Shown here: positions 1 through 64,000 of the stretch, one piece after another
Layout: every line of letters begins with the position of its first letter
How positions within the stretch are numbered: the first letter of the stretch is position 1
Assembly (NCBI RefSeq): GCF_016102005.1
Contig: NZ_JACFPL010000001.1
Span: 620,001 to 684,000, forward strand
Length of the DNA: 64,000 bases
Direction of reading: 5' to 3'
Origin: Bifidobacterium choladohabitans
Lineage (GTDB): Bacteria; Actinomycetota; Actinomycetes; Actinomycetales; Bifidobacteriaceae
Notes under the pieces: generated by a model
What the model saw: only the letters and a program-made list of their open reading frames with translations
Told to the model about the DNA's origin: nothing
Database searches by the model: none
Program-made: the position numbers and the translations under genes

Positions 1-1506
1 GGCCTGCGCGTCCACGCCGCCGGAGAGGATACGGCCGGAGGCGGGGGCCGAGATGTTGTAGGCGCGGGCCAGGCGGGTCATGGAATCCAGAAGGACCACC
101 ACATCCTGCCCCAGCTCCACCAGGCGCTTGGCCCGTTCGATGGCCAGCTCGGCCACGGTGGTGTGATCGCTGGCAGGGCGGTCGAAGGTGGAGGAGATGA
201 CCTCGCCCTGGACCGTGCGCTCCATGTCGGTGACCTCCTCGGGCCGCTCGTCCACCAGGACCACCATCAGGTGCACCTCGGGATTGTTGGCGGTGATGGA
301 GTTGGCGATGGACTGCAGGGTCAAGGTCTTGCCGGCCTTGGGCGGCGAAACGATCAGACCGCGCTGACCCTTGCCGATGGGGGCGACGATGTCGATCAGA
401 CGACCGGTGATGTTCTTGGGCTGGGTCTCCATCCGCATGCGCTCCTGCGGGTAGAGGGGGGTCAGCTTGTTGAAGTGGGGCCGTCCTGCAGCGTCCTCCA
501 CGCTCATACCGTTGATGGTATCGATGGCCTGCAGAGGAACGAACTTCTGCCGCTGATTGCGGTGCTCGCCCTCGCGGGGGGGACGGATGGAGCCGTGCAC
601 GGCATCGCCCTTGCGCAGGCCGTACTTCTTGACCTGGCCCATGGAGATGTAGACGTCGTTGGGGCCGGGCAGGTAACCGGAGGTGCGAACGAAGGCATAG
701 GAGTCCAGCACATCCACAATGCCTGCCACGGGGACCAGATCCTCGGGCTTGAAGTTCTCCCTGGGCTCATAGTCACGATCCCGGCCGTTGCTGCGATGGT
801 TGTTGCGGTTGCGCCGGTCATTGCGATCGTTGCGGTCATTGCGATCGCCCCGGTTCCGGCGATCATAGCCGTTATGACGGTAGTCACGGCCTTCCTCGCC
901 GCGATCCTCGTAGCTGCGTCGACGGGGCCGGTCATTCCGTGAGGGCAGTGCCGCCAGAATGTCGTCCAGATTGCGCACAGAACCGGAACCGGAGCCTGCG
1001 CGCTCATCATCATGCTCCCGCTCGCTCCGACCACGGTTGGTGTGGGAGCCTCGGGATGAATCCGTGTTGCGGTGACGGCGACGGGATATGACCACGTTCT
1101 CCTCGTCGGCCACCGTATGGGGGAAGCGGGTCCGGCGCTCGCTATGGCCGCTCTTATGATCGTCAATGCCCAAAACATCGAAGAGGTCTCCGACAGGACG
1201 ATCGTCCTTGGATTCCTCGGATTCCTTGGTATCCGTGGTCTCCGGTCCGCCTTCCGCGGAGGACTTCGCCTCCTGCTTCGTCGACTGCTGCTGATCGGCG
1301 GCCTGGCCCCCCTTGGCCACGGCGGCCGCAGCCTTGGGCTTACCAACGGTTACTCCCTCAGGGGCCTTGCCGCCCGAGCGTGCCGCCTCGATCGTCTCGA
1401 TCAGGACAGGCTTGCGCATGCCGGAAATACCGCGCAACCCCAGCTGCCTGGCCAATTCCTTGAGTTCGGGCAGCTTCATGGAATGAATATCTTGGCTTGT
1501 TGCCAC
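1..1506 (-). CDS. rho: Transcription termination factor Rho (3' end beyond window)
   Basis: Rho is a hexameric RNA-dependent ATPase that ends transcription of untranslated RNA. The visible 502 codons hold an N-terminal SAP-like segment (KLPELKELARQLG, residues about 11-23), a long low-complexity linker rich in Arg, Asn and Asp (RND-type repeats around 780-950 of the window), an RNA-binding cold-shock-like domain, and the ATPase with P-loop SPPKAGKT and Walker B region VVVLLDSMTRLARAYN. The frame is open to position 1, so the last part of the ATPase domain is missing. I chose the GTG at 1506 because a GAAGGAAAGG ribosome site lies about 10 nt upstream; an ATG at residue 10 is an alternative. 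High-GC Gram-positive Rho proteins commonly carry such a basic, disordered insert in the RNA-binding region. The gene stands alone, divergent from a TetR regulator. Confidence 0.96.
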   Translation of the reverse strand, partial: MATSQDIHSMKLPELKELARQLGLRGISGMRKPVLIETIEAARSGGKAPEGVTVGKPKAAAAVAKGGQAADQQQSTKQEAKSSAEGGPETTDTKESEESKDDRPVGDLFDVLGIDDHKSGHSERRTRFPHTVADEENVVISRRRHRNTDSSRGSHTNRGRSEREHDDERAGSGSGSVRNLDDILAALPSRNDRPRRRSYEDRGEEGRDYRHNGYDRRNRGDRNDRNDRNDRRNRNNHRSNGRDRDYEPRENFKPEDLVPVAGIVDVLDSYAFVRTSGYLPGPNDVYISMGQVKKYGLRKGDAVHGSIRPPREGEHRNQRQKFVPLQAIDTINGMSVEDAAGRPHFNKLTPLYPQERMRMETQPKNITGRLIDIVAPIGKGQRGLIVSPPKAGKTLTLQSIANSITANNPEVHLMVVLVDERPEEVTDMERTVQGEVISSTFDRPASDHTTVAELAIERAKRLVELGQDVVVLLDSMTRLARAYNISAPASGRILSGGVDAQA

Positions 1507-1602
1507 TGTTGTAATGCCTTTCCTTCGCTATGCCTAATTAGGCTAGGCAAATAGCTTGAGAATAGTGCGGGGGTACCGCTCGTGAAAATTCGATGCCGAC
1601 TC

Positions 1603-1625
1603 GGCTTATCGAACTTCCATAAGCC
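1603..1625. promoter_or_regulatory. Inverted repeat in the rho/tetR intergenic region
   Basis: GGCTTAT and ATAAGCC form perfect 7-bp arms around a 9-bp spacer, about 77 bp before the TetR start and about 97 bp before the rho start. The size and position suit a TetR-family operator, which is inference only. The rest of the 195-bp gap must hold two divergent promoters; I see no convincing -35/-10 pair. Confidence 0.35.
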
Positions 1626-1701
1626 TACAACGTGCGGCCGACGGGTGCAAGAATCGGCCTGCGTGTCCAGAAATTCATGGGTAAGCCTCTAGACTGGGCG
1701 T

Positions 1702-2364
1702 ATGAATGATCGATCATCTCTGCGTGAGCAACGGCGGAGCGAATTCGTAACCACCGCCATGCGGGTCTTCGACCGCAAAGGCGCTGCGAACACCTCCCTG
1801 CGCGATGTAATCCACGCCATGAACCACGGCAAGGGCGTGGGCATGAGCGTCTTCTATTACTACTTCAAATCCAAGGACGACCTGATAGATGCCTGCGTGC
1901 GCACCTACCTGGCCTCCTACGTGGACAATGTGGTCGACATTCTGCAGAATCCTGACCTGAGCGTTCAAGAGGCTTTGGACGACATCTGCCCGCACCTGAT
2001 AAGGGCCATCTGGAAGATGGATGTCATCTTCGCGGATAAGGCCAACTGGTACAACTACCTGAGCACCAACAGCAATGTAATGGAGGGCTTCGTCAGGCAG
2101 ATCATCGACCCCTTGACCAAGGCCCTGGACCGCTGGCTGGATCGGGGCGACCTGCCGCAGACCCAGCTGATCCAAATAGCCGGCACCCGTACTGTGGCGT
2201 GGCTGATGGCCGACGGGCTCTCGTCCATCGTCAGCAATGGCAGAGGGGCGGCAGGTCATCCGCAGATCAGAGAGTTGGTCCGCCAGCGTGTCCGCGAAAG
2301 CGTGGCCTTCTTCTCGCAGCTGCTGGGCCTGCCCCTGAAGGCGCCAGCTATAGCCCTGTCGTGA
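1702..2364 (+). CDS. TetR/AcrR family transcriptional regulator
   Basis: This 220-residue protein has the length and layout of a TetR-family one-component repressor. The N-terminal DNA-binding helices span about residues 10-55: REQRRSEFVTTAMRVFDRKG, then the recognition-helix area ending in the family signature FYYYFKSKDDLI. The C-terminal two thirds is helical and variable, as expected for a ligand-binding and dimerisation domain; I cannot name the ligand. It is transcribed divergently from rho and convergently with the FAD oxidoreductase, with a terminator hairpin just past its stop. No efflux pump or enzyme sits beside it as an obvious target, so autoregulation through the inverted repeat at 1603-1625 is the simplest guess. 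Confidence 0.85.
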   Translation: MNDRSSLREQRRSEFVTTAMRVFDRKGAANTSLRDVIHAMNHGKGVGMSVFYYYFKSKDDLIDACVRTYLASYVDNVVDILQNPDLSVQEALDDICPHLIRAIWKMDVIFADKANWYNYLSTNSNVMEGFVRQIIDPLTKALDRWLDRGDLPQTQLIQIAGTRTVAWLMADGLSSIVSNGRGAAGHPQIRELVRQRVRESVAFFSQLLGLPLKAPAIALS

Positions 2365-2370
2365 ATGACA

Positions 2371-2398
2371 AAGCCTCCGGCCCTGCGGTCGGAGGCTT
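2371..2398. terminator. Bidirectional stem-loop terminator
   Basis: AAGCCTCCG and CGGAGGCTT form a perfect 9-bp stem around a 10-nt loop, placed between two convergent genes (tetR stop at 2364, oxidoreductase stop at 2425). The minus-strand read ends in TTTGTC after the stem, so it suits the oxidoreductase best. Confidence 0.7.
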
Positions 2399-2424
2399 GA
2401 AGGGAAACGAAGGCCGTGGCCTGC

Positions 2425-4014
2425 CTACTTCTGTTCGTGGTAGGACTTCTCGGTGTTGACGTTCCAGACGTTGGACTTGTCGGTACGCCCCGATTTGATG
2501 TTGGCCACGGCTTCCATGGATGTGGCCATGGAGTGATCCTGGTTGTTGTAGTGGTGCTGCCCGTTGCGGCCCACGCAGTAGAGGTTGCCGAAGGAGTCCA
2601 GCCAATTGACCAGCTCGGGCATCTGGGCGTAGGTGTCGAAGTAGGCCGGGTAGGCCTTGACCACCCGCTCCCGGTGCGAATCCAGCACGTCGGCAGGTCC
2701 GTTGATGATGCCCATCCGGGTCAGCTCCTTGATGGCGAAGTCAGTGGTCTCCTGATCGCTCATGCTCCAGAAGTCATCACCCTCCTTGCAGAAATACTCC
2801 AGGCCAATCCAGACAGTGCCGTCCACATTCTTGACCATGTAGGGGCTCCAGTTGTTGAAAATCTGGATGCGGCCCATCTTGTAGCCTGGGTCCTGCACAT
2901 AGATCCAGCAGTCGGGAACGATGGGCGGGTCGCCCAGGGTCTTGATGGAGGTGGTGTTGCGGATGCGCAGGTGGCGCACCAGCAGGCCAACGGTCACGAA
3001 GTCGCGGTAGGGCAGGCCCTGAGCCACCCTGACCATCTCCTTGTCAGTGGAGGGCTCCTCGTGGGCGATGGCCTCCACCAGGTCCTTGATGGGCATGGAG
3101 GAGATGATCTGATCAGCCTTCAGGGTCACCTCCTTGCCATCAGCGTTGCGATAGACCACACCGGTCATGTGGCCGTCTTGCTGGGTCAGTCCGATCACAC
3201 GGGCATCGGTGATCACGTGGACTCCGTGCTCCACATTGCGTCGCTCCACGGTCTCCCAGAGCTGCCCCGGACCCAGCTTGGGGTACCAGAACTCCTCGAT
3301 CAGGCTGGTCTCGACCTGATGGGCGTCGCGCTTCTTGGGCAGCAGCTTCTGGAAGGCGTTCTTGAGCACGCCCATGATGCTGAGCCCCTTGACCCGCTGG
3401 GCGCCCCAGTCGGCGCTGATCTCGCGGGGGTGACGGCCCCAAAGCTTTTCGGTGTAGCCCTCGAAGAACATGGAGTAGAGCTTGCGACCGAAGCGGTTGA
3501 TATAGAAGTTTTCCAGATTGTCTTCGGGCAGCTTGTGGACGACGGACTTCAGGTAGCTGAATCCGGCCTGCATGGTCAGCTTGAAGCCCATAGCTCTAAG
3601 TGTATTGAGCGTCAAGGAGATGGGATAGTCGAAGAAGTGGTGGTTCCAGTAGATCCTGGAGACGCGGTGACGCTTGAGCATGACCCGGTCGGTCTTCTCC
3701 GGGTCGGGGCCGCCGGGCTCCAGGTCGTGGTGGCGACCAAGCTTTTTATCGTCATAGGAGGGCGCACCCTGCAGGGGCAGGACCTCCTTCCACCAGTCCA
3801 TGATCCGGTCATCCTTGGAGAAGAACCGATGGCCGCCGATGTCCATGCGGTTGCCGTTGTGTCGGACCGTACGGGAGATGCCGCCAAAAGCGTTGGTGGC
3901 CTCCAGCACAGTGACGTCATAGCGCTCGTCGCCGCCGTCCTTGACCAGTTCCCATGCCGCTGTCAAGCCGGCGGGCCCTCCGCCGATGACAACCACGGAC
4001 TGTTTGCGCTCCAT
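2425..4014 (-). CDS. FAD-dependent oxidoreductase, UDP-galactopyranose mutase/amine oxidase-like
   Basis: A 529-residue flavoprotein. The N-terminus carries the dinucleotide-binding fold: VVVIGGGPAGLTAAWEL, then an acidic end to the second strand (VTVLEATNAFGGISRT). It continues with DIGGHRFFSKDDRIMDWW, a pattern shared by UDP-galactopyranose mutase-like and protoporphyrinogen-oxidase-like NAD(P)-binding Rossmann enzymes. The C-terminus has the second FAD-contact region (LYCVGRNGQHHYNNQDHSM). This family is common in bifidobacteria, usually linked by annotation to cell-surface glycan synthesis; the true substrate is unknown to me. The ATG at 4014 was chosen because AGGAGG lies 6 nt upstream; an ATG 36 nt further out has no such site. 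A second, orthodox mutase (glf) lies at 42420. Confidence 0.8.
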   Translation of the reverse strand: MERKQSVVVIGGGPAGLTAAWELVKDGGDERYDVTVLEATNAFGGISRTVRHNGNRMDIGGHRFFSKDDRIMDWWKEVLPLQGAPSYDDKKLGRHHDLEPGGPDPEKTDRVMLKRHRVSRIYWNHHFFDYPISLTLNTLRAMGFKLTMQAGFSYLKSVVHKLPEDNLENFYINRFGRKLYSMFFEGYTEKLWGRHPREISADWGAQRVKGLSIMGVLKNAFQKLLPKKRDAHQVETSLIEEFWYPKLGPGQLWETVERRNVEHGVHVITDARVIGLTQQDGHMTGVVYRNADGKEVTLKADQIISSMPIKDLVEAIAHEEPSTDKEMVRVAQGLPYRDFVTVGLLVRHLRIRNTTSIKTLGDPPIVPDCWIYVQDPGYKMGRIQIFNNWSPYMVKNVDGTVWIGLEYFCKEGDDFWSMSDQETTDFAIKELTRMGIINGPADVLDSHRERVVKAYPAYFDTYAQMPELVNWLDSFGNLYCVGRNGQHHYNNQDHSMATSMEAVANIKSGRTDKSNVWNVNTEKSYHEQK

Positions 4015-4152
4015 GCCAACCTCCTGAAAACCGTATGAAATCATCACCACTGTACCCGGCTCGTCCCCAGTCAGATGCTACCGAGCGACTTCCCACACGA
4101 ATTCCCGCCATTGCGTGGAACAAACGTGATGATGCTCGCCCTCACGCGCTGT

Positions 4153-4467
4153 CTAGCCCAGCGAGTCAGGGATATCGATGTCCGTCTTCTGCACTTCCTC
4201 CACATTGACGTCTTTGAAAGTGACGATCCGGACGTTCTTGACGAACCGGCTGGACCGGTAGACATCCCAGACCCAAGCATCGGTCAGTCGGACGTCAAAG
4301 TAGACGTCCTGCCCAGCGGATCGGACGTTGAAGTCCACCTTGTTGGCCAGGTAGAACCGCCGTTCGGTCTCGACCACGTAGGTGAACAGCTTGATCACGT
4401 CACGGTACTCGCGATACAAGGCCAATTCGGCATTGGTCTCGTAGTTGTCGAGATCCTCAGCACTCAT
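4153..4467 (-). CDS. DUF2469 family protein
   Basis: A 104-residue protein of an actinobacterial family of unknown function. It begins MSAEDLDNYETNAELALYRE and is strongly acidic, with alternating aromatic strands such as RRFYLANKVDF and DAWVWDVYRSSRF. In many actinobacteria this gene sits near rnhB and yraN; here it instead follows the GNAT gene, overlapping it by 4 nt (ATGA, 4464-4467), so the two are translationally coupled. Nothing in the sequence reveals a catalytic motif or a membrane segment. Family assignment is from recognition of the conserved start and length. Confidence 0.8.
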   Translation of the reverse strand: MSAEDLDNYETNAELALYREYRDVIKLFTYVVETERRFYLANKVDFNVRSAGQDVYFDVRLTDAWVWDVYRSSRFVKNVRIVTFKDVNVEEVQKTDIDIPDSLG

Positions 4468-5630
4468 CGACTACCTCCATTCGCGCGATCACGGCCATGG
4501 CCAAGCGTACGCCACCAGGCGCGCTTGGATCGCTTGGCCTCAGCCGACCCGTAGGCCCAATCCGACGCTGTATGCTCCTCGCCAGACTGCTCGGCAACGG
4601 GTTCTTCGGAACCGGACTTCTTCCCCGCATCCTTGGCGTCCGTCTGACCAGGGCCCGCCGTCTTGTCAGTCCTGCTGTTGGAGCCTGCATGGTCCTCAGC
4701 AGGTTTCCCTGAATGTGAACTACTTTTCGGGGACGGATTGGCTTGGTCACCTGATGTCTGTGAATTCTGGGATGCCGGAGTGGACTCCCCGGACTCGGAC
4801 CCGCTTATGTCGCCATCCTCATCCGCGGTGTACCCGTGTGCGACAAGGGCTTCGGCCACACCGGGATTTTCACGGATAACATGCATGCCGAAAGCATTCA
4901 AAGAACGGATGGGATCGTACTCGTCGACCAGGGCATCCATGACGATCTGATCCTGATACTTGCCGTTCTCGGCGTCCCAGAGCGCATCACGGGAGGTGCC
5001 CGAGATCATGAATCCCAGGGACTGATAGACGGAGATCGAGCGGGTGTTTTTCTCTGGCACAGCCACCCAGATCCGGTGCAGGCCCAGCCCTGTAGGAGCA
5101 GCCGCGTACCCGTAGGTCATGATTCTGGGCATGGCATCCCGGGAGTAGCCGCGTCCGCGGAAGTGCCTGCCCAGGACCACCTGGATCCTGGCCGAACGGG
5201 ACCAGCCGTCCACGTCGATCAGGAAGATCATGCCGATGACCCCCTTGGTGGCATCAGCATCGGGAGAGCCGTCCTGGTCGGTGTCCGCGTCAGTGACCAT
5301 GGCCCAGGCCAGGGTGCGGCGGGACTCGGGATCGCCCACACCCGAATCACGGGCAGCCAGGCCCTTGGACCAGGCCACCGACCGACGCACCCAGGCATTG
5401 ACCACGGCTCGTTCGGCACTAGGCCCCTTACCGGTGATGCCGGTGGAATTGTAGAAAGCCTCCAACTGGTCCATTGCCGTCAGATCGGCGATGACGGCCG
5501 GCCGCAGGTGCAACATTTCGCCGCGGATGTAGGGAATCTCGATCCGGTCGGGCAGCTGTCTGTTCGCTGCGTCTTCGGATCCCTCGGATTGCGTTTGCGG
5601 TTGGTCATTGCCCCTGCCGCTCATAGACAT
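4464..5630 (-). CDS. GNAT family N-acetyltransferase with acidic C-terminal tail
   Basis: A 388-residue protein. Residues about 38-250 form a GNAT acetyltransferase domain of the RimJ/RimL type: an early HLRPAVIADL strand, the acetyl-CoA pyrophosphate loop GRHFRGRGYS (154-163), and the late NTRSISVYQSLGF helix-strand. The acceptor is unknown. Two oddities: an insert at 114-124 reads DADTDQDGSPD, like a calcium-binding DxDxDG loop; and the last 130 or so residues are Ser/Gly/Asp/Glu-rich with a short basic end (SKRAWWRTLGHGRDR), probably disordered. The ATG at 5630 was chosen because GGAGGT lies 6 nt upstream; an open frame extends to 5666 without a site. It overlaps DUF2469 by 4 nt. Confidence 0.82.
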   Translation of the reverse strand: MSMSGRGNDQPQTQSEGSEDAANRQLPDRIEIPYIRGEMLHLRPAVIADLTAMDQLEAFYNSTGITGKGPSAERAVVNAWVRRSVAWSKGLAARDSGVGDPESRRTLAWAMVTDADTDQDGSPDADATKGVIGMIFLIDVDGWSRSARIQVVLGRHFRGRGYSRDAMPRIMTYGYAAAPTGLGLHRIWVAVPEKNTRSISVYQSLGFMISGTSRDALWDAENGKYQDQIVMDALVDEYDPIRSLNAFGMHVIRENPGVAEALVAHGYTADEDGDISGSESGESTPASQNSQTSGDQANPSPKSSSHSGKPAEDHAGSNSRTDKTAGPGQTDAKDAGKKSGSEEPVAEQSGEEHTASDWAYGSAEAKRSKRAWWRTLGHGRDRANGGSR

Positions 5631-5760
5631 CACGTCACCTCCATGATCGCCACCTTGCGATGGCAATCAATTGTAATCCCTCGCCCCTGGGAAAACCATG
5701 AGAAGCCAGGCAATCCGCCGGTCCGAACCCGATGGGACCGGGCCGGCGGACCGGGCGCGG

Positions 5761-7263
5761 TCAGGACTTGGCGATGCGCTCCATGACGATCTTGCTGACC
5801 GCCTTGGCATCGGCCTGACCCTTGGTGGCCCGCATGACCGCTCCGATAATAGCGCCCATGGGCTTCATATTGCCGCCCTTGAGCTTGGCCACGATGTCCG
5901 GGTTGTCCTTGAGGGCCTGATCGACGGCTGCATCCAGGGCCCCGTCATCCGAGACCACCTGGTAGCCGTGCTTCTTGACGACCTCGGCCGGCTTGCCCTC
6001 GCCTGCCAACACGCCGGAGACGGTCTGCTTGGCCAGCTTGTCATTGAGCTTGCCATCAGCGATCAGCTGCTCCACATCAGCGACATCCTGAGCCGAAATG
6101 GGCAGCTCCTGCAGGCTGACCCCACGGGCGTTAGCTTCGCGGGAGATCTCGCCCAGCCACCACTTACGGGCTCCGGCAGCTGTGGCGCCGGCCTTGACCG
6201 TATCCTCGATCAGATCCACGGCATCGGCGTTGACCGCGTCCTGCATCTGCCGGTCCGTGAAGTCCCACTCCTTCTTGAGACGGGCGCGACGTTCGCGCGG
6301 CATCTCAGGCATCTGGGCCCTGAGCTCTTCGATATGATCCTTGGTCACATGGACCATGACCAGGTCAGGGTCAGGGAAGTAGCGGTAATCGTTGGCATCG
6401 GTCTTGACCCGGCCGCCGGCAGTGGTCTGTGTGGACTCGTCCCAGTGGCGGGTTTCCTGCAGCACCTCCCCACCGGACTCCAGCAGGGCGGCCTGACGGC
6501 GGATCTCATAGGTCAGGGTCTTCTCGATGCCCTTGAAGGTGTTGACATTCTTGGTCTCCGACCGGGTCCCCAGAGGGGCATCCGGCCCGGCGTGCAGGGA
6601 GACGTTGACGTCGGCACGCATGTTGCCCTGCTCCATCCGGGCGTGGGAGATGCCCAGGGCCCGGACGATGTCTCTGATGGCCCGGACGTAGGCCCCGGCC
6701 ACCTCGGGGGTACGCGCCCCGGCACCCTCGATGGGCTTGGTCACGATCTCGACCAGGGGGACACCGGCACGGTTGTAGTCCACCAGAGAGTGGTCGGCGC
6801 CTTCGATACGGCCATCGGCCCCGCCCACGTGCGTGTTCTTGCCGGCGTCGTCCTCCACATGGGCCCGCTCGATGGGCACACGGAAGATGCTGCCGTCGTC
6901 CAGCTCCACATCCAGGTAGCCCTCGCCATTCAGGGGCTTGTCATACTGGGAGATCTGGTAGTCGCGCGGCATGTCCGGGTAGAAGTAGTTCTTCCTGGCG
7001 AATTGGCTCCACTCGTTGACCTTGCAGTGCAGGGCCAGGCCCAGTTTGACCGCATAGTCGATGGCGGTCTTGTTGACCACGGGCAGGCTGCCGGGCAGGC
7101 CCAGGGAGACCGGGGTCAGCTGGGTGTTGGGTTCGCCGCCGAACTCGATATGGGCCGGGCAGAAGAGCTTGGTGTTGGTGCAGAGCTCGACATGGACCTC
7201 CAGGCCGAACACCGGGTCGTACTTGGCCACGGCATCGGCGTACTTCATAAGTTTTTCAGCCAT
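5761..7263 (-). CDS. gatB: Asp-tRNA(Asn)/Glu-tRNA(Gln) amidotransferase subunit B
   Basis: GatB binds the misacylated Glu-tRNA(Gln) or Asp-tRNA(Asn), phosphorylates the side chain and receives ammonia from GatA. The 500-residue length is normal. Seen in order: the N-terminal cradle ([36 protein letters not shown]), the conserved [23 protein letters not shown] region, [29 protein letters not shown], and the C-terminal helical YqeY-like tail domain ([24 protein letters not shown]). It is the last gene of gatC-gatA-gatB, 24 nt downstream of gatA, with GGAAGG about 15 nt before the start. Presence of GatCAB implies that the host lacks GlnRS and/or AsnRS. Confidence 0.97.
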
Positions 7264-7287
7264 TGTGATTCCGTTTCCTTCCGATGC

Positions 7288-8841
7288 CTACTTGGTCGAA
7301 TCCTGAGCCAGGCCATCCAGCCAGGGGGTGGACAGCTTCTTGGAGATGGGCCCACCCCACTGCTCCTCCAGTGCCGCCTCAAGAGCTGCGGCAGGCCGGT
7401 ACATGACCTCGTCGCGCATCTGGGGGGCGAAGAACTGGAAGCCGACAGGCAGCCCGTCGTCGCTGAGCCCGGCGGGGATCGACATGGCCGGAGTGCCGGC
7501 CAGATTAGCCGGAATGGTGGCCACGTCGTTCAGGTACATGGCCAGCGGGTCGTCCATCTTCTCGCCAAAGCGGAAGGCCGTGGTCGGCGAAGTCGGCGAG
7601 ACCAGGACGTCGGCCTGTTCAAAGGCCTTCTCGAAGTCGCGGATGACCAGGGTGCGAACCTTCTGGGCCGAGCCGTACCAGGCGTCGTAGTACCCGGCGG
7701 ACAGGGCGTAGATGCCCAGGATGATCCTGCGCTTGACCTCGTCGCCGAACCCGGCCTCACGGGTGGCGGCCATCATGTTGGCAGCCGTCTGGGGAACGCC
7801 TTCTGGGGGCATGACCCGCAGTCCGTAGCGCATGCCGTCGTAACGGGCCAGATTGGAGGAGACCTCGGAAGGCATGATGATGTAGTAGGCGGCCAGCGCA
7901 TAGGGGAAGTGCGGGCAGGAGACCTGGACCACCTCGGCGCCCATGGACTCCAGCAACGAGACGGCCTCGTTGAAGCGGGCCTCGACGCCGGGCTGGTAGC
8001 CCTCGCCGCCCAACTCCTTGACCAGCCCCACCTTGAGGCCCTTCAAATCGCGCTTCTGGCCCTGACGAGCGGCCTGGGCCAGAGGGGGAACCGGCTTGGG
8101 AATGGAGGTGGAGTCTCGGCGGTCATAGCCACCGATGACCTCCTGCAGCAGGGCCGCATCCAGCACGGTCCTGGAGACCGGACCAATCTGATCCAGGGAG
8201 GAGGCCATGGCGATGGCCCCGAACCTGGAGACACCACCATAGGTAGGTTTGACGCCCACGGTGCCGGTCAGTGATCCGGGCTGGCGAATGGACCCGCCGG
8301 TGTCGGTACCCAGAGCCAGCGGGGCCTCAAAGGCGCCGACGGCCGAGGCCGAACCACCGCCCGAGCCGCCCGGAACCCGCTCGGTATCCCAGGGATTGTG
8401 TGTGGGCTTGAAGGCCGAGTGCTCAGTGGAGGATCCCTGGGCGAACTCATCCAGGTTGGTCTTGCCCAGAATGGGCATGCCTGCGGCCTTGAGCTTCTTG
8501 ATGACGGTAGCGTCGTAAGGCGGCACCCATCCCTCGAGGATCTTGGAGGCTGCTGTGGTGGGAATGCCCTTGGTGACGATCATGTCCTTGATGGCAATGG
8601 GGACGCCGGCCAGTTCCGGCAGCCCCTCGGCGCCTTCATTGGCCAGGCGCTGGTCGAAGGCGTCAGCCTGTTCCAGGGCCTGATCGGCGCTGACCTGCAG
8701 AAACGCATCAATGCTGGGCTCGGCGGCTTCGATCACATCCAGATGAGCCTGAACCAGCTCGCGGCTGGAGACCTGCCCCGACCGCAGCTGTGCTGCCATG
8801 TCGGAGGCGGATTGCTTGACCAATTCTTCCTGTGCGCTCAT
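7288..8841 (-). CDS. gatA: Asp-tRNA(Asn)/Glu-tRNA(Gln) amidotransferase subunit A
   Basis: GatA is the glutaminase of the complex, an amidase-signature enzyme that frees ammonia for GatB. The 517-residue product shows the first catalytic Lys in GVPIAIKDM, the Gly/Ser-rich amidase signature [14 protein letters not shown], and the nucleophile region [14 protein letters not shown] with its cis-Ser/Ser pair. C-terminal motifs [13 protein letters not shown] and [17 protein letters not shown] also match. The ATG at 8841 follows a GAGGAG site 7 nt upstream and lies only 4 nt after the gatC stop; a GTG at 8856 would overlap gatC without a better site. Confidence 0.97.
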
Positions 8842-8845
8842 CGTC

Positions 8846-9142
8846 TCACTCCTCACCCAGAATGCGCGGGGCCACGAACATGCCCGATTCAGTGACCGGC
8901 GCCCCCGAGAGGGCAGCCTCCTGGGTCAGCGGTTCCTCAGCCTCGTCGGGGCGCAGGTAGGCCTCCAGAGGAATGGGATTGGCAGTGGGGGGCACGTCGT
9001 CGCCGGCCACCTGCTGGACCTTGGTAATGGAATCGGCGATCACGTTGAGTTCGCCCTTGAGGCGGTCAGCCTCCTGATCGGTCAAGGCAATCCGGGCCAG
9101 ATCGCCCAAGTGCTTGATCTCTTCACGTGTAAAAGTTGGCAT
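8846..9142 (-). CDS. gatC: Asp-tRNA(Asn)/Glu-tRNA(Gln) amidotransferase subunit C
   Basis: GatC is a small chaperone-like subunit that wraps the GatA-GatB interface. The product is 98 residues from the ATG at 9142 ([20 protein letters not shown]), the usual family start. It carries the typical helix [15 protein letters not shown], the [11 protein letters not shown] segment and an acidic C-terminus. The upstream ribosome site is weak (AAGTGG); an in-frame ATG at 9154 has none better. First gene of the gatCAB operon; a 31-nt gap separates it from the ABC permease stop upstream. Confidence 0.95.
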
Positions 9143-9185
9143 ACCACTTATCATATGGGTGCTCTATGACACGCAGAAGACAGGG

Positions 9186-10175
9186 TCAACCGATGTCTGC
9201 GCGCCGAAAGACCAGGGTTCCCGGAGCACAGCATAGGGCCGTCCAGACCATCATGATCAGGCCCGACTGCCACCAGGTGGGCCACCATCCGCTGCCTGCC
9301 CCTGCTGCCTGGCCCAGACCTGAAAGGAAGGTGCTCAGCAGGCTGGTTGGGGTCAGGCTGAAGGGAATCTGCAGCCAGTCGGCATGAGGGACCAAACCCG
9401 CCAGGAGTCCCAGAATCAATGGCAGAATCACGGTCAGCCCCAGGAACAGGCCGATCCCACCAGCCTTGGAGCGGCTCACGGCCCCCAGACCCAGGGCCAT
9501 CAAAGCAAAGAGGACCACCATGAGCGGGCCACCCAGCAAATCAATCAGGACCAGCCCGGGCTTGTAGGCAGGCAAGGCCCCCGATCCGCCCGACAGAAGC
9601 AGTGTCGCCAAAATCCAGCTGAGCAGCAGGCCTATCTGTGCCGCCAACCAAGTCAATAAGGCCAAGGCAAGACCCTTGGCCATCAGGACCATGCCCCGAC
9701 GAGGATTGGCCGTCAGCGTGCTCTCAATGTTGGCTCCGGAAAACTCGCGAGTAAGGACCAGAACACCCAGAATGCCCGCCACAATCATGGCCGGGAACAG
9801 GCCCGAAACGACGGCCGACCGGAAAACGTCACCGGAGGCAGGCAGCAGGTGATCCGGAAGGTGATTGGTCTGCCGACCCGGGCCAGCCAGGACCCGGGTC
9901 GCACAGGCCATCAGGCCGGCGCTCAATGGCTGTAACAGCATGACGATCAGGAGGAGGACCCAGGTAGATCGTAGGGAGAGCATCTTGCGCAGCTCCCCTC
10001 GGACCGCCCCGAAAAGGGTCAGCTGACCTGACGGACGACGCGAATCCAGGAAGGACAGCACCGAAGTCCGACGCAGCCGCGTGAAGGCGGAGCCATGCCG
10101 TGGGGTTGCATTATCAGGCCCTGCGGGTACCTCTCGCCGACTCCGGCGGACTCGGCGGCCGCTGTCGGCACTCAT
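9186..10175 (-). CDS. ABC-2 type transporter permease
   Basis: A 329-residue integral membrane protein. After a basic, probably cytoplasmic N-terminus of about 60 residues comes a pattern of six hydrophobic segments: about 72-95 (STWVLLLIVMLLQPLSAGLM), then FPAMIVAGILGVLVL, the LALALLTWLAAQIGLLLSW pair, LLGGPLMVVLFALMALGLGAV, and IGLFLGLTVILPLILGLLAG, with a last one near the C-terminus. The REFSGANIESTL segment after TM2 is common in ABC-2 permeases of the DrrB/NatB kind. It overlaps the ATPase gene by 4 nt (ATGA, 10172-10175), so the two form one exporter. The substrate is unknown; export of a peptide, lipid or drug is possible. Confidence 0.85.
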   Translation of the reverse strand: MSADSGRRVRRSRREVPAGPDNATPRHGSAFTRLRRTSVLSFLDSRRPSGQLTLFGAVRGELRKMLSLRSTWVLLLIVMLLQPLSAGLMACATRVLAGPGRQTNHLPDHLLPASGDVFRSAVVSGLFPAMIVAGILGVLVLTREFSGANIESTLTANPRRGMVLMAKGLALALLTWLAAQIGLLLSWILATLLLSGGSGALPAYKPGLVLIDLLGGPLMVVLFALMALGLGAVSRSKAGGIGLFLGLTVILPLILGLLAGLVPHADWLQIPFSLTPTSLLSTFLSGLGQAAGAGSGWWPTWWQSGLIMMVWTALCCAPGTLVFRRADIG

Positions 10176-11098
10176 GGCCGCGCATCCCTTCTGCCGTGAA
10201 TCATGTCCTTGTAGGCCTGCTCCAAGGAGGCTTTCTCCGGCTGGAAGTCGTAGAGCACCACGCCCTCCTGGGCCAGAATCGAGGCTGTCGAAGCCAGGGG
10301 CGCGCCCTGGATGCGGAAACGGGCGGCATCCGGCGGACAGCTCTCGTCTGGCGGCAGACGGGTGATGCTGATTCCGGCAGCCGTGGCCAGGGCGGCCCTT
10401 AACTGGTCGGGCTGCGGCGTTACCGCATAGATGGAGTCCCGGGAGTGCTCGCCGATGAATCGGGCCACTGTCGTTCTCTCCAGGACCCTTCCCTTGGCGA
10501 TGATGACCAGATCGTCGGCGATTTGAGCCACCTCGTTTATCTTACGGGAGCTTAGGAGGACCGCCCTGCCCTGCGAGGCAAGGCCGCGCCAGATGTCCCT
10601 CACCCGGTCGGCTCCCTCCGGATCCAGACCGTCAAGGGGATCATCCAGAACCAGGTTGTGCGGTTCACCCAGCAGGGCAGCGGCCAGGGCCAGCCGCTGA
10701 CTCATCCCCAGAGAAAGGGATCCCGTCGGCCTGTCGGCGACCGATTGCAGACCGACCATCTCAAGCACCTGGTCCACCCGACGATGATCAATGCCATTGA
10801 CCACAGCCAAGGCCAGCAGGTGATCTCTGGCCTTGCAGGCAGGATGGGCGTTGCGTGGATTCAGTACCGCTCCCGCTGTCCGCATGGGCGATGAAAGCCG
10901 GACGAAGGGCTGGCCATCGAACAGGGCCTTGCCTGTGTCAGGGCGAACCAGCCCCAGAGCAATGCGCAGTGCTGTCGACTTGCCGGCCCCTTTGGGCCCC
11001 ACAAACCCGGTCACCCGACCGTCCCTGGCCGTAAAGGAGACGCGGTTCAGCGCCTTGCGGGAGCCAAAGCGCTTGGTCAGCGAGTCGACGACAATCAT
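10172..11098 (-). CDS. ABC transporter ATP-binding protein with altered catalytic motifs
   Basis: A 308-residue ABC-2 exporter ATPase. Walker A is GPKGAGKST (34-42), the signature is LSLGMSQRL (about 128-136), and Walker B is LVLDDP (149-154). Two catalytic positions differ from the norm: the Walker B glutamate is Asp153, and the switch histidine expected in the SSH motif is Arg185 (LLSSRKINE). The Q-loop area (GAVLNPRNAHP) also lacks an obvious Gln. The last 90 residues form a regulatory-type extension. I chose the ATG at 11098, which overlaps the SpoU stop by ATGA and begins the normal family start MIVVDSLTKRFG; the open frame upstream is non-coding in this phase. It may hydrolyse ATP slowly or act mainly by binding. 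Confidence 0.88.
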   Translation of the reverse strand: MIVVDSLTKRFGSRKALNRVSFTARDGRVTGFVGPKGAGKSTALRIALGLVRPDTGKALFDGQPFVRLSSPMRTAGAVLNPRNAHPACKARDHLLALAVVNGIDHRRVDQVLEMVGLQSVADRPTGSLSLGMSQRLALAAALLGEPHNLVLDDPLDGLDPEGADRVRDIWRGLASQGRAVLLSSRKINEVAQIADDLVIIAKGRVLERTTVARFIGEHSRDSIYAVTPQPDQLRAALATAAGISITRLPPDESCPPDAARFRIQGAPLASTASILAQEGVVLYDFQPEKASLEQAYKDMIHGRRDARP

Positions 11099-11820
11099 GG
11101 CAGAGTCCCCCGGTCCGACTGACCCGCAACTCCGGCATGCTGGCAGATCCAGGAGTGCATGGCCACGGCAGCCGCAGCCCCCGCGTTGATGGAGCGCACC
11201 GATCCGAACTGGGAGATGTAAACCACATCGTCGGCCAGCTCCAAGGCCTTCTTGGACAGCCCCGGCCCCTCGGCGCCGAACATGAGCAGGCAGCGACGAG
11301 GAAAGCGGTAGGTCTCCATGGGGATAGCCCCGGGGACGTTGTCGATGGCGATTATGCGGGGGGCGGGCTCCCCCTGTCCGGCCGCCTCTTCTTGCAGGGT
11401 GGCCGTCATGGTTGCTATGTCGGGGTCGTGGACCACATGCTGATAGAGCTCGGTCATCAACGACCCCTTGCGATTCCATTTGTGAGGACCGACTATATGG
11501 ACGCGGCGAGCTGCGAAGGCGTTGGCGGTTCGGACCATGGAGCCGATATTGAAATCGTGGGTCCAGTTCTCCACAGCCACCTCGAAATCATGGCGACCCC
11601 GGCGATCCAGGTCGTCCCGAATGGCCTCGACCCTCCAATAGCGGTACCGGTCCAGGACGTTGCGCCGATCCCCCTGCTCCAGCAGTTCAGGGTCATAGCA
11701 CGGCTCCGTCGGCAGGGGCCGCTCGGGATGCTCCTCCCGCCAAGGGCCGACCCCCACCTCCCGGAAAACAGGCTCATCTGAGGCCATGGCTGCTCGGGTC
11801 ACCGGGTCAGGCTCCCTCAT
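11095..11820 (-). CDS. SpoU/TrmH family RNA methyltransferase
   Basis: A 241-residue SPOUT-class S-adenosylmethionine-dependent 2'-O-ribose methylase. The three family motifs are present: motif 1 NIGSMVRTANAF (about residues 93-104), motif 2 LMFGAEGPGLS, and motif 3 FGSVRSINAGAAAAVAMH, which form the trefoil-knot cofactor site. Motif 3 differs a little from the usual form (SINAG for LNVS). The N-terminal 80 residues are not a recognised RNA-binding domain. The target, tRNA or rRNA, cannot be read from sequence. It overlaps both neighbours by 4 nt (ATGA at 11095-11098 and 11817-11820), so its synthesis is coupled to the phosphoribosyltransferase-like gene before it and the ABC ATPase after it. 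Confidence 0.88.
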   Translation of the reverse strand: MREPDPVTRAAMASDEPVFREVGVGPWREEHPERPLPTEPCYDPELLEQGDRRNVLDRYRYWRVEAIRDDLDRRGRHDFEVAVENWTHDFNIGSMVRTANAFAARRVHIVGPHKWNRKGSLMTELYQHVVHDPDIATMTATLQEEAAGQGEPAPRIIAIDNVPGAIPMETYRFPRRCLLMFGAEGPGLSKKALELADDVVYISQFGSVRSINAGAAAAVAMHSWICQHAGVAGQSDRGTLP

Positions 11821-12494
11821 GACCGCTCCGGAGAGTCATCGGCGGCACCGACGAATTGATCCTCCTGGTAGGCACAGATGAAAGGCAGCCTTTGCCGGGA
11901 TTCGTCCACCGGATCGACCACCTGGATGCTGCCATCGGTCCGGCCACCCACCAGCGAGGCGATGGCCAGCGTCTTGGCACCCTGACGCTGGATAATCCCG
12001 CAGTCAAGATTGAGTTCGTTATTCTTGCCCAAGGTAACCAGGGACGAGGTCTGCACATAGGATTTCCGGCCCAGCCAGGCATCCAGCAGGATGACCCGCC
12101 TGCCCTCGATGGAGGGGCCTTTGATGGAGGGGTAGACGAAGTCCATAACGAAAGCGTCCAGATCCTGACCGCGTGAAGCCGCCGCATGGAGCATGGCATC
12201 AGCCAGTGGCACGGCAGCGGCGGTCAGGGCCCCGACCGCATCGAAATCGTCGACTGAATAGCCCGCATCCTCCAGGGTGTCCAGAAGCACATGACCGGCA
12301 AGTTCGGCCCCGCGGTGGTGGAAGGTAACCCCGCTCAGCTCGGTGAAGGGACGCCCGCCAATCTCCTGGGTCAGGAGTTCACGCAGCTGATCGACCGGCT
12401 CAGGCAGGTCCACGTCGGATTTGCGCCCGACCAGATCAGGCGACCCGGTGGGCCTGAAGGATGAACCCTCTTGTCTCTTCGTTGCCTCGTTCAT
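11817..12494 (-). CDS. Divergent phosphoribosyltransferase-like protein (orotate PRTase fold)
   Basis: A 225-residue protein whose middle follows the order of orotate phosphoribosyltransferases: a hood-like start, AVGALTAAAVPLADAML (the GxxxGGxPLA-like helix), a FVYPSIKGPSIEGRRVILLDAWLG stretch where PyrE has K-x-GxxxxxEG and the PRPP loop. The canonical PRPP motif (two acidic residues then TTG/S) is replaced by LLDAWLGRKS, so only one acidic residue and no TTG remains. It therefore may bind a nucleotide without catalysis, or use another substrate. It is the first gene of an operon in which each of the four genes overlaps the next by ATGA. Automatic pipelines might call it PyrE; I would not, for the reasons given. 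Confidence 0.6.
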   Translation of the reverse strand: MNEATKRQEGSSFRPTGSPDLVGRKSDVDLPEPVDQLRELLTQEIGGRPFTELSGVTFHHRGAELAGHVLLDTLEDAGYSVDDFDAVGALTAAAVPLADAMLHAAASRGQDLDAFVMDFVYPSIKGPSIEGRRVILLDAWLGRKSYVQTSSLVTLGKNNELNLDCGIIQRQGAKTLAIASLVGGRTDGSIQVVDPVDESRQRLPFICAYQEDQFVGAADDSPERS

Positions 12495-12531
12495 GCTTAT
12501 CAGACTAGCGCCGGAGGCCCCTAAGCGGCAC

Positions 12532-13884
12532 TCACTGCCCTTGGTCAGGCAAAACTTCCGGAGCGGTCAGCTCCCTGATATTGCCCTTGTCTGAATCGAT
12601 CATGTCGACCGAATCGATGACCTTGGAGGGATCCATCTGCTGCAGCTTGCGGGCGGTGACCAGAACGCGCGACTCCAAAGAGGAGGCGAACTTGTTGTAG
12701 GCGGTCACCGTGGCGGTGATGGAACGGCCCAGTTTGTTGGCCCGATCGCCCAGAACCACAAAACGGTCATAGAGCTCGTGGGTGAGCGTAAAGAGGGTGC
12801 GGGCGTCCTCGGACAGGTTCTGCTGCTGCCAGGCGTAGGCCACCGACTTGAGCACAGCCCAGAGGGTCACCGGCGAGGTCAGGGCCACTTTCTGTGCGAA
12901 AGCGTCGTCCATCAGGGTGGGATCCACCTCCAGGGCGGCTTGCAGAAGGGAGTCGTTGGGGATGAAGGCCACCACAAAGTCCGGGGCCGTATCGAAGGCG
13001 TTCCAATACTCCTTGTCGGCCAGGGCCTTGACGTGCTCGCGCAGGGCCCGGGCATGCGCCTTGAGCAGCTCGTCACGACGGTGCAGTTCGTCATCGGAAG
13101 CGGCGTCGGGGATCTCGCAGGCCCGCTGATAGTCGGAATAGGGAGCCTTTGCATCGATAGGAATGGTCTTGCCGCCGGGTAGATGAACCACCATGTCGGG
13201 ACGCAGAACGCGGCCATCCGAGGCGGTGACCACAACCTGGGTGTCGAAGTCGACATGCTCCAAGAGCCCAGCAGACTCGACAATATTCCTGAGCTGAGCC
13301 TCGCCCCAGGCGCCGCGTACCTTGTTGTTGCGCAGGGCCGAAGCCAAAGAGCTGGTCTCCTTGTCCAGTCTCCCCTGCTGCTCGCCCAGACTCTTCAGCT
13401 GCTGCCCCAGGGAGCCCATCTCCTGCTTGCGGCCCTCCTCGATCTGGGCCACCTTGTGCTGGAGGGCGTCCAGATTCTTCTGCACTGGGGCCAGAGCCGA
13501 GAGCACCTTGCTCTCCTCCTCGAGATTCTGAGCCTGCCTGCGCCGCTTCTCCTCTTCCTGAGCCTGTGCACGGCGGCGCTCCTGCTCGATTCTGATCTGC
13601 TCGGCCTGCTGGGCTTGGGCCAGCTGGGACTTGACAAAGGAGAGCTCGCGGTTCAGGCCGTCCACCTTGGTCCGTGCCTCCACCAGAGCCGCATCGGATC
13701 CATGGAGCCGTTCCTGGGCCTGATCCAGCTGCGAGCGCAGCTCATCCACCTGGCCGTCGGACCCCATGCCGACGGCCCTTCGACCCTGGGCGCGACCCAG
13801 CACATATCCGGCCAGTCCTCCCAGGACTATACCGATCAGCAGGAGAAGCACCACCATGACCACCGATGACGTAGAATCGAACAT
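12532..13884 (-). CDS. rmuC: DNA recombination protein RmuC
   Basis: RmuC limits inversions and other rearrangements; it is a predicted membrane-anchored nuclease-fold protein. The 450-residue product has an N-terminal transmembrane helix (VVMVVLLLLIGIVLGGLAGYVL, shown here only by its residues 9-30), a long coiled coil (about 45-190) rich in Gln, Glu and Arg, and the RmuC core: NNKVRGAWGEAQLRNIVE, RPDMVVHLPGGKTIPIDAKAPY, and the WNAFDTAPDFVVAFIPNDSLL block with its PIDAK nuclease-like motif. The ATG at 13884 is preceded by AGGAGG 13 nt upstream, rather far, but no in-frame start is nearer. It is transcribed away from the P-type ATPase homologue. Confidence 0.92.
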   Translation of the reverse strand: MFDSTSSVVMVVLLLLIGIVLGGLAGYVLGRAQGRRAVGMGSDGQVDELRSQLDQAQERLHGSDAALVEARTKVDGLNRELSFVKSQLAQAQQAEQIRIEQERRRAQAQEEEKRRRQAQNLEEESKVLSALAPVQKNLDALQHKVAQIEEGRKQEMGSLGQQLKSLGEQQGRLDKETSSLASALRNNKVRGAWGEAQLRNIVESAGLLEHVDFDTQVVVTASDGRVLRPDMVVHLPGGKTIPIDAKAPYSDYQRACEIPDAASDDELHRRDELLKAHARALREHVKALADKEYWNAFDTAPDFVVAFIPNDSLLQAALEVDPTLMDDAFAQKVALTSPVTLWAVLKSVAYAWQQQNLSEDARTLFTLTHELYDRFVVLGDRANKLGRSITATVTAYNKFASSLESRVLVTARKLQQMDPSKVIDSVDMIDSDKGNIRELTAPEVLPDQGQ

Positions 13885-14060
13885 ATGTTCTAGTAAACCT
13901 CCTGCACTGGACCCGGAAACCAGATCGGCGCGGCAGGCTGCCGGTGATAATTGGAGAATTCGTTTTTTCCGCAAGGAATCGGCCTTAAGACCGGTGCCGG
14001 ACCGCAATAAAGGGCAGAATAGGAAATATCAAGGGGTTGGAGCAAGACCGAAGGAGATCC

Positions 14061-16136
14061 GTGGGTATCGATATCTTCCTGGCGATAGCCGATCTGGTCG
14101 TGGCCTGTGCGGTCACCTGGCTGATCATCTGGTACTTCCTTATGCCGTCGGCCCACACCAGCGACCAGGATGCAGCCGCGGACTCCCCGACCAACCGCTC
14201 CTGGCGCGATCCCGAGGACTGGGGCAAATGGGGGGCCGATCTGGACTCCCGCAGCCACCGTCTGCTCAGGCCGACCATCGTAAGTGCCCTGCTGACCGCG
14301 CCCGTTCTGGTTCTGGATCTGTTCGACCGCTTCGGCCCCGATCTGATTCCCTCCTGGCTGACCAGCCCCTGGGTCCAGGCCATTCTGATAACCCCGGTCA
14401 TCTTCTACTGCGGCCGCGGAATACTCATGGACGGGTGGACGGCCATGACCGAGCACCGCTGCAGCCCCGATCTTCTGGCCATGCTGGCCACAAGCCTGGC
14501 CTACCTGTACAGCCTTGCCACCTGCCTGGCCGGGTCCCTGCTGCCTGAGGGCTCCCGATCCCCCTACTTCGATCTGGTCGGCGTGGTCATCACCCTCCTC
14601 TTACTGGCCCGGGTCATCGGCACCAGAATGGAAGCCTCCCTGGTGGCCTCCTTGAACCACCTGACAGAGATCCGTCCAGCCTCAGGTCTGGTGGCCGATT
14701 CCGAACATCCGCAGACGGTTCCCGCCCAAATCCGTGCACGTGACCGGATCCGCCCAGGCGATCTGCTCCTGGTACGCACAGGAGAGCGTCCAGCCGCCGA
14801 TGGGGTTGTGGAGTCAGGGTCGGCCCTGGTGGACGACAGCGAGCTGACCGGCGGTGAACGACCCCGGCCATGCGGACCCGGCGACCGAATCCTGGCCTCC
14901 AGCAAGGTCCTGGAGGGCCGACTGTCCATCCGCGTGGATGCCGCAGGCGACAACACCTATGCAGCCAGGCTCGTGAAAATCATCCCCCAGGCCCTGGTCG
15001 AGCGATCCCCCGCCATGCGCAGGTTGGATCGTATCGTCCATACAGCCATCGCCCTGATCATGATTCTGGCTGCTTGGACCTTCATGCTCTGGCTCATGCT
15101 GGGACCGCAACCTCACCTGGCCCACGCTGTAGGCAATGCCGTCTGTGTGCTGACCATCGCCTGCCCCGCCGTCGCAGCCATGACCATCCCCATGGCCTTC
15201 CGAACCAGCCTGGAGACGGGCCTGGCCCATGGTCTGCTCTTCACCTCGCCACGGGCCATGAACCACCTGGGCCGGGTACGCAGCCTGATCCTGGACGACT
15301 CCTCTCTGCTGGATCCCGGCGACTCGGAGGGCCAGGGGGTCAAGGCGGAATCCCTGACCCGGACCGCCACCCATCTACGTTCCCTGCGGGTACGCAGCCT
15401 GATCCTGGATGGGAGCCGACAGCCGGACGACAGGATTGAGCGGGCAGCCCGTCAGGCGGGTGTGGATATGCTGATCACCCGTCTGACCCCCGAGCGCAAG
15501 CGCGAGTGCATGGATCGGCTCAATCACGACCTGACCCGGACCAGCAGAGGCATCCCAGCGGATCGGACCGGTCAAGACACCGCCTCCGCCGCAAAGCAGG
15601 GGCGAACCAGCCTGGTGGCTCTGGCGGCTGGGACCACAGCGGATCCCGGGCTGACGGACAGAGCACAGGTGGGCATCACGTTGGGTCCAAAACTCCAGGC
15701 TGACACGGACGATGCCGCAGACGACATCGCCCTGCCGCAGCCGGACCTGATCCTGCACCAGGGCGACCTGGACGGGACCAGCAGGGCCATAGAACTGAGC
15801 CGAGCCACCACCCGGGTCATCAGGCAGAACCTGACCTGGTCCACCATCTACAACATCATCGCCCTGGTGATTGCCACCGGAATCTGCCAACCTTTCCTGG
15901 GCTGGATGCTCAACCCCATGATCGCAGCAGTAACAGGGGCCCTATCCACCATCCTGGCCATGCTCAACGTTCGTCGTCTGCACCGGCTGCGGCACCTGCG
16001 CCGCCGCTGGCTGCACCTCGCCCTGATCGACACGGACCAGCTTCCGACAGTCGCTGCACGGCGCCCTCAGATCATCGTCGACAGCCAGTGGGAGTCCATG
16101 CAAGAGGGCAAGGACCCGGCTGCAGCCATGGATTGA
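14061..16136 (+). CDS. Degenerate P-type ATPase homologue, probable pseudoenzyme
   Basis: A 691-residue membrane protein built like a heavy-metal (P1B) ATPase: N-terminal helices, an A-domain, the mid-membrane TIACPAVAAM segment (C368-P369), a P-domain remnant, and the closing helices with NPMIAAVTGALSTILAMLN. The catalytic set is broken. The A-domain TGE is TGG (263-265). The DKTGT phosphorylation motif reads DDSSL (412-416): the Asp may remain but KTGT is gone. GDGxND reads AAGTTA (522-527). Only about 110 residues separate these two P-domain points, too few for the nucleotide-binding domain, and no N-terminal metal-binding domain is present. The frame is intact and GC-rich like its neighbours, so it is not simply decaying. 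The GTG at 14061 follows AAGGAG closely; a TTG at 14037 is less likely. Function unknown. Confidence 0.85.
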   Translation: MGIDIFLAIADLVVACAVTWLIIWYFLMPSAHTSDQDAAADSPTNRSWRDPEDWGKWGADLDSRSHRLLRPTIVSALLTAPVLVLDLFDRFGPDLIPSWLTSPWVQAILITPVIFYCGRGILMDGWTAMTEHRCSPDLLAMLATSLAYLYSLATCLAGSLLPEGSRSPYFDLVGVVITLLLLARVIGTRMEASLVASLNHLTEIRPASGLVADSEHPQTVPAQIRARDRIRPGDLLLVRTGERPAADGVVESGSALVDDSELTGGERPRPCGPGDRILASSKVLEGRLSIRVDAAGDNTYAARLVKIIPQALVERSPAMRRLDRIVHTAIALIMILAAWTFMLWLMLGPQPHLAHAVGNAVCVLTIACPAVAAMTIPMAFRTSLETGLAHGLLFTSPRAMNHLGRVRSLILDDSSLLDPGDSEGQGVKAESLTRTATHLRSLRVRSLILDGSRQPDDRIERAARQAGVDMLITRLTPERKRECMDRLNHDLTRTSRGIPADRTGQDTASAAKQGRTSLVALAAGTTADPGLTDRAQVGITLGPKLQADTDDAADDIALPQPDLILHQGDLDGTSRAIELSRATTRVIRQNLTWSTIYNIIALVIATGICQPFLGWMLNPMIAAVTGALSTILAMLNVRRLHRLRHLRRRWLHLALIDTDQLPTVAARRPQIIVDSQWESMQEGKDPAAAMD

Positions 16137-16163
16137 ATCGGCAAAAACCATAGGATGCAAATT

Positions 16164-16200
16164 GGGGTCGGCATCCGGGAATGATCCCGGCGCCGACCCC
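16164..16200. terminator. Bidirectional two-tier stem-loop
   Basis: GGGGTCGGC (16164-16172) pairs with GCCGACCCC (16192-16200), and inside it CCGGGA pairs with TCCCGG around ATGA. It lies between two convergent stops (16136 and 16209). There is no strong T-tract on either side. Confidence 0.7.
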
Positions 16201-16208
16201 CACTGATC

Positions 16209-18986
16209 TCAGCGAGGTTGGGTCTGATCCTGATCGTCGCCCCGCGCGGCATGACGGCCACGACCACCATCGTGTCCGCCATCGCCGGCATCGGCATCGC
16301 CATCAGCAGTCACATCGTCGACCGTGACCGAGTCATCGACCAGATTCTCAGTGGGCCAGGCGGTCAACTCCAGATGGTCGCCACCGGTCTGGTCCACCAG
16401 GACCGTGTCGCCGTCGTGGACCTTGCCAGCCAGCAGCATCCTGGCCAGCTGATCGCCCACCTCGGTCTGGACCAACCTACGCAGAGGACGAGCGCCGAAG
16501 GCCGGATCGTAGCCCATGTTGGCCAGCCACTCCCTAGCGGAGTCGGTGACATCAAGGGTGATGCGCCGGTCGGTCAACCGCTGGGCCACCTGCTTGACCT
16601 GGATGTCCACAATGGAACCCAGTTCGTCGCGGGTCAGCGGATGGAAGATGACAAGATCGTCCAGCCGGTTGATGAACTCGGGCTTGAAGTTGGCGTGCAC
16701 CGCGTCCATAACGGCCTTGCGCTTGGCCTCCTCATCCAGGTCGTCCCGGACCAGGAACTGCGAGCCCAGGTTGGAGGTCATGATCAGGATGGTGTTCTTG
16801 AAGTCCACCGTCCTGCCCTGGCCATCGGTCAGCCTGCCGTCGTCCAGAACCTGCAGGAGCAGATCGAAGACCTCAGGGTTGGCCTTCTCCACCTCGTCGA
16901 AGAGGACCACCGAGTAGGGCCGCCGACGTACGGCCTCGGTCAGCTGGCCGCCCTCCTCATAGCCCACGTAGCCGGGAGCAGCACCGATCAGACGAGAGAC
17001 CGAGGCCTTCTCCATGTACTCTGACATGTCGATGCGGACCATGGCCTTCTCGTCGTCGAAGAGGAAGTCGGCCAGGGCCTTGGCCAGCTCCGTCTTGCCT
17101 ACTCCGGTGGGGCCCAGGAACATGAAGGATCCGGTGGGCCTGTCAGGGTCGGCGATGCCGGCACGCGAGCGCCGGACCGCGTCGGATACCGCATGGATGG
17201 CCTCCTGCTGGCCGACCACCCGCTTGCCCAGGTAGTCCTCCATATGCAGGAGCTTCTCGTTCTCGCCCTCCATGAGCCGTCCTACGGGAATCCCAGTCCA
17301 GTCAGAGACGATCTCAGCCACGGAATCCGCATCAACATGGTCGGGAACCATGGGCTCCTGCGCCGGACCGCCGGCGATGTCAGCCCCATCGGGACCAGCA
17401 TCATTGGCGGTATTCTTGGCCTGCTCGGCGGCGTTCTCCGCCTGGGCCAGCTGCTTGCGAATGCCAGGAATCTCCCCGTAGAGGATGCGGGAGGCCTTCT
17501 CCAGATCACCCTCGCGGGTGGCCTTGTCGGCCTCGACCCGCTTGGCGTCCAGCTGGGCACGCAGGTCGCCGACCTTGTTGTGACCGGCCTTCTCATTCTC
17601 CCAACGGGCCTTGAGACCGCCCAGCTTCTCGCGGGAGTCCGCCAGTTCGGCCTGCAGCTTGCTCAGGCGGTCCTTGGAGGCCGGGTCATCGGCCTTCTTC
17701 AGCTGCATCTCCTCCATCTCCAGACGGGTGACGCGGCGTTGAAGCTCGTCGATCTCCTCAGGCTGGGAATCCAGCTCCATCCGCAGGTGGGCAGCGGCCT
17801 CATCAACCAGGTCGATGGCCTTGTCAGGCAGCTGACGACCCGAGATGTACCGGTTGGACAGGGTGGCCGCAGCCACCAGGGCATCATCCCCGATGGTCAC
17901 CTTGTGGTGGGCCTCGTAACGCTGCTTGAGACCACGCAGGATGGCCACGGTATCCTCCACGGAGGGCTCACCCACGAAGACCTGCTGGAAGCGGCGCTCC
18001 AGAGCCGGGTCCTTCTCGATGTTCTCACGGTACTCGTCCAGGGTGGTGGCGCCGATCAGGCGCAGTTCGCCCCTGGCCAGCATGGGCTTGAGCATGTTGC
18101 CTGCGTCCATGGACCCTTCGGCGGCACCCGCCCCGACGATGGTGTGGATCTCATCGATGAAGGTGATGACCTGACCGTTGGCGCTCTTGATCTCGTTGAG
18201 GACGGCCTTGAGGCGCTCCTCGAATTCGCCACGGTACTTGCTGCCAGCCACCATGGAGCTCAGGTCCAGGGAGATCAGCCTCTTGCCTTGCAAAGTTGTG
18301 GGCACATCACCGGCCACGATGCGTTCGGCCAGACCCTCGACCACGGCTGTCTTGCCCACACCGGGCTCGCCGATAAGGACCGGGTTGTTCTTGGTCCGCC
18401 GGGACAGGATCTGCATGACACGACGAATCTCCTGGTCCCTGCCGATGACCGGGTCCAGCTTACCCTCCTTGGCCTGGGCGGTCAGATCGGTGGAGTACTT
18501 CTCCAGGGCCTTGTAGGTGCCCTCGGCATCCGGGCTGGTCACCTTGGCACCGCCGCGCACCTGGGGCACGGCCTTGCGCAGGGTGTCGGCCTGCAGGCCG
18601 TTCCGGTTCAGGATATCGGCGGCCTGCGAGGGACCCTGGGCGATGGCGATGAGCAGGTGCTCGGTGGAGACGTATTCGTCCCCCATGGCCTGCATTTCCT
18701 TCTCGGCCTGAGCCAGAGCCATGCTGAGCTGACGGCTGGCATCGGGCTGCGAAGCCGTGGATCCGCTGGCTGACGGCAGAGCCACCAGGGCCTGACGGAC
18801 CTCGGCTCCGACCCGTTGACTGTCACCACCTGCTGCCTGAATCAGTCCGGGGACTACGCCAGACTGCTGACGCAGCAGGGAGTCCAGCAGGTGGAGCACA
18901 TCCACCTGGGGGTTGCCGGCCGCCGAGGCCGACTGGATGGCATCGCCGATGGCCTGCTGAGCCATGGTGGTGAAGTTTTCGTTCAT
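16209..18986 (-). CDS. clpB: ATP-dependent disaggregase ClpB
   Basis: ClpB is a hexameric AAA+ protein that rescues aggregated proteins with DnaK. The 925-residue product has the N-domain (1-150), AAA-1 with [15 protein letters not shown] and Walker [11 protein letters not shown], the coiled-coil middle domain (about 400-530), and AAA-2 with [13 protein letters not shown] and [10 protein letters not shown]. The C-terminal end is extended by about 60 residues rich in Asp, Gly and His, ending in QTQPR. The middle domain holds a short insert ([15 protein letters not shown]) between the coiled coil and AAA-2. The ATG at 18986 follows GGAGG by 7 nt. A HAIR operator sits about 110 bp upstream, which points to HspR control of heat induction. 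Confidence 0.97.
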
Positions 18987-19093
18987 AGAGCATCCTCCAA
19001 CATTCTTGGCGGGGCCAGCCAAATCACTCACCCGGCCTCGTCACGGTTTCATCTGTCTTCTACAACAGCGAAAGGAGGATACCTATTCCCAAA

Positions 19094-19114
19094 CTTGAGC
19101 CTAAACGACTCAAG
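19094..19114. promoter_or_regulatory. HAIR element (HspR operator) of clpB
   Basis: CTTGAGC, seven bases, then ACTCAAG matches the HAIR consensus CTTGAGT-N7-ACTCAAG at 13 of 14 positions; the arms extend to AAACTTGAG and CTCAAGTTT. HspR is known to repress dnaK and clpB operons in actinobacteria through this element. Position, 108 bp before the clpB start, is right for that. Confidence 0.85.
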
Positions 19115-19144
19115 TTTTTACCTTGCTTTTTTCCTTATTATTTG

Positions 19145-19960
19145 CTACTCATCGATGACCACATTGCGCAGGTATCCGATTCCCTCCACCTGGACCGTGG
19201 CCTCATCACGGTTCTTCAACGAACCTGTGGCGTTAGGGGTACCGGTCATGATGACATCGCCAGGCAGCAGGGTGGCGAAGCTGGAGATGAAGGCGATCTG
19301 CTCAGGGATGGAGTGGATCAGGTTGGCGGTGGTACCGCTGGCCTCAGGCACATCTTCCCCGTTGAGCTTGAAGGAGATCTTCGCATCCCGATAGTCCAGG
19401 TCGGTCTCGATCCAAGGCCCGAGGGGGCAGGCGGTGTCAAAGCCCTTGCAACGGGTCCACATGGGGTCGTTCTTCTGCAGGTCGCGCAGGGTTACGTCAT
19501 TGACACAGGTGTAGCCCAGCACATAGTCCATGGCCTCGTTGACGCTCACCTTCCGGGCCATCCTGCCTATGACAACGGCTACTTCGGGCTCGTAATTCAT
19601 GTCCTTGCTGTAAGAGGGCTTGACGATGGGGTCGTCAGGACCGATGACCGAGGTGGAGGGCTTCATGAAGAGCATGAGCTTCTCCGGTGGCTCCGGGTTC
19701 GAGGACTGGCCATGCTCAGCCATGTAGGCGGCATGGGCGCGGTAGTTCTTGGCCGCCCCGTAGATCTTGGAGGGGATGACCGGGGCCAACAGCCGCACAT
19801 CCTCGTCGTCCAGGGGGTAACGCTTGCCGGTGGGTTCGACCTGCTGACCGGTCAGGGGGTAGCCGCTCAGCTCGACCAGATAATCCTTGCCGTCCTGCTT
19901 GTCGGTTTGCACGAAGGCGTATCGTGGGGTGTCCTTGTAGGAAAAACGCGCGATTCTCAT
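19145..19960 (-). CDS. Fumarylacetoacetate hydrolase family protein
   Basis: A 271-residue FAH-superfamily protein; members cleave or isomerise short oxo-acids and bind a divalent metal through three acidic residues. Seen: IPSKIYGAAKNYRAHAAYM, KPSTSVIGPDDPIVKPS, the metal region NYEPEVAVVIGRMARKV (E-x-E-like pattern), VLGYTCVNDVTLRDLQ and DTACPLGPWI, ending in the family end LLPGDVIMTGTPNATGSL. It is shorter than fumarylacetoacetase and fits the YcgM or hydroxyhepta-dienedioate isomerase group; the actual substrate is open. The start at 19960 is by homology (MRIARFSYKD); no ribosome site is visible, so the mRNA may be leaderless. It is followed at 60 bp by the YggS stop on the same strand upstream. 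Confidence 0.88.
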   Translation of the reverse strand: MRIARFSYKDTPRYAFVQTDKQDGKDYLVELSGYPLTGQQVEPTGKRYPLDDEDVRLLAPVIPSKIYGAAKNYRAHAAYMAEHGQSSNPEPPEKLMLFMKPSTSVIGPDDPIVKPSYSKDMNYEPEVAVVIGRMARKVSVNEAMDYVLGYTCVNDVTLRDLQKNDPMWTRCKGFDTACPLGPWIETDLDYRDAKISFKLNGEDVPEASGTTANLIHSIPEQIAFISSFATLLPGDVIMTGTPNATGSLKNRDEATVQVEGIGYLRNVVIDE

Positions 19961-20026
19961 AGGGCACAGTCTAGCCCCAGACCGGGCCTCTTGACAGAAT
20001 CGGGCTCCCAAACAGATGGTGGCTGG

Positions 20027-20845
20027 TCAGATAAAAGCCCTTGGGCCGAAAATAGCTGTGCCTACACGAACCTCGGTCGACCCCTCAGCCACCGCATACT
20101 CCATGTCTCCGGTCATTCCCATGGACAGCATGGCGCAGGTGTCGGTGCCCGGCTCTCCAGAATCCCTGATACGGTCGCGCAGACCGCGCAGATGGGCGAA
20201 TCCGCTCCTGATGACAGCCTCGTCGTCCACATGTGCACCGACGGTCATCAGGCCCTTAAGCCGGATTCCCTCCATAGCAGCCAGTTCATAAGCCAGATCC
20301 AGGGCCTGGTCTGGAGCGCATCCCGACTTGGCCTGCTCGCCGGACTCATTGACCTCCAGGAGTATGCCCACCGTTCTGCCCACAGCCAGTGCCCGCGTGG
20401 CCAGCTTCCGGGCCAGCGAGAGCCCGTCGACCGACTCTACCGTGTCGACATATGGCAGGATCTTATTGATCTTGTTGGATTGGAGTTGCCCGATCAGATG
20501 GAAGCCCACGCTGGCGCTTAGTGAATCACTGTCTGCTGCATTGGCGCCAAGAGCCAGTTCCCTATCCCGACAGAGGTCCAACAATCCTTGGGCCTTGGCG
20601 GTGACCTCCTGGGGACGGTTCTCGCCGATCCGACGCACCCCTGCATCAATGGCTGCCATGATCTCGCCCACATCGCGGGTCTTGGTGGCCGCCAGCAGGG
20701 TTACCGAGCCCTCTTTTCGACCGGCGGAGTCCTCCGCTTTGGCGATCCTTTCAGCCACGCGCTTGACACCATCCGCAATCTGCCTGGCCCGTTCCTGGCT
20801 GACCTGCCGATTGCCCAGATCCTTGTGGTCCATATAGGCGACCAT
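20027..20845 (-). CDS. YggS-family pyridoxal-phosphate-binding protein
   Basis: YggS/PLPBP proteins hold pyridoxal phosphate and help keep its homeostasis; they adopt an alanine-racemase barrel but are not enzymes. The 272-residue product shows the cofactor lysine in TLLAATKTRDVGEI, then IGENRPQEVTAKA, the HLIGQLQSNKINKIL strand, and the C-terminal CAMLSMGMTGDMEYAVAEGSTEVRVGTAIFG block, all standard. The ATG at 20845 has GGAGG 9 nt upstream. It is a little longer than the bacterial average because of an N-terminal extension and an Asp/Ser-rich linker. It is separate from the septum (sepF) context in which this gene often occurs. Confidence 0.93.
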   Translation of the reverse strand: MVAYMDHKDLGNRQVSQERARQIADGVKRVAERIAKAEDSAGRKEGSVTLLAATKTRDVGEIMAAIDAGVRRIGENRPQEVTAKAQGLLDLCRDRELALGANAADSDSLSASVGFHLIGQLQSNKINKILPYVDTVESVDGLSLARKLATRALAVGRTVGILLEVNESGEQAKSGCAPDQALDLAYELAAMEGIRLKGLMTVGAHVDDEAVIRSGFAHLRGLRDRIRDSGEPGTDTCAMLSMGMTGDMEYAVAEGSTEVRVGTAIFGPRAFI

Positions 20846-20976
20846 GACCGGCTACCTCCTTAAAAATCCGGAAGCCTTGACTGAGGCCATGGTAGCCAGT
20901 GGCTCATACCGGCAATCCCACAAGCCCGGAAGAAAGCAGAAGGAGGGAATCAACGACGAAATTCAGGTCGAAGAGC

Positions 20977-22041
20977 TTACAGACTCGGCTTTGCGGCAGC
21001 AACATTCAGTTTGCTCAGATCCAGCTGTCGGTCCCTGCGGTCAGCAGCCAGAGTGTTCCACGTGAAACCATCCAACAGTTCCTGCGCACTGGCAGGTCTG
21101 GGACGGTCCAGGAGTCCCAGAAGCCAGCCACAGACCCCCAACACCTGCCTGGACGACCAGCCGTCTCTTCTCAGTGATCCCAGGTCCGGTGAGCCGAAAC
21201 GCTTGGACATCCTCCTGCCGTCCACGCCATCGATCAGCGGCAAATGGGCATACTGAACGCGAGAAGCCTGCGGCTGAAGATGATTCCGGATCCACATCTG
21301 AATGGCCGTGGACCTCAGCAGGTCCCTTCCCCGCACAATCTGGTTGACACCCATGGCCAGGTCATCCACCGTCACCGCCAGCTGGTAGGAAACCAAACCA
21401 TCCGAACGTCTGACGACCACATCACCGACCTGCCTGGACAAATCGAAGGACTGGGGGCCAAAAACCAAATCGTCGAAACGACAGGTGGCATCCGATTCGT
21501 CGGGCTGATCAGGGACTGCGATTCGCAGGCTGTGCCTCTGCGCCCGAGCCAGCCTTTCACTGACCACCTGAGGGGAAAGTCCTCGGCAAGTGCCCGGATA
21601 GACGATGAATCCGTCGCCTTCATTCGGCGCCGATGCCGCACGGATGTCGGCACGGGAGCAGAAGCAGGGGTAAATCAGCGGCTGCCCGCCTACCAATTGC
21701 TGCGATTCCAGCTGATTCAATGCCTGAGTGTAGGCATCGGCGCGCTGGGACTGGTAGACCACCTCGCCATCCCAATCCAATCCCAGCCAGGCCAGGTCGT
21801 CCATGATCCAGCAATCGGCATCCTTGACCACCCGCGGCGTGTCTATGTCTTCAATACGAAGCCGCAGAACCCCGCCAGGCCCTTGTGACCTGACACCAAG
21901 CCAGGCCGCCAGACATGCATAGATATTGCCCAGATGCATTCGCCCGGTCGGCGAAGGCGCCAACCTTCCTACGACCTTGGCCTGGCCGGCCTGGTCCACT
22001 CTCGGTTCTCCCTTGTGCATACCGACATGCTTGCATACCAT
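20977..22041 (-). CDS. gluQ: Glutamyl-Q tRNA(Asp) synthetase
   Basis: GluQ-RS attaches glutamate to queuosine at position 34 of tRNA(Asp). It resembles the catalytic half of glutamyl-tRNA synthetase without the anticodon-binding domain; the 354-residue length fits. Seen: the HIGH-type motif APSPTGRMHLGNI (about 29-41), LRIEDIDTPR, a zinc-site pattern CFC followed by YPGTC (Cys-x-Cys, Tyr, Cys), and KMSKS-type GRRMSKRF. The start is uncertain; an ATG 21 nt in (22020) begins MHKGEPRVDQ. The gene implies that the host carries queuosine, which in many actinobacteria must be salvaged. Confidence 0.88.
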   Translation of the reverse strand: MVCKHVGMHKGEPRVDQAGQAKVVGRLAPSPTGRMHLGNIYACLAAWLGVRSQGPGGVLRLRIEDIDTPRVVKDADCWIMDDLAWLGLDWDGEVVYQSQRADAYTQALNQLESQQLVGGQPLIYPCFCSRADIRAASAPNEGDGFIVYPGTCRGLSPQVVSERLARAQRHSLRIAVPDQPDESDATCRFDDLVFGPQSFDLSRQVGDVVVRRSDGLVSYQLAVTVDDLAMGVNQIVRGRDLLRSTAIQMWIRNHLQPQASRVQYAHLPLIDGVDGRRMSKRFGSPDLGSLRRDGWSSRQVLGVCGWLLGLLDRPRPASAQELLDGFTWNTLAADRRDRQLDLSKLNVAAAKPSL

Positions 22042-22110
22042 CCGGTCATCGGGAAACCATCAGGCAGCCAAACTGCCACGCGCCCCTGAATGGTCGCGCA
22101 AGGCAAATGA

Positions 22111-23457
22111 TCAGAAGCTGTCGAGCAGGCGATCGATTTCCTCGAAGTGCTTGACCTCAGGACGCCAGACCGGCTTGCCACGAACGATGACCAGCTTGGG
22201 ATCAGCCAGGGTCCGTATATTCTTGGCAGGGTCCTCGTCAAGGACGATCAGATCCGCATCCTTACCCGTGTCGACCGAGCCAGTGACATTGTCAAAGCCC
22301 AGGTTTCGGGCATTGACCTGGGTGGCGGCGTGGAAGGCCTGCGCCGGAGTGAAGTCAGCGTACCGCACCAGATAGTCGAGTTCCCGCCAAGTGCCGTACT
22401 GGGGCACGAAGGTCATGCCGGTGTCGGTGCCGACACCGACGGCAATACCGTTCTCATGAGCCTGCTTGGCGCTCTTGACCATGCCGTCGACGACCAGTTC
22501 GGAGTTGCCACGAACTATGTCGCTGATTCCCAGCTCCTGCTGGCTGATCTTGACCAGCGGCAGTCCGGCGGACAGCGTGGGGTCCAGGGCTGAGAAGCCG
22601 CGAAGCGAGCGCGGATTGTCAAGGAAGAGCCCGATCATCTCGTCGTCAAGAACACTGCCATGCTCGATGGTGTCCACGCCTGCCTTGAGAGCGGCCTTGA
22701 CCCCCTCGGGGCTCTGAGCATGTGCTGCGACGAGCACGCCAAACTCATGGGCCTCATCGCAGACGGCAGCCATTTCCTCCTCGGTCATCTGCGGACTGCC
22801 GGCCTCACCAAGCTTGGTGGCATCGGTGACGCCTCCGGTCGCAGCCACCTTGATGGCATTGACCCCATGGTCCAGGTTCTCCCTGGTCCGACGCCTAGCC
22901 TCTTCTGGAGAGGAGCAGGACAGGGCGATGAAGGGATCGCCATGTCCTCCGGGAATCGCCAGGAGGGGGCCGGCGGCCAGCATGCGTGGACCGGTCAGCT
23001 CGTCGGCGTCAATCCTGTCACGCAGACGAACCGCCTCATAACCCACATCACCCAGGGTGCGAATGGTCGTCACTCCCGAGTTGAGCAACGTGGAAACGGT
23101 GCCTTTGATCCTGGCATCCATAAGGACTCTGCCGGCAGGGCTGTGCACCACTTTCAAGGCTGCGTCGACCACACGCGGCGACAGGTCCGTACCGCCAGAC
23201 AGGGGCTTGCCGTCGGCAAAGAGATGGGTATGGGCATTGATGAGTCCAGGTGCCACAAACTTGCCCGTAGCGTTGATCCGGTGGTATCCGGAAGGCACGT
23301 AGGCCAGCGGGGTTGGGCAGACCTGCTCTATCCGGCCGTCCGCGGACACCAGAACAGACATATCCTTCTGGACCGTGCCTTTTTCATCACCGGTCGCGAT
23401 ACTGGCGTGCTCGAGCACAAACGGCTCGCGCTTTTTCCTGCCTTGAAGACGCCCCAT
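22111..23457 (-). CDS. Metal-dependent amidohydrolase family protein
   Basis: A 448-residue protein of the amidohydrolase superfamily, close to prolidase/imidazolonepropionase-like enzymes. Metal ligands appear in order: NAHTHLF (HxH), the bridging Lys in NAIKVAATGG, VAAHAQS and DTIEHGS histidines, and the final Asp in VGVGTDTGMTF. N- and C-terminal strands form the usual small beta-sandwich (ADGRIEQVCPT; DADLIVLDEDP). The start at 23457 (MGRLQGRKK) has GGCAGG upstream; the open frame runs 87 nt further but without family similarity. The substrate is not readable; dipeptides or cyclic amides are known for relatives. It stands alone between gluQ and the ruined aquaporin. Confidence 0.88.
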   Translation of the reverse strand: MGRLQGRKKREPFVLEHASIATGDEKGTVQKDMSVLVSADGRIEQVCPTPLAYVPSGYHRINATGKFVAPGLINAHTHLFADGKPLSGGTDLSPRVVDAALKVVHSPAGRVLMDARIKGTVSTLLNSGVTTIRTLGDVGYEAVRLRDRIDADELTGPRMLAAGPLLAIPGGHGDPFIALSCSSPEEARRRTRENLDHGVNAIKVAATGGVTDATKLGEAGSPQMTEEEMAAVCDEAHEFGVLVAAHAQSPEGVKAALKAGVDTIEHGSVLDDEMIGLFLDNPRSLRGFSALDPTLSAGLPLVKISQQELGISDIVRGNSELVVDGMVKSAKQAHENGIAVGVGTDTGMTFVPQYGTWRELDYLVRYADFTPAQAFHAATQVNARNLGFDNVTGSVDTGKDADLIVLDEDPAKNIRTLADPKLVIVRGKPVWRPEVKHFEEIDRLLDSF

Positions 23458-23635
23458 GGTCGTACCTGCCTTCCCATCTCCGATGCACTCATTGCGAGGA
23501 ATCGGGCATATATGGTCAATCATATCCATGCCAGTACGAACCATTCAAGCTTGACTACACACAGGCTTGACTACGCAATGAATAAGGTCCTGAGCCTCCA
23601 AAATGAAGCACGGGACCTTGTCACCAAACCGCTGA

Positions 23636-24345
23636 TCAGGCGGCGAAAAGATTCTTGGAAATCATCGCTCCGACGATGGCACCGATGATGGGCGCCACCA
23701 CCGGAATCCAAGCCTCGCCTCAGCGTGAGTCCCCCTTATTGGGCATGGGCAGAATCCAGTGCAGGAAGCGCAGCACCAAATCGCCTGTGTGGTTCAGACC
23801 GGGGACGGTGGGACCGCCCAGAGAGGTGCCCCCCCCCCCAGACGATCAAGCCGACGACGATGGAGGCGGCAGCCAACCCCTTAGATCCCCATGGCCCTGC
23901 AGACAGCAGAGGACTCCCAGGACCAGCACCGGGGGTGCCAAGCCAAAGAACTCATTGACAAAATAATCGACAGGCGATTCCGAGGCATCAGTGGTGCAGA
24001 AGGTGCCCGGAATCGGCGCAGGATCCTTGGTTACGCGGTAGTGCGGGAAGTAGCAGACGTAGACGACCAGCTACGCCAGAATATAAGGCAGAACCTGGCT
24101 CCATGGGAAGATGCCGATGATGGCTTGCCCCAAAGTCATGGCCGGATTGATGTGGGCTCCGGATATCCCACCGGGCATGAGCACGGGAAACATGACTCCG
24201 AAGCCATATCCCATGCCACGGCAATAGTGAGCCAACCGGAATGGTGGCCCTTGGCGCCCTCCAGATCCACGTCGGCGACCGCGTCGTTCCCGACACATTC
24301 AGCGGCCAACCTGGTCATGAGCGAATATTCCACTCGATCCTTCAC
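23636..24345 (-). pseudogene. Aquaglyceroporin (MIP family, GlpF-like) pseudogene
   Basis: Fragments in all three minus-strand phases join into one GlpF-like channel. The first part reads [10 protein letters not shown] then [11 protein letters not shown], apparently missing about eight residues of helix 1. A shift near 24215-24225 moves to [10 protein letters not shown] and the first NPA box ([12 protein letters not shown]). A TAG at 24071-24073 interrupts after LPYILA; the phase resumes with LVVYVCYFPHY and DASESPVDYFVNEFFG. Another shift leads to LAAASIVVGLIVWG, then eleven G (23829-23839) throw the frame off again before SLGGPTVPGLN. The second NPA box reads NHT. A TGA at 23720-23722 precedes the end AWIPVVAPIIGAIVGAM. 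Multiple independent lesions show decay rather than one sequencing error. Confidence 0.85.
23829..23839. repeat. Homopolymer of 11 C (11 G on the coding strand)
   Basis: The tract lies inside the aquaporin pseudogene. A length of 10 (or 7 or 13) would keep LIVWG in phase with SLGGPTV; 11 does not. Such tracts are prone to slippage in replication and to sequencing error. Confidence 0.9.
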
Positions 24346-24506
24346 ACCAACCGGTCATACATGGGCCAAGGCATGGGCATCATTCAATAAAAACATGTGG
24401 TGACACCAGTCCGAGAAGCGCTCACGATCCCCATTGATCCGAATAATTCGTTGAATTCCACTCAACCAATCACTTGGACTGCGTAAACTGCAGGAACATT
24501 ACCCCA

Positions 24507-24520
24507 GGGGGGGGGGGGGG
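24507..24520. repeat. Homopolymer of 14 G
   Basis: Fourteen consecutive G between the aquaporin pseudogene and the 3' end of the ECF ATPase gene (stop at 24526). The rest of the 24346-24525 gap has no gene or clear hairpin that I can see. Confidence 0.9.
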
Positions 24521-24525
24521 CAGTG

Positions 24526-25344
24526 TCACCGATTCGTCAGTAACGATGTCTGCGGCAGGGCTGCCATGAAATCCTCGGAGGTGAGCACGTCATGGAAGCC
24601 CCAGGCCTGAGCTAGCTGCGCCAGGTAGGGACGGGCCAGATGGGCCTGTTCAAGCAGATCATCATCCCTGAAGATCCGAGCGATGGGCCCATCCATGAGG
24701 ATCTGTCTGTCGGCCATGACGACGCCACGCTGGAAATGACGGGTAACAAACTCCATGTCATGGCTGATGGTGATGACAGTCTTACCCATTGCCGTCACCT
24801 GCTGGATTATCCCTGCCAGCAGGTCCGTAGCAGCCCTGTCCTGACCGGCGGTAGGCTCGTCCAGAATCAGCACCTGGGGATCCATGACCAAAGCCGATGC
24901 TATGGTGACGAACTTCCGCTGCGAGAACGGGAGGTCGTAGGGATGGGAATCCAGGCTGTCTTCCAAACCGCAGACTTCAGCGGCCCAAGCGACCCGCCCC
25001 CCGATACGTTCCCGGGCAACATGCTTTTTCACCAGCCCATAGGCTATTTCCCGGCGGATGCTGTCCTGGAAGATCTGATCGTCCGGATTCTGAAAGACAT
25101 AGCCGACCTTGGCTGCCACATGGGCGGCATCCTCTTGATCCGTGGCGGTCCCGTCCACCATGACGCGACCATGAGTGGGCTTGAGCAGTCCATTCATGAG
25201 TTTGACCATGGTGGTCTTGCCGGCCCCATTGCGGCCTATGATGGCAACAGCTTCCCCAAGCTCGCATGACAGGCTGACCTCCCGCAAAGCCTGATATCCA
25301 TTTGGATAGGTATAGCTGACCTTATCCAACTCAAGATAGGCCAT
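24526..25344 (-). CDS. ECF transporter ATPase with non-standard signature
   Basis: A 272-residue energy-coupling factor ATPase (CbiO/EcfA type), cytoplasmic. Walker A is GRNGAGKTT (37-45), the Q-loop is VFQNPDDQIF (Gln85), Walker B is VLILDEP with Glu163, and the switch His195 is in TISHDME. The ABC signature, normally LSGGQ, reads LPFSQ (138-142) within DLPFSQRKFVTIAS. This suggests a heterodimer with the next ATPase in which one composite site is altered. It starts 2 nt after the second ATPase gene stops, so it is the last gene of the S-T-A-A operon. The end of the gene is next to the 14-G tract. Confidence 0.92.
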   Translation of the reverse strand: MAYLELDKVSYTYPNGYQALREVSLSCELGEAVAIIGRNGAGKTTMVKLMNGLLKPTHGRVMVDGTATDQEDAAHVAAKVGYVFQNPDDQIFQDSIRREIAYGLVKKHVARERIGGRVAWAAEVCGLEDSLDSHPYDLPFSQRKFVTIASALVMDPQVLILDEPTAGQDRAATDLLAGIIQQVTAMGKTVITISHDMEFVTRHFQRGVVMADRQILMDGPIARIFRDDDLLEQAHLARPYLAQLAQAWGFHDVLTSEDFMAALPQTSLLTNR

Positions 25345-25346
25345 CC

Positions 25347-26192
25347 TCAGGCCCCTTTCCGTCCGTAGCGTTCTATGGCATCCTCGACCGAGAGCGGCGC
25401 GGGATCATTCAACCCCAGCTTCTTGTTGCGCTCCAGAAAGAAGCGGGTGACCTCGGGCAACTGACCACCATGATCCAAGACCTGCGGATCGGTCAGCACA
25501 CGACGCGCTGGCCCACTCATGGCCACCCGGCCGCCTTCCATGAGGATGACCAGGTCACTATAACGGGCCACCAGATCGATTTTGTGCTCAACCAGGATGA
25601 CGGTCTTGCCCTGGCGCTTGAGCAGAGCGATGATGTTGAATACATCCTCGGTGCTCTGCGGATCCAGCTGGGAGGTGGGTTCATCCAAAACGACGATGGG
25701 CGGGTCCGTCACCAACACCGCAGCAATGGCCACGCGCTGCCGCTGCCCGCCGGAAAGCTCCAGCGGATTGGCATCGGCGATGTCGCCCAGGTGAAGCAGC
25801 TCTATCATGGCATCCACTCGTGCGGCCATCGCCTCCCTCTCTATGCCAAGGTTCTCCAGCGCATAGGCGATCTCCTCCCGCACATTGTCCTTGACACCGG
25901 ACATCTGAGTAAAAGGGTTCTGAAAGGAGTAGCCGACGGTTTCGGTCAGTTCCGCGTCATCGTATTGCTCCACAGGCCTTCCGGCCAGCTGAACCAGACC
26001 CGTTGGCTCTCCCCGATAAAAGCGCGGTATGAAGCCGCGGATCAGATTGCAGATGGTGGTCTTCCCCGATCCGTTGGCACCCAGAAGCGCACAGACCTGC
26101 CCCTGCTCCACCTGGAAGGAGACATCACGCACGGCATCCTCACGGCCCAGAGGATAACGGTAACCCACATGTTCCAGACTGATGACACTCAT
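25347..26192 (-). CDS. ECF transporter ATPase (canonical)
   Basis: A 281-residue ATPase of the same module, with all motifs orthodox: Walker A GANGSGKTT (38-46), Q-loop SFQNPFTQM, signature LSGGQRQRV (146-154), Walker B VVLDEP with Glu171, and switch His203. The ATG at 26192 overlaps the T-component stop by ATGA and has GGAGG 8 nt upstream. A longer open frame upstream in this phase only mirrors the T-component gene. Together with the 24526 gene it should form the heterodimeric engine coupled to EcfT. Confidence 0.93.
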   Translation of the reverse strand: MSVISLEHVGYRYPLGREDAVRDVSFQVEQGQVCALLGANGSGKTTICNLIRGFIPRFYRGEPTGLVQLAGRPVEQYDDAELTETVGYSFQNPFTQMSGVKDNVREEIAYALENLGIEREAMAARVDAMIELLHLGDIADANPLELSGGQRQRVAIAAVLVTDPPIVVLDEPTSQLDPQSTEDVFNIIALLKRQGKTVILVEHKIDLVARYSDLVILMEGGRVAMSGPARRVLTDPQVLDHGGQLPEVTRFFLERNKKLGLNDPAPLSVEDAIERYGRKGA

Positions 26193-26929
26193 TTCCAGAC
26201 CCTCCATACGATGAACAGGATCAACAGCAGCAAGCAGATCACCTGAATCACCCGGTCGATCGTGTGTTTGTCCAGGCGATAGAGGGAGGTCTTGGGAACA
26301 GGCGCCAAGAAAGCACGGGATTGCAAGGCCAGAGCGTGTTCCTCGGTCTGCTGAATCAAGGAGAAAATCAATGGTCCCAGCATGGGCACGAAGGACTTCA
26401 CCCGTGCCCAGGCGTTGCCCTCGGTCTCGATGCCGCGGGATTTCTGCGCATCCATAATGGTCCTGGAACGGTTGATCACCTGAGGGACCATGCCAATGGT
26501 CGACATGATCACGAACGTGACCTTCTTGGGCAGATGCGCTTGTTCCATGGCGTAGACCATGTCCTTGGGCGTGGTCACCTGGAAGTACCACATGATGGCC
26601 GAAGCGCTGGATACGATTCTGGAAGTGATTCCCAGGCTCTTGTCCAGACCCGTCGGAGACAAGGCAATGAATGCCCAGATATGCGCGCTGTCTGGATAGC
26701 GGACGATGAAGACCTGCACCAGGAAGATTACCAGAACGACAGTGCCCACGGATGAGAGGAAGGCCTTGAAGAACCTCATGCCGTTACCGGCCATAATCGC
26801 CAGCAACAAGAAAACCGGGAACATGGCATATTGCAGAATGTACCCAGGGGTGAAGATGCCGACAATAATGGCAAGCAGCACCAGGGCCGCCTTGGAGGAC
26901 GGATACAGTCGGTCTATGAAACCAGTCAT
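26189..26929 (-). CDS. ECF transporter T component (EcfT)
   Basis: A 246-residue membrane protein that links the ATPases to the substrate-binding S subunit. Hydrophobic segments at about 15-60, 64-85, 100-130 and the C-terminal LLLLILFIVW fit a four- to six-helix EcfT. The coupling helices carry the expected Arg-containing motifs: NRSRTIMDAQKSRGIE has the Ala/Ser-Arg-Gly type sequence (SRGIE) and the second lies near LALQSRAF (SRAF). The ATG at 26929 overlaps the S-component stop by ATGA, so the four genes are strictly coupled. Confidence 0.9.
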   Translation of the reverse strand: MTGFIDRLYPSSKAALVLLAIIVGIFTPGYILQYAMFPVFLLLAIMAGNGMRFFKAFLSSVGTVVLVIFLVQVFIVRYPDSAHIWAFIALSPTGLDKSLGITSRIVSSASAIMWYFQVTTPKDMVYAMEQAHLPKKVTFVIMSTIGMVPQVINRSRTIMDAQKSRGIETEGNAWARVKSFVPMLGPLIFSLIQQTEEHALALQSRAFLAPVPKTSLYRLDKHTIDRVIQVICLLLLILFIVWRVWK

Positions 26930-27534
26930 GATGCCGCGGCAACCTTCCTGACATAGGGGGATCCGTAATTGAACTTGATCAGGAACCTGTCCGGCAATTT
27001 GCGCAGAATCACCCAGCTGACCGAGACGTCGATGGCTGTGGAGGCCACTGCAGTAAAGATGCTGGTCGAAAAAACCGACTTGATCAGGCTGGTCCCCGTC
27101 ACCAGCAAGGCTGCCGTGAGCAGATCGCTGCCGGCACCGGTGACTCCGCCGAAGACAGCTATGGTGACCGGCGCCTTGACCACGGCCGCCGCAATGCTGA
27201 TCACGAAGCAGGCAGCCACTGCGCCGACGATGTTCGTATACCACCGCCAGCGGGAGAGCAGCCCGGCCACAAACCCTGTAGCCATGGCAACCAATGCGTA
27301 GGGGAAGGCCACAGGATTGAGCATGCCGTTGATCACATTGCCCATGAGCCCCGTCACCAAGCCCACCCAAGGGCCGCCGAGCATTGACACAAAGAGGGTG
27401 CCTATCTGGTCGATAAAGATAGGGAATTTCAGAATCGAGGACAGCTGATAGCCCACCACATTGACCGAGACGCCTACTGGTATGAGCAGAAGGGCCAACA
27501 GCGAGAAGTCATATCGCAAACCACGTTTCATCAT
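26926..27534 (-). CDS. ECF transporter S component, substrate unknown
   Basis: A 202-residue, six-helix substrate-binding subunit. Seen: a first helix YDFSLLALLLIPVGVSVNVVGY, a second with FPIFIDQIGTLFVSMLGGPWVGLVTGLMG, then two hydrophobic pairs separated by Arg-rich loops (SRWRWYTN), and a C-terminus RFLIKFNYGSPYVRK. The IGT and GGPWVG pattern is not that of BioY, RibU, ThiT or QueT as I know them. Its place just after a nucleoside hydrolase and MFS gene suggests a nucleoside- or base-related substrate, but cobalamin-type S proteins share a similar second helix. The ATG at 27534 (or the next ATG at 27531) follows GGAAGG. Confidence 0.8.
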   Translation of the reverse strand: MMKRGLRYDFSLLALLLIPVGVSVNVVGYQLSSILKFPIFIDQIGTLFVSMLGGPWVGLVTGLMGNVINGMLNPVAFPYALVAMATGFVAGLLSRWRWYTNIVGAVAACFVISIAAAVVKAPVTIAVFGGVTGAGSDLLTAALLVTGTSLIKSVFSTSIFTAVASTAIDVSVSWVILRKLPDRFLIKFNYGSPYVRKVAAAS

Positions 27535-27655
27535 GGTTCCTTCCCGCGCCAAGAGGTACACTCCCGGCGCTACGGGTCCATGCCAGGTTCCCCACCAGTC
27601 CAAGGGACAGCAGGGAACCGGTCATGGAAATGCCGATGAATTCGCAATATTCTCG

Positions 27656-29062
27656 TCAGGCCTGCTGCTTGTCCTCTTTCACGTTCCTGAAGACGAAGTA
27701 GTAGGACACCATGCCAATGACAATGACCACCGCAAAGATGAAGCAGACATTGGAATAGATGAATGACTTATCTGTGTGGCCCATGGCAGGAATGATCTTC
27801 TTGGCCAGACCAGAGCCCGACATGAGCACGCCTGCAACGGCTATCATGGCCGTGTTGATCAGTCGGTTGAGCAGATTGTTGACCGCCATGCACCGCCCTA
27901 CAACATCATTGGGCAGAGAATTCGGCAGAATCGAATTATATGCCGGGTAGATAACCGTATATCCAACCCCGAAGAGAGCAAGGGCTATCCACATGAAGAT
28001 GATGTTTCCGCCCAGGCAGAATCCGAACATCAACTGTGAGAGCAGGATGATCAGGCATCCCAACTGGAAGCCTTTCTTCGACCCGATCTTATTGGTGATG
28101 AATCCTGATGACATACCAGAGAGAAATGCACAGATGTTAGCGGGCAAATACATCATGCCGACTGTCGCGCTGCTCACATCGTAATTGGCCTTGATAAGGA
28201 AGGGGAAGACGAAGAAGAAAGACATCTGTACCCCATAGACGATGGCGCCGACCAGCGAACCCGACACCAACTTAGGTACCTTGAACAGGGTGATATCAAT
28301 AATGGGGTTCTTGACCATCTTGGAGCAGATCACATAGACCACGACGGATGCAAGCGCCAAGCCCCACCACATAATCGTATTCTTGTTGATGGCCATAAGA
28401 ATCAACGCAAAAGCGATCGAAAAGATCACAATGGAAACCACATTCATGCGTTCGGCAGGCTGCTTGCCGGTCTCCTTGGCCTTGTCAGGAAGATATTTGC
28501 GAACGGCCGGCAGGGCGATGAGCACTATAACAGGCACGATCATGGTCATCTGCCATGACAGGTATTTGCTGACGAATCCGCCGAACACAGCACCCAAGGC
28601 AGCTGACAGCTGATACATGGCTGTATTGAAACCAAGGTACTTGGCCTGCTTATCGGCAGACAGATACTTGCGCACGAAGACTACGAAACATCCAGGAATA
28701 ACAGCAGCGCCGGCTACCTGCACCGATCTGGCGGCGATGATCAGCCAGAAAGAGAACTGGAAGGCAACCATCAGGATGGAGCCGATGCCGAACATAGCCG
28801 TTCCGACAGTGAATAGCTTACGCGGCGATACATCGTCCGACAGCGTGGAATAGATGGCGCCGCCCACGCCGAATACCAGGGATGCTATGGTCGTCAGCCA
28901 ACCCACCTGAGCCGGGGAAAGAGCGAAAGTCCCGGCAATGTCAGGCGAAACAATGCCAAACATCTTATCGCTGAAGACCTGCATGAAGCAGATGAAGATC
29001 ATGAAAGGCATAGCCTTGAGGATCAACGACTCCTCAAGCTCGTCGGTAGATTTCTCGTTCAT
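27656..29062 (-). CDS. MFS transporter, drug:H+ antiporter-like (about 14 helices)
   Basis: A 468-residue major facilitator with the DHA2-type pattern: MPFMIFICFMQVFSDKMFGIV, the motif A-like loop YSTLSDDVSPRKLFTVG (a variant of GxLaDrxGrr), and a motif C-like helix near IPGCFVVFVRKYL. About 12-14 hydrophobic stretches are spread along the length. It lies 18 nt after the nucleoside hydrolase gene ends, and so is in its operon; a role in nucleoside or base movement is inferred from that. The start is uncertain: ATG at 29062, or TTG at 29071 which has a nearer AAAGG. Confidence 0.82.
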   Translation of the reverse strand: MNEKSTDELEESLILKAMPFMIFICFMQVFSDKMFGIVSPDIAGTFALSPAQVGWLTTIASLVFGVGGAIYSTLSDDVSPRKLFTVGTAMFGIGSILMVAFQFSFWLIIAARSVQVAGAAVIPGCFVVFVRKYLSADKQAKYLGFNTAMYQLSAALGAVFGGFVSKYLSWQMTMIVPVIVLIALPAVRKYLPDKAKETGKQPAERMNVVSIVIFSIAFALILMAINKNTIMWWGLALASVVVYVICSKMVKNPIIDITLFKVPKLVSGSLVGAIVYGVQMSFFFVFPFLIKANYDVSSATVGMMYLPANICAFLSGMSSGFITNKIGSKKGFQLGCLIILLSQLMFGFCLGGNIIFMWIALALFGVGYTVIYPAYNSILPNSLPNDVVGRCMAVNNLLNRLINTAMIAVAGVLMSGSGLAKKIIPAMGHTDKSFIYSNVCFIFAVVIVIGMVSYYFVFRNVKEDKQQA

Positions 29063-29080
29063 TGCTCTCAATTGCCTTTC

Positions 29081-30025
29081 CTAGCGAAGTACCGCGTCCA
29101 TGTGGGCGTAGAAGTCTTTCATGAACCGCTCGCCGTCCACGCTCAGGGCCACCTTGGTGGTAGGCTCTTCGGCCACCTTGTCGAGGTTCTCCACGGTATC
29201 GCCATCGGCTTCCCCAGAAGTCACGACGGTGATGTTCATCGGGATGGTAGTGACCAGATCAGGATGCATGGCTACACCAACAGCCAGAGGATCATGCAAA
29301 GCACAGCCCGCCAGATAGGGGTGGTGAACCCGGTAGGCCTCAAGATAAAACCCCACGGCCTTACTGAGAATCTTGGCGCTTTCACTGTCATAACCCTGCC
29401 AGACCTTCAATTCCTTCCCAGTAAGCAGAGTCTTCCTGGTGACATCCAAGCCAACCATGGTGATGGGGACTCCCGATTCGAAGCAGATCTTGGCCGCTTC
29501 TGGATCCACCATCACATTCGCCTCGGAATAAAGATTGCAGTTCCCCGGGGTTATAGCTGCACCAGCCATACTGACCATGCTGAAACCTGGAAGGGGACCG
29601 TCGGGGAATCGCAGCAACACCTTGGCCATGTCGGTCATGGGCCCAGTGGTGATGATCTGCAGGTCTTCCCCGTAACGTTTGATGCTGTCAACGATAAAGT
29701 CGACCGACTCTTCCGGAGTGGCATCGCCACTGATATCAGGAAGGTTTTGATTGCCCAGTCCATCCATGCCATGAAAAGTGCCCGAATATTCTCGATCACG
29801 CTGCAATGGCTTTTCAGATCCCATGTAAACCGGAATCTGGTCGCCCTTGCCAAGACTGTTCACAATGTGCTTGGTGTTGGAGTAGGTCTTGGGGACAGTA
29901 GCCATGCCATAGGAGGCACAGATCCCGATCAGGTCAAGATCCTCGTGAGACAGGGCATAGCAAAGTGCGAGGGCATCGTCCACACCCGTGTCAACGCATA
30001 GAATTGATTTCTTCCGGCTCTCCAT
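29081..30025 (-). CDS. Inosine-uridine-type nucleoside hydrolase
   Basis: This 314-residue enzyme hydrolyses the N-glycosidic bond of ribonucleosides, or a related glycoside, to base and ribose. The calcium and catalytic Asp cluster is CVDTGVDDALAL; compared with the usual DxDPGxDDA, the first Asp is Cys and the Pro is Thr, but the three metal-binding or catalytic Asp (D10/D14/D15 of the Crithidia enzyme) remain. The catalytic His-Asp pair is AGCALHDPLAVG. Middle elements TTGPMTDMAKVL and NVMVDPEAAKICFESG are also typical. The ATG at 30025 follows AGGA by 5 nt. Promoter, two LacI-type operators and a LacI gene lie directly upstream. Confidence 0.9.
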   Translation of the reverse strand: MESRKKSILCVDTGVDDALALCYALSHEDLDLIGICASYGMATVPKTYSNTKHIVNSLGKGDQIPVYMGSEKPLQRDREYSGTFHGMDGLGNQNLPDISGDATPEESVDFIVDSIKRYGEDLQIITTGPMTDMAKVLLRFPDGPLPGFSMVSMAGAAITPGNCNLYSEANVMVDPEAAKICFESGVPITMVGLDVTRKTLLTGKELKVWQGYDSESAKILSKAVGFYLEAYRVHHPYLAGCALHDPLAVGVAMHPDLVTTIPMNITVVTSGEADGDTVENLDKVAEEPTTKVALSVDGERFMKDFYAHMDAVLR

Positions 30026-30241
30026 TGATTTCCTCGTTTCCGTTCCTCTCGGAACTTCCGTCAACCGGAATCAGACGAGCTGCCACGCGACATTCTCGTC
30101 AGCATCGATTCCCGCATCCGCAGTCATCCACCGCCCGGTCGTCGTGACCGTGAGGCTTGATGGCCGGCATTACTCTCCCCCGCAATTCCACGGAAAGTCG
30201 ACGCTTCGTCATCATCCGGTGTACAGCGTTCACGCCATTGG

Positions 30242-30253
30242 TTTAACGTTTTA
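30242..30253. promoter_or_regulatory. LacI-type operator, distal copy
   Basis: TTTAACGTTTTA, with the central palindrome AACGTT. It is the exact reverse complement of the 30274 site; CG centres are 32 bp apart. Confidence 0.75.
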
Positions 30254-30273
30254 CCGCTGTCGTATGATTACGA

Positions 30274-30285
30274 TAAAACGTTAAA
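30274..30285. promoter_or_regulatory. LacI-type operator, promoter copy
   Basis: TAAAACGTTAAA, with the central AACGTT palindrome expected for LacI-family proteins. It overlaps the predicted promoter of the nucleoside hydrolase gene, so binding should block transcription. Confidence 0.75.
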
Positions 30286-30353
30286 TCATCGCTGTCAACA
30301 GCGGCGCGTCAATACCGGATGTCCAATATCAGGTATGGTATATGGCCTTGCAA

Positions 30354-31418
30354 TCAGTTCCGAAGCATCGGGCCGATCGAATCCCTGGCAATGAAGATGG
30401 TAGGAATAGCGACCATGTGCCGCTCCATGCTGTCGTTGGCCTCTTGTGGCGAAGCAACCTTCCCGTCATCGTCAGCGGCATCCTCACGGGCCCCGATCAG
30501 CTCCAGCACCTCCCGCACACCTCGGCGACCCATCTCCTGGGCCTGTTGGGATATGACCGACACCTGCGGGGTCATCAGCCGAAAGACCTCGATGTCATCG
30601 AAGGAAACCACCGAGATATCCGCCCCGATGACGAGCTGACGCTTCTGCATCAACCCGATCATGGTGATGGCGTCCGGCGAGTAGCCGAAGATGACAGCCG
30701 TGACATGGTGGGCCATCAGCACATCCAGACCCGCCACACGCGAGTCGTACTCCCCCTGGCAATCCACGACCGGGCAGTCACAGTCCGGCATCATCTCGGC
30801 AGTCAGCTCACGGAAGGCGCTCTCCCGCTCATAGAGGGTGGTCGAAGCCAGCGAGGAATGCGAGACGAAGCCGACGCGGCGATGGCCTTTCCGGTAAAGA
30901 GCCTGCAGGGCCTGACGTATACCCTGACCGGGGTCTGAAACGATGTAGGGCACCGAAGTCAGACCAGGCACCCGCCGGTCCACGAAGACCAGGGGCAGCC
31001 CCCACCTGACCACATCCTCAATGCCGTGGGTGGGCACCCCTTTGGGCACAACGATGGCCCCGTCGATCCGCTGTCCCATGATGTTGCGCAAAAAGGAATC
31101 CTGTCGGGCCGAATCCTCGCCGAAAGAACCAATCAGCGTCGAAATGCCACGGGCATAGAGCTCCTCCTCCATGGAGGCAACCATGTCTGCGAAATAGGCA
31201 TTGCGCAAGTCCGGCACCAACAGCCCCACGGTCTTGACCGGATCAGAACGCATGGCCCGGGCCCGGGAATCAGGCACGTAGCCCATGGACTTGACCATGC
31301 TCAGCACAAAGTCTCTGGTCTTGCGCGAAAAGCGGCCTTTGCCGTGCAGGATCTGCGAGACGGTGGTGGGTGATACCCCCGCCCGTTCAGCCACATCGCG
31401 AATGGTCACATACGTCAA
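30354..31418 (-). CDS. LacI family transcriptional regulator
   Basis: A 354-residue repressor. The N-terminal helix-turn-helix and hinge read TIRDVAERAGVSPTTVSQIL and GKGRFSRKTRD..VKSMGYVPDSRARAM, followed by a periplasmic-binding-protein-like effector domain (VGLLVPDLRNAYFADMV; RIDGAIVVPKG; GHRRVGFVSHSS; SVVSFDDIEVFRLMTPQVSVI). I place the start at the TTG at 31418, which has AAGGGGG 6 nt upstream and gives MTYVTIRDVA; longer in-frame extension has no family match. Position just upstream of the nucleoside hydrolase operators implies it controls that operon, with a nucleoside, ribose or related sugar as effector. Confidence 0.88.
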   Translation of the reverse strand: MTYVTIRDVAERAGVSPTTVSQILHGKGRFSRKTRDFVLSMVKSMGYVPDSRARAMRSDPVKTVGLLVPDLRNAYFADMVASMEEELYARGISTLIGSFGEDSARQDSFLRNIMGQRIDGAIVVPKGVPTHGIEDVVRWGLPLVFVDRRVPGLTSVPYIVSDPGQGIRQALQALYRKGHRRVGFVSHSSLASTTLYERESAFRELTAEMMPDCDCPVVDCQGEYDSRVAGLDVLMAHHVTAVIFGYSPDAITMIGLMQKRQLVIGADISVVSFDDIEVFRLMTPQVSVISQQAQEMGRRGVREVLELIGAREDAADDDGKVASPQEANDSMERHMVAIPTIFIARDSIGPMLRN

Positions 31419-31719
31419 CGCCAGCCCCCTTATGCCTACCCAAGAGAGCAGGCTCCCTACTCTTCTGCCATCATCAAGATACCTCACGACCACCGCCGTG
31501 CCCGTGAAGGATGCAGACAGGCGACGCGAGGAACACGCCACCCGATTCATCGTCAGACCCCAGTGTGTCCCGTTTCGGCAAGGTCTCGTTTTAGGCCGAG
31601 AGTGCCAGAATTCCCCTGATGCTATTTGGTATACATTTAGCATACATTTTGGATTCTTCGAATATTGCCAGGATATGAAGAAGCCCAGCAACCACTGCGA
31701 TTGCTGGGCTTTGACTCTG
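31419..31719. promoter_or_regulatory. lacI upstream region with direct repeat
   Basis: A gene-free stretch of about 300 bp. ATACATTT occurs at 31631-31638 and 31642-31649, 11 bp apart, one helical turn. On the minus strand this gives TGTATGCT and TGTATACC, extended -10-like boxes for lacI. Nothing else stands out except the tRNA terminator at its end. Confidence 0.4.
31681..31711. terminator. Stem-loop after tRNA-Lys
   Basis: AAGCCCAGCAA and TTGCTGGGCTT form a perfect 11-bp stem with a 9-nt loop, 9 bases past the tRNA 3' end. The following minus-strand bases are CTTCTTCATA, a weak T-rich tail. Confidence 0.75.
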
Positions 31720-31793
31720 TGCCCCCACGGGGGCTCGAACCCCGGACACGCTGATTAAGAGTCAGCTGCTCTAGCCAACTGAGCTATAGGGGC
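31720..31793 (-). tRNA. tRNA-Lys (anticodon CTT)
   Basis: A complete 74-nt cloverleaf on the minus strand. The acceptor stem is GCCCCTA with TGGGGGC, discriminator A; the D arm is AGCTCAGTTGGCTAGAGC; the anticodon stem GCTGA/TCAGC holds the loop CTCTTAA with CTT at 34-36; the T arm is CGGGG-TTCGAGC-CCCCG. The CCA end is not encoded. Confidence 0.95.
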
Positions 31794-31888
31794 AGGGCAC
31801 TTTCAAGAGCCAAGTAGATACTATACACGGTTTCGGCAGGCCCGCAACACGGCGCGTCACAGACCTGTCGAATCCATGCATAGGTTGC

Positions 31889-33409
31889 TCAGACGATCTT
31901 GGGCATGGGCGTGGTCAGGGAAGTAGTCAGGTTCACCTGCAGGAGGCCGGCGCCCGTATGGGCCTCGACCTTCTTCAGAGTGACCGTGCGCTTGTCCTGG
32001 TCGGCCCGGTCGTCGTCGGTCATGGTAGCCGGCGATTTGACCGCCACCACCACCAAATCGTCGAGGGAGATGCCTGCCTTGTTGCAGAGGTCGGAGGCCG
32101 CTTGGAGGCTGTCCTGGAAGCCCTCACGCTCAACGACCCGATCAGCCGGCACACCGTAGGCGCTCTGGGCGATCCAGCGAATCCGATCCGGCACGGACAT
32201 ATCATGCAGGCTGGCTGTATCCGCCTGGGCGTTCACGGGCTCCTGCAAGGCCTTGATCAGATCGTCCAGCTGAGGCTCGAGGGCCTTGCCCCCGTCACGG
32301 AAGAGATTGCCCGCGATGGGCCTGCGGAAGCCCAGGCCGTCGGCGGTCTGTCGCAGGGAATCCACCTGGTCGTCCTCACCCTCCCAGAGGTTGATCAGCG
32401 GGAAGGTGGGGATGCCCAGTCCCTCCAGACGGTGCACGTGGAAGGGGTAGCGCCAGCTCAGCTTGGGATCGTCCCGCCAGGTGGTGGCACGGGTGACGAC
32501 CACGGCTGCGGCCGGCCACTGGGCCCCATACTCGCGGGCGGCGATGTCCAGCCACTTCTGGGCGCCGGCATCGGCTCCGTAGCCTGCCTCGACGACGACC
32601 ACATCGTGCCTGGCGCAGGCCATCTCCACGGACACCAGGCTGGGGATGCCGATGGAAACGTTGGCGAATGGCCCGCCATGCACATAGACCGGAGAGCCCT
32701 CCAAGGTCTGAGTGAAGGCTGGCTTGACCGCGTCTGTCAGAATGCCGGTGATACGCCAAAGGTCCACAAATTCACCGAAGGTGACCGGACGGCCATCCAA
32801 GGTCCCTGCGATCATGGCGGCCACACGCCGTTCGATCTCCTCCATGCTCCGGGAGAGCACCACAATCTGCATGAGCTCACAGGTGGGAGTGAGCACGGTC
32901 CGCTCAGGCAGGTCGCCCTTGCCTCGGTCCACGGTGATCTGCCGCAAGGACCGTGAGGGCACCTCACTGACGCGGGGCACCAGGACGGTGTCCAACCGGC
33001 CCTCGTCCACAGCCTTCTCCGCAAAGGAGACCAAGAGGTTCTGGGCGGATTCGATGGCCGCCATCTCCCCGCACAGACCCCAGTCCACCAGCTCGGGATG
33101 AGTCAGGGAGGACTTGCCGCCACCGGAGGCGCCACCCTTGGACCCGGCAGCGGTAATGCCCATGCTGGGCTGACGCAGGACGGCTGCGGCGTCCACCCCC
33201 CGGGCGCGCAGAGCGTCGATCAGGGCGATGGTGGTCGTGGTCTTGCCCTCCCCTCGCGAAGCCTTGAGCGGGGTGTCTGCGGTAACCAGCAGCACCCGGC
33301 CATGCTTGCGCGGCATATCCGGATGATCCTGCAGATCCTTCAGGTAGCCGAAGGCGTCGATCTTGTCAAACAGGCCGTACGGCCTGACGTAATCGTCGAA
33401 GCCCGTCAT
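31889..33409 (-). CDS. fhs: Formate-tetrahydrofolate ligase
   Basis: Fhs makes 10-formyltetrahydrofolate from formate, tetrahydrofolate and ATP. The 506-residue product keeps the ATP loop SRGEGKTTTTIALIDAL, the LRQPSMGITAAGSKGGASGGGKS block, ITGILTDAVKPAFTQTLEGSPVYVHGGPFANV (folate and ATP site; shown across 230-260), and EAGYGADAGAQKWLDI, and ends KSPATMTDDD and TGAGLLQVN. It is shorter than the classic 556-residue form. The ATG at 33409 follows GGAGGA by 7 nt; the longer frame (33439) has no family match. It supplies one-carbon units to purine and thymidylate synthesis. Confidence 0.95.
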   Translation of the reverse strand: MTGFDDYVRPYGLFDKIDAFGYLKDLQDHPDMPRKHGRVLLVTADTPLKASRGEGKTTTTIALIDALRARGVDAAAVLRQPSMGITAAGSKGGASGGGKSSLTHPELVDWGLCGEMAAIESAQNLLVSFAEKAVDEGRLDTVLVPRVSEVPSRSLRQITVDRGKGDLPERTVLTPTCELMQIVVLSRSMEEIERRVAAMIAGTLDGRPVTFGEFVDLWRITGILTDAVKPAFTQTLEGSPVYVHGGPFANVSIGIPSLVSVEMACARHDVVVVEAGYGADAGAQKWLDIAAREYGAQWPAAAVVVTRATTWRDDPKLSWRYPFHVHRLEGLGIPTFPLINLWEGEDDQVDSLRQTADGLGFRRPIAGNLFRDGGKALEPQLDDLIKALQEPVNAQADTASLHDMSVPDRIRWIAQSAYGVPADRVVEREGFQDSLQAASDLCNKAGISLDDLVVVAVKSPATMTDDDRADQDKRTVTLKKVEAHTGAGLLQVNLTTSLTTPMPKIV

Positions 33410-33448
33410 GAGGCTCTCCTCCTTTATGATCCTTGTCAATCGGATGGC

Positions 33449-34975
33449 TCAGTTGTCGGACAGGTGGTAGCCGTTGCGCATGCCCATGCTGACCGTATAG
33501 AGCACCTGGCTCAGCAGGTCGTCGGTCTCCTTGCGCAGACGGTCGGCCATGTCCTGATTGGCAGCCTCCAGCACCTGGCGGACCTCGGGGTTATCCGTGC
33601 CCTTATCGGCGCCCTCCAGCCTGGCCACCTGTTCATCCGCAGCGGCGATCAGACGATGGCCCTCGCCTCCAACGCTCTGCTGGTAGCGTTCGACTGCAGC
33701 TGAAGTGCCAGCGAAAGCCGAGTCGCACAGTGCAGCAATTAACCGATCGGACCAGTAGAGGCTGTCGGTGGAGACACGATCCGTAGCGTTGGCGAGATAA
33801 TCAGGCGTCCGTTCCACATTGGCATAGAAGGGAACCAAGGCATTGAAGGCGTTGGACCCGTAGGACATCCACTGGATGGCCCGGCAGGATTCAGGCCGGT
33901 AGGGGCGCAGCTGGATCAGGGCCAGCTGGTCGTTGCGGTTGATGCCGATAGGCCGGTAGAGCCCCTTGGTGTGCTCGTCGCCGGTCCGCCCATAAGGATC
34001 GTAGGGCGTGCCCTGATAGTGGGAGCTGAGCAAGTATTTGACATCCTCCACTGTAACCAGACGCTCGGGCTGGCGGCACCAGGGGATGTTGTCGCTGGTG
34101 GGAGCATGATCGGCGTCCGGCCCATCCCAAATCTCGTCATAGGGATTGAGGAAACGCTGCATGTACCAGGCGCGAGGCGTGTTGTATACATGGTCTGAAT
34201 CACTATGGGAACCAAAGGCATCGCGGGGATTGAAGGGCGAAGCTGTCTCCACAGCCAGGTTCAGGTGGTTGTCGGCAATGAACTCCCGCATGTCGGCCGA
34301 GCAGAGGTGGTCGGTTTGATCCCCGAAAGCGTCGTCCAGATCGAACTCGTCGATGCCCAGCTGGTTGGGCATGGTCACATAGGAGTCATCGGGCACCCGC
34401 TTGGCTATCCAATGGTGGCCACCCACGGTTTCCATCCACCAGATCTCATCCACGTCGCTGAAGGCGATGCCATTCATCTCATAGGTGCCGTAGCGCTCCA
34501 GCAGGGAGCCCAACCGCTGGACACCCTCCCGTGCCGAGTGGATATAGGGCAGGACGATGGTGACCAGATCCTCCTCGCCGATGCCTCCGGGCACCTCGGC
34601 CAGGTAGCCCTCATCGCCGGGACGGCCCTGTGCAGGGGTGAGCTCCACCAGCGGATCGGCGCCCAGAACGCGCTCGTTGGTAGTGATGGTCTCGGTGGCC
34701 GACATGGCCACATTGTCGCTGTTGACGCCCGCCTCGGCCCAGAGCCCCTGATCGAGCACGGCGTTGGGCACCGAGGTGTAACGCATGGGATCCTTGGGCA
34801 GATCAATCTCCAGGTGGCTGATCACGCTGCGGTAGTGTCGGGGCTGCTGGTCGGGAGTGACCAGGACGAAACGCTTGGGACGGAACTCCCCGTTGGCTGA
34901 ATCCTCATTCCGAGCGATGATGGTGGACCCGTCGTAACTGGCGTGCTTGCCTATCAGAAGCGTGGTGCAGGGCAT
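33449..34975 (-). CDS. pepD: C69 family dipeptidase
   Basis: A 508-residue dipeptidase of the N-terminal nucleophile hydrolase fold. The start MPCTTLLIGKHASYDG puts Cys3 near the N-terminus, where the nucleophile is expected (usually Cys-1 or -2 after processing). Further family features: STIIARNEDS, GLWAEAGVNSDNVAMSATETI, LVTIVLPYIHSAREGVQRLG, and DEIWWMETVGGHHWIAKRVPDD. The C-terminal third ends with a helical cap that may assist oligomers. There is no signal peptide, so it acts in the cytoplasm on imported peptides. The ATG at 34975 follows AAAGGAAGA. It is a single gene between fhs and the PEBP gene. Confidence 0.92.
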   Translation of the reverse strand: MPCTTLLIGKHASYDGSTIIARNEDSANGEFRPKRFVLVTPDQQPRHYRSVISHLEIDLPKDPMRYTSVPNAVLDQGLWAEAGVNSDNVAMSATETITTNERVLGADPLVELTPAQGRPGDEGYLAEVPGGIGEEDLVTIVLPYIHSAREGVQRLGSLLERYGTYEMNGIAFSDVDEIWWMETVGGHHWIAKRVPDDSYVTMPNQLGIDEFDLDDAFGDQTDHLCSADMREFIADNHLNLAVETASPFNPRDAFGSHSDSDHVYNTPRAWYMQRFLNPYDEIWDGPDADHAPTSDNIPWCRQPERLVTVEDVKYLLSSHYQGTPYDPYGRTGDEHTKGLYRPIGINRNDQLALIQLRPYRPESCRAIQWMSYGSNAFNALVPFYANVERTPDYLANATDRVSTDSLYWSDRLIAALCDSAFAGTSAAVERYQQSVGGEGHRLIAAADEQVARLEGADKGTDNPEVRQVLEAANQDMADRLRKETDDLLSQVLYTVSMGMRNGYHLSDN

Positions 34976-35168
34976 GTAAACGTCTTCCTTTATCTGGTCG
35001 CGGTCAACTGTCATCACCAGCCCAAAGGTCGGGGGACCCCTGTCCCACCCGACTGCGTGTGCAGACAGGGATGACGGCCGTCTGCGCACTTGGGGCATGG
35101 CCTCACTCTAGTGCCAGACAACCCCAATATCAGTCCCAATATCAGAGGATGTGCGCTAAATCAAATTC

Positions 35169-35741
35169 TCATGCATCGGCAGGCAGCCAGGCACGAGCCG
35201 CTGCGGCCACAGGCTGGGCGGAATGGATGGCATGGGCCAGGGCATTCAGCCAGAACCCTTCCTCCAGACCCGGCAGAGCCTCTTGTGTAGCCCAGACCGA
35301 CAGCACATAGTCATGAACCCGGTCCGGAGGCGTAGGACCGTTGTAACGCATAAGCACGGCGGGGTCGTCAGCGATCTCCTCCTCCATGACCAGGGGTGAG
35401 GCCGCCGAGGTACGTCCTTGGGGCACGCCGGGAATCAGATTAGACAGATTCCTGGAGAAGTCTTCGGGAATGGCCAAAACGGAGCTTCCGCCCACATCAG
35501 ACTGCAGGGCAGCCAGAGCGTCTACGGGCAGGTTGGCCAGGGACCAGTGAATCCAGGGGAAGCCACACACGGGCACGGAGTCAGGGTCCACCAGCATCCA
35601 GTGCAGGTAGCGGGCCTCCCGAGGCACATCCTCGAGCCGAAAGGGGAAGGAGACTACAGGACGTCCCTTGCGCGTGAGGGACTGAGGGGCGCGCTTGGCG
35701 TACCGATCGGGAATAGTGCCGAAATCAGTGATAATCCTCAT
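35169..35741 (-). CDS. YbhB/YbcL family (PEBP-like) protein
   Basis: A 190-residue phosphatidylethanolamine-binding-protein fold member. Seen: MRIITDFGTIPDRYAKRA at the start, PVVSFPFRLEDVP, the ligand-pocket strand LHWMLVDPDSVPV, FPWIHWSLANLP, and YNGPTPPDRVHDYVLSVWAT, which carries the family GPxPPxxHxY pattern. The role of bacterial members is poorly known. The start at 35741 is chosen by family similarity; the frame stays open to an ATG at 35813, 2 nt from the holB stop, but neither has a good ribosome site. It is directly downstream of holB, so probably in the same transcript. Confidence 0.85.
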   Translation of the reverse strand: MRIITDFGTIPDRYAKRAPQSLTRKGRPVVSFPFRLEDVPREARYLHWMLVDPDSVPVCGFPWIHWSLANLPVDALAALQSDVGGSSVLAIPEDFSRNLSNLIPGVPQGRTSAASPLVMEEEIADDPAVLMRYNGPTPPDRVHDYVLSVWATQEALPGLEEGFWLNALAHAIHSAQPVAAAARAWLPADA

Positions 35742-35815
35742 GATTCGATTCTCGCCCGCCCAGCCGACGAGGTCAAGTTCATCCTTGGCCGACAATTGCG
35801 GCAATTGTGTCATAC

Positions 35816-36976
35816 TCAGACCAGCAGAGTGCAGAAGAGAGCCTCGAAGACCAGGAGCGGCGAACCGTTGGCAGCCAGTCTCCTGCGAGCCCGGGCAATC
35901 AGCTGGATGCGTTCAATGGCCCCCTGCCTGGAGAGCCTGACGGACAGATCAGCAATTGCCGCCCGATTCTCCAAATTGACCAGGCCAGCCTTCTCCTCAG
36001 CGCCGTTCTGCAGGACGCCCACATCCCGGTAGACGCTGGACAGGGTGCTTAAATTGCGATCCAGCACATCCCGGGTCAGTCTGGTGACCCTACGGCGAAC
36101 CTGATCCTTGCCACCCAAGGCATGATAGGCCCCACGAAGCTGACGGGGAATACGTTCCTTGTCCCTAAGACCGTTGATCTGCCGAAACTCCCGCTCGTCC
36201 CTGGCCACCTCATCGTCCACGGTGGCAGTGGCCTGGTCCCGGGCCGCATCCACCACCCGGCCAGCCAGGATCACGGCATCCGAAGCGCGTCTAAGGCCCA
36301 GCAGGCCCACTACCAGCTCATCACGGTCTGCCAGGACCTGATCTTTGGTGGCGTAGAGACGGGCGATGCCGATGTGCCCCTGGGCCAGACGGGCGGCCTT
36401 GGTGGCCAGGGGCCGGTCCACCCCCACCTGGTCAGTCAGGAAATCGGCCACTGCGGTGTTGGACGGCACCGCCAGGTTGAGCACTCTGGTCCGTGATCGG
36501 ATGGTGGGCAGCACGTCCTGGGCGCTGGGTGCGCACAGAAGCCAGATTGTATGCTCGGCAGGCTCCTCGATCTCCTTGAGCAGCACATTGGTGGTCCGCT
36601 CCAGCATCCGGTCCACGTCTTCGATGATGATGACCCGCCAAGGCGAGGTTGAAGGCATCTGCTCCGAGGTCATGATCAGCTCCCTGACCTCGTTGATGCC
36701 GATGGTGACCTTGTTGGTGGACAGTATGGTCACATCCGGATGGGTTCCGGCCAGGACCTGCTGGGTGACGCGGGTGGGTTGGTCGCTCAGTCCCTGATCC
36801 GGACTGATCAGGGCCGCCGCGAAAGCCCTGGCCAGATTGGATCGCCCTGATCCAGGCGGGCCGCAGATCAGCCAGGACTGCGCCACCTCGTCATGACCCT
36901 GCGCCTGAGCGGCCACCGTCCGCTTGAGCAGATCAACCGTGGGCTGCTGGCCCACAATGGCATCCCAGACGCTCAT
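35816..36976 (-). CDS. holB: DNA polymerase III subunit delta'
   Basis: Delta' is part of the clamp loader. The 386-residue product has [18 protein letters not shown] (a P-loop with Arg for Lys, so it is not expected to hydrolyse ATP like gamma), [17 protein letters not shown], the Walker B-like [37 protein letters not shown] stretch (about 130-165) and a helical collar to the C-terminus. It lacks the four-Cys zinc finger of DnaX, as is usual in some actinobacteria. ATGA overlap (36973-36976) joins it to tmk. Confidence 0.92.
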
Positions 36977-37953
36977 CGGGTCTTCCGCAGGAGTCGGGAC
37001 CGGAGCAGCCGCCGAGCGCGGGAACCTACAGGAACCGAATCGTCGTCAGCATCCCCTCCGACTGTCGCTGCCTCCATGTCCTGGTCGTCCTGGTCGGCAT
37101 CAGCCTCCGGTGCCTGATCGGGCGTATCCATAGCCTCGGTCCAATCCGACTCGGCATCCTGCTCATCGTCCTCATAGCCTGCCGTCGATTCATCCGCGTC
37201 GGCATCGTCATGGGTGTCAGCGTCGTCATTGTCATCATCGACATCCGGGAGTTCATCGTCGACCTGTGGCAGATCTGGCTCGCGCCCTTCGACCAACTTG
37301 TCCAAATCGTCCTGGATGATCTGCCAGACCTGGTCGATGGATTGGGTGGCATCGATAACCAGGAACCGGTCGGGCTCATTCTGAGCCAACTGCAGGAATG
37401 CCTGACGCACATGCTGCTGAAAGTCATCGCCAGCCGACTCCAGCCGATCGGGCTCATGATCCAGACGCGACTCGGACTGGGACGGATCCGCGTCCAGCAG
37501 GTAGGTGCGCTTGGGCATAAGGCCCTGACTGGCCCACAGGCTCAGCCGACGAATCACGTCCTCCGACAGATCACGGCCTCCGGCCTGATAGGCCACTGAG
37601 GAATCCAGATAACGGTCGCAGAGCACAATATCTCCGCGATCCAGAGCCGGACGCACCACCTGGGCCACATGCTCGGCCCGGTCCGCCGCGTAGAGCAGAG
37701 CCTCGGTCCTTGGGGCAAGATCGTCGGAGGCGTCAACCACGTCGGTGCCCCCGGTCACGGCCACCGAGGGAAAAGCGGCCAAGCCATGAAGGACGAGTTC
37801 CCGGATGGTCAAGCCGACAGGGGTGCCGCCCGGCTCGCGGGTAACCAGGGATCGCAGGCCACGTTCCTGCAGATAGTTGTGCGCTTGTTGGACCTGGGTG
37901 GTTTTGCCTGCACCATCCACGCCCTCGAAGGAAATGAACAAACCATCGCTCAT
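36973..37953 (-). CDS. tmk: Thymidylate kinase with acidic C-terminal extension
   Basis: Tmk phosphorylates dTMP to dTDP. Residues 1-220 are the enzyme: P-loop [11 protein letters not shown], the [15 protein letters not shown] motif, and a LID-region [16 protein letters not shown]. Residues about 222-326 are extra: an Asp/Glu-rich run ([19 protein letters not shown] and more) ending in a short basic patch [15 protein letters not shown]. The usual Tmk has about 205-215 residues. Overlaps both holB (ATGA at 36973) and topA (ATGA at 37950). The tail may be disordered and could serve in protein contact, or only mirror the strong GAC/GAT bias of the area. Confidence 0.93.
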
Positions 37954-40826
37954 GCCTGATGCTCCCTAGTCCTGGAAGTCTTGGTAGTTTTAGTCTTCTT
38001 TGTGGTTTTGCGGGCGCGGGTGGCCGACTTGCCAGCTGTAGATTTGCTGGACGCCGACTTCCGCGTTGTCGACTTGCGGGCAGTCGACTTGCGGGTGGTC
38101 CGGCCGCGCCGCTTGGTGGGTCCGGCCGCGCGCTTCTCTGCCAGCAGGCGGAAGGCCACCTCCGGCTCGATGGACTGGGCCGTGTACTGCTTGGGCAGGG
38201 TCCTGTTGGTCTGCCCGTCGGTGATGTAGACGCCGTAGAACCCGTCCTTGATGGTGACGGGTTTGCCGCTGTCAGGGTCCGTACCCAGCTCACGAAGAGG
38301 GGGCTTGGCCGCGCTTCGGGAACGCCGTCCGTACTTGGGCTGGTCGAAAAGGGCCTTGGCCCCGACCTGGTCGATAGTGAAGATCTGCCCCTCGTCTGTC
38401 AGCGAACGTGTTTCGGTGCCGCCGTCTGTCTTGGTGGCCGTCAGATAGGGGCCATAACGGCCGTTGCTGGCTGTGACGGTGGCCTGACTGGTTTCTCCCG
38501 TCTTGGCATCGGTCAGTTCGATGCTGCCCACCGTCCTGGGCAGGCTGAGCAGCTTCAGGGCATCCTCCAAGGTGACCGTATCCGGATCCATGGTCTTGAA
38601 GAGCGATGCCATTTTGGGCTTAGGACCAGTCTGCTTGGCTGTCCGTGCGGTCTTGCCGGTCGGCTTTTTCTGCTCAGAAGCTTCCTCCTCGGGACTGATC
38701 AGGGCCACATAGGGTCCGAATCTGCCCTTACGCACCTCGACCCGACCGCCGGTCTGCGGATCCTTGCCCAGCTGACGGGGACCGCCGGCGTTGGATGCAA
38801 TCAGTTCATGGCCCGCCGCCACGGTCAGCTCGTCCGGAGCCATGGTGGGCGGCAGTGAGGCCCGCTTGGGGTTGCCGTCGGCATCCAGGTCGGCCGTATC
38901 CTCAAGATAGGGGCCATAGCGGCCGACCCTCACCTGCAGGCCATCGCCTATCTCGATGGTGTTGATCTTGCGGGCGTCGATGTCACCCAGCTGGGCCACC
39001 TGCTCCTGCAGACCCTGATGGGCCTGGTCGGCGTTCTGAGCGGCACCCAGGCCCGAACCGAAGTAGAACCGAGTCAGCCAGTCCTTGCCTCGCTCCTTGC
39101 CGTGGGCGATCATATCCAGACCGTTCTCCATCTGTGCCGTGAATTGGTAGTCCACGTACTTGGGGAAATTGGTCTCCAACAATCCGACTACCGAAAAGGC
39201 CAACCAGGAGGGAATCAGGGCACGGCCACGCTCGTAGACGTATCCGCGGTCGATGATGGTCGAAATGATGCTGGCGTAGGTGGAAGGCCTGCCGATCTCC
39301 TTGGCCTCCAGGGTCTTGACCAGAGAGGCCTCGGTGTAACGGGCCGGCGGCTGGGTTTCATGCCCCTCAGGTTCTACCGAGGCAGCACGAAGTACGTCCC
39401 CCTGCTGGACCGGAGGCAGGGATGAATCCTCATCGTTCTGCTCAGAGCCTGCGCCCATGGCCTTGAGGAAGCCAGGGAACTTGATGACGGTGCCTGAAGC
39501 CTGGAAGAGGGCCGTTCCCTCCTTGCCGGCCTTCGCCGCCAGGCGGATGGTGGCCGTGGACCCGGTGGCGTCGGCCATCTGCGAAGCCAGGGTGCGCCGC
39601 CAGATCAGGGTGTAGAGCTTGAGCTGGTCAGGAGCCAGACGGTCGGCCAAATCCTGGGGCCTATGAAAGGTGGAGCCGGCGGGCCGGATGCACTCGTGGG
39701 CCTCCTGGGCGCCGGCGGTCTTGGTCACATACTGCTTGGACTCAGCCGAAAGGTATTCAGCACCATACTCACGCTCGACCCCCTTGCGGGCAGCGGCAAT
39801 GGCCTCCTGGGAGAGGGTGACCGAATCCGTACGCATGTAGGTGATGAACCCGTTCTCATAGAGCCCCTGGGCTGCGCGCATGGTGGCCCGTGAACTCATG
39901 CCCAGCCGGTTGCCAGCCGTCTGCTGCAGGGTAGACGTGGTGAATGGGGGCTGGGGACGCCGCCGATAGGGCTTGGTCTCCATACCCGTCACCGTGAAGT
40001 CCTGATCCTTCAGCGCCTCAGCCAGGTTCCGGGCATCCTGCTCATCCAACTGCAGGACCTGCTCCTTGGCAGCGGCCTGTGTCAGCTTGCCCTCGGAGGT
40101 GAAGTCCTTGGAGACCGCCAGCCGCTGCTCCCCCAGGCCGATCATCCGTGCCTGAAAACCGTTCGACGACGCCGATTCCCCGGCATCCTCCTGCATCAGA
40201 CGCGCCAGTAAATCCCAGTAGGAGGCCTTGACGAAGGCCATGCGCTCACGTTCGCGCTCCACAATCAGCCGGGTCGCCACAGACTGGACACGCCCGGCGC
40301 TCAGCCCCGGTCCCACCTTGCGCCAGAGCACCGGAGAAAGCTCGTAGCCATAGAGCCTATCCAGCACCCTGCGGGTCTCCTGGGCATCGACCATGTGGGC
40401 ATCCACGTCCCTGGTGTGCTTGAGCGAATTCTTGATGGCCTCCGGGGTGATCTCATGAAAGACCATGCGCTTTACCGGCACCTTGGGTTTGAGGGTCTGG
40501 ACCAGGTGCCAGGCGATGGCCTCCCCCTCGCGATCCTCATCAGTGGCCAGATAGAGTTCGTCGGCGTTCTTCAGCGCCTTCTTGAGCTCGGACACCGTGT
40601 GCTTCTTCTTGTCGTCCACGATGTAGTAGGGCTTGAAACCATCGTTCACGTCTACGCCGAACTTGCCGTAAGCCTTCTTTTGGGAGGCCGGGATCTGCGA
40701 TGGCTGGGCCAGGTCGCGGATATGGCCCACTGAGGCCATGACCGTATAGCCCTTGCCCAGGTACCCGCCGATCTTCTTTGCCTTGGTTGGCGACTCAACA
40801 ATGACGAGCTTATTGCCGGATGCCAT
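37950..40826 (-). CDS. topA: DNA topoisomerase I
   Basis: TopA relaxes negative supercoils by nicking one strand. The 958-residue protein opens with the TOPRIM domain ([27 protein letters not shown] with Asp96 and Asp98), then [19 protein letters not shown], and the active-site loop [13 protein letters not shown] with Tyr330 as nucleophile. The C-terminal half repeats the actinobacterial domain pattern ([24 protein letters not shown]) instead of four-Cys zinc fingers. The tail from about 905 is Lys/Arg/Ser/Thr-rich ([12 protein letters not shown]), a histone-like DNA-binding end common in actinobacteria. It starts an operon with tmk and holB. Confidence 0.96.
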
Positions 40827-40974
40827 GGCCTCTCCTTATATTGTGGTCTTTCGCACGCCATCTTACTCACGAGATTCCGTCACCATGCAAATCAAGGGGT
40901 TATGTGCACGGCTGTGGATCCCTGAGTCCGATGGTGGATGAATCAGAGGTGCTCAGTACGCTCAGGGATTGGTT

Positions 40975-41994
40975 TCAGTCATTTTGAGGCGGAGCCGGAG
41001 GCCGACCGACAAGGCCCATCCTGGTCAGAGGCGAGGCCGTGATCTGCCTCATTGCCAGAACCAGTCCCAGGGTCAGCGACAGAACCGAGGCCATCATTAT
41101 GACAGCCGAGCAGTGCACCCCATAGGCCGTCCACCGGGCTCCAATCTCCAGACCAGGACTGACCTGCCAGATGACATAGCAGGCGTAGAGAACTCCCAGG
41201 AACCCCGCAACCAACATCAGTGTGGAGACAATCTGGATCGAAGCCGATGACATTCTGGTCCCAGGGATATCCATCCCGCTTCCCCGGGTAACGGCCAAAG
41301 CAATAAGACAGAGGCCGGCCGGAATAAGAATGCCCATGATCACGTCTGAGGGTCGGTGCCAGCCACCCTGCACCAGCGAGCAGCCCACGGACAGATCAAA
41401 GGCGAACCCTATCAAGGCGACCGGGGCCCTCCAAACGCGCGGCACCACACAGAGCAGGGCCAGGACCACCGCCAGAGCCAGGATGGTGTGCCCCGAAGGA
41501 GCCGAATTGGCTGCGGAGGCCTGGGCATGAATCAGCACAGGGCGAGGCAGGAAGCGTTTGAGAATGCGTGCAGCCCCGTAAACCACCAGAGCATAAACCG
41601 CAACCTGGCCAAGCAGCCACCACCGGCGTCGGACCAGAAGTACCGCCAGGGCTGCAAGACCCAGCACCACGCAGATCACCACAGTCACATAAGGAATGGT
41701 GAACAGTCCCAGGTAGGCCTTGACCAGGGGCGCCTGGTCAAGGAAACCTCGGAAGTTGGTCAGGGCCATGTCGTCATAGGTCTGCCCGGGCACAGTCCAG
41801 ACGGCCGCCCACCAAACCAAAACTGACAGACCCAGGCAGGCCAGGCCGGCGACCAGGCACAGGACCAGGGCTGAAATCCGGGGGCGAGACGTCAAGGGAT
41901 CCCGGTCAATATGACTGCCATCCTCTTCGGTCTGCTCATTCGGGCTCCGGTACCAGGTCTGCTGCGCTTCGCCCTGCTTGTGCTTGTTGGTCAT
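40975..41994 (-). CDS. PAP2 family membrane phosphatase
   Basis: A 339-residue membrane phosphatase of the phosphatidic acid phosphatase type 2 superfamily. The three catalytic motifs are KRFLPRP (motif 1), PSGHT (motif 2) and GWHRPSDV (motif 3). Six to eight hydrophobic segments surround them, with a charged N-terminus of about 45 residues. Possible substrates are undecaprenyl pyrophosphate or lipid phosphates; the extra C-terminal helices are typical for actinobacteria. The start has only GAGG close by. It lies 148 bp from topA and is read in the same direction. Confidence 0.88.
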   Translation of the reverse strand: MTNKHKQGEAQQTWYRSPNEQTEEDGSHIDRDPLTSRPRISALVLCLVAGLACLGLSVLVWWAAVWTVPGQTYDDMALTNFRGFLDQAPLVKAYLGLFTIPYVTVVICVVLGLAALAVLLVRRRWWLLGQVAVYALVVYGAARILKRFLPRPVLIHAQASAANSAPSGHTILALAVVLALLCVVPRVWRAPVALIGFAFDLSVGCSLVQGGWHRPSDVIMGILIPAGLCLIALAVTRGSGMDIPGTRMSSASIQIVSTLMLVAGFLGVLYACYVIWQVSPGLEIGARWTAYGVHCSAVIMMASVLSLTLGLVLAMRQITASPLTRMGLVGRPPAPPQND

Positions 41995-42419
41995 ACCTCA
42001 AGACTCTATCCAACCCCTGGGTCGACAGCCGACACCCCGTCCGACTAACGCGTTGTTTTCACGACTCCAGCCAGCTCGGGCAGGACACACATGGAAAACT
42101 CCCACGCACCCGCCAGAGGCCACTTACCCTTGCTGCATTCCTGCCCTGGGGGGATTGGGTGACATAACGCCACGTGAGAGCAAGTCACTATGATAGCAGA
42201 CGGGCTCCATTTGTCCACTGGAAAGCGCCGACCCATCCATGTCAGGTGCGTATTCGGTCGATATTGCCGCCCGCAGCTTCCCTGACCAGACCTGTTCGCT
42301 AACATGTAGGCAACAGGATCGCCGTAATCCAGCGGTCGATCACGGATCATGCCGGACGATGGCAATAGATAGTAAATAGCCCGGCATCACAGCGACAAGG
42401 GATGGATGGCTGAAGACGA
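41995..42419. other. Intergenic region holding the SRP RNA
   Basis: A 425-bp gap between the PAP2 gene and glf. The only recognised element is the SRP RNA near 42088-42172 (minus strand). The segment 42181-42419 has no gene or clear hairpin; it must contain the promoters of SRP RNA (minus) and glf (plus). Confidence 0.6.
42088..42172 (-). ncRNA. ffs: Signal recognition particle RNA, small bacterial type
   Basis: The minus strand contains CCCCCCAGGGCAGGAATGCAGC and then AAGGGTAAGTGGCCTCTGGCGGGTGCGTGGGAG, split here only to show the pieces. This is the conserved domain IV hairpin with the GGAA tetraloop and asymmetric internal loop (AGCAAGGGTAA), plus the GGCGGGTGCGTGGG return arm seen in actinobacterial SRP RNAs. 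The ends are approximate. It forms the scaffold for Ffh. Confidence 0.85.
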
Positions 42420-43598
42420 ATGGCTGATATGGATGCTGATTTGGTGATTGTGGGTGCTGGCCTGTTCGGTCTGACCGTGGCCCAGCAGGCCGTCGAGCAC
42501 AGCGGAGCCCGGGTACGCATAATCGACGTGCGCGACCACATCGGCGGCAACGCCTACTCCTACATGGATGAGGAGACCGGAGCCGAAATCCACAAGTACG
42601 GTGCCCACCTCTTCCACACCTCCAACCGCAAGGTCTGGGAGTACGTCAACCGCTTCACCGAATTCACCGACTACACCCACCGGGTCTACACCACCCATAA
42701 GGGCGAGGTCTACCCCCTGCCCATCAACCTGGGCACCATCAACCAGTTCTTCCACGCCCACTACACCCCCCAGCAGGCCCGGGAACTGATCCGGGAGCAG
42801 GCTGGCGAGCTGGCAGGGACCGACCCGAGCAACCTGAATGACCAAGGCATCTCTCTGATCGGCCGGCCCCTGTACGAGGCCTTCATCAAGAATTACACGG
42901 CCAAGCAATGGCAGACCGACCCCTCCCAGCTGCCCGCCTCCATCATCAAGCGGCTTCCGGTGCGGTTCAACTACGACAACCACTACTTCAAGGACACCTG
43001 GGAGGGACTGCCCAAGGACGGCTACACGGCCTGGTTCGAGCGGATGATCGACGACCCCCGCATCCAGGTGAGTCTGCAAACCGACTTCTTCGACAACTCC
43101 CAGCCCTGGAATCGGGATGCTCTGGTGGGACAGGTCCCCGTGGTCTACACCGGCCCGGTCGACCGCTACTTCGACTATCGTCTGGGCGAGCTCAAGTGGC
43201 GGACCGTGGACTTCAAGGAGCGCCGCTACGACGAGGACGACCACTTCGGTTGCCCGGTCATGAACTTCTCCGATCCTGACGTGCCCTACACCCGCGCCAT
43301 CGAGTTCAAGAACTTCAACCCCGAACGCTACGACCGGCAGAACCATGAGCGCACTGTGGTCTGGGAGGAATACAGCCGCTTCGCCGGCAAGGGCGACGAG
43401 CCCTACTACCCCATCAACACCAGCGACGACCGGGCCCTCTATACCCAGTACAAGCAGTTGGCGGCCCAACAGCCGAAGGTGGTATTCGGCGGCCGCCTGG
43501 GCACCTACGCCTACTATGACATGCACCAGGTCATCAACTCGGCCCTGGATGCCTGGGACAAGCGGATCGCTCCCCTGGTAGGCCCCGCCAAGGACTGA
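42420..43598 (+). CDS. glf: UDP-galactopyranose mutase
   Basis: Glf interconverts UDP-galactopyranose and UDP-galactofuranose for cell-surface galactans, with reduced FAD. The 392-residue product has the dinucleotide fold DLVIVGAGLFGLTVAQQA, the second strand RVRIIDVRDHIGGNAYSY, and a substrate region with AHLFHTSNRKVWEYVNRF, YPLPINLGTINQFF, the mobile-loop Arg area RPLYEAFIKNYTAKQW, and LPVRFNYDNHYF. It ends with GGRLGTYAYYDMHQVINSALD, which binds FAD. The start at 42420 is chosen by family; an ATG at 42429 is possible. It is read away from the SRP RNA and converges with a TetR gene. Confidence 0.95.
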   Translation: MADMDADLVIVGAGLFGLTVAQQAVEHSGARVRIIDVRDHIGGNAYSYMDEETGAEIHKYGAHLFHTSNRKVWEYVNRFTEFTDYTHRVYTTHKGEVYPLPINLGTINQFFHAHYTPQQARELIREQAGELAGTDPSNLNDQGISLIGRPLYEAFIKNYTAKQWQTDPSQLPASIIKRLPVRFNYDNHYFKDTWEGLPKDGYTAWFERMIDDPRIQVSLQTDFFDNSQPWNRDALVGQVPVVYTGPVDRYFDYRLGELKWRTVDFKERRYDEDDHFGCPVMNFSDPDVPYTRAIEFKNFNPERYDRQNHERTVVWEEYSRFAGKGDEPYYPINTSDDRALYTQYKQLAAQQPKVVFGGRLGTYAYYDMHQVINSALDAWDKRIAPLVGPAKD

Positions 43599-43624
43599 AA
43601 CAGCACCCGATTCCTGTCGACCCT

Positions 43625-44335
43625 CTAGCGGCAATCATCCCACTGGGGTGACGGGAAGAGAATGGGTTCCGCCTTTGTCCACAGGGCGATCATGTCGTCG
43701 TCGGGATTGGTCAGTGCCTGGATCTGCACTCCATCCATGGTGCAATAAACGGTTCTAATCAACCGGTGGAAGGCCGACCGATCCCGATAGGGCTCAGGCA
43801 GCTTCCAACGGATCCCATCCATAAAGTCGATCATCCGGGCATGGCGATTACGGTAGTACTCGTGTGCGGGATGAGCCGGATCGTGAGCCTCTACAGCCAA
43901 ATGCATGAAGAGCATGACCAGGACCATACGCTCGGCGTTCTCCTTGACCAGACGACGCAGATAACCCGGCAGCGAATAGAGGGGATGCCCCTCCCGGTCT
44001 CGACCAATGGCCAGCTCATCGCGCTCGCCGGGCTTGGACCCAAAGGTGAAGGAACCCTGGTCGTAGTAGACCTGGATGACCAGGGAGAGCAGCTCCTCGC
44101 GCGTGCGGACGTAATGACGCAGTCCCGGCAAGGTCAGACCGACGGCATCCGCAATGGCCTGCATGGAGACACCATAGGTGCCATAGTAGGCGATCATCTG
44201 GGCGGCGACCTGGGCTATCTGTCTGCGGCGTTCACCGGGGGCCATCCGCTGGCGGGCGCCAATCGGGCGGCCCGGAAGGCGTCCAACCTGATCTCCGCCC
44301 GCCCTACTGGTGGTCTTCCTATTCGCATCACTCAT
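43625..44335 (-). CDS. TetR family regulator of the arabinoside cassette
   Basis: A 236-residue TetR-type protein. The N-terminus has a basic tail, then RRQIAQVAAQMIAYYG and the recognition helix SMQAIADAVGLTLPGLRHYVRTREEL. The rest is a ligand/dimer domain with no named relative. It is divergent from the MFS and GH51 genes, so the likely operon it controls is that pair. Start at 44335 by family length; upstream ATGs (44347, 44344) lack a site. A near-palindrome TATATTTAAGATATA at 44448-44462 in the shared control region is a candidate operator. Confidence 0.8.
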   Translation of the reverse strand: MSDANRKTTSRAGGDQVGRLPGRPIGARQRMAPGERRRQIAQVAAQMIAYYGTYGVSMQAIADAVGLTLPGLRHYVRTREELLSLVIQVYYDQGSFTFGSKPGERDELAIGRDREGHPLYSLPGYLRRLVKENAERMVLVMLFMHLAVEAHDPAHPAHEYYRNRHARMIDFMDGIRWKLPEPYRDRSAFHRLIRTVYCTMDGVQIQALTNPDDDMIALWTKAEPILFPSPQWDDCR

Positions 44336-44447
44336 CAGAATCATCATACCGTTGGCCGACAGACCGTCCTAAGCCGTACATAGCCCCTTTCCCTAGACGC
44401 TCCCTTGACGGAACCGCCCACAATGACCTGCCCTCTTGCTTATTTCA

Positions 44448-44462
44448 TATATTTAAGATATA
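44448..44462. promoter_or_regulatory. Candidate TetR operator in the tetR/MFS gap
   Basis: TATAT-TTAAG-ATATA, arms of 5 bp, in the AT-rich centre of the divergent region (44336-44529). It may also hold the -10 boxes. Weak evidence; no second copy seen. Confidence 0.35.
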
Positions 44463-44529
44463 AAACAATACAGGAAGCACGGCGCTTCCCCACTGTGCAC
44501 AGACGCACCGAAAGAGAGGGAGTTGGATA

Positions 44530-45780
44530 ATGACACAAGCCGATTCAGCAGGCAGGCAAGAGCTCGGCACCGCAGCTAAAAGCCGATACTGCATTGCCTT
44601 CTTCGTTTTCAATCTGTTCTGGATGATGGCCCTGTCCATCGTCGCCTCGGTCCTGCTGCCCCAACGCCTGACCGACATCGCTCCGGGGTCCAAGGTGGCC
44701 ATATCCGGGGTCTTCAACGCCACCACGGCCCTGACCTCCCTGGTGTCCAACCTGATCGTGGGCAACCTGTCCGACAGGACCCGTTCCATCTTTGGCCGCA
44801 GAACCCCCTGGGTCGTTTCCGGCGGCCTTATAGCCGGCATCTCGCTCTTCCTCATGGGCATCATTGCCAACGTCTGGGCCATCGGCATCTTCTACTGCCT
44901 GGCCATGGTCGGCCTGAACATGATGATCTCGCCAGTGGTCGCATCCCTTTCCGACCGTGTTCCCGAGTCACAGCGGGCCACCATGTCGGCATTCATATCG
45001 GCAGGCAATCTGGTGGGCAACTCCCTGGGTACGCTGGTCGGCGCCCGTTTCATCACCATGCAGATCCCAGGCTGGATCATGTCCGGCATGGTCATGGGCG
45101 TGGCCGGACTGGTCACAGTGGTCATCTGGCCCAAGGAGCCCTCATCAAAGGACATGCCCGCCTTGAGCAGCAGCCTGCGCTCCATTCTGGAATCCTTCCG
45201 CCCGCCTCGCCATGCGCCCGACTTTTGGATGGCCTTCGTGGGACGTTCCCTGCTCCTGTTCAGTTACTACATGATCCTCAACTACCAGCTCTTCATCCTC
45301 CAGGACTACATGGGCCAGTCCGTCAAGGACTCGGCGGCCACCATGTCGACCATGTCCCTGGTGCTGATTGTGGTCTCCATGATCGCCGCCCTGGGTGCCG
45401 GCCCGGTCTCCGACAGGATCGGCCGTAGGAAGATGCCCGTGGTCATCGCCAGCCTGCTTCTGGCCCTGGGCTATGCCATGCCCTGGATCATCCACAGCCC
45501 CCTGGGCATGATCCTGTTCACCGCCATCGGCGGCTTCGGCTACGGCATGTATGGGTCGGTCGACCAGGCACTCAACGTGGATGTCCTGCCCAATGCCGAG
45601 GAGGCCGGCAAGGATCTGGGCATCCTCAACATCGCCACCACCCTGGGCCAGATGGTGGGGCCCATGGTGACATCGCTGATCGTCTCGGTGACCAAGTCCT
45701 ACCAGCTGGTTTTCCCCACCGCCATCGTCCTGGTGCTGCTGGCCTGCATCTTCATCAGCCGCATCCGCACCATCAAGTAA
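44530..45780 (+). CDS. MFS transporter, sugar-type
   Basis: A 416-residue 12-helix major facilitator. The motif A loop reads NLSDRTRSIFGRRTPWVV, close to GxxxDRxGRR, and its second-half partner reads GPVSDRIGRRKMPVV. This layout occurs in several sugar and drug carriers, including glycoside-pentoside relatives. With the GH51 gene only 12 nt downstream it likely imports arabinose oligomers or arabinofuranosides, an inference. The ATG at 44530 follows GAGGGAG by 7 nt. Confidence 0.85.
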   Translation: MTQADSAGRQELGTAAKSRYCIAFFVFNLFWMMALSIVASVLLPQRLTDIAPGSKVAISGVFNATTALTSLVSNLIVGNLSDRTRSIFGRRTPWVVSGGLIAGISLFLMGIIANVWAIGIFYCLAMVGLNMMISPVVASLSDRVPESQRATMSAFISAGNLVGNSLGTLVGARFITMQIPGWIMSGMVMGVAGLVTVVIWPKEPSSKDMPALSSSLRSILESFRPPRHAPDFWMAFVGRSLLLFSYYMILNYQLFILQDYMGQSVKDSAATMSTMSLVLIVVSMIAALGAGPVSDRIGRRKMPVVIASLLLALGYAMPWIIHSPLGMILFTAIGGFGYGMYGSVDQALNVDVLPNAEEAGKDLGILNIATTLGQMVGPMVTSLIVSVTKSYQLVFPTAIVLVLLACIFISRIRTIK

Positions 45781-45792
45781 GGAGTCCAAACA

Positions 45793-47316
45793 GTGAGCAT
45801 CCACATCGACCCGCGCCTGACTACCGGCACCATCAGCCCCTACCTGCACGGCCAGTTCATCGAATTCCTCGGCGAGTGCATCGATCAGGGACTATGGGTG
45901 GGAACGGATTCCTCCATTCCCAACACCGACGGCATCCGCACGGACGCCCTCAAGGCCCTGAAAGCACTGAAGCCTCCCCTGTTGCGCTGGCCCGGCGGCT
46001 GCTATGCCGACACCTACCACTGGCGTCAGGGGGTCGGGCCACGCGATCAGCGTCCGGTGGGGTACAACGAGAACTTCGGCACCTACCAACCCGACGGACA
46101 CGGCTTCGGCACCGACGAATTCCTCAGACTGTGCCAGGCCGTTGGCGCCGAACCCTGGATCAACGTGAACATGTTGAGCGGATCCGTGGCCGAGATGCGC
46201 GACTGGATGGAGTACTGCAACCGTCCATCGGGCACGGCCATGTCAGCCATGCGGGCCGCCAACGGCCACCCCTCCCCCTATGGCGTGAAGTTCTGGGGTC
46301 TGGGCAACGAGCCCTGGGCCGGCGGGGGGACGATGACCCCGTCCATGTACGCGGACCGCTATCGGATGTTCGCCTCGGCCATGCCCACCTTCGCCGAGAA
46401 CGGGGACCAGCCCCCGATGATCCGGCCCATCGCCTGCGGCCCGGACGGCAACAAGCCCATGGAACGGGTGCGCTGGACCAGGGATTTCTTCCAGGCTTTG
46501 GCCCAGTACCGCCAGCCGCCCATCGCCGCCTACGACCTGCACTTCTACAACTGGAACATCGACCATCCCGACGACACTTCCACCCGGTTTGATCAGGACG
46601 GCTGGGATCGGGTGATTCAAGGCGCCCTCGAACTTGGTGAGGTGATCGACCAGCAGTGGAATCTGATGCAGGCCTGTCTGGCCACCATGCCCCACCCTGA
46701 GAGCACCATGGATTCCAGGCTGACAAAGGTCGATCTGGTCATGGGCGAATGGGGCAACTGGCATGGCGATGCCTTCACGGCTCGTCCGGCGCTCCGGCAG
46801 CAGGTGACCATGCGCGACGCGGTCACCTCGGCCCTGACGCTGGATATCCTCCAATCCAGGTGCGACAAGGTGTCCATGGCCTGCAATGCCCAGACCCTGA
46901 ACGTCCTCAACTCGCTGATCCTGACCGAGGACGACGCCACCATCCTGACCCCCAACTACGACGTCTTCATGATGTACCGGTGCCACCAGGGGGCCCGCGC
47001 GATACAGAGCCTGCCGGAGGCCGACAACCCTTCCCTGCACGTCTTTGCCTCGGTCAAGGACGGACACATCATGGTGGATCTGGTCAACGCCGACATGGCC
47101 TCGGCCGCCGAAGCGACATTGACCCTGCCCGAGCCTGTGCGTCCTGCGGGCATGCAAAGCCTTTCAACGCAGGATCCACATGCCTGCAACACCCGATCCG
47201 ACCCGAACCAGGTCAGGGCCCGCCAGGCCGATGTCTCGGACATCCCCGAAGGACGTGAAATTACAGTCCGCCTGGATCCGGCCTCAGTGAATGTGCTTGA
47301 CCTGGCCATGGTCTGA
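45793..47316 (+). CDS. abfA: GH51 alpha-L-arabinofuranosidase
   Basis: A 507-residue glycoside hydrolase family 51 enzyme that removes terminal alpha-L-arabinofuranose from arabinan, arabinoxylan or arabinogalactan oligomers. Seen: YLHGQFIEFLGECI at the start of the barrel, RWPGGCYADTYHW, and the acid/base GLGNEPW (Glu173) and nucleophile VMGEWG (Glu319). The C-terminal beta domain follows from about 390. No signal peptide, so it works inside the cell on sugars brought in by its operon partner. The GTG start at 45793 follows AAGGAG by 8 nt. A strong hairpin lies about 80 bp past the stop. Confidence 0.95.
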   Translation: MSIHIDPRLTTGTISPYLHGQFIEFLGECIDQGLWVGTDSSIPNTDGIRTDALKALKALKPPLLRWPGGCYADTYHWRQGVGPRDQRPVGYNENFGTYQPDGHGFGTDEFLRLCQAVGAEPWINVNMLSGSVAEMRDWMEYCNRPSGTAMSAMRAANGHPSPYGVKFWGLGNEPWAGGGTMTPSMYADRYRMFASAMPTFAENGDQPPMIRPIACGPDGNKPMERVRWTRDFFQALAQYRQPPIAAYDLHFYNWNIDHPDDTSTRFDQDGWDRVIQGALELGEVIDQQWNLMQACLATMPHPESTMDSRLTKVDLVMGEWGNWHGDAFTARPALRQQVTMRDAVTSALTLDILQSRCDKVSMACNAQTLNVLNSLILTEDDATILTPNYDVFMMYRCHQGARAIQSLPEADNPSLHVFASVKDGHIMVDLVNADMASAAEATLTLPEPVRPAGMQSLSTQDPHACNTRSDPNQVRARQADVSDIPEGREITVRLDPASVNVLDLAMV

Positions 47317-47398
47317 GGGTCAACAGCAGCAATCGGCTGGGTTGGGCACCATGCCTGCAATCCGCCGATTCAAATCTACAAACCAACCATATAAACAG

Positions 47399-47436
47399 CA
47401 TGTGGCCGGTCCCTCCTTCGGGGGATCGGCCACATG
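47399..47436. terminator. Bidirectional stem-loop terminator
   Basis: CATGTGGCCG (47399-47408) pairs with CGGCCACATG (47427-47436); the loop contains a second stem. It lies between the convergent abfA and ino1 genes. Confidence 0.8.
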
Positions 47437-47475
47437 TCCATATCAGATGCCCGATGGCAACTGGCGGAGTTCTAC

Positions 47476-48618
47476 TCAGGCGTGCCAGACGTCCTTGCCG
47501 TTCTCCTTGGCGGCCTTGACATCGGCATCCAGGGCGCTCTCGTCGCCCTCCACCTTGCCGGCGATGTAATCCTCGACCAGCTGACGGGCCTCGTTGTCCT
47601 CATGCTGGACAGCGGGGGACTTCATGAAGTAGGAGCTAGGTGCCAGCACCGGACCCGCCAGATGGCGGTCCAGGGCTATCTTGGCGGCGCGTAGGGCATC
47701 GATGACGATGCCGGCCGAGTTGGGCGAATCCCAGACCTCAAGCTTGTACTCCAGATTCAGCGGGACGTCACCGAAGGTGGTGCCCTCCAGACGCACGAAG
47801 GCGAACTTGCGGTCATCCAGCCAGGCCACGTAGTCGGAAGGACCGATGTGGACGTTGTGGGGATCCATGTCGTGAGGGACGATGGAGGTGACTGCACGGG
47901 TCTTGGAAACCTTCTTGGACTCCAGGCGAGTGCGCTGCAGCATGTTCATGAAGTCCATGTTGCCGCCCACGTTCAGCTGATAGGTGCGGTCCAGGCGCAC
48001 GCCGCGGTCCTCGAAGAGGCGGGCCATGACCCTGTGGGTGATGGTTGCGCCAACCTGGCTCTTGATGTCATCACCTACGATGGGCAGACCTGCATCGCGG
48101 AACTTCTGGGCCCATTCGGGGTCGGAGGCGATGAAGACAGGCAGGCAGTTGACGAAGGCACACCCGGCCTCGATGGCGGCGGTGGCGTAGGCCTTGTCGG
48201 CCTGCTCAGAGCCGACGGGCAGGTAGGAGACCAGCACATCGACCTTCTTGTCGCGCAGGACCTGGGCCACATCCACGGGCTCGGCATCCGACTCGGTGAT
48301 CATCTTCTTGTAGTACTCGCCCAGCCCGTCGCCGGTCGGCCCGCGCAGGACCTCCACGCCCTTGTTGGGAACGTCGCAGAACTTGTAGGTGTTGTTTTGC
48401 GAGGCGAAGATGGCCTCGCTCAGGTCCTTGCCGACCTTGAGTGAATCCACATCGAAGGCGGTCACGAACTCCACGTCACGAATGCGGTAGCCGCCGAAAT
48501 TGGCGTGCATGATGCCCGGGATCTTGTCATCATCCTTGGCGTCCTTATAATATTCGACTCCCTGTACCAGCGAGGAAGCGCAGTTGCCCACGCCCGCTAT
48601 AGCTACACGGATGCTCAT
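47476..48618 (-). CDS. ino1: Inositol-3-phosphate synthase
   Basis: Ino1 turns glucose 6-phosphate into 1D-myo-inositol 3-phosphate with NAD, the first step to inositol lipids. The 380-residue product begins [22 protein letters not shown] (dinucleotide fold), followed by [18 protein letters not shown] and [19 protein letters not shown]. The active-site region [19 protein letters not shown] and [12 protein letters not shown], with [13 protein letters not shown], holds the conserved lysines. It matches the actinobacterial Ino1 length. It diverges from the bifunctional PBP gene 172 bp away; this pairing occurs in related genomes. Confidence 0.95.
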
Positions 48619-48733
48619 ACAAACTCCTCTGATTTACTGAGTTATTCCAACCTAAGCATACCTTCTCCCTGTAGATAGGATGGTGGAATGGGCAGTACAG
48701 ACCGCCAAGGATGGCGCAAACGTACGAAAATGA

Positions 48734-48743
48734 TGAACGTTCA
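48734..48743. promoter_or_regulatory. Perfect palindrome in the ino1/PBP gap
   Basis: TGAACGTTCA lies 47 bp before the PBP start and about 115 bp before the ino1 start. It may be an operator; no partner copy was found. Rest of the 171-bp gap is gene-free. Confidence 0.3.
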
Positions 48744-48789
48744 GCCTTAGGTCGAACAGTTTTCAGCCCCGCCGGTTAGCGTGGTTGGC

Positions 48790-51036
48790 ATGGCCAATCA
48801 GACTCGTTCAGTCAGTTCGACCTCGCCCACACGCAGGACCCGGTCCGAAGCGCGCGGCAGCAGGAATCGTGCCGACAGGCTCACCTCGCGGCATGCCGAC
48901 CGGAATCCCCGGGGCGGCGGACCACGTCGCAGACGGCCCCACAAGTCGCATCGCGTGCTTAAGTGGACCCTGGCCCTGCTGGGACTGGTGCTGGTCGCCG
49001 GGGCGGCGGCCTTCGCATACCTGTATCTGACCACTGAAATCATCCCGCCTGAGAAGCAGGCCCTGGCACAGAAGACCACGGTCTACTATGCGGACGGCAC
49101 CACCCCCATCGGAACCTATGCCAACCAGAACCGGGAGATCATCGACTGCTCGGTCCTGCCCAAGTATGTGGGCAACGCGGTCGTCGCCTCGGAGAACCGC
49201 ACCTTCTACAAGGACAACGGCATCGACCTGAAAGGCATCAGCCGAGCGCTCTTCAACAACGTGACCAAAGGCACCCGTCAGGGCGGATCCACCATCACCC
49301 AGCAGTATGCCGAGCGCTACTATCTGGGCGAGACCACCACCTACAAGGGCAAGCTGCGCGAGGCCATTCTCTCCTTGAAGATTTCCAGGACAGAGGATAA
49401 GGACACCGTCCTGTGCAACTACCTGAACACCATCTACTTCGGCCGTGGCGCTTACGGGATCCAGGCCGCCGCCCAAAACTACTTCGGCAAGGACGCCAAG
49501 GACCTGACCATGCCTGAGTCAGCCATGCTGGCTGGCATCATCCCCGCCCCGGCCTCCTGGGACCCGGCGGTCAACCCCAAGCAGGCCGAGTCGCGCTTCC
49601 GCCGCGTGCTGGCCATCATGGAGGAGGACCACTACATCAGCCATCAGGACCGGGCCAGCGCCCAAATGCCGCAGACCATCAAATACATGCCGCAGAACGT
49701 CTACCAGGGACCCAACGGCTACCTGCTGCGCATGGTCCGCAACGAGCTGTCCTCCGGCAAAAAGGCCCCCTTCACTGCGGACGACCTGGATACAGGCGGC
49801 TACCGGATCATCACCACCATACAAAAGGACAAACAGGATCTGATGTTCCAGGTGGCCAGTCCGTCCACAGGCAACAAGCATCTGCCGCCCACCCTGCAGA
49901 TCGGAGGGCTCTCGGTCGAACCCAAGACCGGGGCCATCATCTCCCTGTACGCCGGTGACGACTACCTGACCCACCAGCTCAACAACGTGGATCAGGCGAC
50001 CTTCCAGGTGGGTTCGACCATGAAGGCCTACACACTCCTGGGCGCCATCCAGGACGGGGTCAGCCTGAACACGGTCTTCAACGGCAATTCACCGCGTACC
50101 TTCTCCAGCGTGGGCAAGTCCGTCGCCAACGCCGGTAATGTCAGCTACGGGTACATCAACCTCTACTCGGCATTCGCCAATTCGGTCAACACGGTCTTCA
50201 TGGACTTGGGCGAGCACGTGACCTCGCAAAAGGTTGCCCAAGTGGCCCACACAGCCGGCATCACCGGGAAAATCGACGATACGACCACCTTCGACACCCT
50301 GGGTGTGGACGCTCTCTCGGTCTATGACGTGACCCAGGGTTACGCCACTCTGGCCAACGGGGGGCAACGACCCAAACTGCACCTGGTCGCTCAGGTCAAG
50401 GACGCCAAGGATCAGGAGCTCTACACGGCCGCAATCCAGTCTGATCAGGTCTTCAACGCCGATCAGGTGGCTCTGCTGCAGAAGGCCATGACCACCACGG
50501 TCCAGCGTGGCACTGCGTCCTATGCCCGTTCCCTGGGGAGGCCCATCGCCGGCAAGACCGGCACGGCCAATGACCAGACCGCCATCTCCTTCATCGGATT
50601 CACCCCCTCGCTCCTGACCACCTTCGCCGTCTGGAACCAGGGGCAGGACGGCGGGGCCCTGAAGGTGCCGGATCGCTATCACGACGACTTCTATGCGGTC
50701 CAGCTCTTCACCCAATACATGAAGTCGGCCCTGGGCAACAGTCCGGTGGAGCGTTTCCCGGATGCAGAGGACCACGGCAAGGTCGGTGGCCCGGAAGGCA
50801 ATTGGGGCACCGGATCCAGGCAGAGCAGCTCGTCCACGCGCAACCGTGAATACTCATACGCCCCCCAGCAGCGCTCCCAGCGCCAGAACTCCGAGCAGGG
50901 GCAGTCCGGATCCGGCAGTGGTTCAGGCGCTGGCGCTGGAGGTGGAACGGAGAACGAAGACAACAGCGGCAGCAATGAGGGCGGCAACGAAGGCAGCACT
51001 CAGGGCAACTCAGGGACCGAGTCAACCCAGGAGTAA
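48790..51036 (+). CDS. Bifunctional penicillin-binding protein (class A)
   Basis: A 748-residue peptidoglycan synthase. A basic N-terminus of about 55 residues precedes one membrane helix (TLALLGLVLVAGAAAFAYLY). The GT51 domain carries NAVVASENRTFYKDNGID (catalytic Glu in ASEN), KGTRQGGSTITQQYAERYYL, and NYLNTIYFGRGAYGIQAAA. The transpeptidase has SxxK as VGSTMKAY, SxN as ANSVN and KTG as AGKTGTA. The last 100 residues are low-complexity Gly/Ser/Gln/Glu, likely external. The ATG at 48790 is chosen; a GTG at 48781 is in phase. Acts at the outer face of the membrane. Confidence 0.94.
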   Translation: MANQTRSVSSTSPTRRTRSEARGSRNRADRLTSRHADRNPRGGGPRRRRPHKSHRVLKWTLALLGLVLVAGAAAFAYLYLTTEIIPPEKQALAQKTTVYYADGTTPIGTYANQNREIIDCSVLPKYVGNAVVASENRTFYKDNGIDLKGISRALFNNVTKGTRQGGSTITQQYAERYYLGETTTYKGKLREAILSLKISRTEDKDTVLCNYLNTIYFGRGAYGIQAAAQNYFGKDAKDLTMPESAMLAGIIPAPASWDPAVNPKQAESRFRRVLAIMEEDHYISHQDRASAQMPQTIKYMPQNVYQGPNGYLLRMVRNELSSGKKAPFTADDLDTGGYRIITTIQKDKQDLMFQVASPSTGNKHLPPTLQIGGLSVEPKTGAIISLYAGDDYLTHQLNNVDQATFQVGSTMKAYTLLGAIQDGVSLNTVFNGNSPRTFSSVGKSVANAGNVSYGYINLYSAFANSVNTVFMDLGEHVTSQKVAQVAHTAGITGKIDDTTTFDTLGVDALSVYDVTQGYATLANGGQRPKLHLVAQVKDAKDQELYTAAIQSDQVFNADQVALLQKAMTTTVQRGTASYARSLGRPIAGKTGTANDQTAISFIGFTPSLLTTFAVWNQGQDGGALKVPDRYHDDFYAVQLFTQYMKSALGNSPVERFPDAEDHGKVGGPEGNWGTGSRQSSSSTRNREYSYAPQQRSQRQNSEQGQSGSGSGSGAGAGGGTENEDNSGSNEGGNEGSTQGNSGTESTQE

Positions 51037-51068
51037 ACCAGCCAGCGGTATACCAGTTCAGACAATGT

Positions 51069-51106
51069 GGTCCGACCCGGGCGTAGCTGTGCGTCCGGAT
51101 CGGACC
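51069..51106. terminator. Bidirectional stem-loop terminator
   Basis: GGTCCGA (51069-51075) pairs with TCGGACC (51100-51106), with a GC-rich inner part, between the convergent PBP and leuA stops. Confidence 0.55.
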
Positions 51107-51135
51107 TGAATGACGGGTATTGGATTTTCTGGCCC

Positions 51136-53046
51136 TCAGCCGCGCTGGAAGCGGTTGAGCGCCGAGATGATGGCCTTGAGGGAGCTGGTGGAGATGGACG
51201 AGTCGATGCCCACACCCCAGATCACCCGGGACCTGGCCGGTTCGCCCACCTGGCATTCCACGTAGGAAGCCGCCAGAGCATCCGTGCCGGCGGTCATGGC
51301 GTGCTCGGCGTAATCCAGGACCGAGACGGTCTGGTCCAGGGACTTGAGTGCATCCAGGAAGGCCGCAATAGGACCGTTCCCATGTCCCTGAACACGACGA
51401 CGCTCCTCGGGATCGCCCGGGGCAAGCCCACGGTCCAGCAGGGTGGCATCCAGGACTGTGTCGGAACCGTCCTCGCCGGAGGTGACTGCCACATTCAGCA
51501 GCTTGAAGCGGCCCCACTGCTGCAGGGTCTCGTCGCGCTGGTCGGCCATGGACTCGCCGCCGACCACGCTCCCGCCGGCCTCCACGGGCAGGTACTCGTC
51601 CTTGAAGAGCCGCCAGATGTCGGCATCCTTGACCTCGCGCTTGGTCCTGTCAGCATAGCTTTGGACCAGCCGCTCGAACTCCACCTGGAGGCGCTTGGGC
51701 AGATCCAGATGATGGTTGGCCTTGAGCAGGTAGGCCATGCCGCCCTTGCCCGACTGGGAGTTGACCCGGATGATGGCCTCGTAGTTGCCGCCCACATCCT
51801 TGGGATCGATGGGCAGGTAGGGCACCAGCCAGAGGAAGTCGTCGGGGTTGGCGTTGGCGCGCAGTGCCGCCTGCTGCCGGGCATCCAGGCCCTTCTTAAT
51901 GGCATCCTGGTGGGAGCCGGAGAAGGCTGTGAAGACGAAGTTGCCGACGTAGGGGTGCCGCTCGGAGACGGCGATCTGATTGCAGTACTCCACCGTCCGA
52001 CGGATGCCGGGCATGTCGGAGAAGTCCAGCTGGGGGTCGATCCCCTGGACCAGCAGGTTCAGCCCCACTGTGCAAATGTCGACGTTGCCGGTGCGCTCGC
52101 CATTGCCCAGCAGACAGCCCTCCACCCGGTCGGCCCCGGCCAGCAGGCTGAGCTCGGTGGCAGCCACAGCCATGCCCTCGTCGTTGTGGGGGTGCAGGGA
52201 GAGCACCACCGCATCCCGGTCCTTGAGATTGGTGGATATATACTCCACCTCGTCGGCGAAGACGTTGGGGGTGGTCATCTCCACGGTGTTGGGCAGGTTG
52301 ATGATCATGGGGTGCTCCGGCGTGGGCCGGATCACGTCGATGACCGCGTTGCAGACCTCCAGGGAATACTCCGGCTCTGCGCCGGAGAAGGACTCGGGCG
52401 AATACTCATAGGAAAGATCAGTGCCCCCGGCATCAGCCTCCAGGGAGCGGCAGAGTTCGGCGGCGTCGGTGGCCAGCTTCTTGATCCCGGCCTTGTCCTT
52501 GTGGAAGACGACCTCCCGCTGCAGGACCGAGACCGAGTTGTAGAAGTGGACCACGGCCCGCTTGGCCCCACGCAGGGCTTCATAGGTGCGGCGAATCAGG
52601 TGCTCGCGGGCCTGGGTCAGGACCACGATGGTCACGTCGTCGGGAATCAGCTCGCGCTCGATCAGGAGGCGGATGAAGTCGTAATCGGTCTCGGAGGCCG
52701 AGGGGAAGCCCACTTCGATCTCCTTGAAGCCCATGGAGATCAGCAGATTCCAGAATCTCAGCTTACGCTCGGAATCCATGGGGTCGACCAGGGCCTGGTT
52801 GCCGTCGCGAAGATCGACCGAACACCAACGGGGCGCCCGCTTCAGGGTCTTGCCCGGCCAGGTGCGCTGCGGATAGTCAAAGGGGACCTGCTTGTTGTAG
52901 GCCACATATTTGTTGTAGGGCATGGCACTGGGCTTCTGCGGCGAACCCACGAACCTGGGGGGAGGCAGCAGCAGGTCGTTGTTCCCTCCATTGGATGCCG
53001 CGGCCTGGGCCGCAAGATCAAACACGGATGCACGATCCTGATCCAT
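51136..53046 (-). CDS. leuA: 2-isopropylmalate synthase
   Basis: LeuA condenses 2-oxoisovalerate with acetyl-CoA, the first step to leucine. The 636-residue product is of the longer actinobacterial class (as in Mycobacterium). The HMGL barrel has SVDLRDGNQALVDPMD (Asp ligand), FKEIEVGFPSASETDYDF, YEYSPESFSGAEPEYSLEVC and SLHPHNDEGMAVAATELS, whose HxH binds the metal. The C-terminal regulatory domain (about 500-630) includes VTSGEDGSDTVLDATLL and GNGPIAAFLDAL and binds leucine for feedback. GGAGGAG is next to the start. Confidence 0.95.
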   Translation of the reverse strand: MDQDRASVFDLAAQAAASNGGNNDLLLPPPRFVGSPQKPSAMPYNKYVAYNKQVPFDYPQRTWPGKTLKRAPRWCSVDLRDGNQALVDPMDSERKLRFWNLLISMGFKEIEVGFPSASETDYDFIRLLIERELIPDDVTIVVLTQAREHLIRRTYEALRGAKRAVVHFYNSVSVLQREVVFHKDKAGIKKLATDAAELCRSLEADAGGTDLSYEYSPESFSGAEPEYSLEVCNAVIDVIRPTPEHPMIINLPNTVEMTTPNVFADEVEYISTNLKDRDAVVLSLHPHNDEGMAVAATELSLLAGADRVEGCLLGNGERTGNVDICTVGLNLLVQGIDPQLDFSDMPGIRRTVEYCNQIAVSERHPYVGNFVFTAFSGSHQDAIKKGLDARQQAALRANANPDDFLWLVPYLPIDPKDVGGNYEAIIRVNSQSGKGGMAYLLKANHHLDLPKRLQVEFERLVQSYADRTKREVKDADIWRLFKDEYLPVEAGGSVVGGESMADQRDETLQQWGRFKLLNVAVTSGEDGSDTVLDATLLDRGLAPGDPEERRRVQGHGNGPIAAFLDALKSLDQTVSVLDYAEHAMTAGTDALAASYVECQVGEPARSRVIWGVGIDSSISTSSLKAIISALNRFQRG

Positions 53047-53309
53047 CTCTCCTCCTTCTTTCGTTCGTCGGAAACCACAATGTCACCCGGCCATGGGTGT
53101 TCGGGCAGACCAAAACCGTGCCGGGGGTGCCATTATTTTACCGGAGGAGAGCCGGGACATGCGGTCCGGGTCCGCATTCCGACGCAGGGGAAGGCGAGCG
53201 CACAGAGCCTGGCATAATTCGCAAGGTTGCCAAGGGTGCGAACACTACACAATGCAAGCACTGACAGAGTGCTCACTGCATAGGATTCATAAGATTCGGT
53301 GGAAGAGAT
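53047..53309. other. leuA upstream region
   Basis: A 263-bp gap. AGCACT-GACAG-AGTGCT (53257-53273) is a 6-bp inverted repeat that could be an operator or the base of a small hairpin. No run of leucine codons typical of an attenuator peptide was found on the minus strand, and no T-box or riboswitch signature. Confidence 0.4.
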
Positions 53310-53930
53310 TCACTGGAAGAGGGAGACGCCGCGACGGCCCTCGCAGTAGGCGTTGCCCAGCCAGGTGTGGCGCGAGTTGGGCCAGACCGAACCCAGACGG
53401 GGTGCGTTCTGGCTCATCCAGATGCTGGGCACGCGCCCATCGGCGCTGTGGGAACCCAGCAGGTTGAAGCCGTTCTTGACCGCCAGCCAATCGGGATGCT
53501 GGGTGGCGATGGCCAGACCCTCCTCCAAGGTCAGGGGAAGACGATCATCGGAGTCGATCAGCTTGCGGGCCACATCAGGCTCACGGTTGGTGTAGCAGGT
53601 GCCGGTATGTGGCTCCAGAACGAGGTAGAAGGGCCCCTCCGGCGGCTCGAACCCGTTCTGGGGCAGGAAGCTGGCGATGTCGCGCGGCGGCATAGTGGTA
53701 AAGCCGGCCATGCGATTGATGCTGGTCCGGGCGATCAGCGACTCGGGTGAGACCAGCTCCCTGGTAGGGATGAGCAGGATCTGCTCGCCCAGCTCAGTGG
53801 ACTCCAGCGCGGAGATCAGGGGCTGGGCCAAGGCTCTGAACGCGGCGGCGCTGATGTCCGCCACATCCGGATAGCCCAGGGCCACGATCCGATCCAGTTG
53901 CCGCTGCACTTCTTGGGAAGATCTGGTCAT
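53310..53930 (-). CDS. DUF5701 family protein
   Basis: A 206-residue protein of an actinobacterial family of unknown function. The best-kept part is the end: WLAVKNGFNLLGSHSADGRVPSIWM then PRLGSVWPNSRHTWLGNAYCEGRRG. The N-terminal half includes ILLIPTRELVSPESLIARTSI. No signal peptide, membrane helix or metal motif appears. The ATG at 53930 has GGAGACC just upstream, giving MTRSSQEVQRQL. It is 42 bp downstream of asd on the same strand, so it may share that transcript. I identify the family from memory of its conserved C-terminus. Confidence 0.7.
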   Translation of the reverse strand: MTRSSQEVQRQLDRIVALGYPDVADISAAAFRALAQPLISALESTELGEQILLIPTRELVSPESLIARTSINRMAGFTTMPPRDIASFLPQNGFEPPEGPFYLVLEPHTGTCYTNREPDVARKLIDSDDRLPLTLEEGLAIATQHPDWLAVKNGFNLLGSHSADGRVPSIWMSQNAPRLGSVWPNSRHTWLGNAYCEGRRGVSLFQ

Positions 53931-53971
53931 GGTCTCCAGTCTAATCGGTGCCCGCAAGCGAACCGGGCATC

Positions 53972-55634
<1,663 letters not shown>

Positions 55635-55638
<4 letters not shown>

Positions 55639-56468
55639 GACCTTCCTTCCGTCAAATCCCGCTGCCTGTCGGTGTGCGCAGCGGGGCGATCCGGCAGCTG
55701 GCCGGTCTCCAGATTGGGAATCTTGTCGACATCGACATCGTCGGGCATGATCAGCGTGCCCGGACGATGGGAAAAGGAGCTGCGCACATGGATGGGCATA
55801 CGGAAGCGCTGGGCATACTCCACGCAGCGCAGAGCCAGCACCTTGGATCCGCCGGCCGCCATCTCCAGCATCTCCTCGTATGAGATGCGAGCGATTCTTC
55901 TGGCGGTGGGCACAATGCGCGGGTCGGCGGTAAAGACGCCGTCCACATCGGTATAGATCTCGCAGACATCCGCCTTGAGTGCCACAGCCAGGGCCACAGC
56001 CGAGGTGTCCGATCCGCCACGGCCCAGGGTGGTCGCATCGCCGTCGGCGTTGACCCCCTGGAAGCCTGCCACAATCCCCACCTCGCCTCGGTCCAAAGCC
56101 TTCATGACCCGCTGGGGGCGGACATGGCGGATGTGTGCTGCACCGTAACGTGCATCAGTCATGAACCCCGCTTGCGAACCTGTGAAGGAATGGGCATGCT
56201 CGCCTTGTGCATGGATACTCATGGCCAGCAGACTCATGGAGATGCGCTCCCCCGCCGTCATGAGCATGTCCATCTCGCGGGCCGGAGGATTGGAATCCAC
56301 ATCCATGGCCTGATCGATCAGATCGTCAGTGGTGTCCCCCATGGCGGAAACCACCACTGCGATGTCATTACCAGCGCGCTTGGTATCAATGATGCGCTTG
56401 GCCACACGCTTGATGGAGTCCGAGTCCGCCACTGAGGACCCGCCATATTTCTGAACGATAAGTGCCAC
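55635..56468 (-). CDS. lysC: Aspartokinase catalytic (alpha) subunit
   Basis: Aspartokinase phosphorylates aspartate at the entrance to the lysine, threonine and methionine pathway. The 277-residue product holds the amino-acid kinase domain: [19 protein letters not shown] (ATP and Asp site), [41 protein letters not shown] and [14 protein letters not shown]. It ends around 277 with a tail rich in Asp and Pro and has no ACT domains. These are on the next gene, coupled by a 4-nt overlap, so regulation requires the two proteins to meet. Confidence 0.93.
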
Positions 56469-56596
56469 TGCTGTTCCATCCCGCGACGGTTAAGCCACTA
56501 GACCATCATCTGCAACATGTTGATTATATGGATTATACGAACGACACCGTTCTATCAGACCCTCTCCACCAACATGCGAAACAATAACTGCAGGCC

Positions 56597-57202
56597 TTAC
56601 AGATCGCGACGGCCAGATATTGCCCGGCCGAGGGTGATCTCGTCAGCGTATTCCAGATCACTACCGACAGGCAGACCGCTGGCCAACCTGGTGACCCGCA
56701 GATCCAGCGGACCCAGCAGCCGTCCCAGGTAGGTGGTGGTGGCCTCACCTTCGATGTTGGGATCCAGGGCCAGCATGACCTCCTTGACCTGATCGGTGCC
56801 CAACCGCTTCAAGAGCTCGGGAATGCGCAGATCTCCCGGCCCGACGTTGGACATAGGGTCGATGGCCCCGCCCAACACATGATAAAGACCCCGGTATTCT
56901 CCGGTACGCTCGATGCTCATGACGTCCTTGGGCTCCTCGACTACGCAGATAATGCTGCGGTCACGTCGCGGATCCTGACAGATGGGGCATGGGCTGGTCT
57001 CGCAAACATTGCCGCAGATCTCGCAAAACCGAACCTTCTCCTTGGCCGCGACGATGGCATCGGCCAGATCCTGAGCGCTGCGCCGATCGGCTCCCAGAAT
57101 GTAGAAGGCGATGCGCTGTGCGCCCTTGGGACCAATGCCCGGCAGCTGGGCAAAGGCATCAATCAGCTCTTGAATGGCCCCATCATAGGTAGCAGCCATC
57201 AT
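56597..57202 (-). CDS. recR: Recombination protein RecR
   Basis: RecR joins RecO (and RecF) to load RecA at gaps. The 201-residue product has the N-terminal helix-hairpin-helix ([21 protein letters not shown]), the four-Cys zinc finger [16 protein letters not shown], the Toprim domain with [21 protein letters not shown], and the C-terminal end containing [17 protein letters not shown] overlap (57199-57202) ties it to dnaX; a second ATG at 57199 has better spacing from GGAGG and may be the real start. Confidence 0.95.
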
Positions 57203-60147
57203 TCACCTCCCTGTCGCTGCGCCTGTTCCTGCCGGCGCTTTTGGACGTTGATCGGATTCTGGGGATCGTCAGCAGCAAAATCCTCCACCTTGGTCACATC
57301 GAACATTTTGGTCAGTTCATCCTGGTTCATGGCATTGTCCGCCCCGAGCCTGGCATCGTCCATGGAATAGACATCGTCCTCGGGATCCACGGAAGGCCTC
57401 GAAATCTGGGAGGAGATTGAGGCAGACGACGCTCCATCCTGGCCAGAACCGCCAGAGGCTGCACTAGCGAAGCCTGCTGGCATCTTCCTGTCATCAGATC
57501 CGGATGCATCTGCCATTGCCTGAGGACCATCCGGGCCACCGACAGCATCGGAACTGTGTTCGTCGCTCTGCAGGTCCGGCGAAATTGATACGCCAGTCGC
57601 CATGGCCCCTTCATCGGAAACCGATTCGGTCCCCAATACCGGAGCCGAGGCTACACCCGTAGCGCTTCCCTGACCGGACGAATCAACCGACTTCGAAACT
57701 TCAAGCCCCTGATCCGAAGCTTCATGGCCCTGACTGTCGGAGGACTCTGCAAAGGCTGCGGCGTTGGTCCCGGAACCGGGCACGGCCCAAGGATCCGTGT
57801 CATCGCTCATGTCCGGCAGAGCTACCTTTTTGGACTCATGGTCTTTCCGTCCATCGGATCCGTCGTTGCCCTCACCGGGCTGCCAAGTCTTTTGCGGCGC
57901 ATGAGTCGCTGGCATGGGGTGGGCCCAGGGATCATCGTCAGGCAACACGGTAGAAGCCGTTGAGCCAAAGCCTGCCGCCGGCAGCGGTTCCGGAGACGAT
58001 TGGACCGGACCGCCGACCGGGTGGTGGGCGTCGTCGGAATTCCCGTCGCCTGCAGCTTCCCCAGGGGTGGACCTTCCCTCCGGCGCTGATGCCGATGTTC
58101 CGGTCTCACCCTGATGACCAGCCGAGGCCGTCATCTCCCTAGGGGCATGCCCCTGCTCCGTGGCTGCATGAGGCATGACCGCCGCTCCAAGGTTCATGGT
58201 GGCCAAGCCGGCCCGCGCCAGAGCCACCTCCTTCTTGACCTCTGCCCGACGCTGCGGAGACATCCTGTTGACGGACTCCACCGTCTCGCCGTTGGCAGCC
58301 GTCCCTGATGGGGCGATCATGGTGGCCTGTCCAAACTCCTGGCGAGCGCGGACCATGACGATACGCGGCACCTTGGTCTCCCCGTCAACCGACTGCGCAG
58401 CCACGGCCATGGCGAAGGCATGCTGGCTGAGTGGACGGTCGAAGGTCATAGACAGTCGCTTGCGACCGGAGGGGTCTGCTTGCATGGCTACGGTAGGCAC
58501 CCGGTCCCGCACCACATACTGGCGTACCTCATCGGGTAGGGCAGCCACCAGGGCATCCCAGCGCTTATCCAGTTCCGTACCGGTCGGCACCTCGTTTGTC
58601 TGCCCTTGCGTAGCCTCCTGTTGGGCCGACCGAGGCTGTTCAACAGATCGGGCGGGCCGGACAGGATTGGGTGATCCGGCCTGCCCCGCCGGCCGTCGAG
58701 TCGCCGAGGAGGGGGCTTCCTTGCGCTCGGATTGGGCAGACCCTGAGCCGGAATGGGTGGGCCGTCCTTCGCCCTCTTGCTGTCCTTGAGCAGAGGAATC
58801 GGAATGGGAACCGGCCATGTTCTGCGGCCCGGCAAGGGTCGTGGGTGCTGCAGCAGACGGCGAGCCTGCCCTGTCAGGCTGTTCGGGGCGTTCAGCCCCG
58901 TCAGTACGACCAGATTGGGATGCTCTGGACGGCCGACCATTCTGCTGAGACCTGCTGGCGCCAATGAACCCGCCGCGGGCGGGCGACGGGGCTGCACCAG
59001 CGCTGGAAGCTGCCGCTTCGGCCGGTGCCTGCTCCATAGGTTCGCAGCCAATTGCCAGCAGCCTGGCGGCCAGCAGCTCCAAGCGCATCCTGGGCGAGGT
59101 GGCCCCGTTCATTCCCGCCAGCGCATCATTGATGATGTCGGCCATTCTGGTCAGGACCTGCAAATCCAAAGCATTCGCCTGACGATGCAGATCGGCCACC
59201 TGGTCGTCGTCAGCATCCTCGCTAAGCACGCTTTCAGCCCGTTCTCCAGCCAGTTTGAGAACCAGCAGGTCGCGGACATGGGCCAGCAGATCCTCAACGA
59301 AGCGCTGGGGTTCAAACCCGCCGACGACCACCTTTTGAATGACCCCGTAGAGGCCAGCTCCATCGTGGGCGATCAGTGCATCCACAGCTTCGCCGATGAG
59401 CGCGGCAGGAGTGAACCCCAGCAAAGCAACCGCAGCATCATAGGTGATGGTGTGCTCGTCAGCGCCTACCATGAGCTGATCCAGCACGGAAAGGGTGTCA
59501 CGCACCGATCCGCCTCCGGCCCGCATGGCCAGCTTGAGTACACCGGGCTCGGCCTTAATGCCCTCCTTATCGCAAATGCCCTCCAAGTAAGGCCCCATGA
59601 CTTCCTGAGGCACCAGACGGAAGGGGTAATGGTGGGTACGGGAGCGGATGGTGCCAATCACCTTTTCCGGCTCTGTGGTGGCGAAGATGAACATGACATG
59701 TTCCGGCGGCTCCTCGACGATCTTCAGCAGGGCATTGAATCCTTGCTGGGTGACCATATGAGCCTCGTCCAGAATGAAGATCTTGTAGCGGTCACGCACG
59801 GGGGCGAAGCCTGCTCGCTCCCTGAGTTCCCTAGCATCGTCAACTCCATTGTGGCTGGCGGCGTCAATCTCCACCACATCGATGGAACCAGGGCCTCCTG
59901 TGGCCAGATCCCTGCAGCTGTCGCATTCGCCGCAGGGATGGCTGGTCGGCCCCTTGGCGCAGTTGACGCAGCGGGCAAAAATCCTGGCACTGCTGGTCTT
60001 GCCGCATCCCCTGGGGCCGGAGAAGAGGTAGGCATGGGTCAGCCGGTTCTCATCCAGAGCTCGGGTAAGGGGCACCGTGACCTGCTTCTGACCGATGATT
60101 CCGTCAAAAGTGTCAGGCCGATACCGCCGATAGAGTGCTAGTGCCAT
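57199..60147 (-). CDS. dnaX: DNA polymerase III subunits gamma and tau
   Basis: DnaX is the clamp-loader ATPase. The 982-residue product has [20 protein letters not shown] (P-loop and first Cys), the zinc site [41 protein letters not shown]-type sensor [11 protein letters not shown]-like region ([23 protein letters not shown]) and the collar helices to about 370. The remaining 600 residues are unusual in length: Ser/Gly/Ala/Gln-rich, likely disordered, with islands of structure near 520-640 ([20 protein letters not shown], then [14 protein letters not shown]), which resemble the tau C-terminal domain. I see no clear frameshift site for a short gamma form. It precedes recR by ATGA overlap. Confidence 0.95.
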
Positions 60148-60217
60148 GGTTCAAGGCTATCCATTTCTTTAGACACGTTCACTTTCCTTCCTAGGGCTTT
60201 CGCCCCGCTTCCTCCTC

Positions 60218-60613
60218 TCATCCACAGGGCTCGGGGCCTGCCCGGGCAGACTGGACCAGACGGGGTATCATCGGGACTCCGGTGTCTACACTCACCGAGA
60301 CCCTCACATCGCCGCCATCCACCTGACAGTCCGTCATGACCCCACGGTTGAGATGGGCGACCCGGGAAGCCAGAGTACAGGGCTTCGTCTGTCCTTCATC
60401 CAGGGCAGAAGCTGCAGCCAGAGCCGAAATATCGGCGCCGGTGCGTGCACGCGTCCGACAGATCATGAGATTGCCCAGCAGCGCCGCCAGAACCAGACCC
60501 AGGCCAACCAGGGCCATCAGCATGATGCCCAGAACCGTGCCGGAGCCCGGATCCGAACCCCTAATCCATGAACCTGCACGCTCGACTCGCGTCTTTCTGG
60601 CATGTTCGGGCAT
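60218..60613 (-). CDS. TadE/G-like pilus assembly protein (Rv3654c type)
   Basis: A 131-residue protein with a single N-terminal membrane helix (GSGTVLGIMLMALVGLGLVLAALLGN, split residues about 23-48) and then RARTGADISALAAASAL, the hallmark of the helicase/secretion neighbourhood TadE-like family. It belongs to the minor pilin or secretion-associated set of the Tad system in actinobacteria. It is 3 bp downstream of the TadE gene and closes the pilus operon before the dnaX promoter. The start ATG is near its neighbour's stop, with no site chosen between alternatives. Confidence 0.75.
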   Translation of the reverse strand: MPEHARKTRVERAGSWIRGSDPGSGTVLGIMLMALVGLGLVLAALLGNLMICRTRARTGADISALAAASALDEGQTKPCTLASRVAHLNRGVMTDCQVDGGDVRVSVSVDTGVPMIPRLVQSARAGPEPCG

Positions 60614-60616
60614 GAC

Positions 60617-60994
60617 TCATTCCTCCAATATGGCTACGGCGTCGCCATGGACCTGTGCAGGCAGCACGCCCATGGGGCCGGAAACCACTGGGCATGACAC
60701 CCTGACTGCCGTCTGTCCGGCTGATGGACTCAACCTCACCTGGGCATGTGGCCCAGCCATCCTGTTCACCAGCTCCTGGGAATCGCCCTTGCCCTGGGTG
60801 ACGATCAGGTCTCTGGCAGCCGCGTTGGCTGCATCCTGACAGACCATGCCGACCCTGATTGTCTGGGTCAGCGTCAGCAGTATGAGAGCCAGAACCATGA
60901 CAGCGGGAAGAACGATGGCGAACTCGGCTGTCACCGTACCGTTATCGGATCGCCACCGTCGTCTCCGCTCGGACCGTCTTTCAGCCGACGGCAC
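60617..60994 (-). CDS. TadE family minor pilin-like protein
   Basis: A 125-residue protein. After an Arg-rich 16-residue start, DNGTVTAEFAIVLPAVMVLALILLTL is the typical TadE prepilin-type helix with Glu at position +5 of the AEFA motif, then a short extracellular domain with two Cys (C53 region MVCQDAANAAARDL and RVSCPVV). TadE proteins help pilus assembly and adherence. It overlaps the DUF4244 gene by 14 bp (60981-60994). Confidence 0.82.
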   Translation of the reverse strand: MPSAERRSERRRRWRSDNGTVTAEFAIVLPAVMVLALILLTLTQTIRVGMVCQDAANAAARDLIVTQGKGDSQELVNRMAGPHAQVRLSPSAGQTAVRVSCPVVSGPMGVLPAQVHGDAVAILEE

Positions 60995-61361
60995 TGAGTG
61001 CCTTCTTCACCAGTCCCATCAGCAAAGTGCGTGTGGAAGAGGATTTGACGATGGCCAGCAGTACACCGGCCAGCGTGGCGGCCACCACCATGATCACGGC
61101 ATATTCAGCAGTGATAGCCCCCGATTCAGGCCTGGCCAGCACCACGCTCAGCCGCGCATGCAGGGTGCGCACTCCAGAATCCACAGCCTGGCTGATGCGA
61201 ACATACAAAGCCGTCATGTACCGGTTAGAACGCTGCCTTATTCTTTGCAACAACCCGGATCCAGCACCTGCAGCAGGCCATGTCGCAGCCGGCACCAACT
61301 GACCTCCTGCCTGCCTGTTCTGCAGATGGAAGACCGTCGCAACCTCCTGTGAATATGTCAT
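60981..61361 (-). CDS. DUF4244/Flp-pilin-like protein
   Basis: A 126-residue protein with a long N-terminal leader of about 80 residues and then the conserved prepilin-like core SGAITAEYAVIMVVAATLAGVLLAIVKSS, followed by a short tail LLMGLVKKALSAVG. This family is the probable major pilin of actinobacterial Tad systems; the mature pilin would be cut after the Gly of ESGAITAEY. The leader is much longer than usual, so an internal start (for example MTALYV) could be used. The ATG at 61361 has AAAGG 8 nt upstream. Confidence 0.78.
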   Translation of the reverse strand: MTYSQEVATVFHLQNRQAGGQLVPAATWPAAGAGSGLLQRIRQRSNRYMTALYVRISQAVDSGVRTLHARLSVVLARPESGAITAEYAVIMVVAATLAGVLLAIVKSSSTRTLLMGLVKKALSAVG

Positions 61362-61548
61362 CGTTCTCACCTTTGCCTTTCCTTGTCTTCCCCGCCCCGG
61401 CGAATGGCCGTTCCTCAGGGAATCGGCATCCGGTACCTTTCACTGTGCCCGTTCCTGTCCGCTTCGGTCGACTTGTCAGATACATGTGGACGAGCGGAGC
61501 TTTGACCGCCAGCCTGTGGACAACTGTGCCCGCAAGAGCTCCATACCC

Positions 61549-62091
61549 TCAGGACATCCCACCCGCAAAAGCCGCAATACAGGGAATGACTCCGATCAGC
61601 ACGAAGGCCGGCAGAATGCACAGCCCTGTCGGCACCAGAAGCCTGACGGTGATCGTCGCCGTGGCCCGGGCCAGCACGCTGCGGGCACGGTGATCCAGCT
61701 GGCGCATGGTCGTCTCGATACGTGTTAAAGGCGATGATCCCAAACGCCAGGAGGGCTCCAGACAGTCAGCCAGGACCTGCATGGACCGCCCGTAATCAGG
61801 ATCGCCAATCGCTCCTGACCAGGACAGATCCCATCCGTTGCCACCTGCGAGCAGGTGAGCCACGCGAACCATTCGAAACCCATAAGGTCCTGGCAGCAGA
61901 CTGCCAACCACACCCAGGGCCCTGGGCAGGGAGGCCCCCTGACGAACAGCGACTCCCAGCAGGGCCAGCACCAGGCTCAAGGGCGGCGGGGAGACCTGCT
62001 CATCGACTAATCGCTCACTCGAGCCGTCGAATTCCATAAGCAGAAGGGCCATTATGGTCGACAGAGCAACAATCAGCGGTTTCAGATCCAT
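61549..62091 (-). CDS. tadC: Type II secretion F-domain protein, TadC-like
   Basis: A 180-residue inner-membrane platform protein. The F-domain pattern is present: PPLSLVLALLGVAVRQGASLPRAL, RARSVLARATATITVRLLVPTGLCILPAFVLIGVIP, with TM helices at both ends and a starting helix LKPLIVALSTIMALLLM. It is shorter than classical TadC (about 290), as in mycobacterial homologues. GGGAGG lies just before the ATG. It overlaps TadB by 10 bp (62082-62091). Confidence 0.8.
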   Translation of the reverse strand: MDLKPLIVALSTIMALLLMEFDGSSERLVDEQVSPPPLSLVLALLGVAVRQGASLPRALGVVGSLLPGPYGFRMVRVAHLLAGGNGWDLSWSGAIGDPDYGRSMQVLADCLEPSWRLGSSPLTRIETTMRQLDHRARSVLARATATITVRLLVPTGLCILPAFVLIGVIPCIAAFAGGMS

Positions 62092-62744
62092 AGATCCTCC
62101 CTGTCCAGATCATTCATCAGCAGATGCATCCAAACCAGACCAAGAACATAGAAGGCCGCACCAAGGATCAGGCAGATGGTTCCCGGGCCTGGGCGACATA
62201 GGAAGGCCAGTGGTCGCGCACCCATAAACTCTCCCATGATGATTGTCAACGCTGGCAGGGTCGACAGGAGACGAATCGTGGCCTTGGGCACAGCAAAGGC
62301 TTTTTCCCGGGCCTCATCCAGTGCCGCCCGCCGCCTCTGCATGGCTGCCACGGTCCGCAGCCCATCCGAAGCCCGGCAACCCAGGATGGCGCTGAGCCCA
62401 TAGCAGGCCATCAGAGCCTGGGCCATAATCGTCAGAGTCGGCCCCCGTTCCTGGGGCAGGCATCGGTTCTCCAACATGGCCATGACATGTTCCGGCGTGA
62501 CCTCCCGGGTGGCGAAACGTCGCCCGGATGCCTCCTCGAAAGCCTCTACCAGACCTCCTCCATTGTCGACATAGGCAAGCAGGGAAGTGATCAGCACCGC
62601 CATACCAGGCCGGTCCGACTGTGCGGAGGGCCTGACAGACATGGCCTTCAGTCTTGTAGCTGCATCGCCGCTATGCGCAAGCAGGGCCAGACAGGCAATA
62701 GTCGTCATCATCGCAGCCAGCCAGGCTGCAATCTCGTCATTCAT
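62082..62744 (-). CDS. tadB: Type II secretion F-domain protein, TadB-like
   Basis: A 220-residue membrane protein. It begins MNDEIAAWLAAMMTTIACLALLAHSG (a membrane helix), then a cytoplasmic F-domain (AVLITSLLAYVDNGGGLVEAFEEASG) and later helices VPKATIRLLSTLPALTIIMGEFMG and GTICLILGAAFYVLGLVWMHLL. With TadC it forms the platform that works with the TadA motor. The ATG at 62744 follows GAGGTGG and lies 12 nt after the tadA stop. Confidence 0.8.
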   Translation of the reverse strand: MNDEIAAWLAAMMTTIACLALLAHSGDAATRLKAMSVRPSAQSDRPGMAVLITSLLAYVDNGGGLVEAFEEASGRRFATREVTPEHVMAMLENRCLPQERGPTLTIMAQALMACYGLSAILGCRASDGLRTVAAMQRRRAALDEAREKAFAVPKATIRLLSTLPALTIIMGEFMGARPLAFLCRPGPGTICLILGAAFYVLGLVWMHLLMNDLDREDLWI

Positions 62745-62756
62745 AATCCACCTCAA

Positions 62757-63845
62757 CTAGGGATCGCTCGCCGAGGCGCTGGTCACAATGCCCCACCGCC
62801 TGGCAAACTTCGACCAAGCCGTTCCGTAAGTAGCGGTCCCTCGGCCCGTCCAGGTACAGACGGCCTCCCCGATAAGCCGACCGTCGGCGGCAGTTGTCAG
62901 TCGGCCAATCTGAGCGATATGTCTATGGCCGCCGGAACGTTCCAGATGGACAACAACGTCAAACGCCCCTTGGGCCAGAGCCGCCAGTGCCTTCGGCTGC
63001 AGCCCCGCCAGCAACCCCAGGGTTGCCAGTCTCGCGGGAACACGTTCCACGTTGTCGGCATGCAGAGTCGCCATGCCGCCCCGATGACCAGAATTGAAAG
63101 CCCGCAACAAATCAGCTATCTCCTCACCCCGGCACTCACCCAGGATTATCCGATCGGGCCGCATGCGCAGTGTGGCCTTGACCAGGTCGACCAGCCCCAC
63201 GCCCCCTGCCCCTTCAACGTTGGGCTCTCTTACAGCCAGGGAAACCGTATTCCTGTGGCCGGCGATACGACCAAGCTCACGGACTTCCTCCACAACGACC
63301 AGCCGCTGCTCCTGTGGACACATGCCCAGCAAGGCCCGCAGGAGCGTGGTCTTGCCGGCACCCGTGCCACCGGTCACCAGAATGCTGGCCCGATTGACCA
63401 CCAGCGCCCGAAGGATGAAGAGCCAGCTGGCGGGACACAGTCCGGCAGCAGCCAGCTCCTCCAGGCCGGGCGGGTGCCTGTTGGGCAGTCTGATGGAAAT
63501 GGCGGCACCCTCGGGGACAAGCGGGGCCAGCACGGCGTGGACTCTGATCCCCTCCCTGCTGGAAGCATCAGCCATGGGGCGAGCATCGTCCAGGCGACGC
63601 CCCAGCTGAGCACATAACTGCACAGCGAAGTCCCTTACAGCTCGAGGTCCAGTAAACCCGGGCCGAATCAGAACCTCCTCCATGCCCGAACCCCGGTCGA
63701 TCCAGACATCGCCCTGCCCGGTCACCGCGATATCAGTCACCGCAGAATCGCTCACCAGCCCATCCAAGTAGCCGAACGTAGGCGGCTGAACCGAATCTTC
63801 ATCGGGGAATGAACCTTCAAGGATTTCCCCACCTCCCCTGCTCAT
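62757..63845 (-). CDS. tadA: Pilus assembly ATPase TadA (CpaF)
   Basis: A 362-residue secretion ATPase that powers pilus assembly. Walker A is VTGGTGAGKTTLLRAL, Walker B is DRIILGECRGEEIADLLRAF with Glu, and the His box is GGMATLHADNVERVPARL. The N-terminal domain (FGYLDGLVSDSAVTDIAV; VLAPLVPEGAAISIRLP) is the usual CpaF type. ATGA overlap (63842-63845) links it to the gene upstream. It is shorter than proteobacterial CpaF (about 450) but typical of actinobacteria. Confidence 0.92.
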   Translation of the reverse strand: MSRGGGEILEGSFPDEDSVQPPTFGYLDGLVSDSAVTDIAVTGQGDVWIDRGSGMEEVLIRPGFTGPRAVRDFAVQLCAQLGRRLDDARPMADASSREGIRVHAVLAPLVPEGAAISIRLPNRHPPGLEELAAAGLCPASWLFILRALVVNRASILVTGGTGAGKTTLLRALLGMCPQEQRLVVVEEVRELGRIAGHRNTVSLAVREPNVEGAGGVGLVDLVKATLRMRPDRIILGECRGEEIADLLRAFNSGHRGGMATLHADNVERVPARLATLGLLAGLQPKALAALAQGAFDVVVHLERSGGHRHIAQIGRLTTAADGRLIGEAVCTWTGRGTATYGTAWSKFARRWGIVTSASASDP

Positions 63846-64000
63846 TTGACAGCCTCAGACCGAGTCAATCCGCGAGAAGAGACCGGCTCTTCCTTTCTTT
63901 CGCCGACGACGACCATCCCCGCGATCCGCTCCACCAGGGGTTGAAGGGCCCGAGCGTAAGCACGAGGGACCCGTTCCAGGCCACGACCATCCAGAACGGA
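63842..64000 (-). CDS. Pilus-locus protein, probably TadZ/CpaE-like, C-terminal part only
   Basis: The last 52 codons of a gene that runs off the window. They read LDGRGLERVPRAYARALQPL, then VERIAGMVVVGERK and a polar tail ending in SEAVK. It overlaps tadA by 4 nt. In related loci the gene before tadA codes for an MinD/ParA-like localisation protein (TadZ/CpaE/Ssd); that identity is from position, since the visible part has no diagnostic motif. Confidence 0.55.
   Translation of the reverse strand, partial: SVLDGRGLERVPRAYARALQPLVERIAGMVVVGERKEEPVSSRGLTRSEAVK

Follow-up and report, generated by a model that had tools for sequence, protein, structure and literature searches.

We find that a lineage of P1B-type ATPase homologues in the Bifidobacteriaceae has lost the ATP-binding N-domain with its phosphorylation motifs and copper site intact, and that a gene of the window (the whole 64,000-nucleotide stretch of DNA analysed) descends from this lineage and has also lost the catalytic motifs. 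On the sequence evidence we lean cautiously towards an explanation in which the N-domain-less (N-less) proteins are copper pumps fed by a small phosphoryl donor, among which the window gene encodes one that has given up catalysis. The lineage is apparently undescribed so far: we found no earlier description of an N-domain-less P-type ATPase in titles and abstract openings, a search with the subscription literature mostly outside it.

Table 1. Features of the window gene and its flanks.
Feature	Position	Strand	Remarks
N-domain-less, motif-broken P1B-type ATPase homologue, 691 aa	14061..16136	+	GTG start, TGA stop
Ribosome-binding site AAGGAG, GTG start 4 nt downstream	14051..14056	+	read directly
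Extra hydrophobic N-terminal helix, residues 1-27	14061..14141	+	
TGG in place of the A-domain dephosphorylation motif TGE, residues 263-265	14847..14855	+	
CPA in place of the copper-binding CPC of TM6, residues 368-370	15162..15170	+	
DDSSL in place of the phosphorylation motif DKTGT, residues 412-416	15294..15308	+	
Short segment at the usual N-domain insertion point of P1B ATPases, residues 417-448	15309..15404	+	from alignments
AGTTAD in place of GDGxND, residues 523-528	15627..15644	+	
Conserved C-terminal tail QLPTVAARRPQIIVDS, residues 660-675	16038..16085	+	from alignments
Upstream flanking gene, presumably an rmuC homologue	12532..14007	-	presumed name, from sequence
Downstream flanking gene, presumably a clpB homologue	16209..19031	-	presumed name, from sequence

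The initial annotation of this gene had described an open frame of 691 codons, a preserved CP motif at residues 368-369, the loss of TGE, DKTGT and GDGxND, and a gap of about 110 residues between the two P-domain motifs that leaves no place for an N-domain. All of these points hold (Table 1); DDSSL and AGTTAD are 111 residues apart, whereas the corresponding motifs of the intact CopA encoded by this genome (G000) are separated by 217, and alignments contain no N-domain columns for the window protein. The only Pfam match is E1-E2_ATPase (E 1.3e-30), a Hydrolase/P-domain match being absent even at E 1, and the NCBIfam copper-ATPase model TIGR01511 matches with 1.3e-60, under its cut-off. Judged from these two matches and from the tree, the window protein shares its ancestry with the P1B ATPases. 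Its best-conserved part among 13 close copies is the N-terminal helix, and CopA and the active N-less proteins that we compared with it also open with a helix resembling it. The active N-less protein of genome G032 carries after its last helix an EIIVDSQ stretch related to the C-terminal tail of the window protein.

The gene is present in 27/27 genomes of the Bifidobacterium asteroides/indicum group, our sample of the bee-associated genus, each time between rmuC and clpB. The median dN/dS is 0.126 (78 pairs of the 13 close copies), far from 1. Presence throughout the genus and low dN/dS go beyond chance and rule out a recent pseudogene; by the same sequence comparisons, the window protein is maintained by selection, as had been supposed when the gene was annotated. 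It is highly improbable that the gene is a plain decaying pseudogene, even though its catalytic motifs are gone, the G009 copy is split between two frames and the P-domain remnant (residues 470-560) shows the weakest constraint of all regions measured (dN/dS 0.23): the frame is open at the same site in the other 26 of the 27 genomes, and the A-domain and membrane parts give 0.075-0.12.

Motifs were counted on 26 copies. DKTGT is intact in none of them, but Asp412 and the PxxK lysine, Lys480, are each kept in 24, so that the P-domain of window-type proteins is eroded rather than erased. The TGE position holds a Glu in a single copy, and the A-domain segment is absent altogether in five, which makes a single shared function across the genus uncertain. 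The intramembrane copper site has fared unevenly. The first Cys of the TM6 motif (23/26) and the Tyr (24/26) and Asn (26/26) of TM7 are consistent with a metal sensor, one of the roles proposed in the initial annotation; with the second CPC Cys, at the third residue, in 5/26 copies and the TM8 Met in 5/26, this suggestion is weakened. The window protein also has no Pfam match to the cupredoxin and YHS domains found in the CopA of its own genome (L031) and in an active relative (L098), and we regard a sensing role as quite improbable.

Trees were built with FastTree, plus smaller sets with IQ-TREE. Seven window-type copies nest within a motif-intact N-less clade of other Bifidobacteriaceae with support 100/100, from which it follows that loss of the N-domain preceded the decay of the motifs, which took place in the bee genus. 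A placement of the window copies as CopA relatives is rejected (p-AU 1.6e-6). The surroundings of the gene agree: among 41 N-less loci in other Bifidobacteriaceae, rmuC adjoins in 36, rmuC and clpB are both nearby in 21, and examples flanked by these two genes occur in all three other genera. By flanking genes and tree, the window gene is an orthologue of the motif-intact N-less proteins. The initial annotation had named orthologues with intact DKTGT and GDGxND as the mark of a recent wreck. Such orthologues exist, but they too are without the N-domain, so their existence does not mark the window gene as one. The earlier reading stands in that the protein is under selection and an intact CopA was found elsewhere in the genome when looked for; it does not stand in treating the losses of N-domain and motifs as one event.

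By sequence, the orthologue in other Bifidobacteriaceae has lost the N-domain alone. We classed 49 Bifidobacteriaceae genomes as N-less from the matches listed and then read the sequences: all 49 carry TGES, CPC, DKTGT and GDG[IV]ND, and DKTGT lies 97-159 residues from GDG[IV]ND. DKTGT, GDGxND, CPC and TGES are likewise found in 50/50 distinct N-less Bifidobacteriaceae sequences. Over all N-less proteins the distance from DKTGT to GDGxND is 82-170 residues, compared to 181-238 at 59 other loci and 232-299 in eight more CopAs, and four N-less proteins cover the Pfam Hydrolase model only from positions 91-95 to 191, compared to 1-191 for two ordinary ones. The pattern is common to the 49 Bifidobacteriaceae genomes and 15 Bacteroidia with differing linkers, and assembly or annotation artefacts are rejected on this ground. 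The long linkers preceding GDGxND in some bifidobacteria were considered as a replacement domain and discarded, as their lengths are very variable and they are absent in Bacteroidales. Family models hide the loss of the N-domain, since N-less proteins score above the curated cut-off for copper ATPases (4/4 relatives tested with TIGR01511).

These proteins are under purifying selection (dN/dS 0.02-0.23 in 12 pairs). Among the matches listed, and with kinship ignored, 41/112 Bifidobacterium genomes have an N-less protein and 46/112 an ordinary CopA with an overlap of zero, while 25/112 fall in neither class. Another full-length copper ATPase above the TIGR01511 cut-off is present in 3/49 N-less genomes. 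Given the zero overlap among the matches listed, the N-less protein looks like a working substitute for CopA in Bifidobacterium. One may ask whether it pumps at all, since a HAD domain without a cap resembles HAD phosphatases that act on phosphoproteins, and could serve as a phosphatase or as a switch, gated by phosphorylation, that controls a copper channel or sensor. We think this improbable: the A-domain Glu motif, which serves hydrolysis of the E2P state, and the three-helix copper site (CPC, YN, MxxSS) are kept in 65/65 distinct N-less sequences scored, and within Bifidobacterium the proteins stand, among the matches listed, in place of CopA and not beside it.

If the proteins pump, they need a fuel. 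ATP could still be used if another polypeptide, be it a second P-type ATPase or an unrelated factor, lent an N-domain or took over ATP binding in trans; the retained phosphorylation core speaks for this reading, as do the other, more distant copper-ATPase model matches that most N-less genomes contain. We searched genomes for the N-domain with single-sequence queries. There was no match at E 0.1 in 19/20 N-less Bifidobacteriaceae genomes, in a search that included no ordinary-CopA control genome; G032 gave two matches, a weak one and one that falls within a 639-aa frame of P-type size. Thirteen N-less Bacteroidales genomes gave weak matches only (best E 5e-4), mostly in P-type-sized frames, compared to 2.8e-83 and 7.2e-52 in the ordinary-CopA controls G484 and G504. 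Furthermore, nothing else matches TIGR01511 at E 1e-50 in six N-less genomes (G121, G135, G071, G115, G144 and G078). Supply in trans would on this evidence be rather surprising, and an N-domain encoded elsewhere is rejected, within the sensitivity of single-sequence searches, for want of a close match in the sampled genomes. Weak N-domain matches also fall in two small frames, of 89 aa in G212 (E 0.003) and of 126 aa in G341 (E 0.099).

N-less proteins recur outside the Actinomycetota, in at least 13/299 genomes of one Bacteroidales family and two more of the class. A one-clade origin of the 13 is rejected (p-AU 0.0011), and by sequence the Bacteroidales loss is independent of that in the Bifidobacteriaceae. 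All 15 Bacteroidia proteins keep DKTGT, GDGxND and CPC; the A-domain motif is TGES in 3 and TGEP, TGEA or SGEP in 12. N-less G211 and ordinary G484 are 79% identical over residues 1-424.

The N-less proteins share one further substitution, SGD for TGD, in 56/57 sequences versus 3/95 ordinary ones (a count that excludes ordinary L140, missed by the motif pattern and TGD by eye). The exception is L179, an N-less protein still with TGD. In independent pairs the T-to-S change is seen in 4-5 of 5 (p 0.06-0.125, above 0.05). This signature bears on whether the P-domain alone could use ATP directly, with a low affinity that is enough at millimolar cellular ATP. The phosphate-holding DKTGT, (S/T)GD, PxxK and GDGxND are indeed intact, yet the prevalence of SGD suggests an altered donor site, and direct use would leave the repeated discarding of the ATP grip unexplained; we judge it unlikely.

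A small phosphoryl donor is our preferred reading. As the aspartyl-phosphate residues (DKTGT, S/TGD, PxxK, GDGxND) persist and the ATP-binding domain alone is missing, we infer that N-less proteins still cycle through an Asp-phosphate, with a small donor reaching the bare P-domain. The most likely donor would be acetyl phosphate or some other acyl phosphate. An H,K-ATPase whose ATP site is blocked with FITC is reported still to hydrolyse acetyl phosphate (PMC4215238), and acetyl phosphate is reported as a product of bifidobacterial phosphoketolase (PMC5315409). Acetate kinase is found in 15/15 N-less Bacteroidia; it also occurs in 9/14 control genomes and so does not discriminate. Phosphotransacetylase exceeds its cut-off in 2/15 N-less Bacteroidia and is a weak match in 13/15. 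The bee-associated genus keeps a normal CopA, which may have freed the N-less copy from pumping; this copy would then have lost its catalytic motifs stepwise and been retained as a non-catalytic membrane protein. Its most likely role, weakly supported at present, is to act with CopA or in copper handling, as partner or modulator. Tentatively, we hypothesize a broader class of P-type copper exporters that are not ATPases, with the N-domain lost several times in two phyla, acyl-phosphate drive, the change from TGD to SGD as the mark of the new fuel, and a branch in bee bifidobacteria that turned into a non-catalytic membrane protein.

The N-domain is regarded as one of the parts that define P-type ATPases. 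A lineage free of it, with the other catalytic residues under selection and apparently replacing CopA, would imply that the P-type cycle does not depend on an ATP-binding domain, and the retention of the other motifs raises the question of the fuel. Natural before-and-after pairs such as G211 and G484 would allow a direct test of the role of the N-domain and of acyl phosphate as fuel for an ion pump.

The closest known systems are the CopA-type P1B-1 Cu(+)-ATPases (TIGR01511), with solved relatives 3rfu (copper efflux ATPase), 3j09 (CopA) and 7xuk (human copper-transporting ATPase 2). N-less relatives have the same membrane domain, A-domain and P-domain, but DKTGT and the SGD motif no longer enclose an N-domain; the window copy additionally is without the catalytic motifs. 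The bifidobacterial CopA group, which includes L031, is sister to the N-less clade, and both L031 and N-less L098 carry cupredoxin and YHS domains. Unlike the window copy, L031 has those two domains and a normal N-domain, and sits on another contig. Capless (C0) phosphatases of the HAD superfamily resemble the N-less proteins in that their HAD core has a nucleophilic Asp and lacks a cap domain. The N-less proteins differ in keeping the P-type DKTGT, the A-domain and a fused copper-transport membrane domain. In the FITC-modified H,K-ATPase, acetyl phosphate is reportedly accepted in vitro while ATP binding by the N-domain is prevented (PMC4215238). The ATPase in that case is intact and acetyl phosphate a substitute used in the laboratory, whereas the N-less genes themselves encode no ATP domain.

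The window gene lies between two opposite-strand genes that, from their sequences, we take to be homologues of rmuC and clpB. The initial annotation had reported TGG for TGE, DDSSL for DKTGT and a broken GDGxND, all of which we recover, reading AGTTAD at the GDGxND place and CPA for CPC. It had also reported a short gap between the P-domain motifs, which we measure as 111 residues between DDSSL and AGTTAD compared to 217 in the CopA (ordinary copper ATPase) of the same genome. That CopA, proposed as a check, is intact and located on a separate contig. E1-E2_ATPase is the sole Pfam match of the window protein, with no match to the Pfam P-domain model (Hydrolase), and the copper-ATPase model TIGR01511 matches with a score under the cut-off.

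Features of the window gene and of related loci (L, fetched locus; G, searched genome)
Feature	Location	Strand	Remark
Window gene, P1B homologue without N-domain	14061-16136	+	691 codons, GTG start
Ribosome-binding site AAGGAG	four bases upstream of the GTG of the window gene	+	read from sequence
Split homologue in G009	L032:3642-5589		two overlapping frames; frameshift mutation or sequencing error
Motif-intact copper ATPases without N-domain, Bacteroidia	L108, L111, L167, L168, L171-L179, L186, L205, L217, L219		more than one origin

To place this protein we searched 189 genomes of the family. In many of those outside the window's genus the window protein matched in one uninterrupted piece, where an ATP-binding (N) domain would have caused a break. 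This N-less class, judged from match tables and then by reading the locus in every case, comprises 49 genomes: 41 of Bifidobacterium proper, four of Alloscardovia and four of a further genus. All 49 keep TGES, CPC, DKTGT and GDG[IV]ND, with 97-159 residues between the last two motifs. Across 79 loci of named genomes this gap is 97-170 residues in 13 Bifidobacteriaceae, 82 in two Bacteroidales and 181-238 in 59 others, the remaining five being homologues from the window's own genus (window-type copies) without DKTGT. An alignment of 46 proteins (13 N-less from Bifidobacteriaceae, two N-less from Bacteroidales and 31 ordinary) shows no variation in the copper-site and catalytic columns, and CPC, YN, MxxSS and PxxK are present in 65/65 distinct N-less sequences, YN being scored by plain match where a stricter pattern missed two. 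TGES is found in 50/50 N-less Bifidobacteriaceae versus 3/15 N-less Bacteroidia; the other 12 read TGEP, TGEA or SGEP and therefore keep the A-domain glutamate. A domain search of the N-less protein of B. callitrichos (L098) finds cupredoxin and YHS retained, and dN/dS in twelve close pairs of N-less proteins is 0.02-0.23. These relatives keep the residues of the copper site and of the aspartyl-phosphate cycle, and the ATP domain alone is missing. Since the TIGR01511 cut-off is passed by 4/4 N-less proteins tested, annotation hides the loss.

The N-less genes share a site. Among 41 of the 49 N-less loci, rmuC adjoins the gene at 36, and both rmuC and clpB fall within the stretch retrieved at 21; all three other genera are represented. 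Locus L052 has clpB only, xpt and trmH but no adjoining rmuC are seen at L069, L071 and L083, and L072 shows no flank. In a tree built without N-domain columns and holding no window-type copies, the N-less proteins of Bifidobacteriaceae form one clade beside bifidobacterial CopA. A second tree included seven window-type copies out of the 26 that are open, and every one of these falls within the N-less clade (100/100). A topology that joins them to CopA is rejected (p-AU 1.6e-6), and their position next to the proteins of Bifidobacterium proper is weakly supported (83/68). The common site and the placement inside the N-less clade make the window gene an orthologue of proteins that lost the N-domain only.

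Among 59 relatives searched, homologues of the window gene were found in 27/27 genomes of its genus, whose members include Bifidobacterium asteroides, B. indicum and B. xylocopae (names inferred), and all 27, the window's own included, have the rmuC-clpB location. All are open except the G009 copy, which is split over two frames. Identity to the window protein is 85-100% for 13 copies (own included), about 55% for three and 30-45% for ten. The earlier proposal that selection maintains the frame agrees with pairwise dN/dS (Nei-Gojobori, own script), whose median is 0.126 for the 78 pairs formed by the 13 close copies. By region, dN/dS in those 13 copies is 0.23 for residues 470-560 of the P-domain remnant, compared to about 0.08-0.12 for the C-terminal tail, the A-domain and the parts in the membrane. 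The first 30 codons (14061-14150) have a median dS of 0.046, over pairs passing the filter only, versus 0.28-0.50 in the other regions measured; given this low dS and the divergent rmuC start about 50 bases upstream, a regulatory overlap is possible.

Motif decay is graded over the genus. Five copies keep CPC (G004, G011, G014, G015, G018), three of them with GDS at the GDG place, while Asp412 and Lys480 are each kept in 24/26. The A-domain segment is gone in five others (G006, G007, G017, G021, G023; loci L017, L022, L023, L026 and L027), which are left with membrane helices and the P-domain remnant. Catalysis is lost in the N-less copy of this genus and CopA is present alongside, with a match in 27/27 genomes (in two pieces in G017 and G023). 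Because the catalytic motifs, the second Cys and the TM8 Met are gone in most copies, the window protein is, judging from sequence, unlikely either to pump copper or to sense it within the membrane. Constraint falls on the N-terminal helix, the membrane core, the C-terminal tail and, in most copies, the A-domain. Our preferred guess is that the protein acts without catalysis, as a modulator or partner of CopA.

Using the window genome's own CopA as query, we found that genomes of Bifidobacterium proper have, among the matches listed, either a CopA-like match (53-69% identity) or an N-less protein: 41 of 112 are N-less, 46 CopA-like, none both and 25 neither class. A weak second copy beyond those matches is possible. 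The hypergeometric probability of this exclusion, among the matches listed and uncorrected for kinship, is 1.5e-13. All eight CopA-like cases with a partial best match have the full N-domain spacing of 232-299 residues when the locus is read. Another full-length match above the TIGR01511 cut-off is found in 3/49 N-less genomes (G062, G117, G172). G117 has seven match rows of the copper-ATPase model, more than other N-less genomes (the N-less protein counts as two), a surplus possibly due to a plasmid, mixed culture or contamination.

The loss recurs outside the family. The family of the two Bacteroidales genomes with the 82-residue gap has N-less proteins in at least 13 of 299 genomes (E 1e-100 or better), with no second match at this threshold in 13/13. 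A tree constrained to unite the 13 proteins in one clade is rejected (p-AU 0.0011, or 0.00016 when the most divergent protein is left out). At least four N-domain changes are counted on the family tree, where support is partly weak and counting alone treats loss and regain alike. The N-less protein of G211 and the ordinary CopA of G484 cluster together (99/97) and share 79% identity over residues 1-424. At class level, a sample of 345 genomes added two N-less proteins (G679 and G708), a lower bound since only 11 hit proteins besides G211's own were fetched among 94 genomes with a hit.

SGD stands for TGD in 56/57 distinct N-less sequences (43 Bifidobacteriaceae and 14 Bacteroidia; eight further N-less loci lie outside this count) versus 3/95 ordinary ones. 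Mapped on a tree of 63 rows, loss of the N-domain requires six changes and the T-to-S replacement five. Of five independent pairs, four or five show S together with the loss and none shows the reverse (sign test p 0.06-0.125, limited by pair number). Convergence of T-to-S with N-domain loss is suggestive, not proven.

It is possible that N-less proteins rely on a partner protein in trans. We searched 33 genomes, all N-less and none with an ordinary CopA, for the N-domain of the window genome's CopA. Of the 20 Bifidobacteriaceae, 19 had no match at E 0.1; the remaining one, G032, had a match to a 639-aa frame (1.5e-8) and a weak one to a 557-aa frame. The 13 Bacteroidales gave nothing in four and weak matches in nine, mostly to P-type-sized frames, with an 89-aa frame also matched in G212 (E 0.003). 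With the N-domain of G484's ordinary protein as query, 12 of these 13 gave weak matches (E 5e-4 to 0.099), to frames of 539-707 aa and to a single 126-aa frame; the matches in G211 and G212 are P-type ATPases on reading (L169, L170), and the positive controls scored 2.8e-83 (G484) and 7.2e-52 (G504). These results suggest that no close N-domain is encoded elsewhere in the N-less genomes searched.

We hypothesize that the aspartate of N-less proteins would be phosphorylated by a donor needing no N-domain, with acetyl phosphate as a candidate. Alternatively these proteins may use ATP directly, if weakly, or may be a switch and not a pump. Acetate kinase is found in 15/15 N-less Bacteroidia tested and phosphotransacetylase is above cut-off in two of them and a weak match in 13; the presence of these enzymes does not discriminate between fuels. 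Beside acetate kinase, G211 (C42:1968-4050) and 12 further N-less Bacteroidales have a phosphotransacylase-like frame of roughly 300 aa with a weak pta match, which may make another acyl phosphate. Among the matches listed from the open full-text literature, titles and the opening of abstracts gave no description of P-type ATPases without an N-domain. Acetyl phosphate would fit as the donor because an H,K-ATPase goes on hydrolysing it after FITC has blocked the nucleotide site (PMC4215238), and because the bifidobacterial phosphoketolase produces it (PMC5315409).
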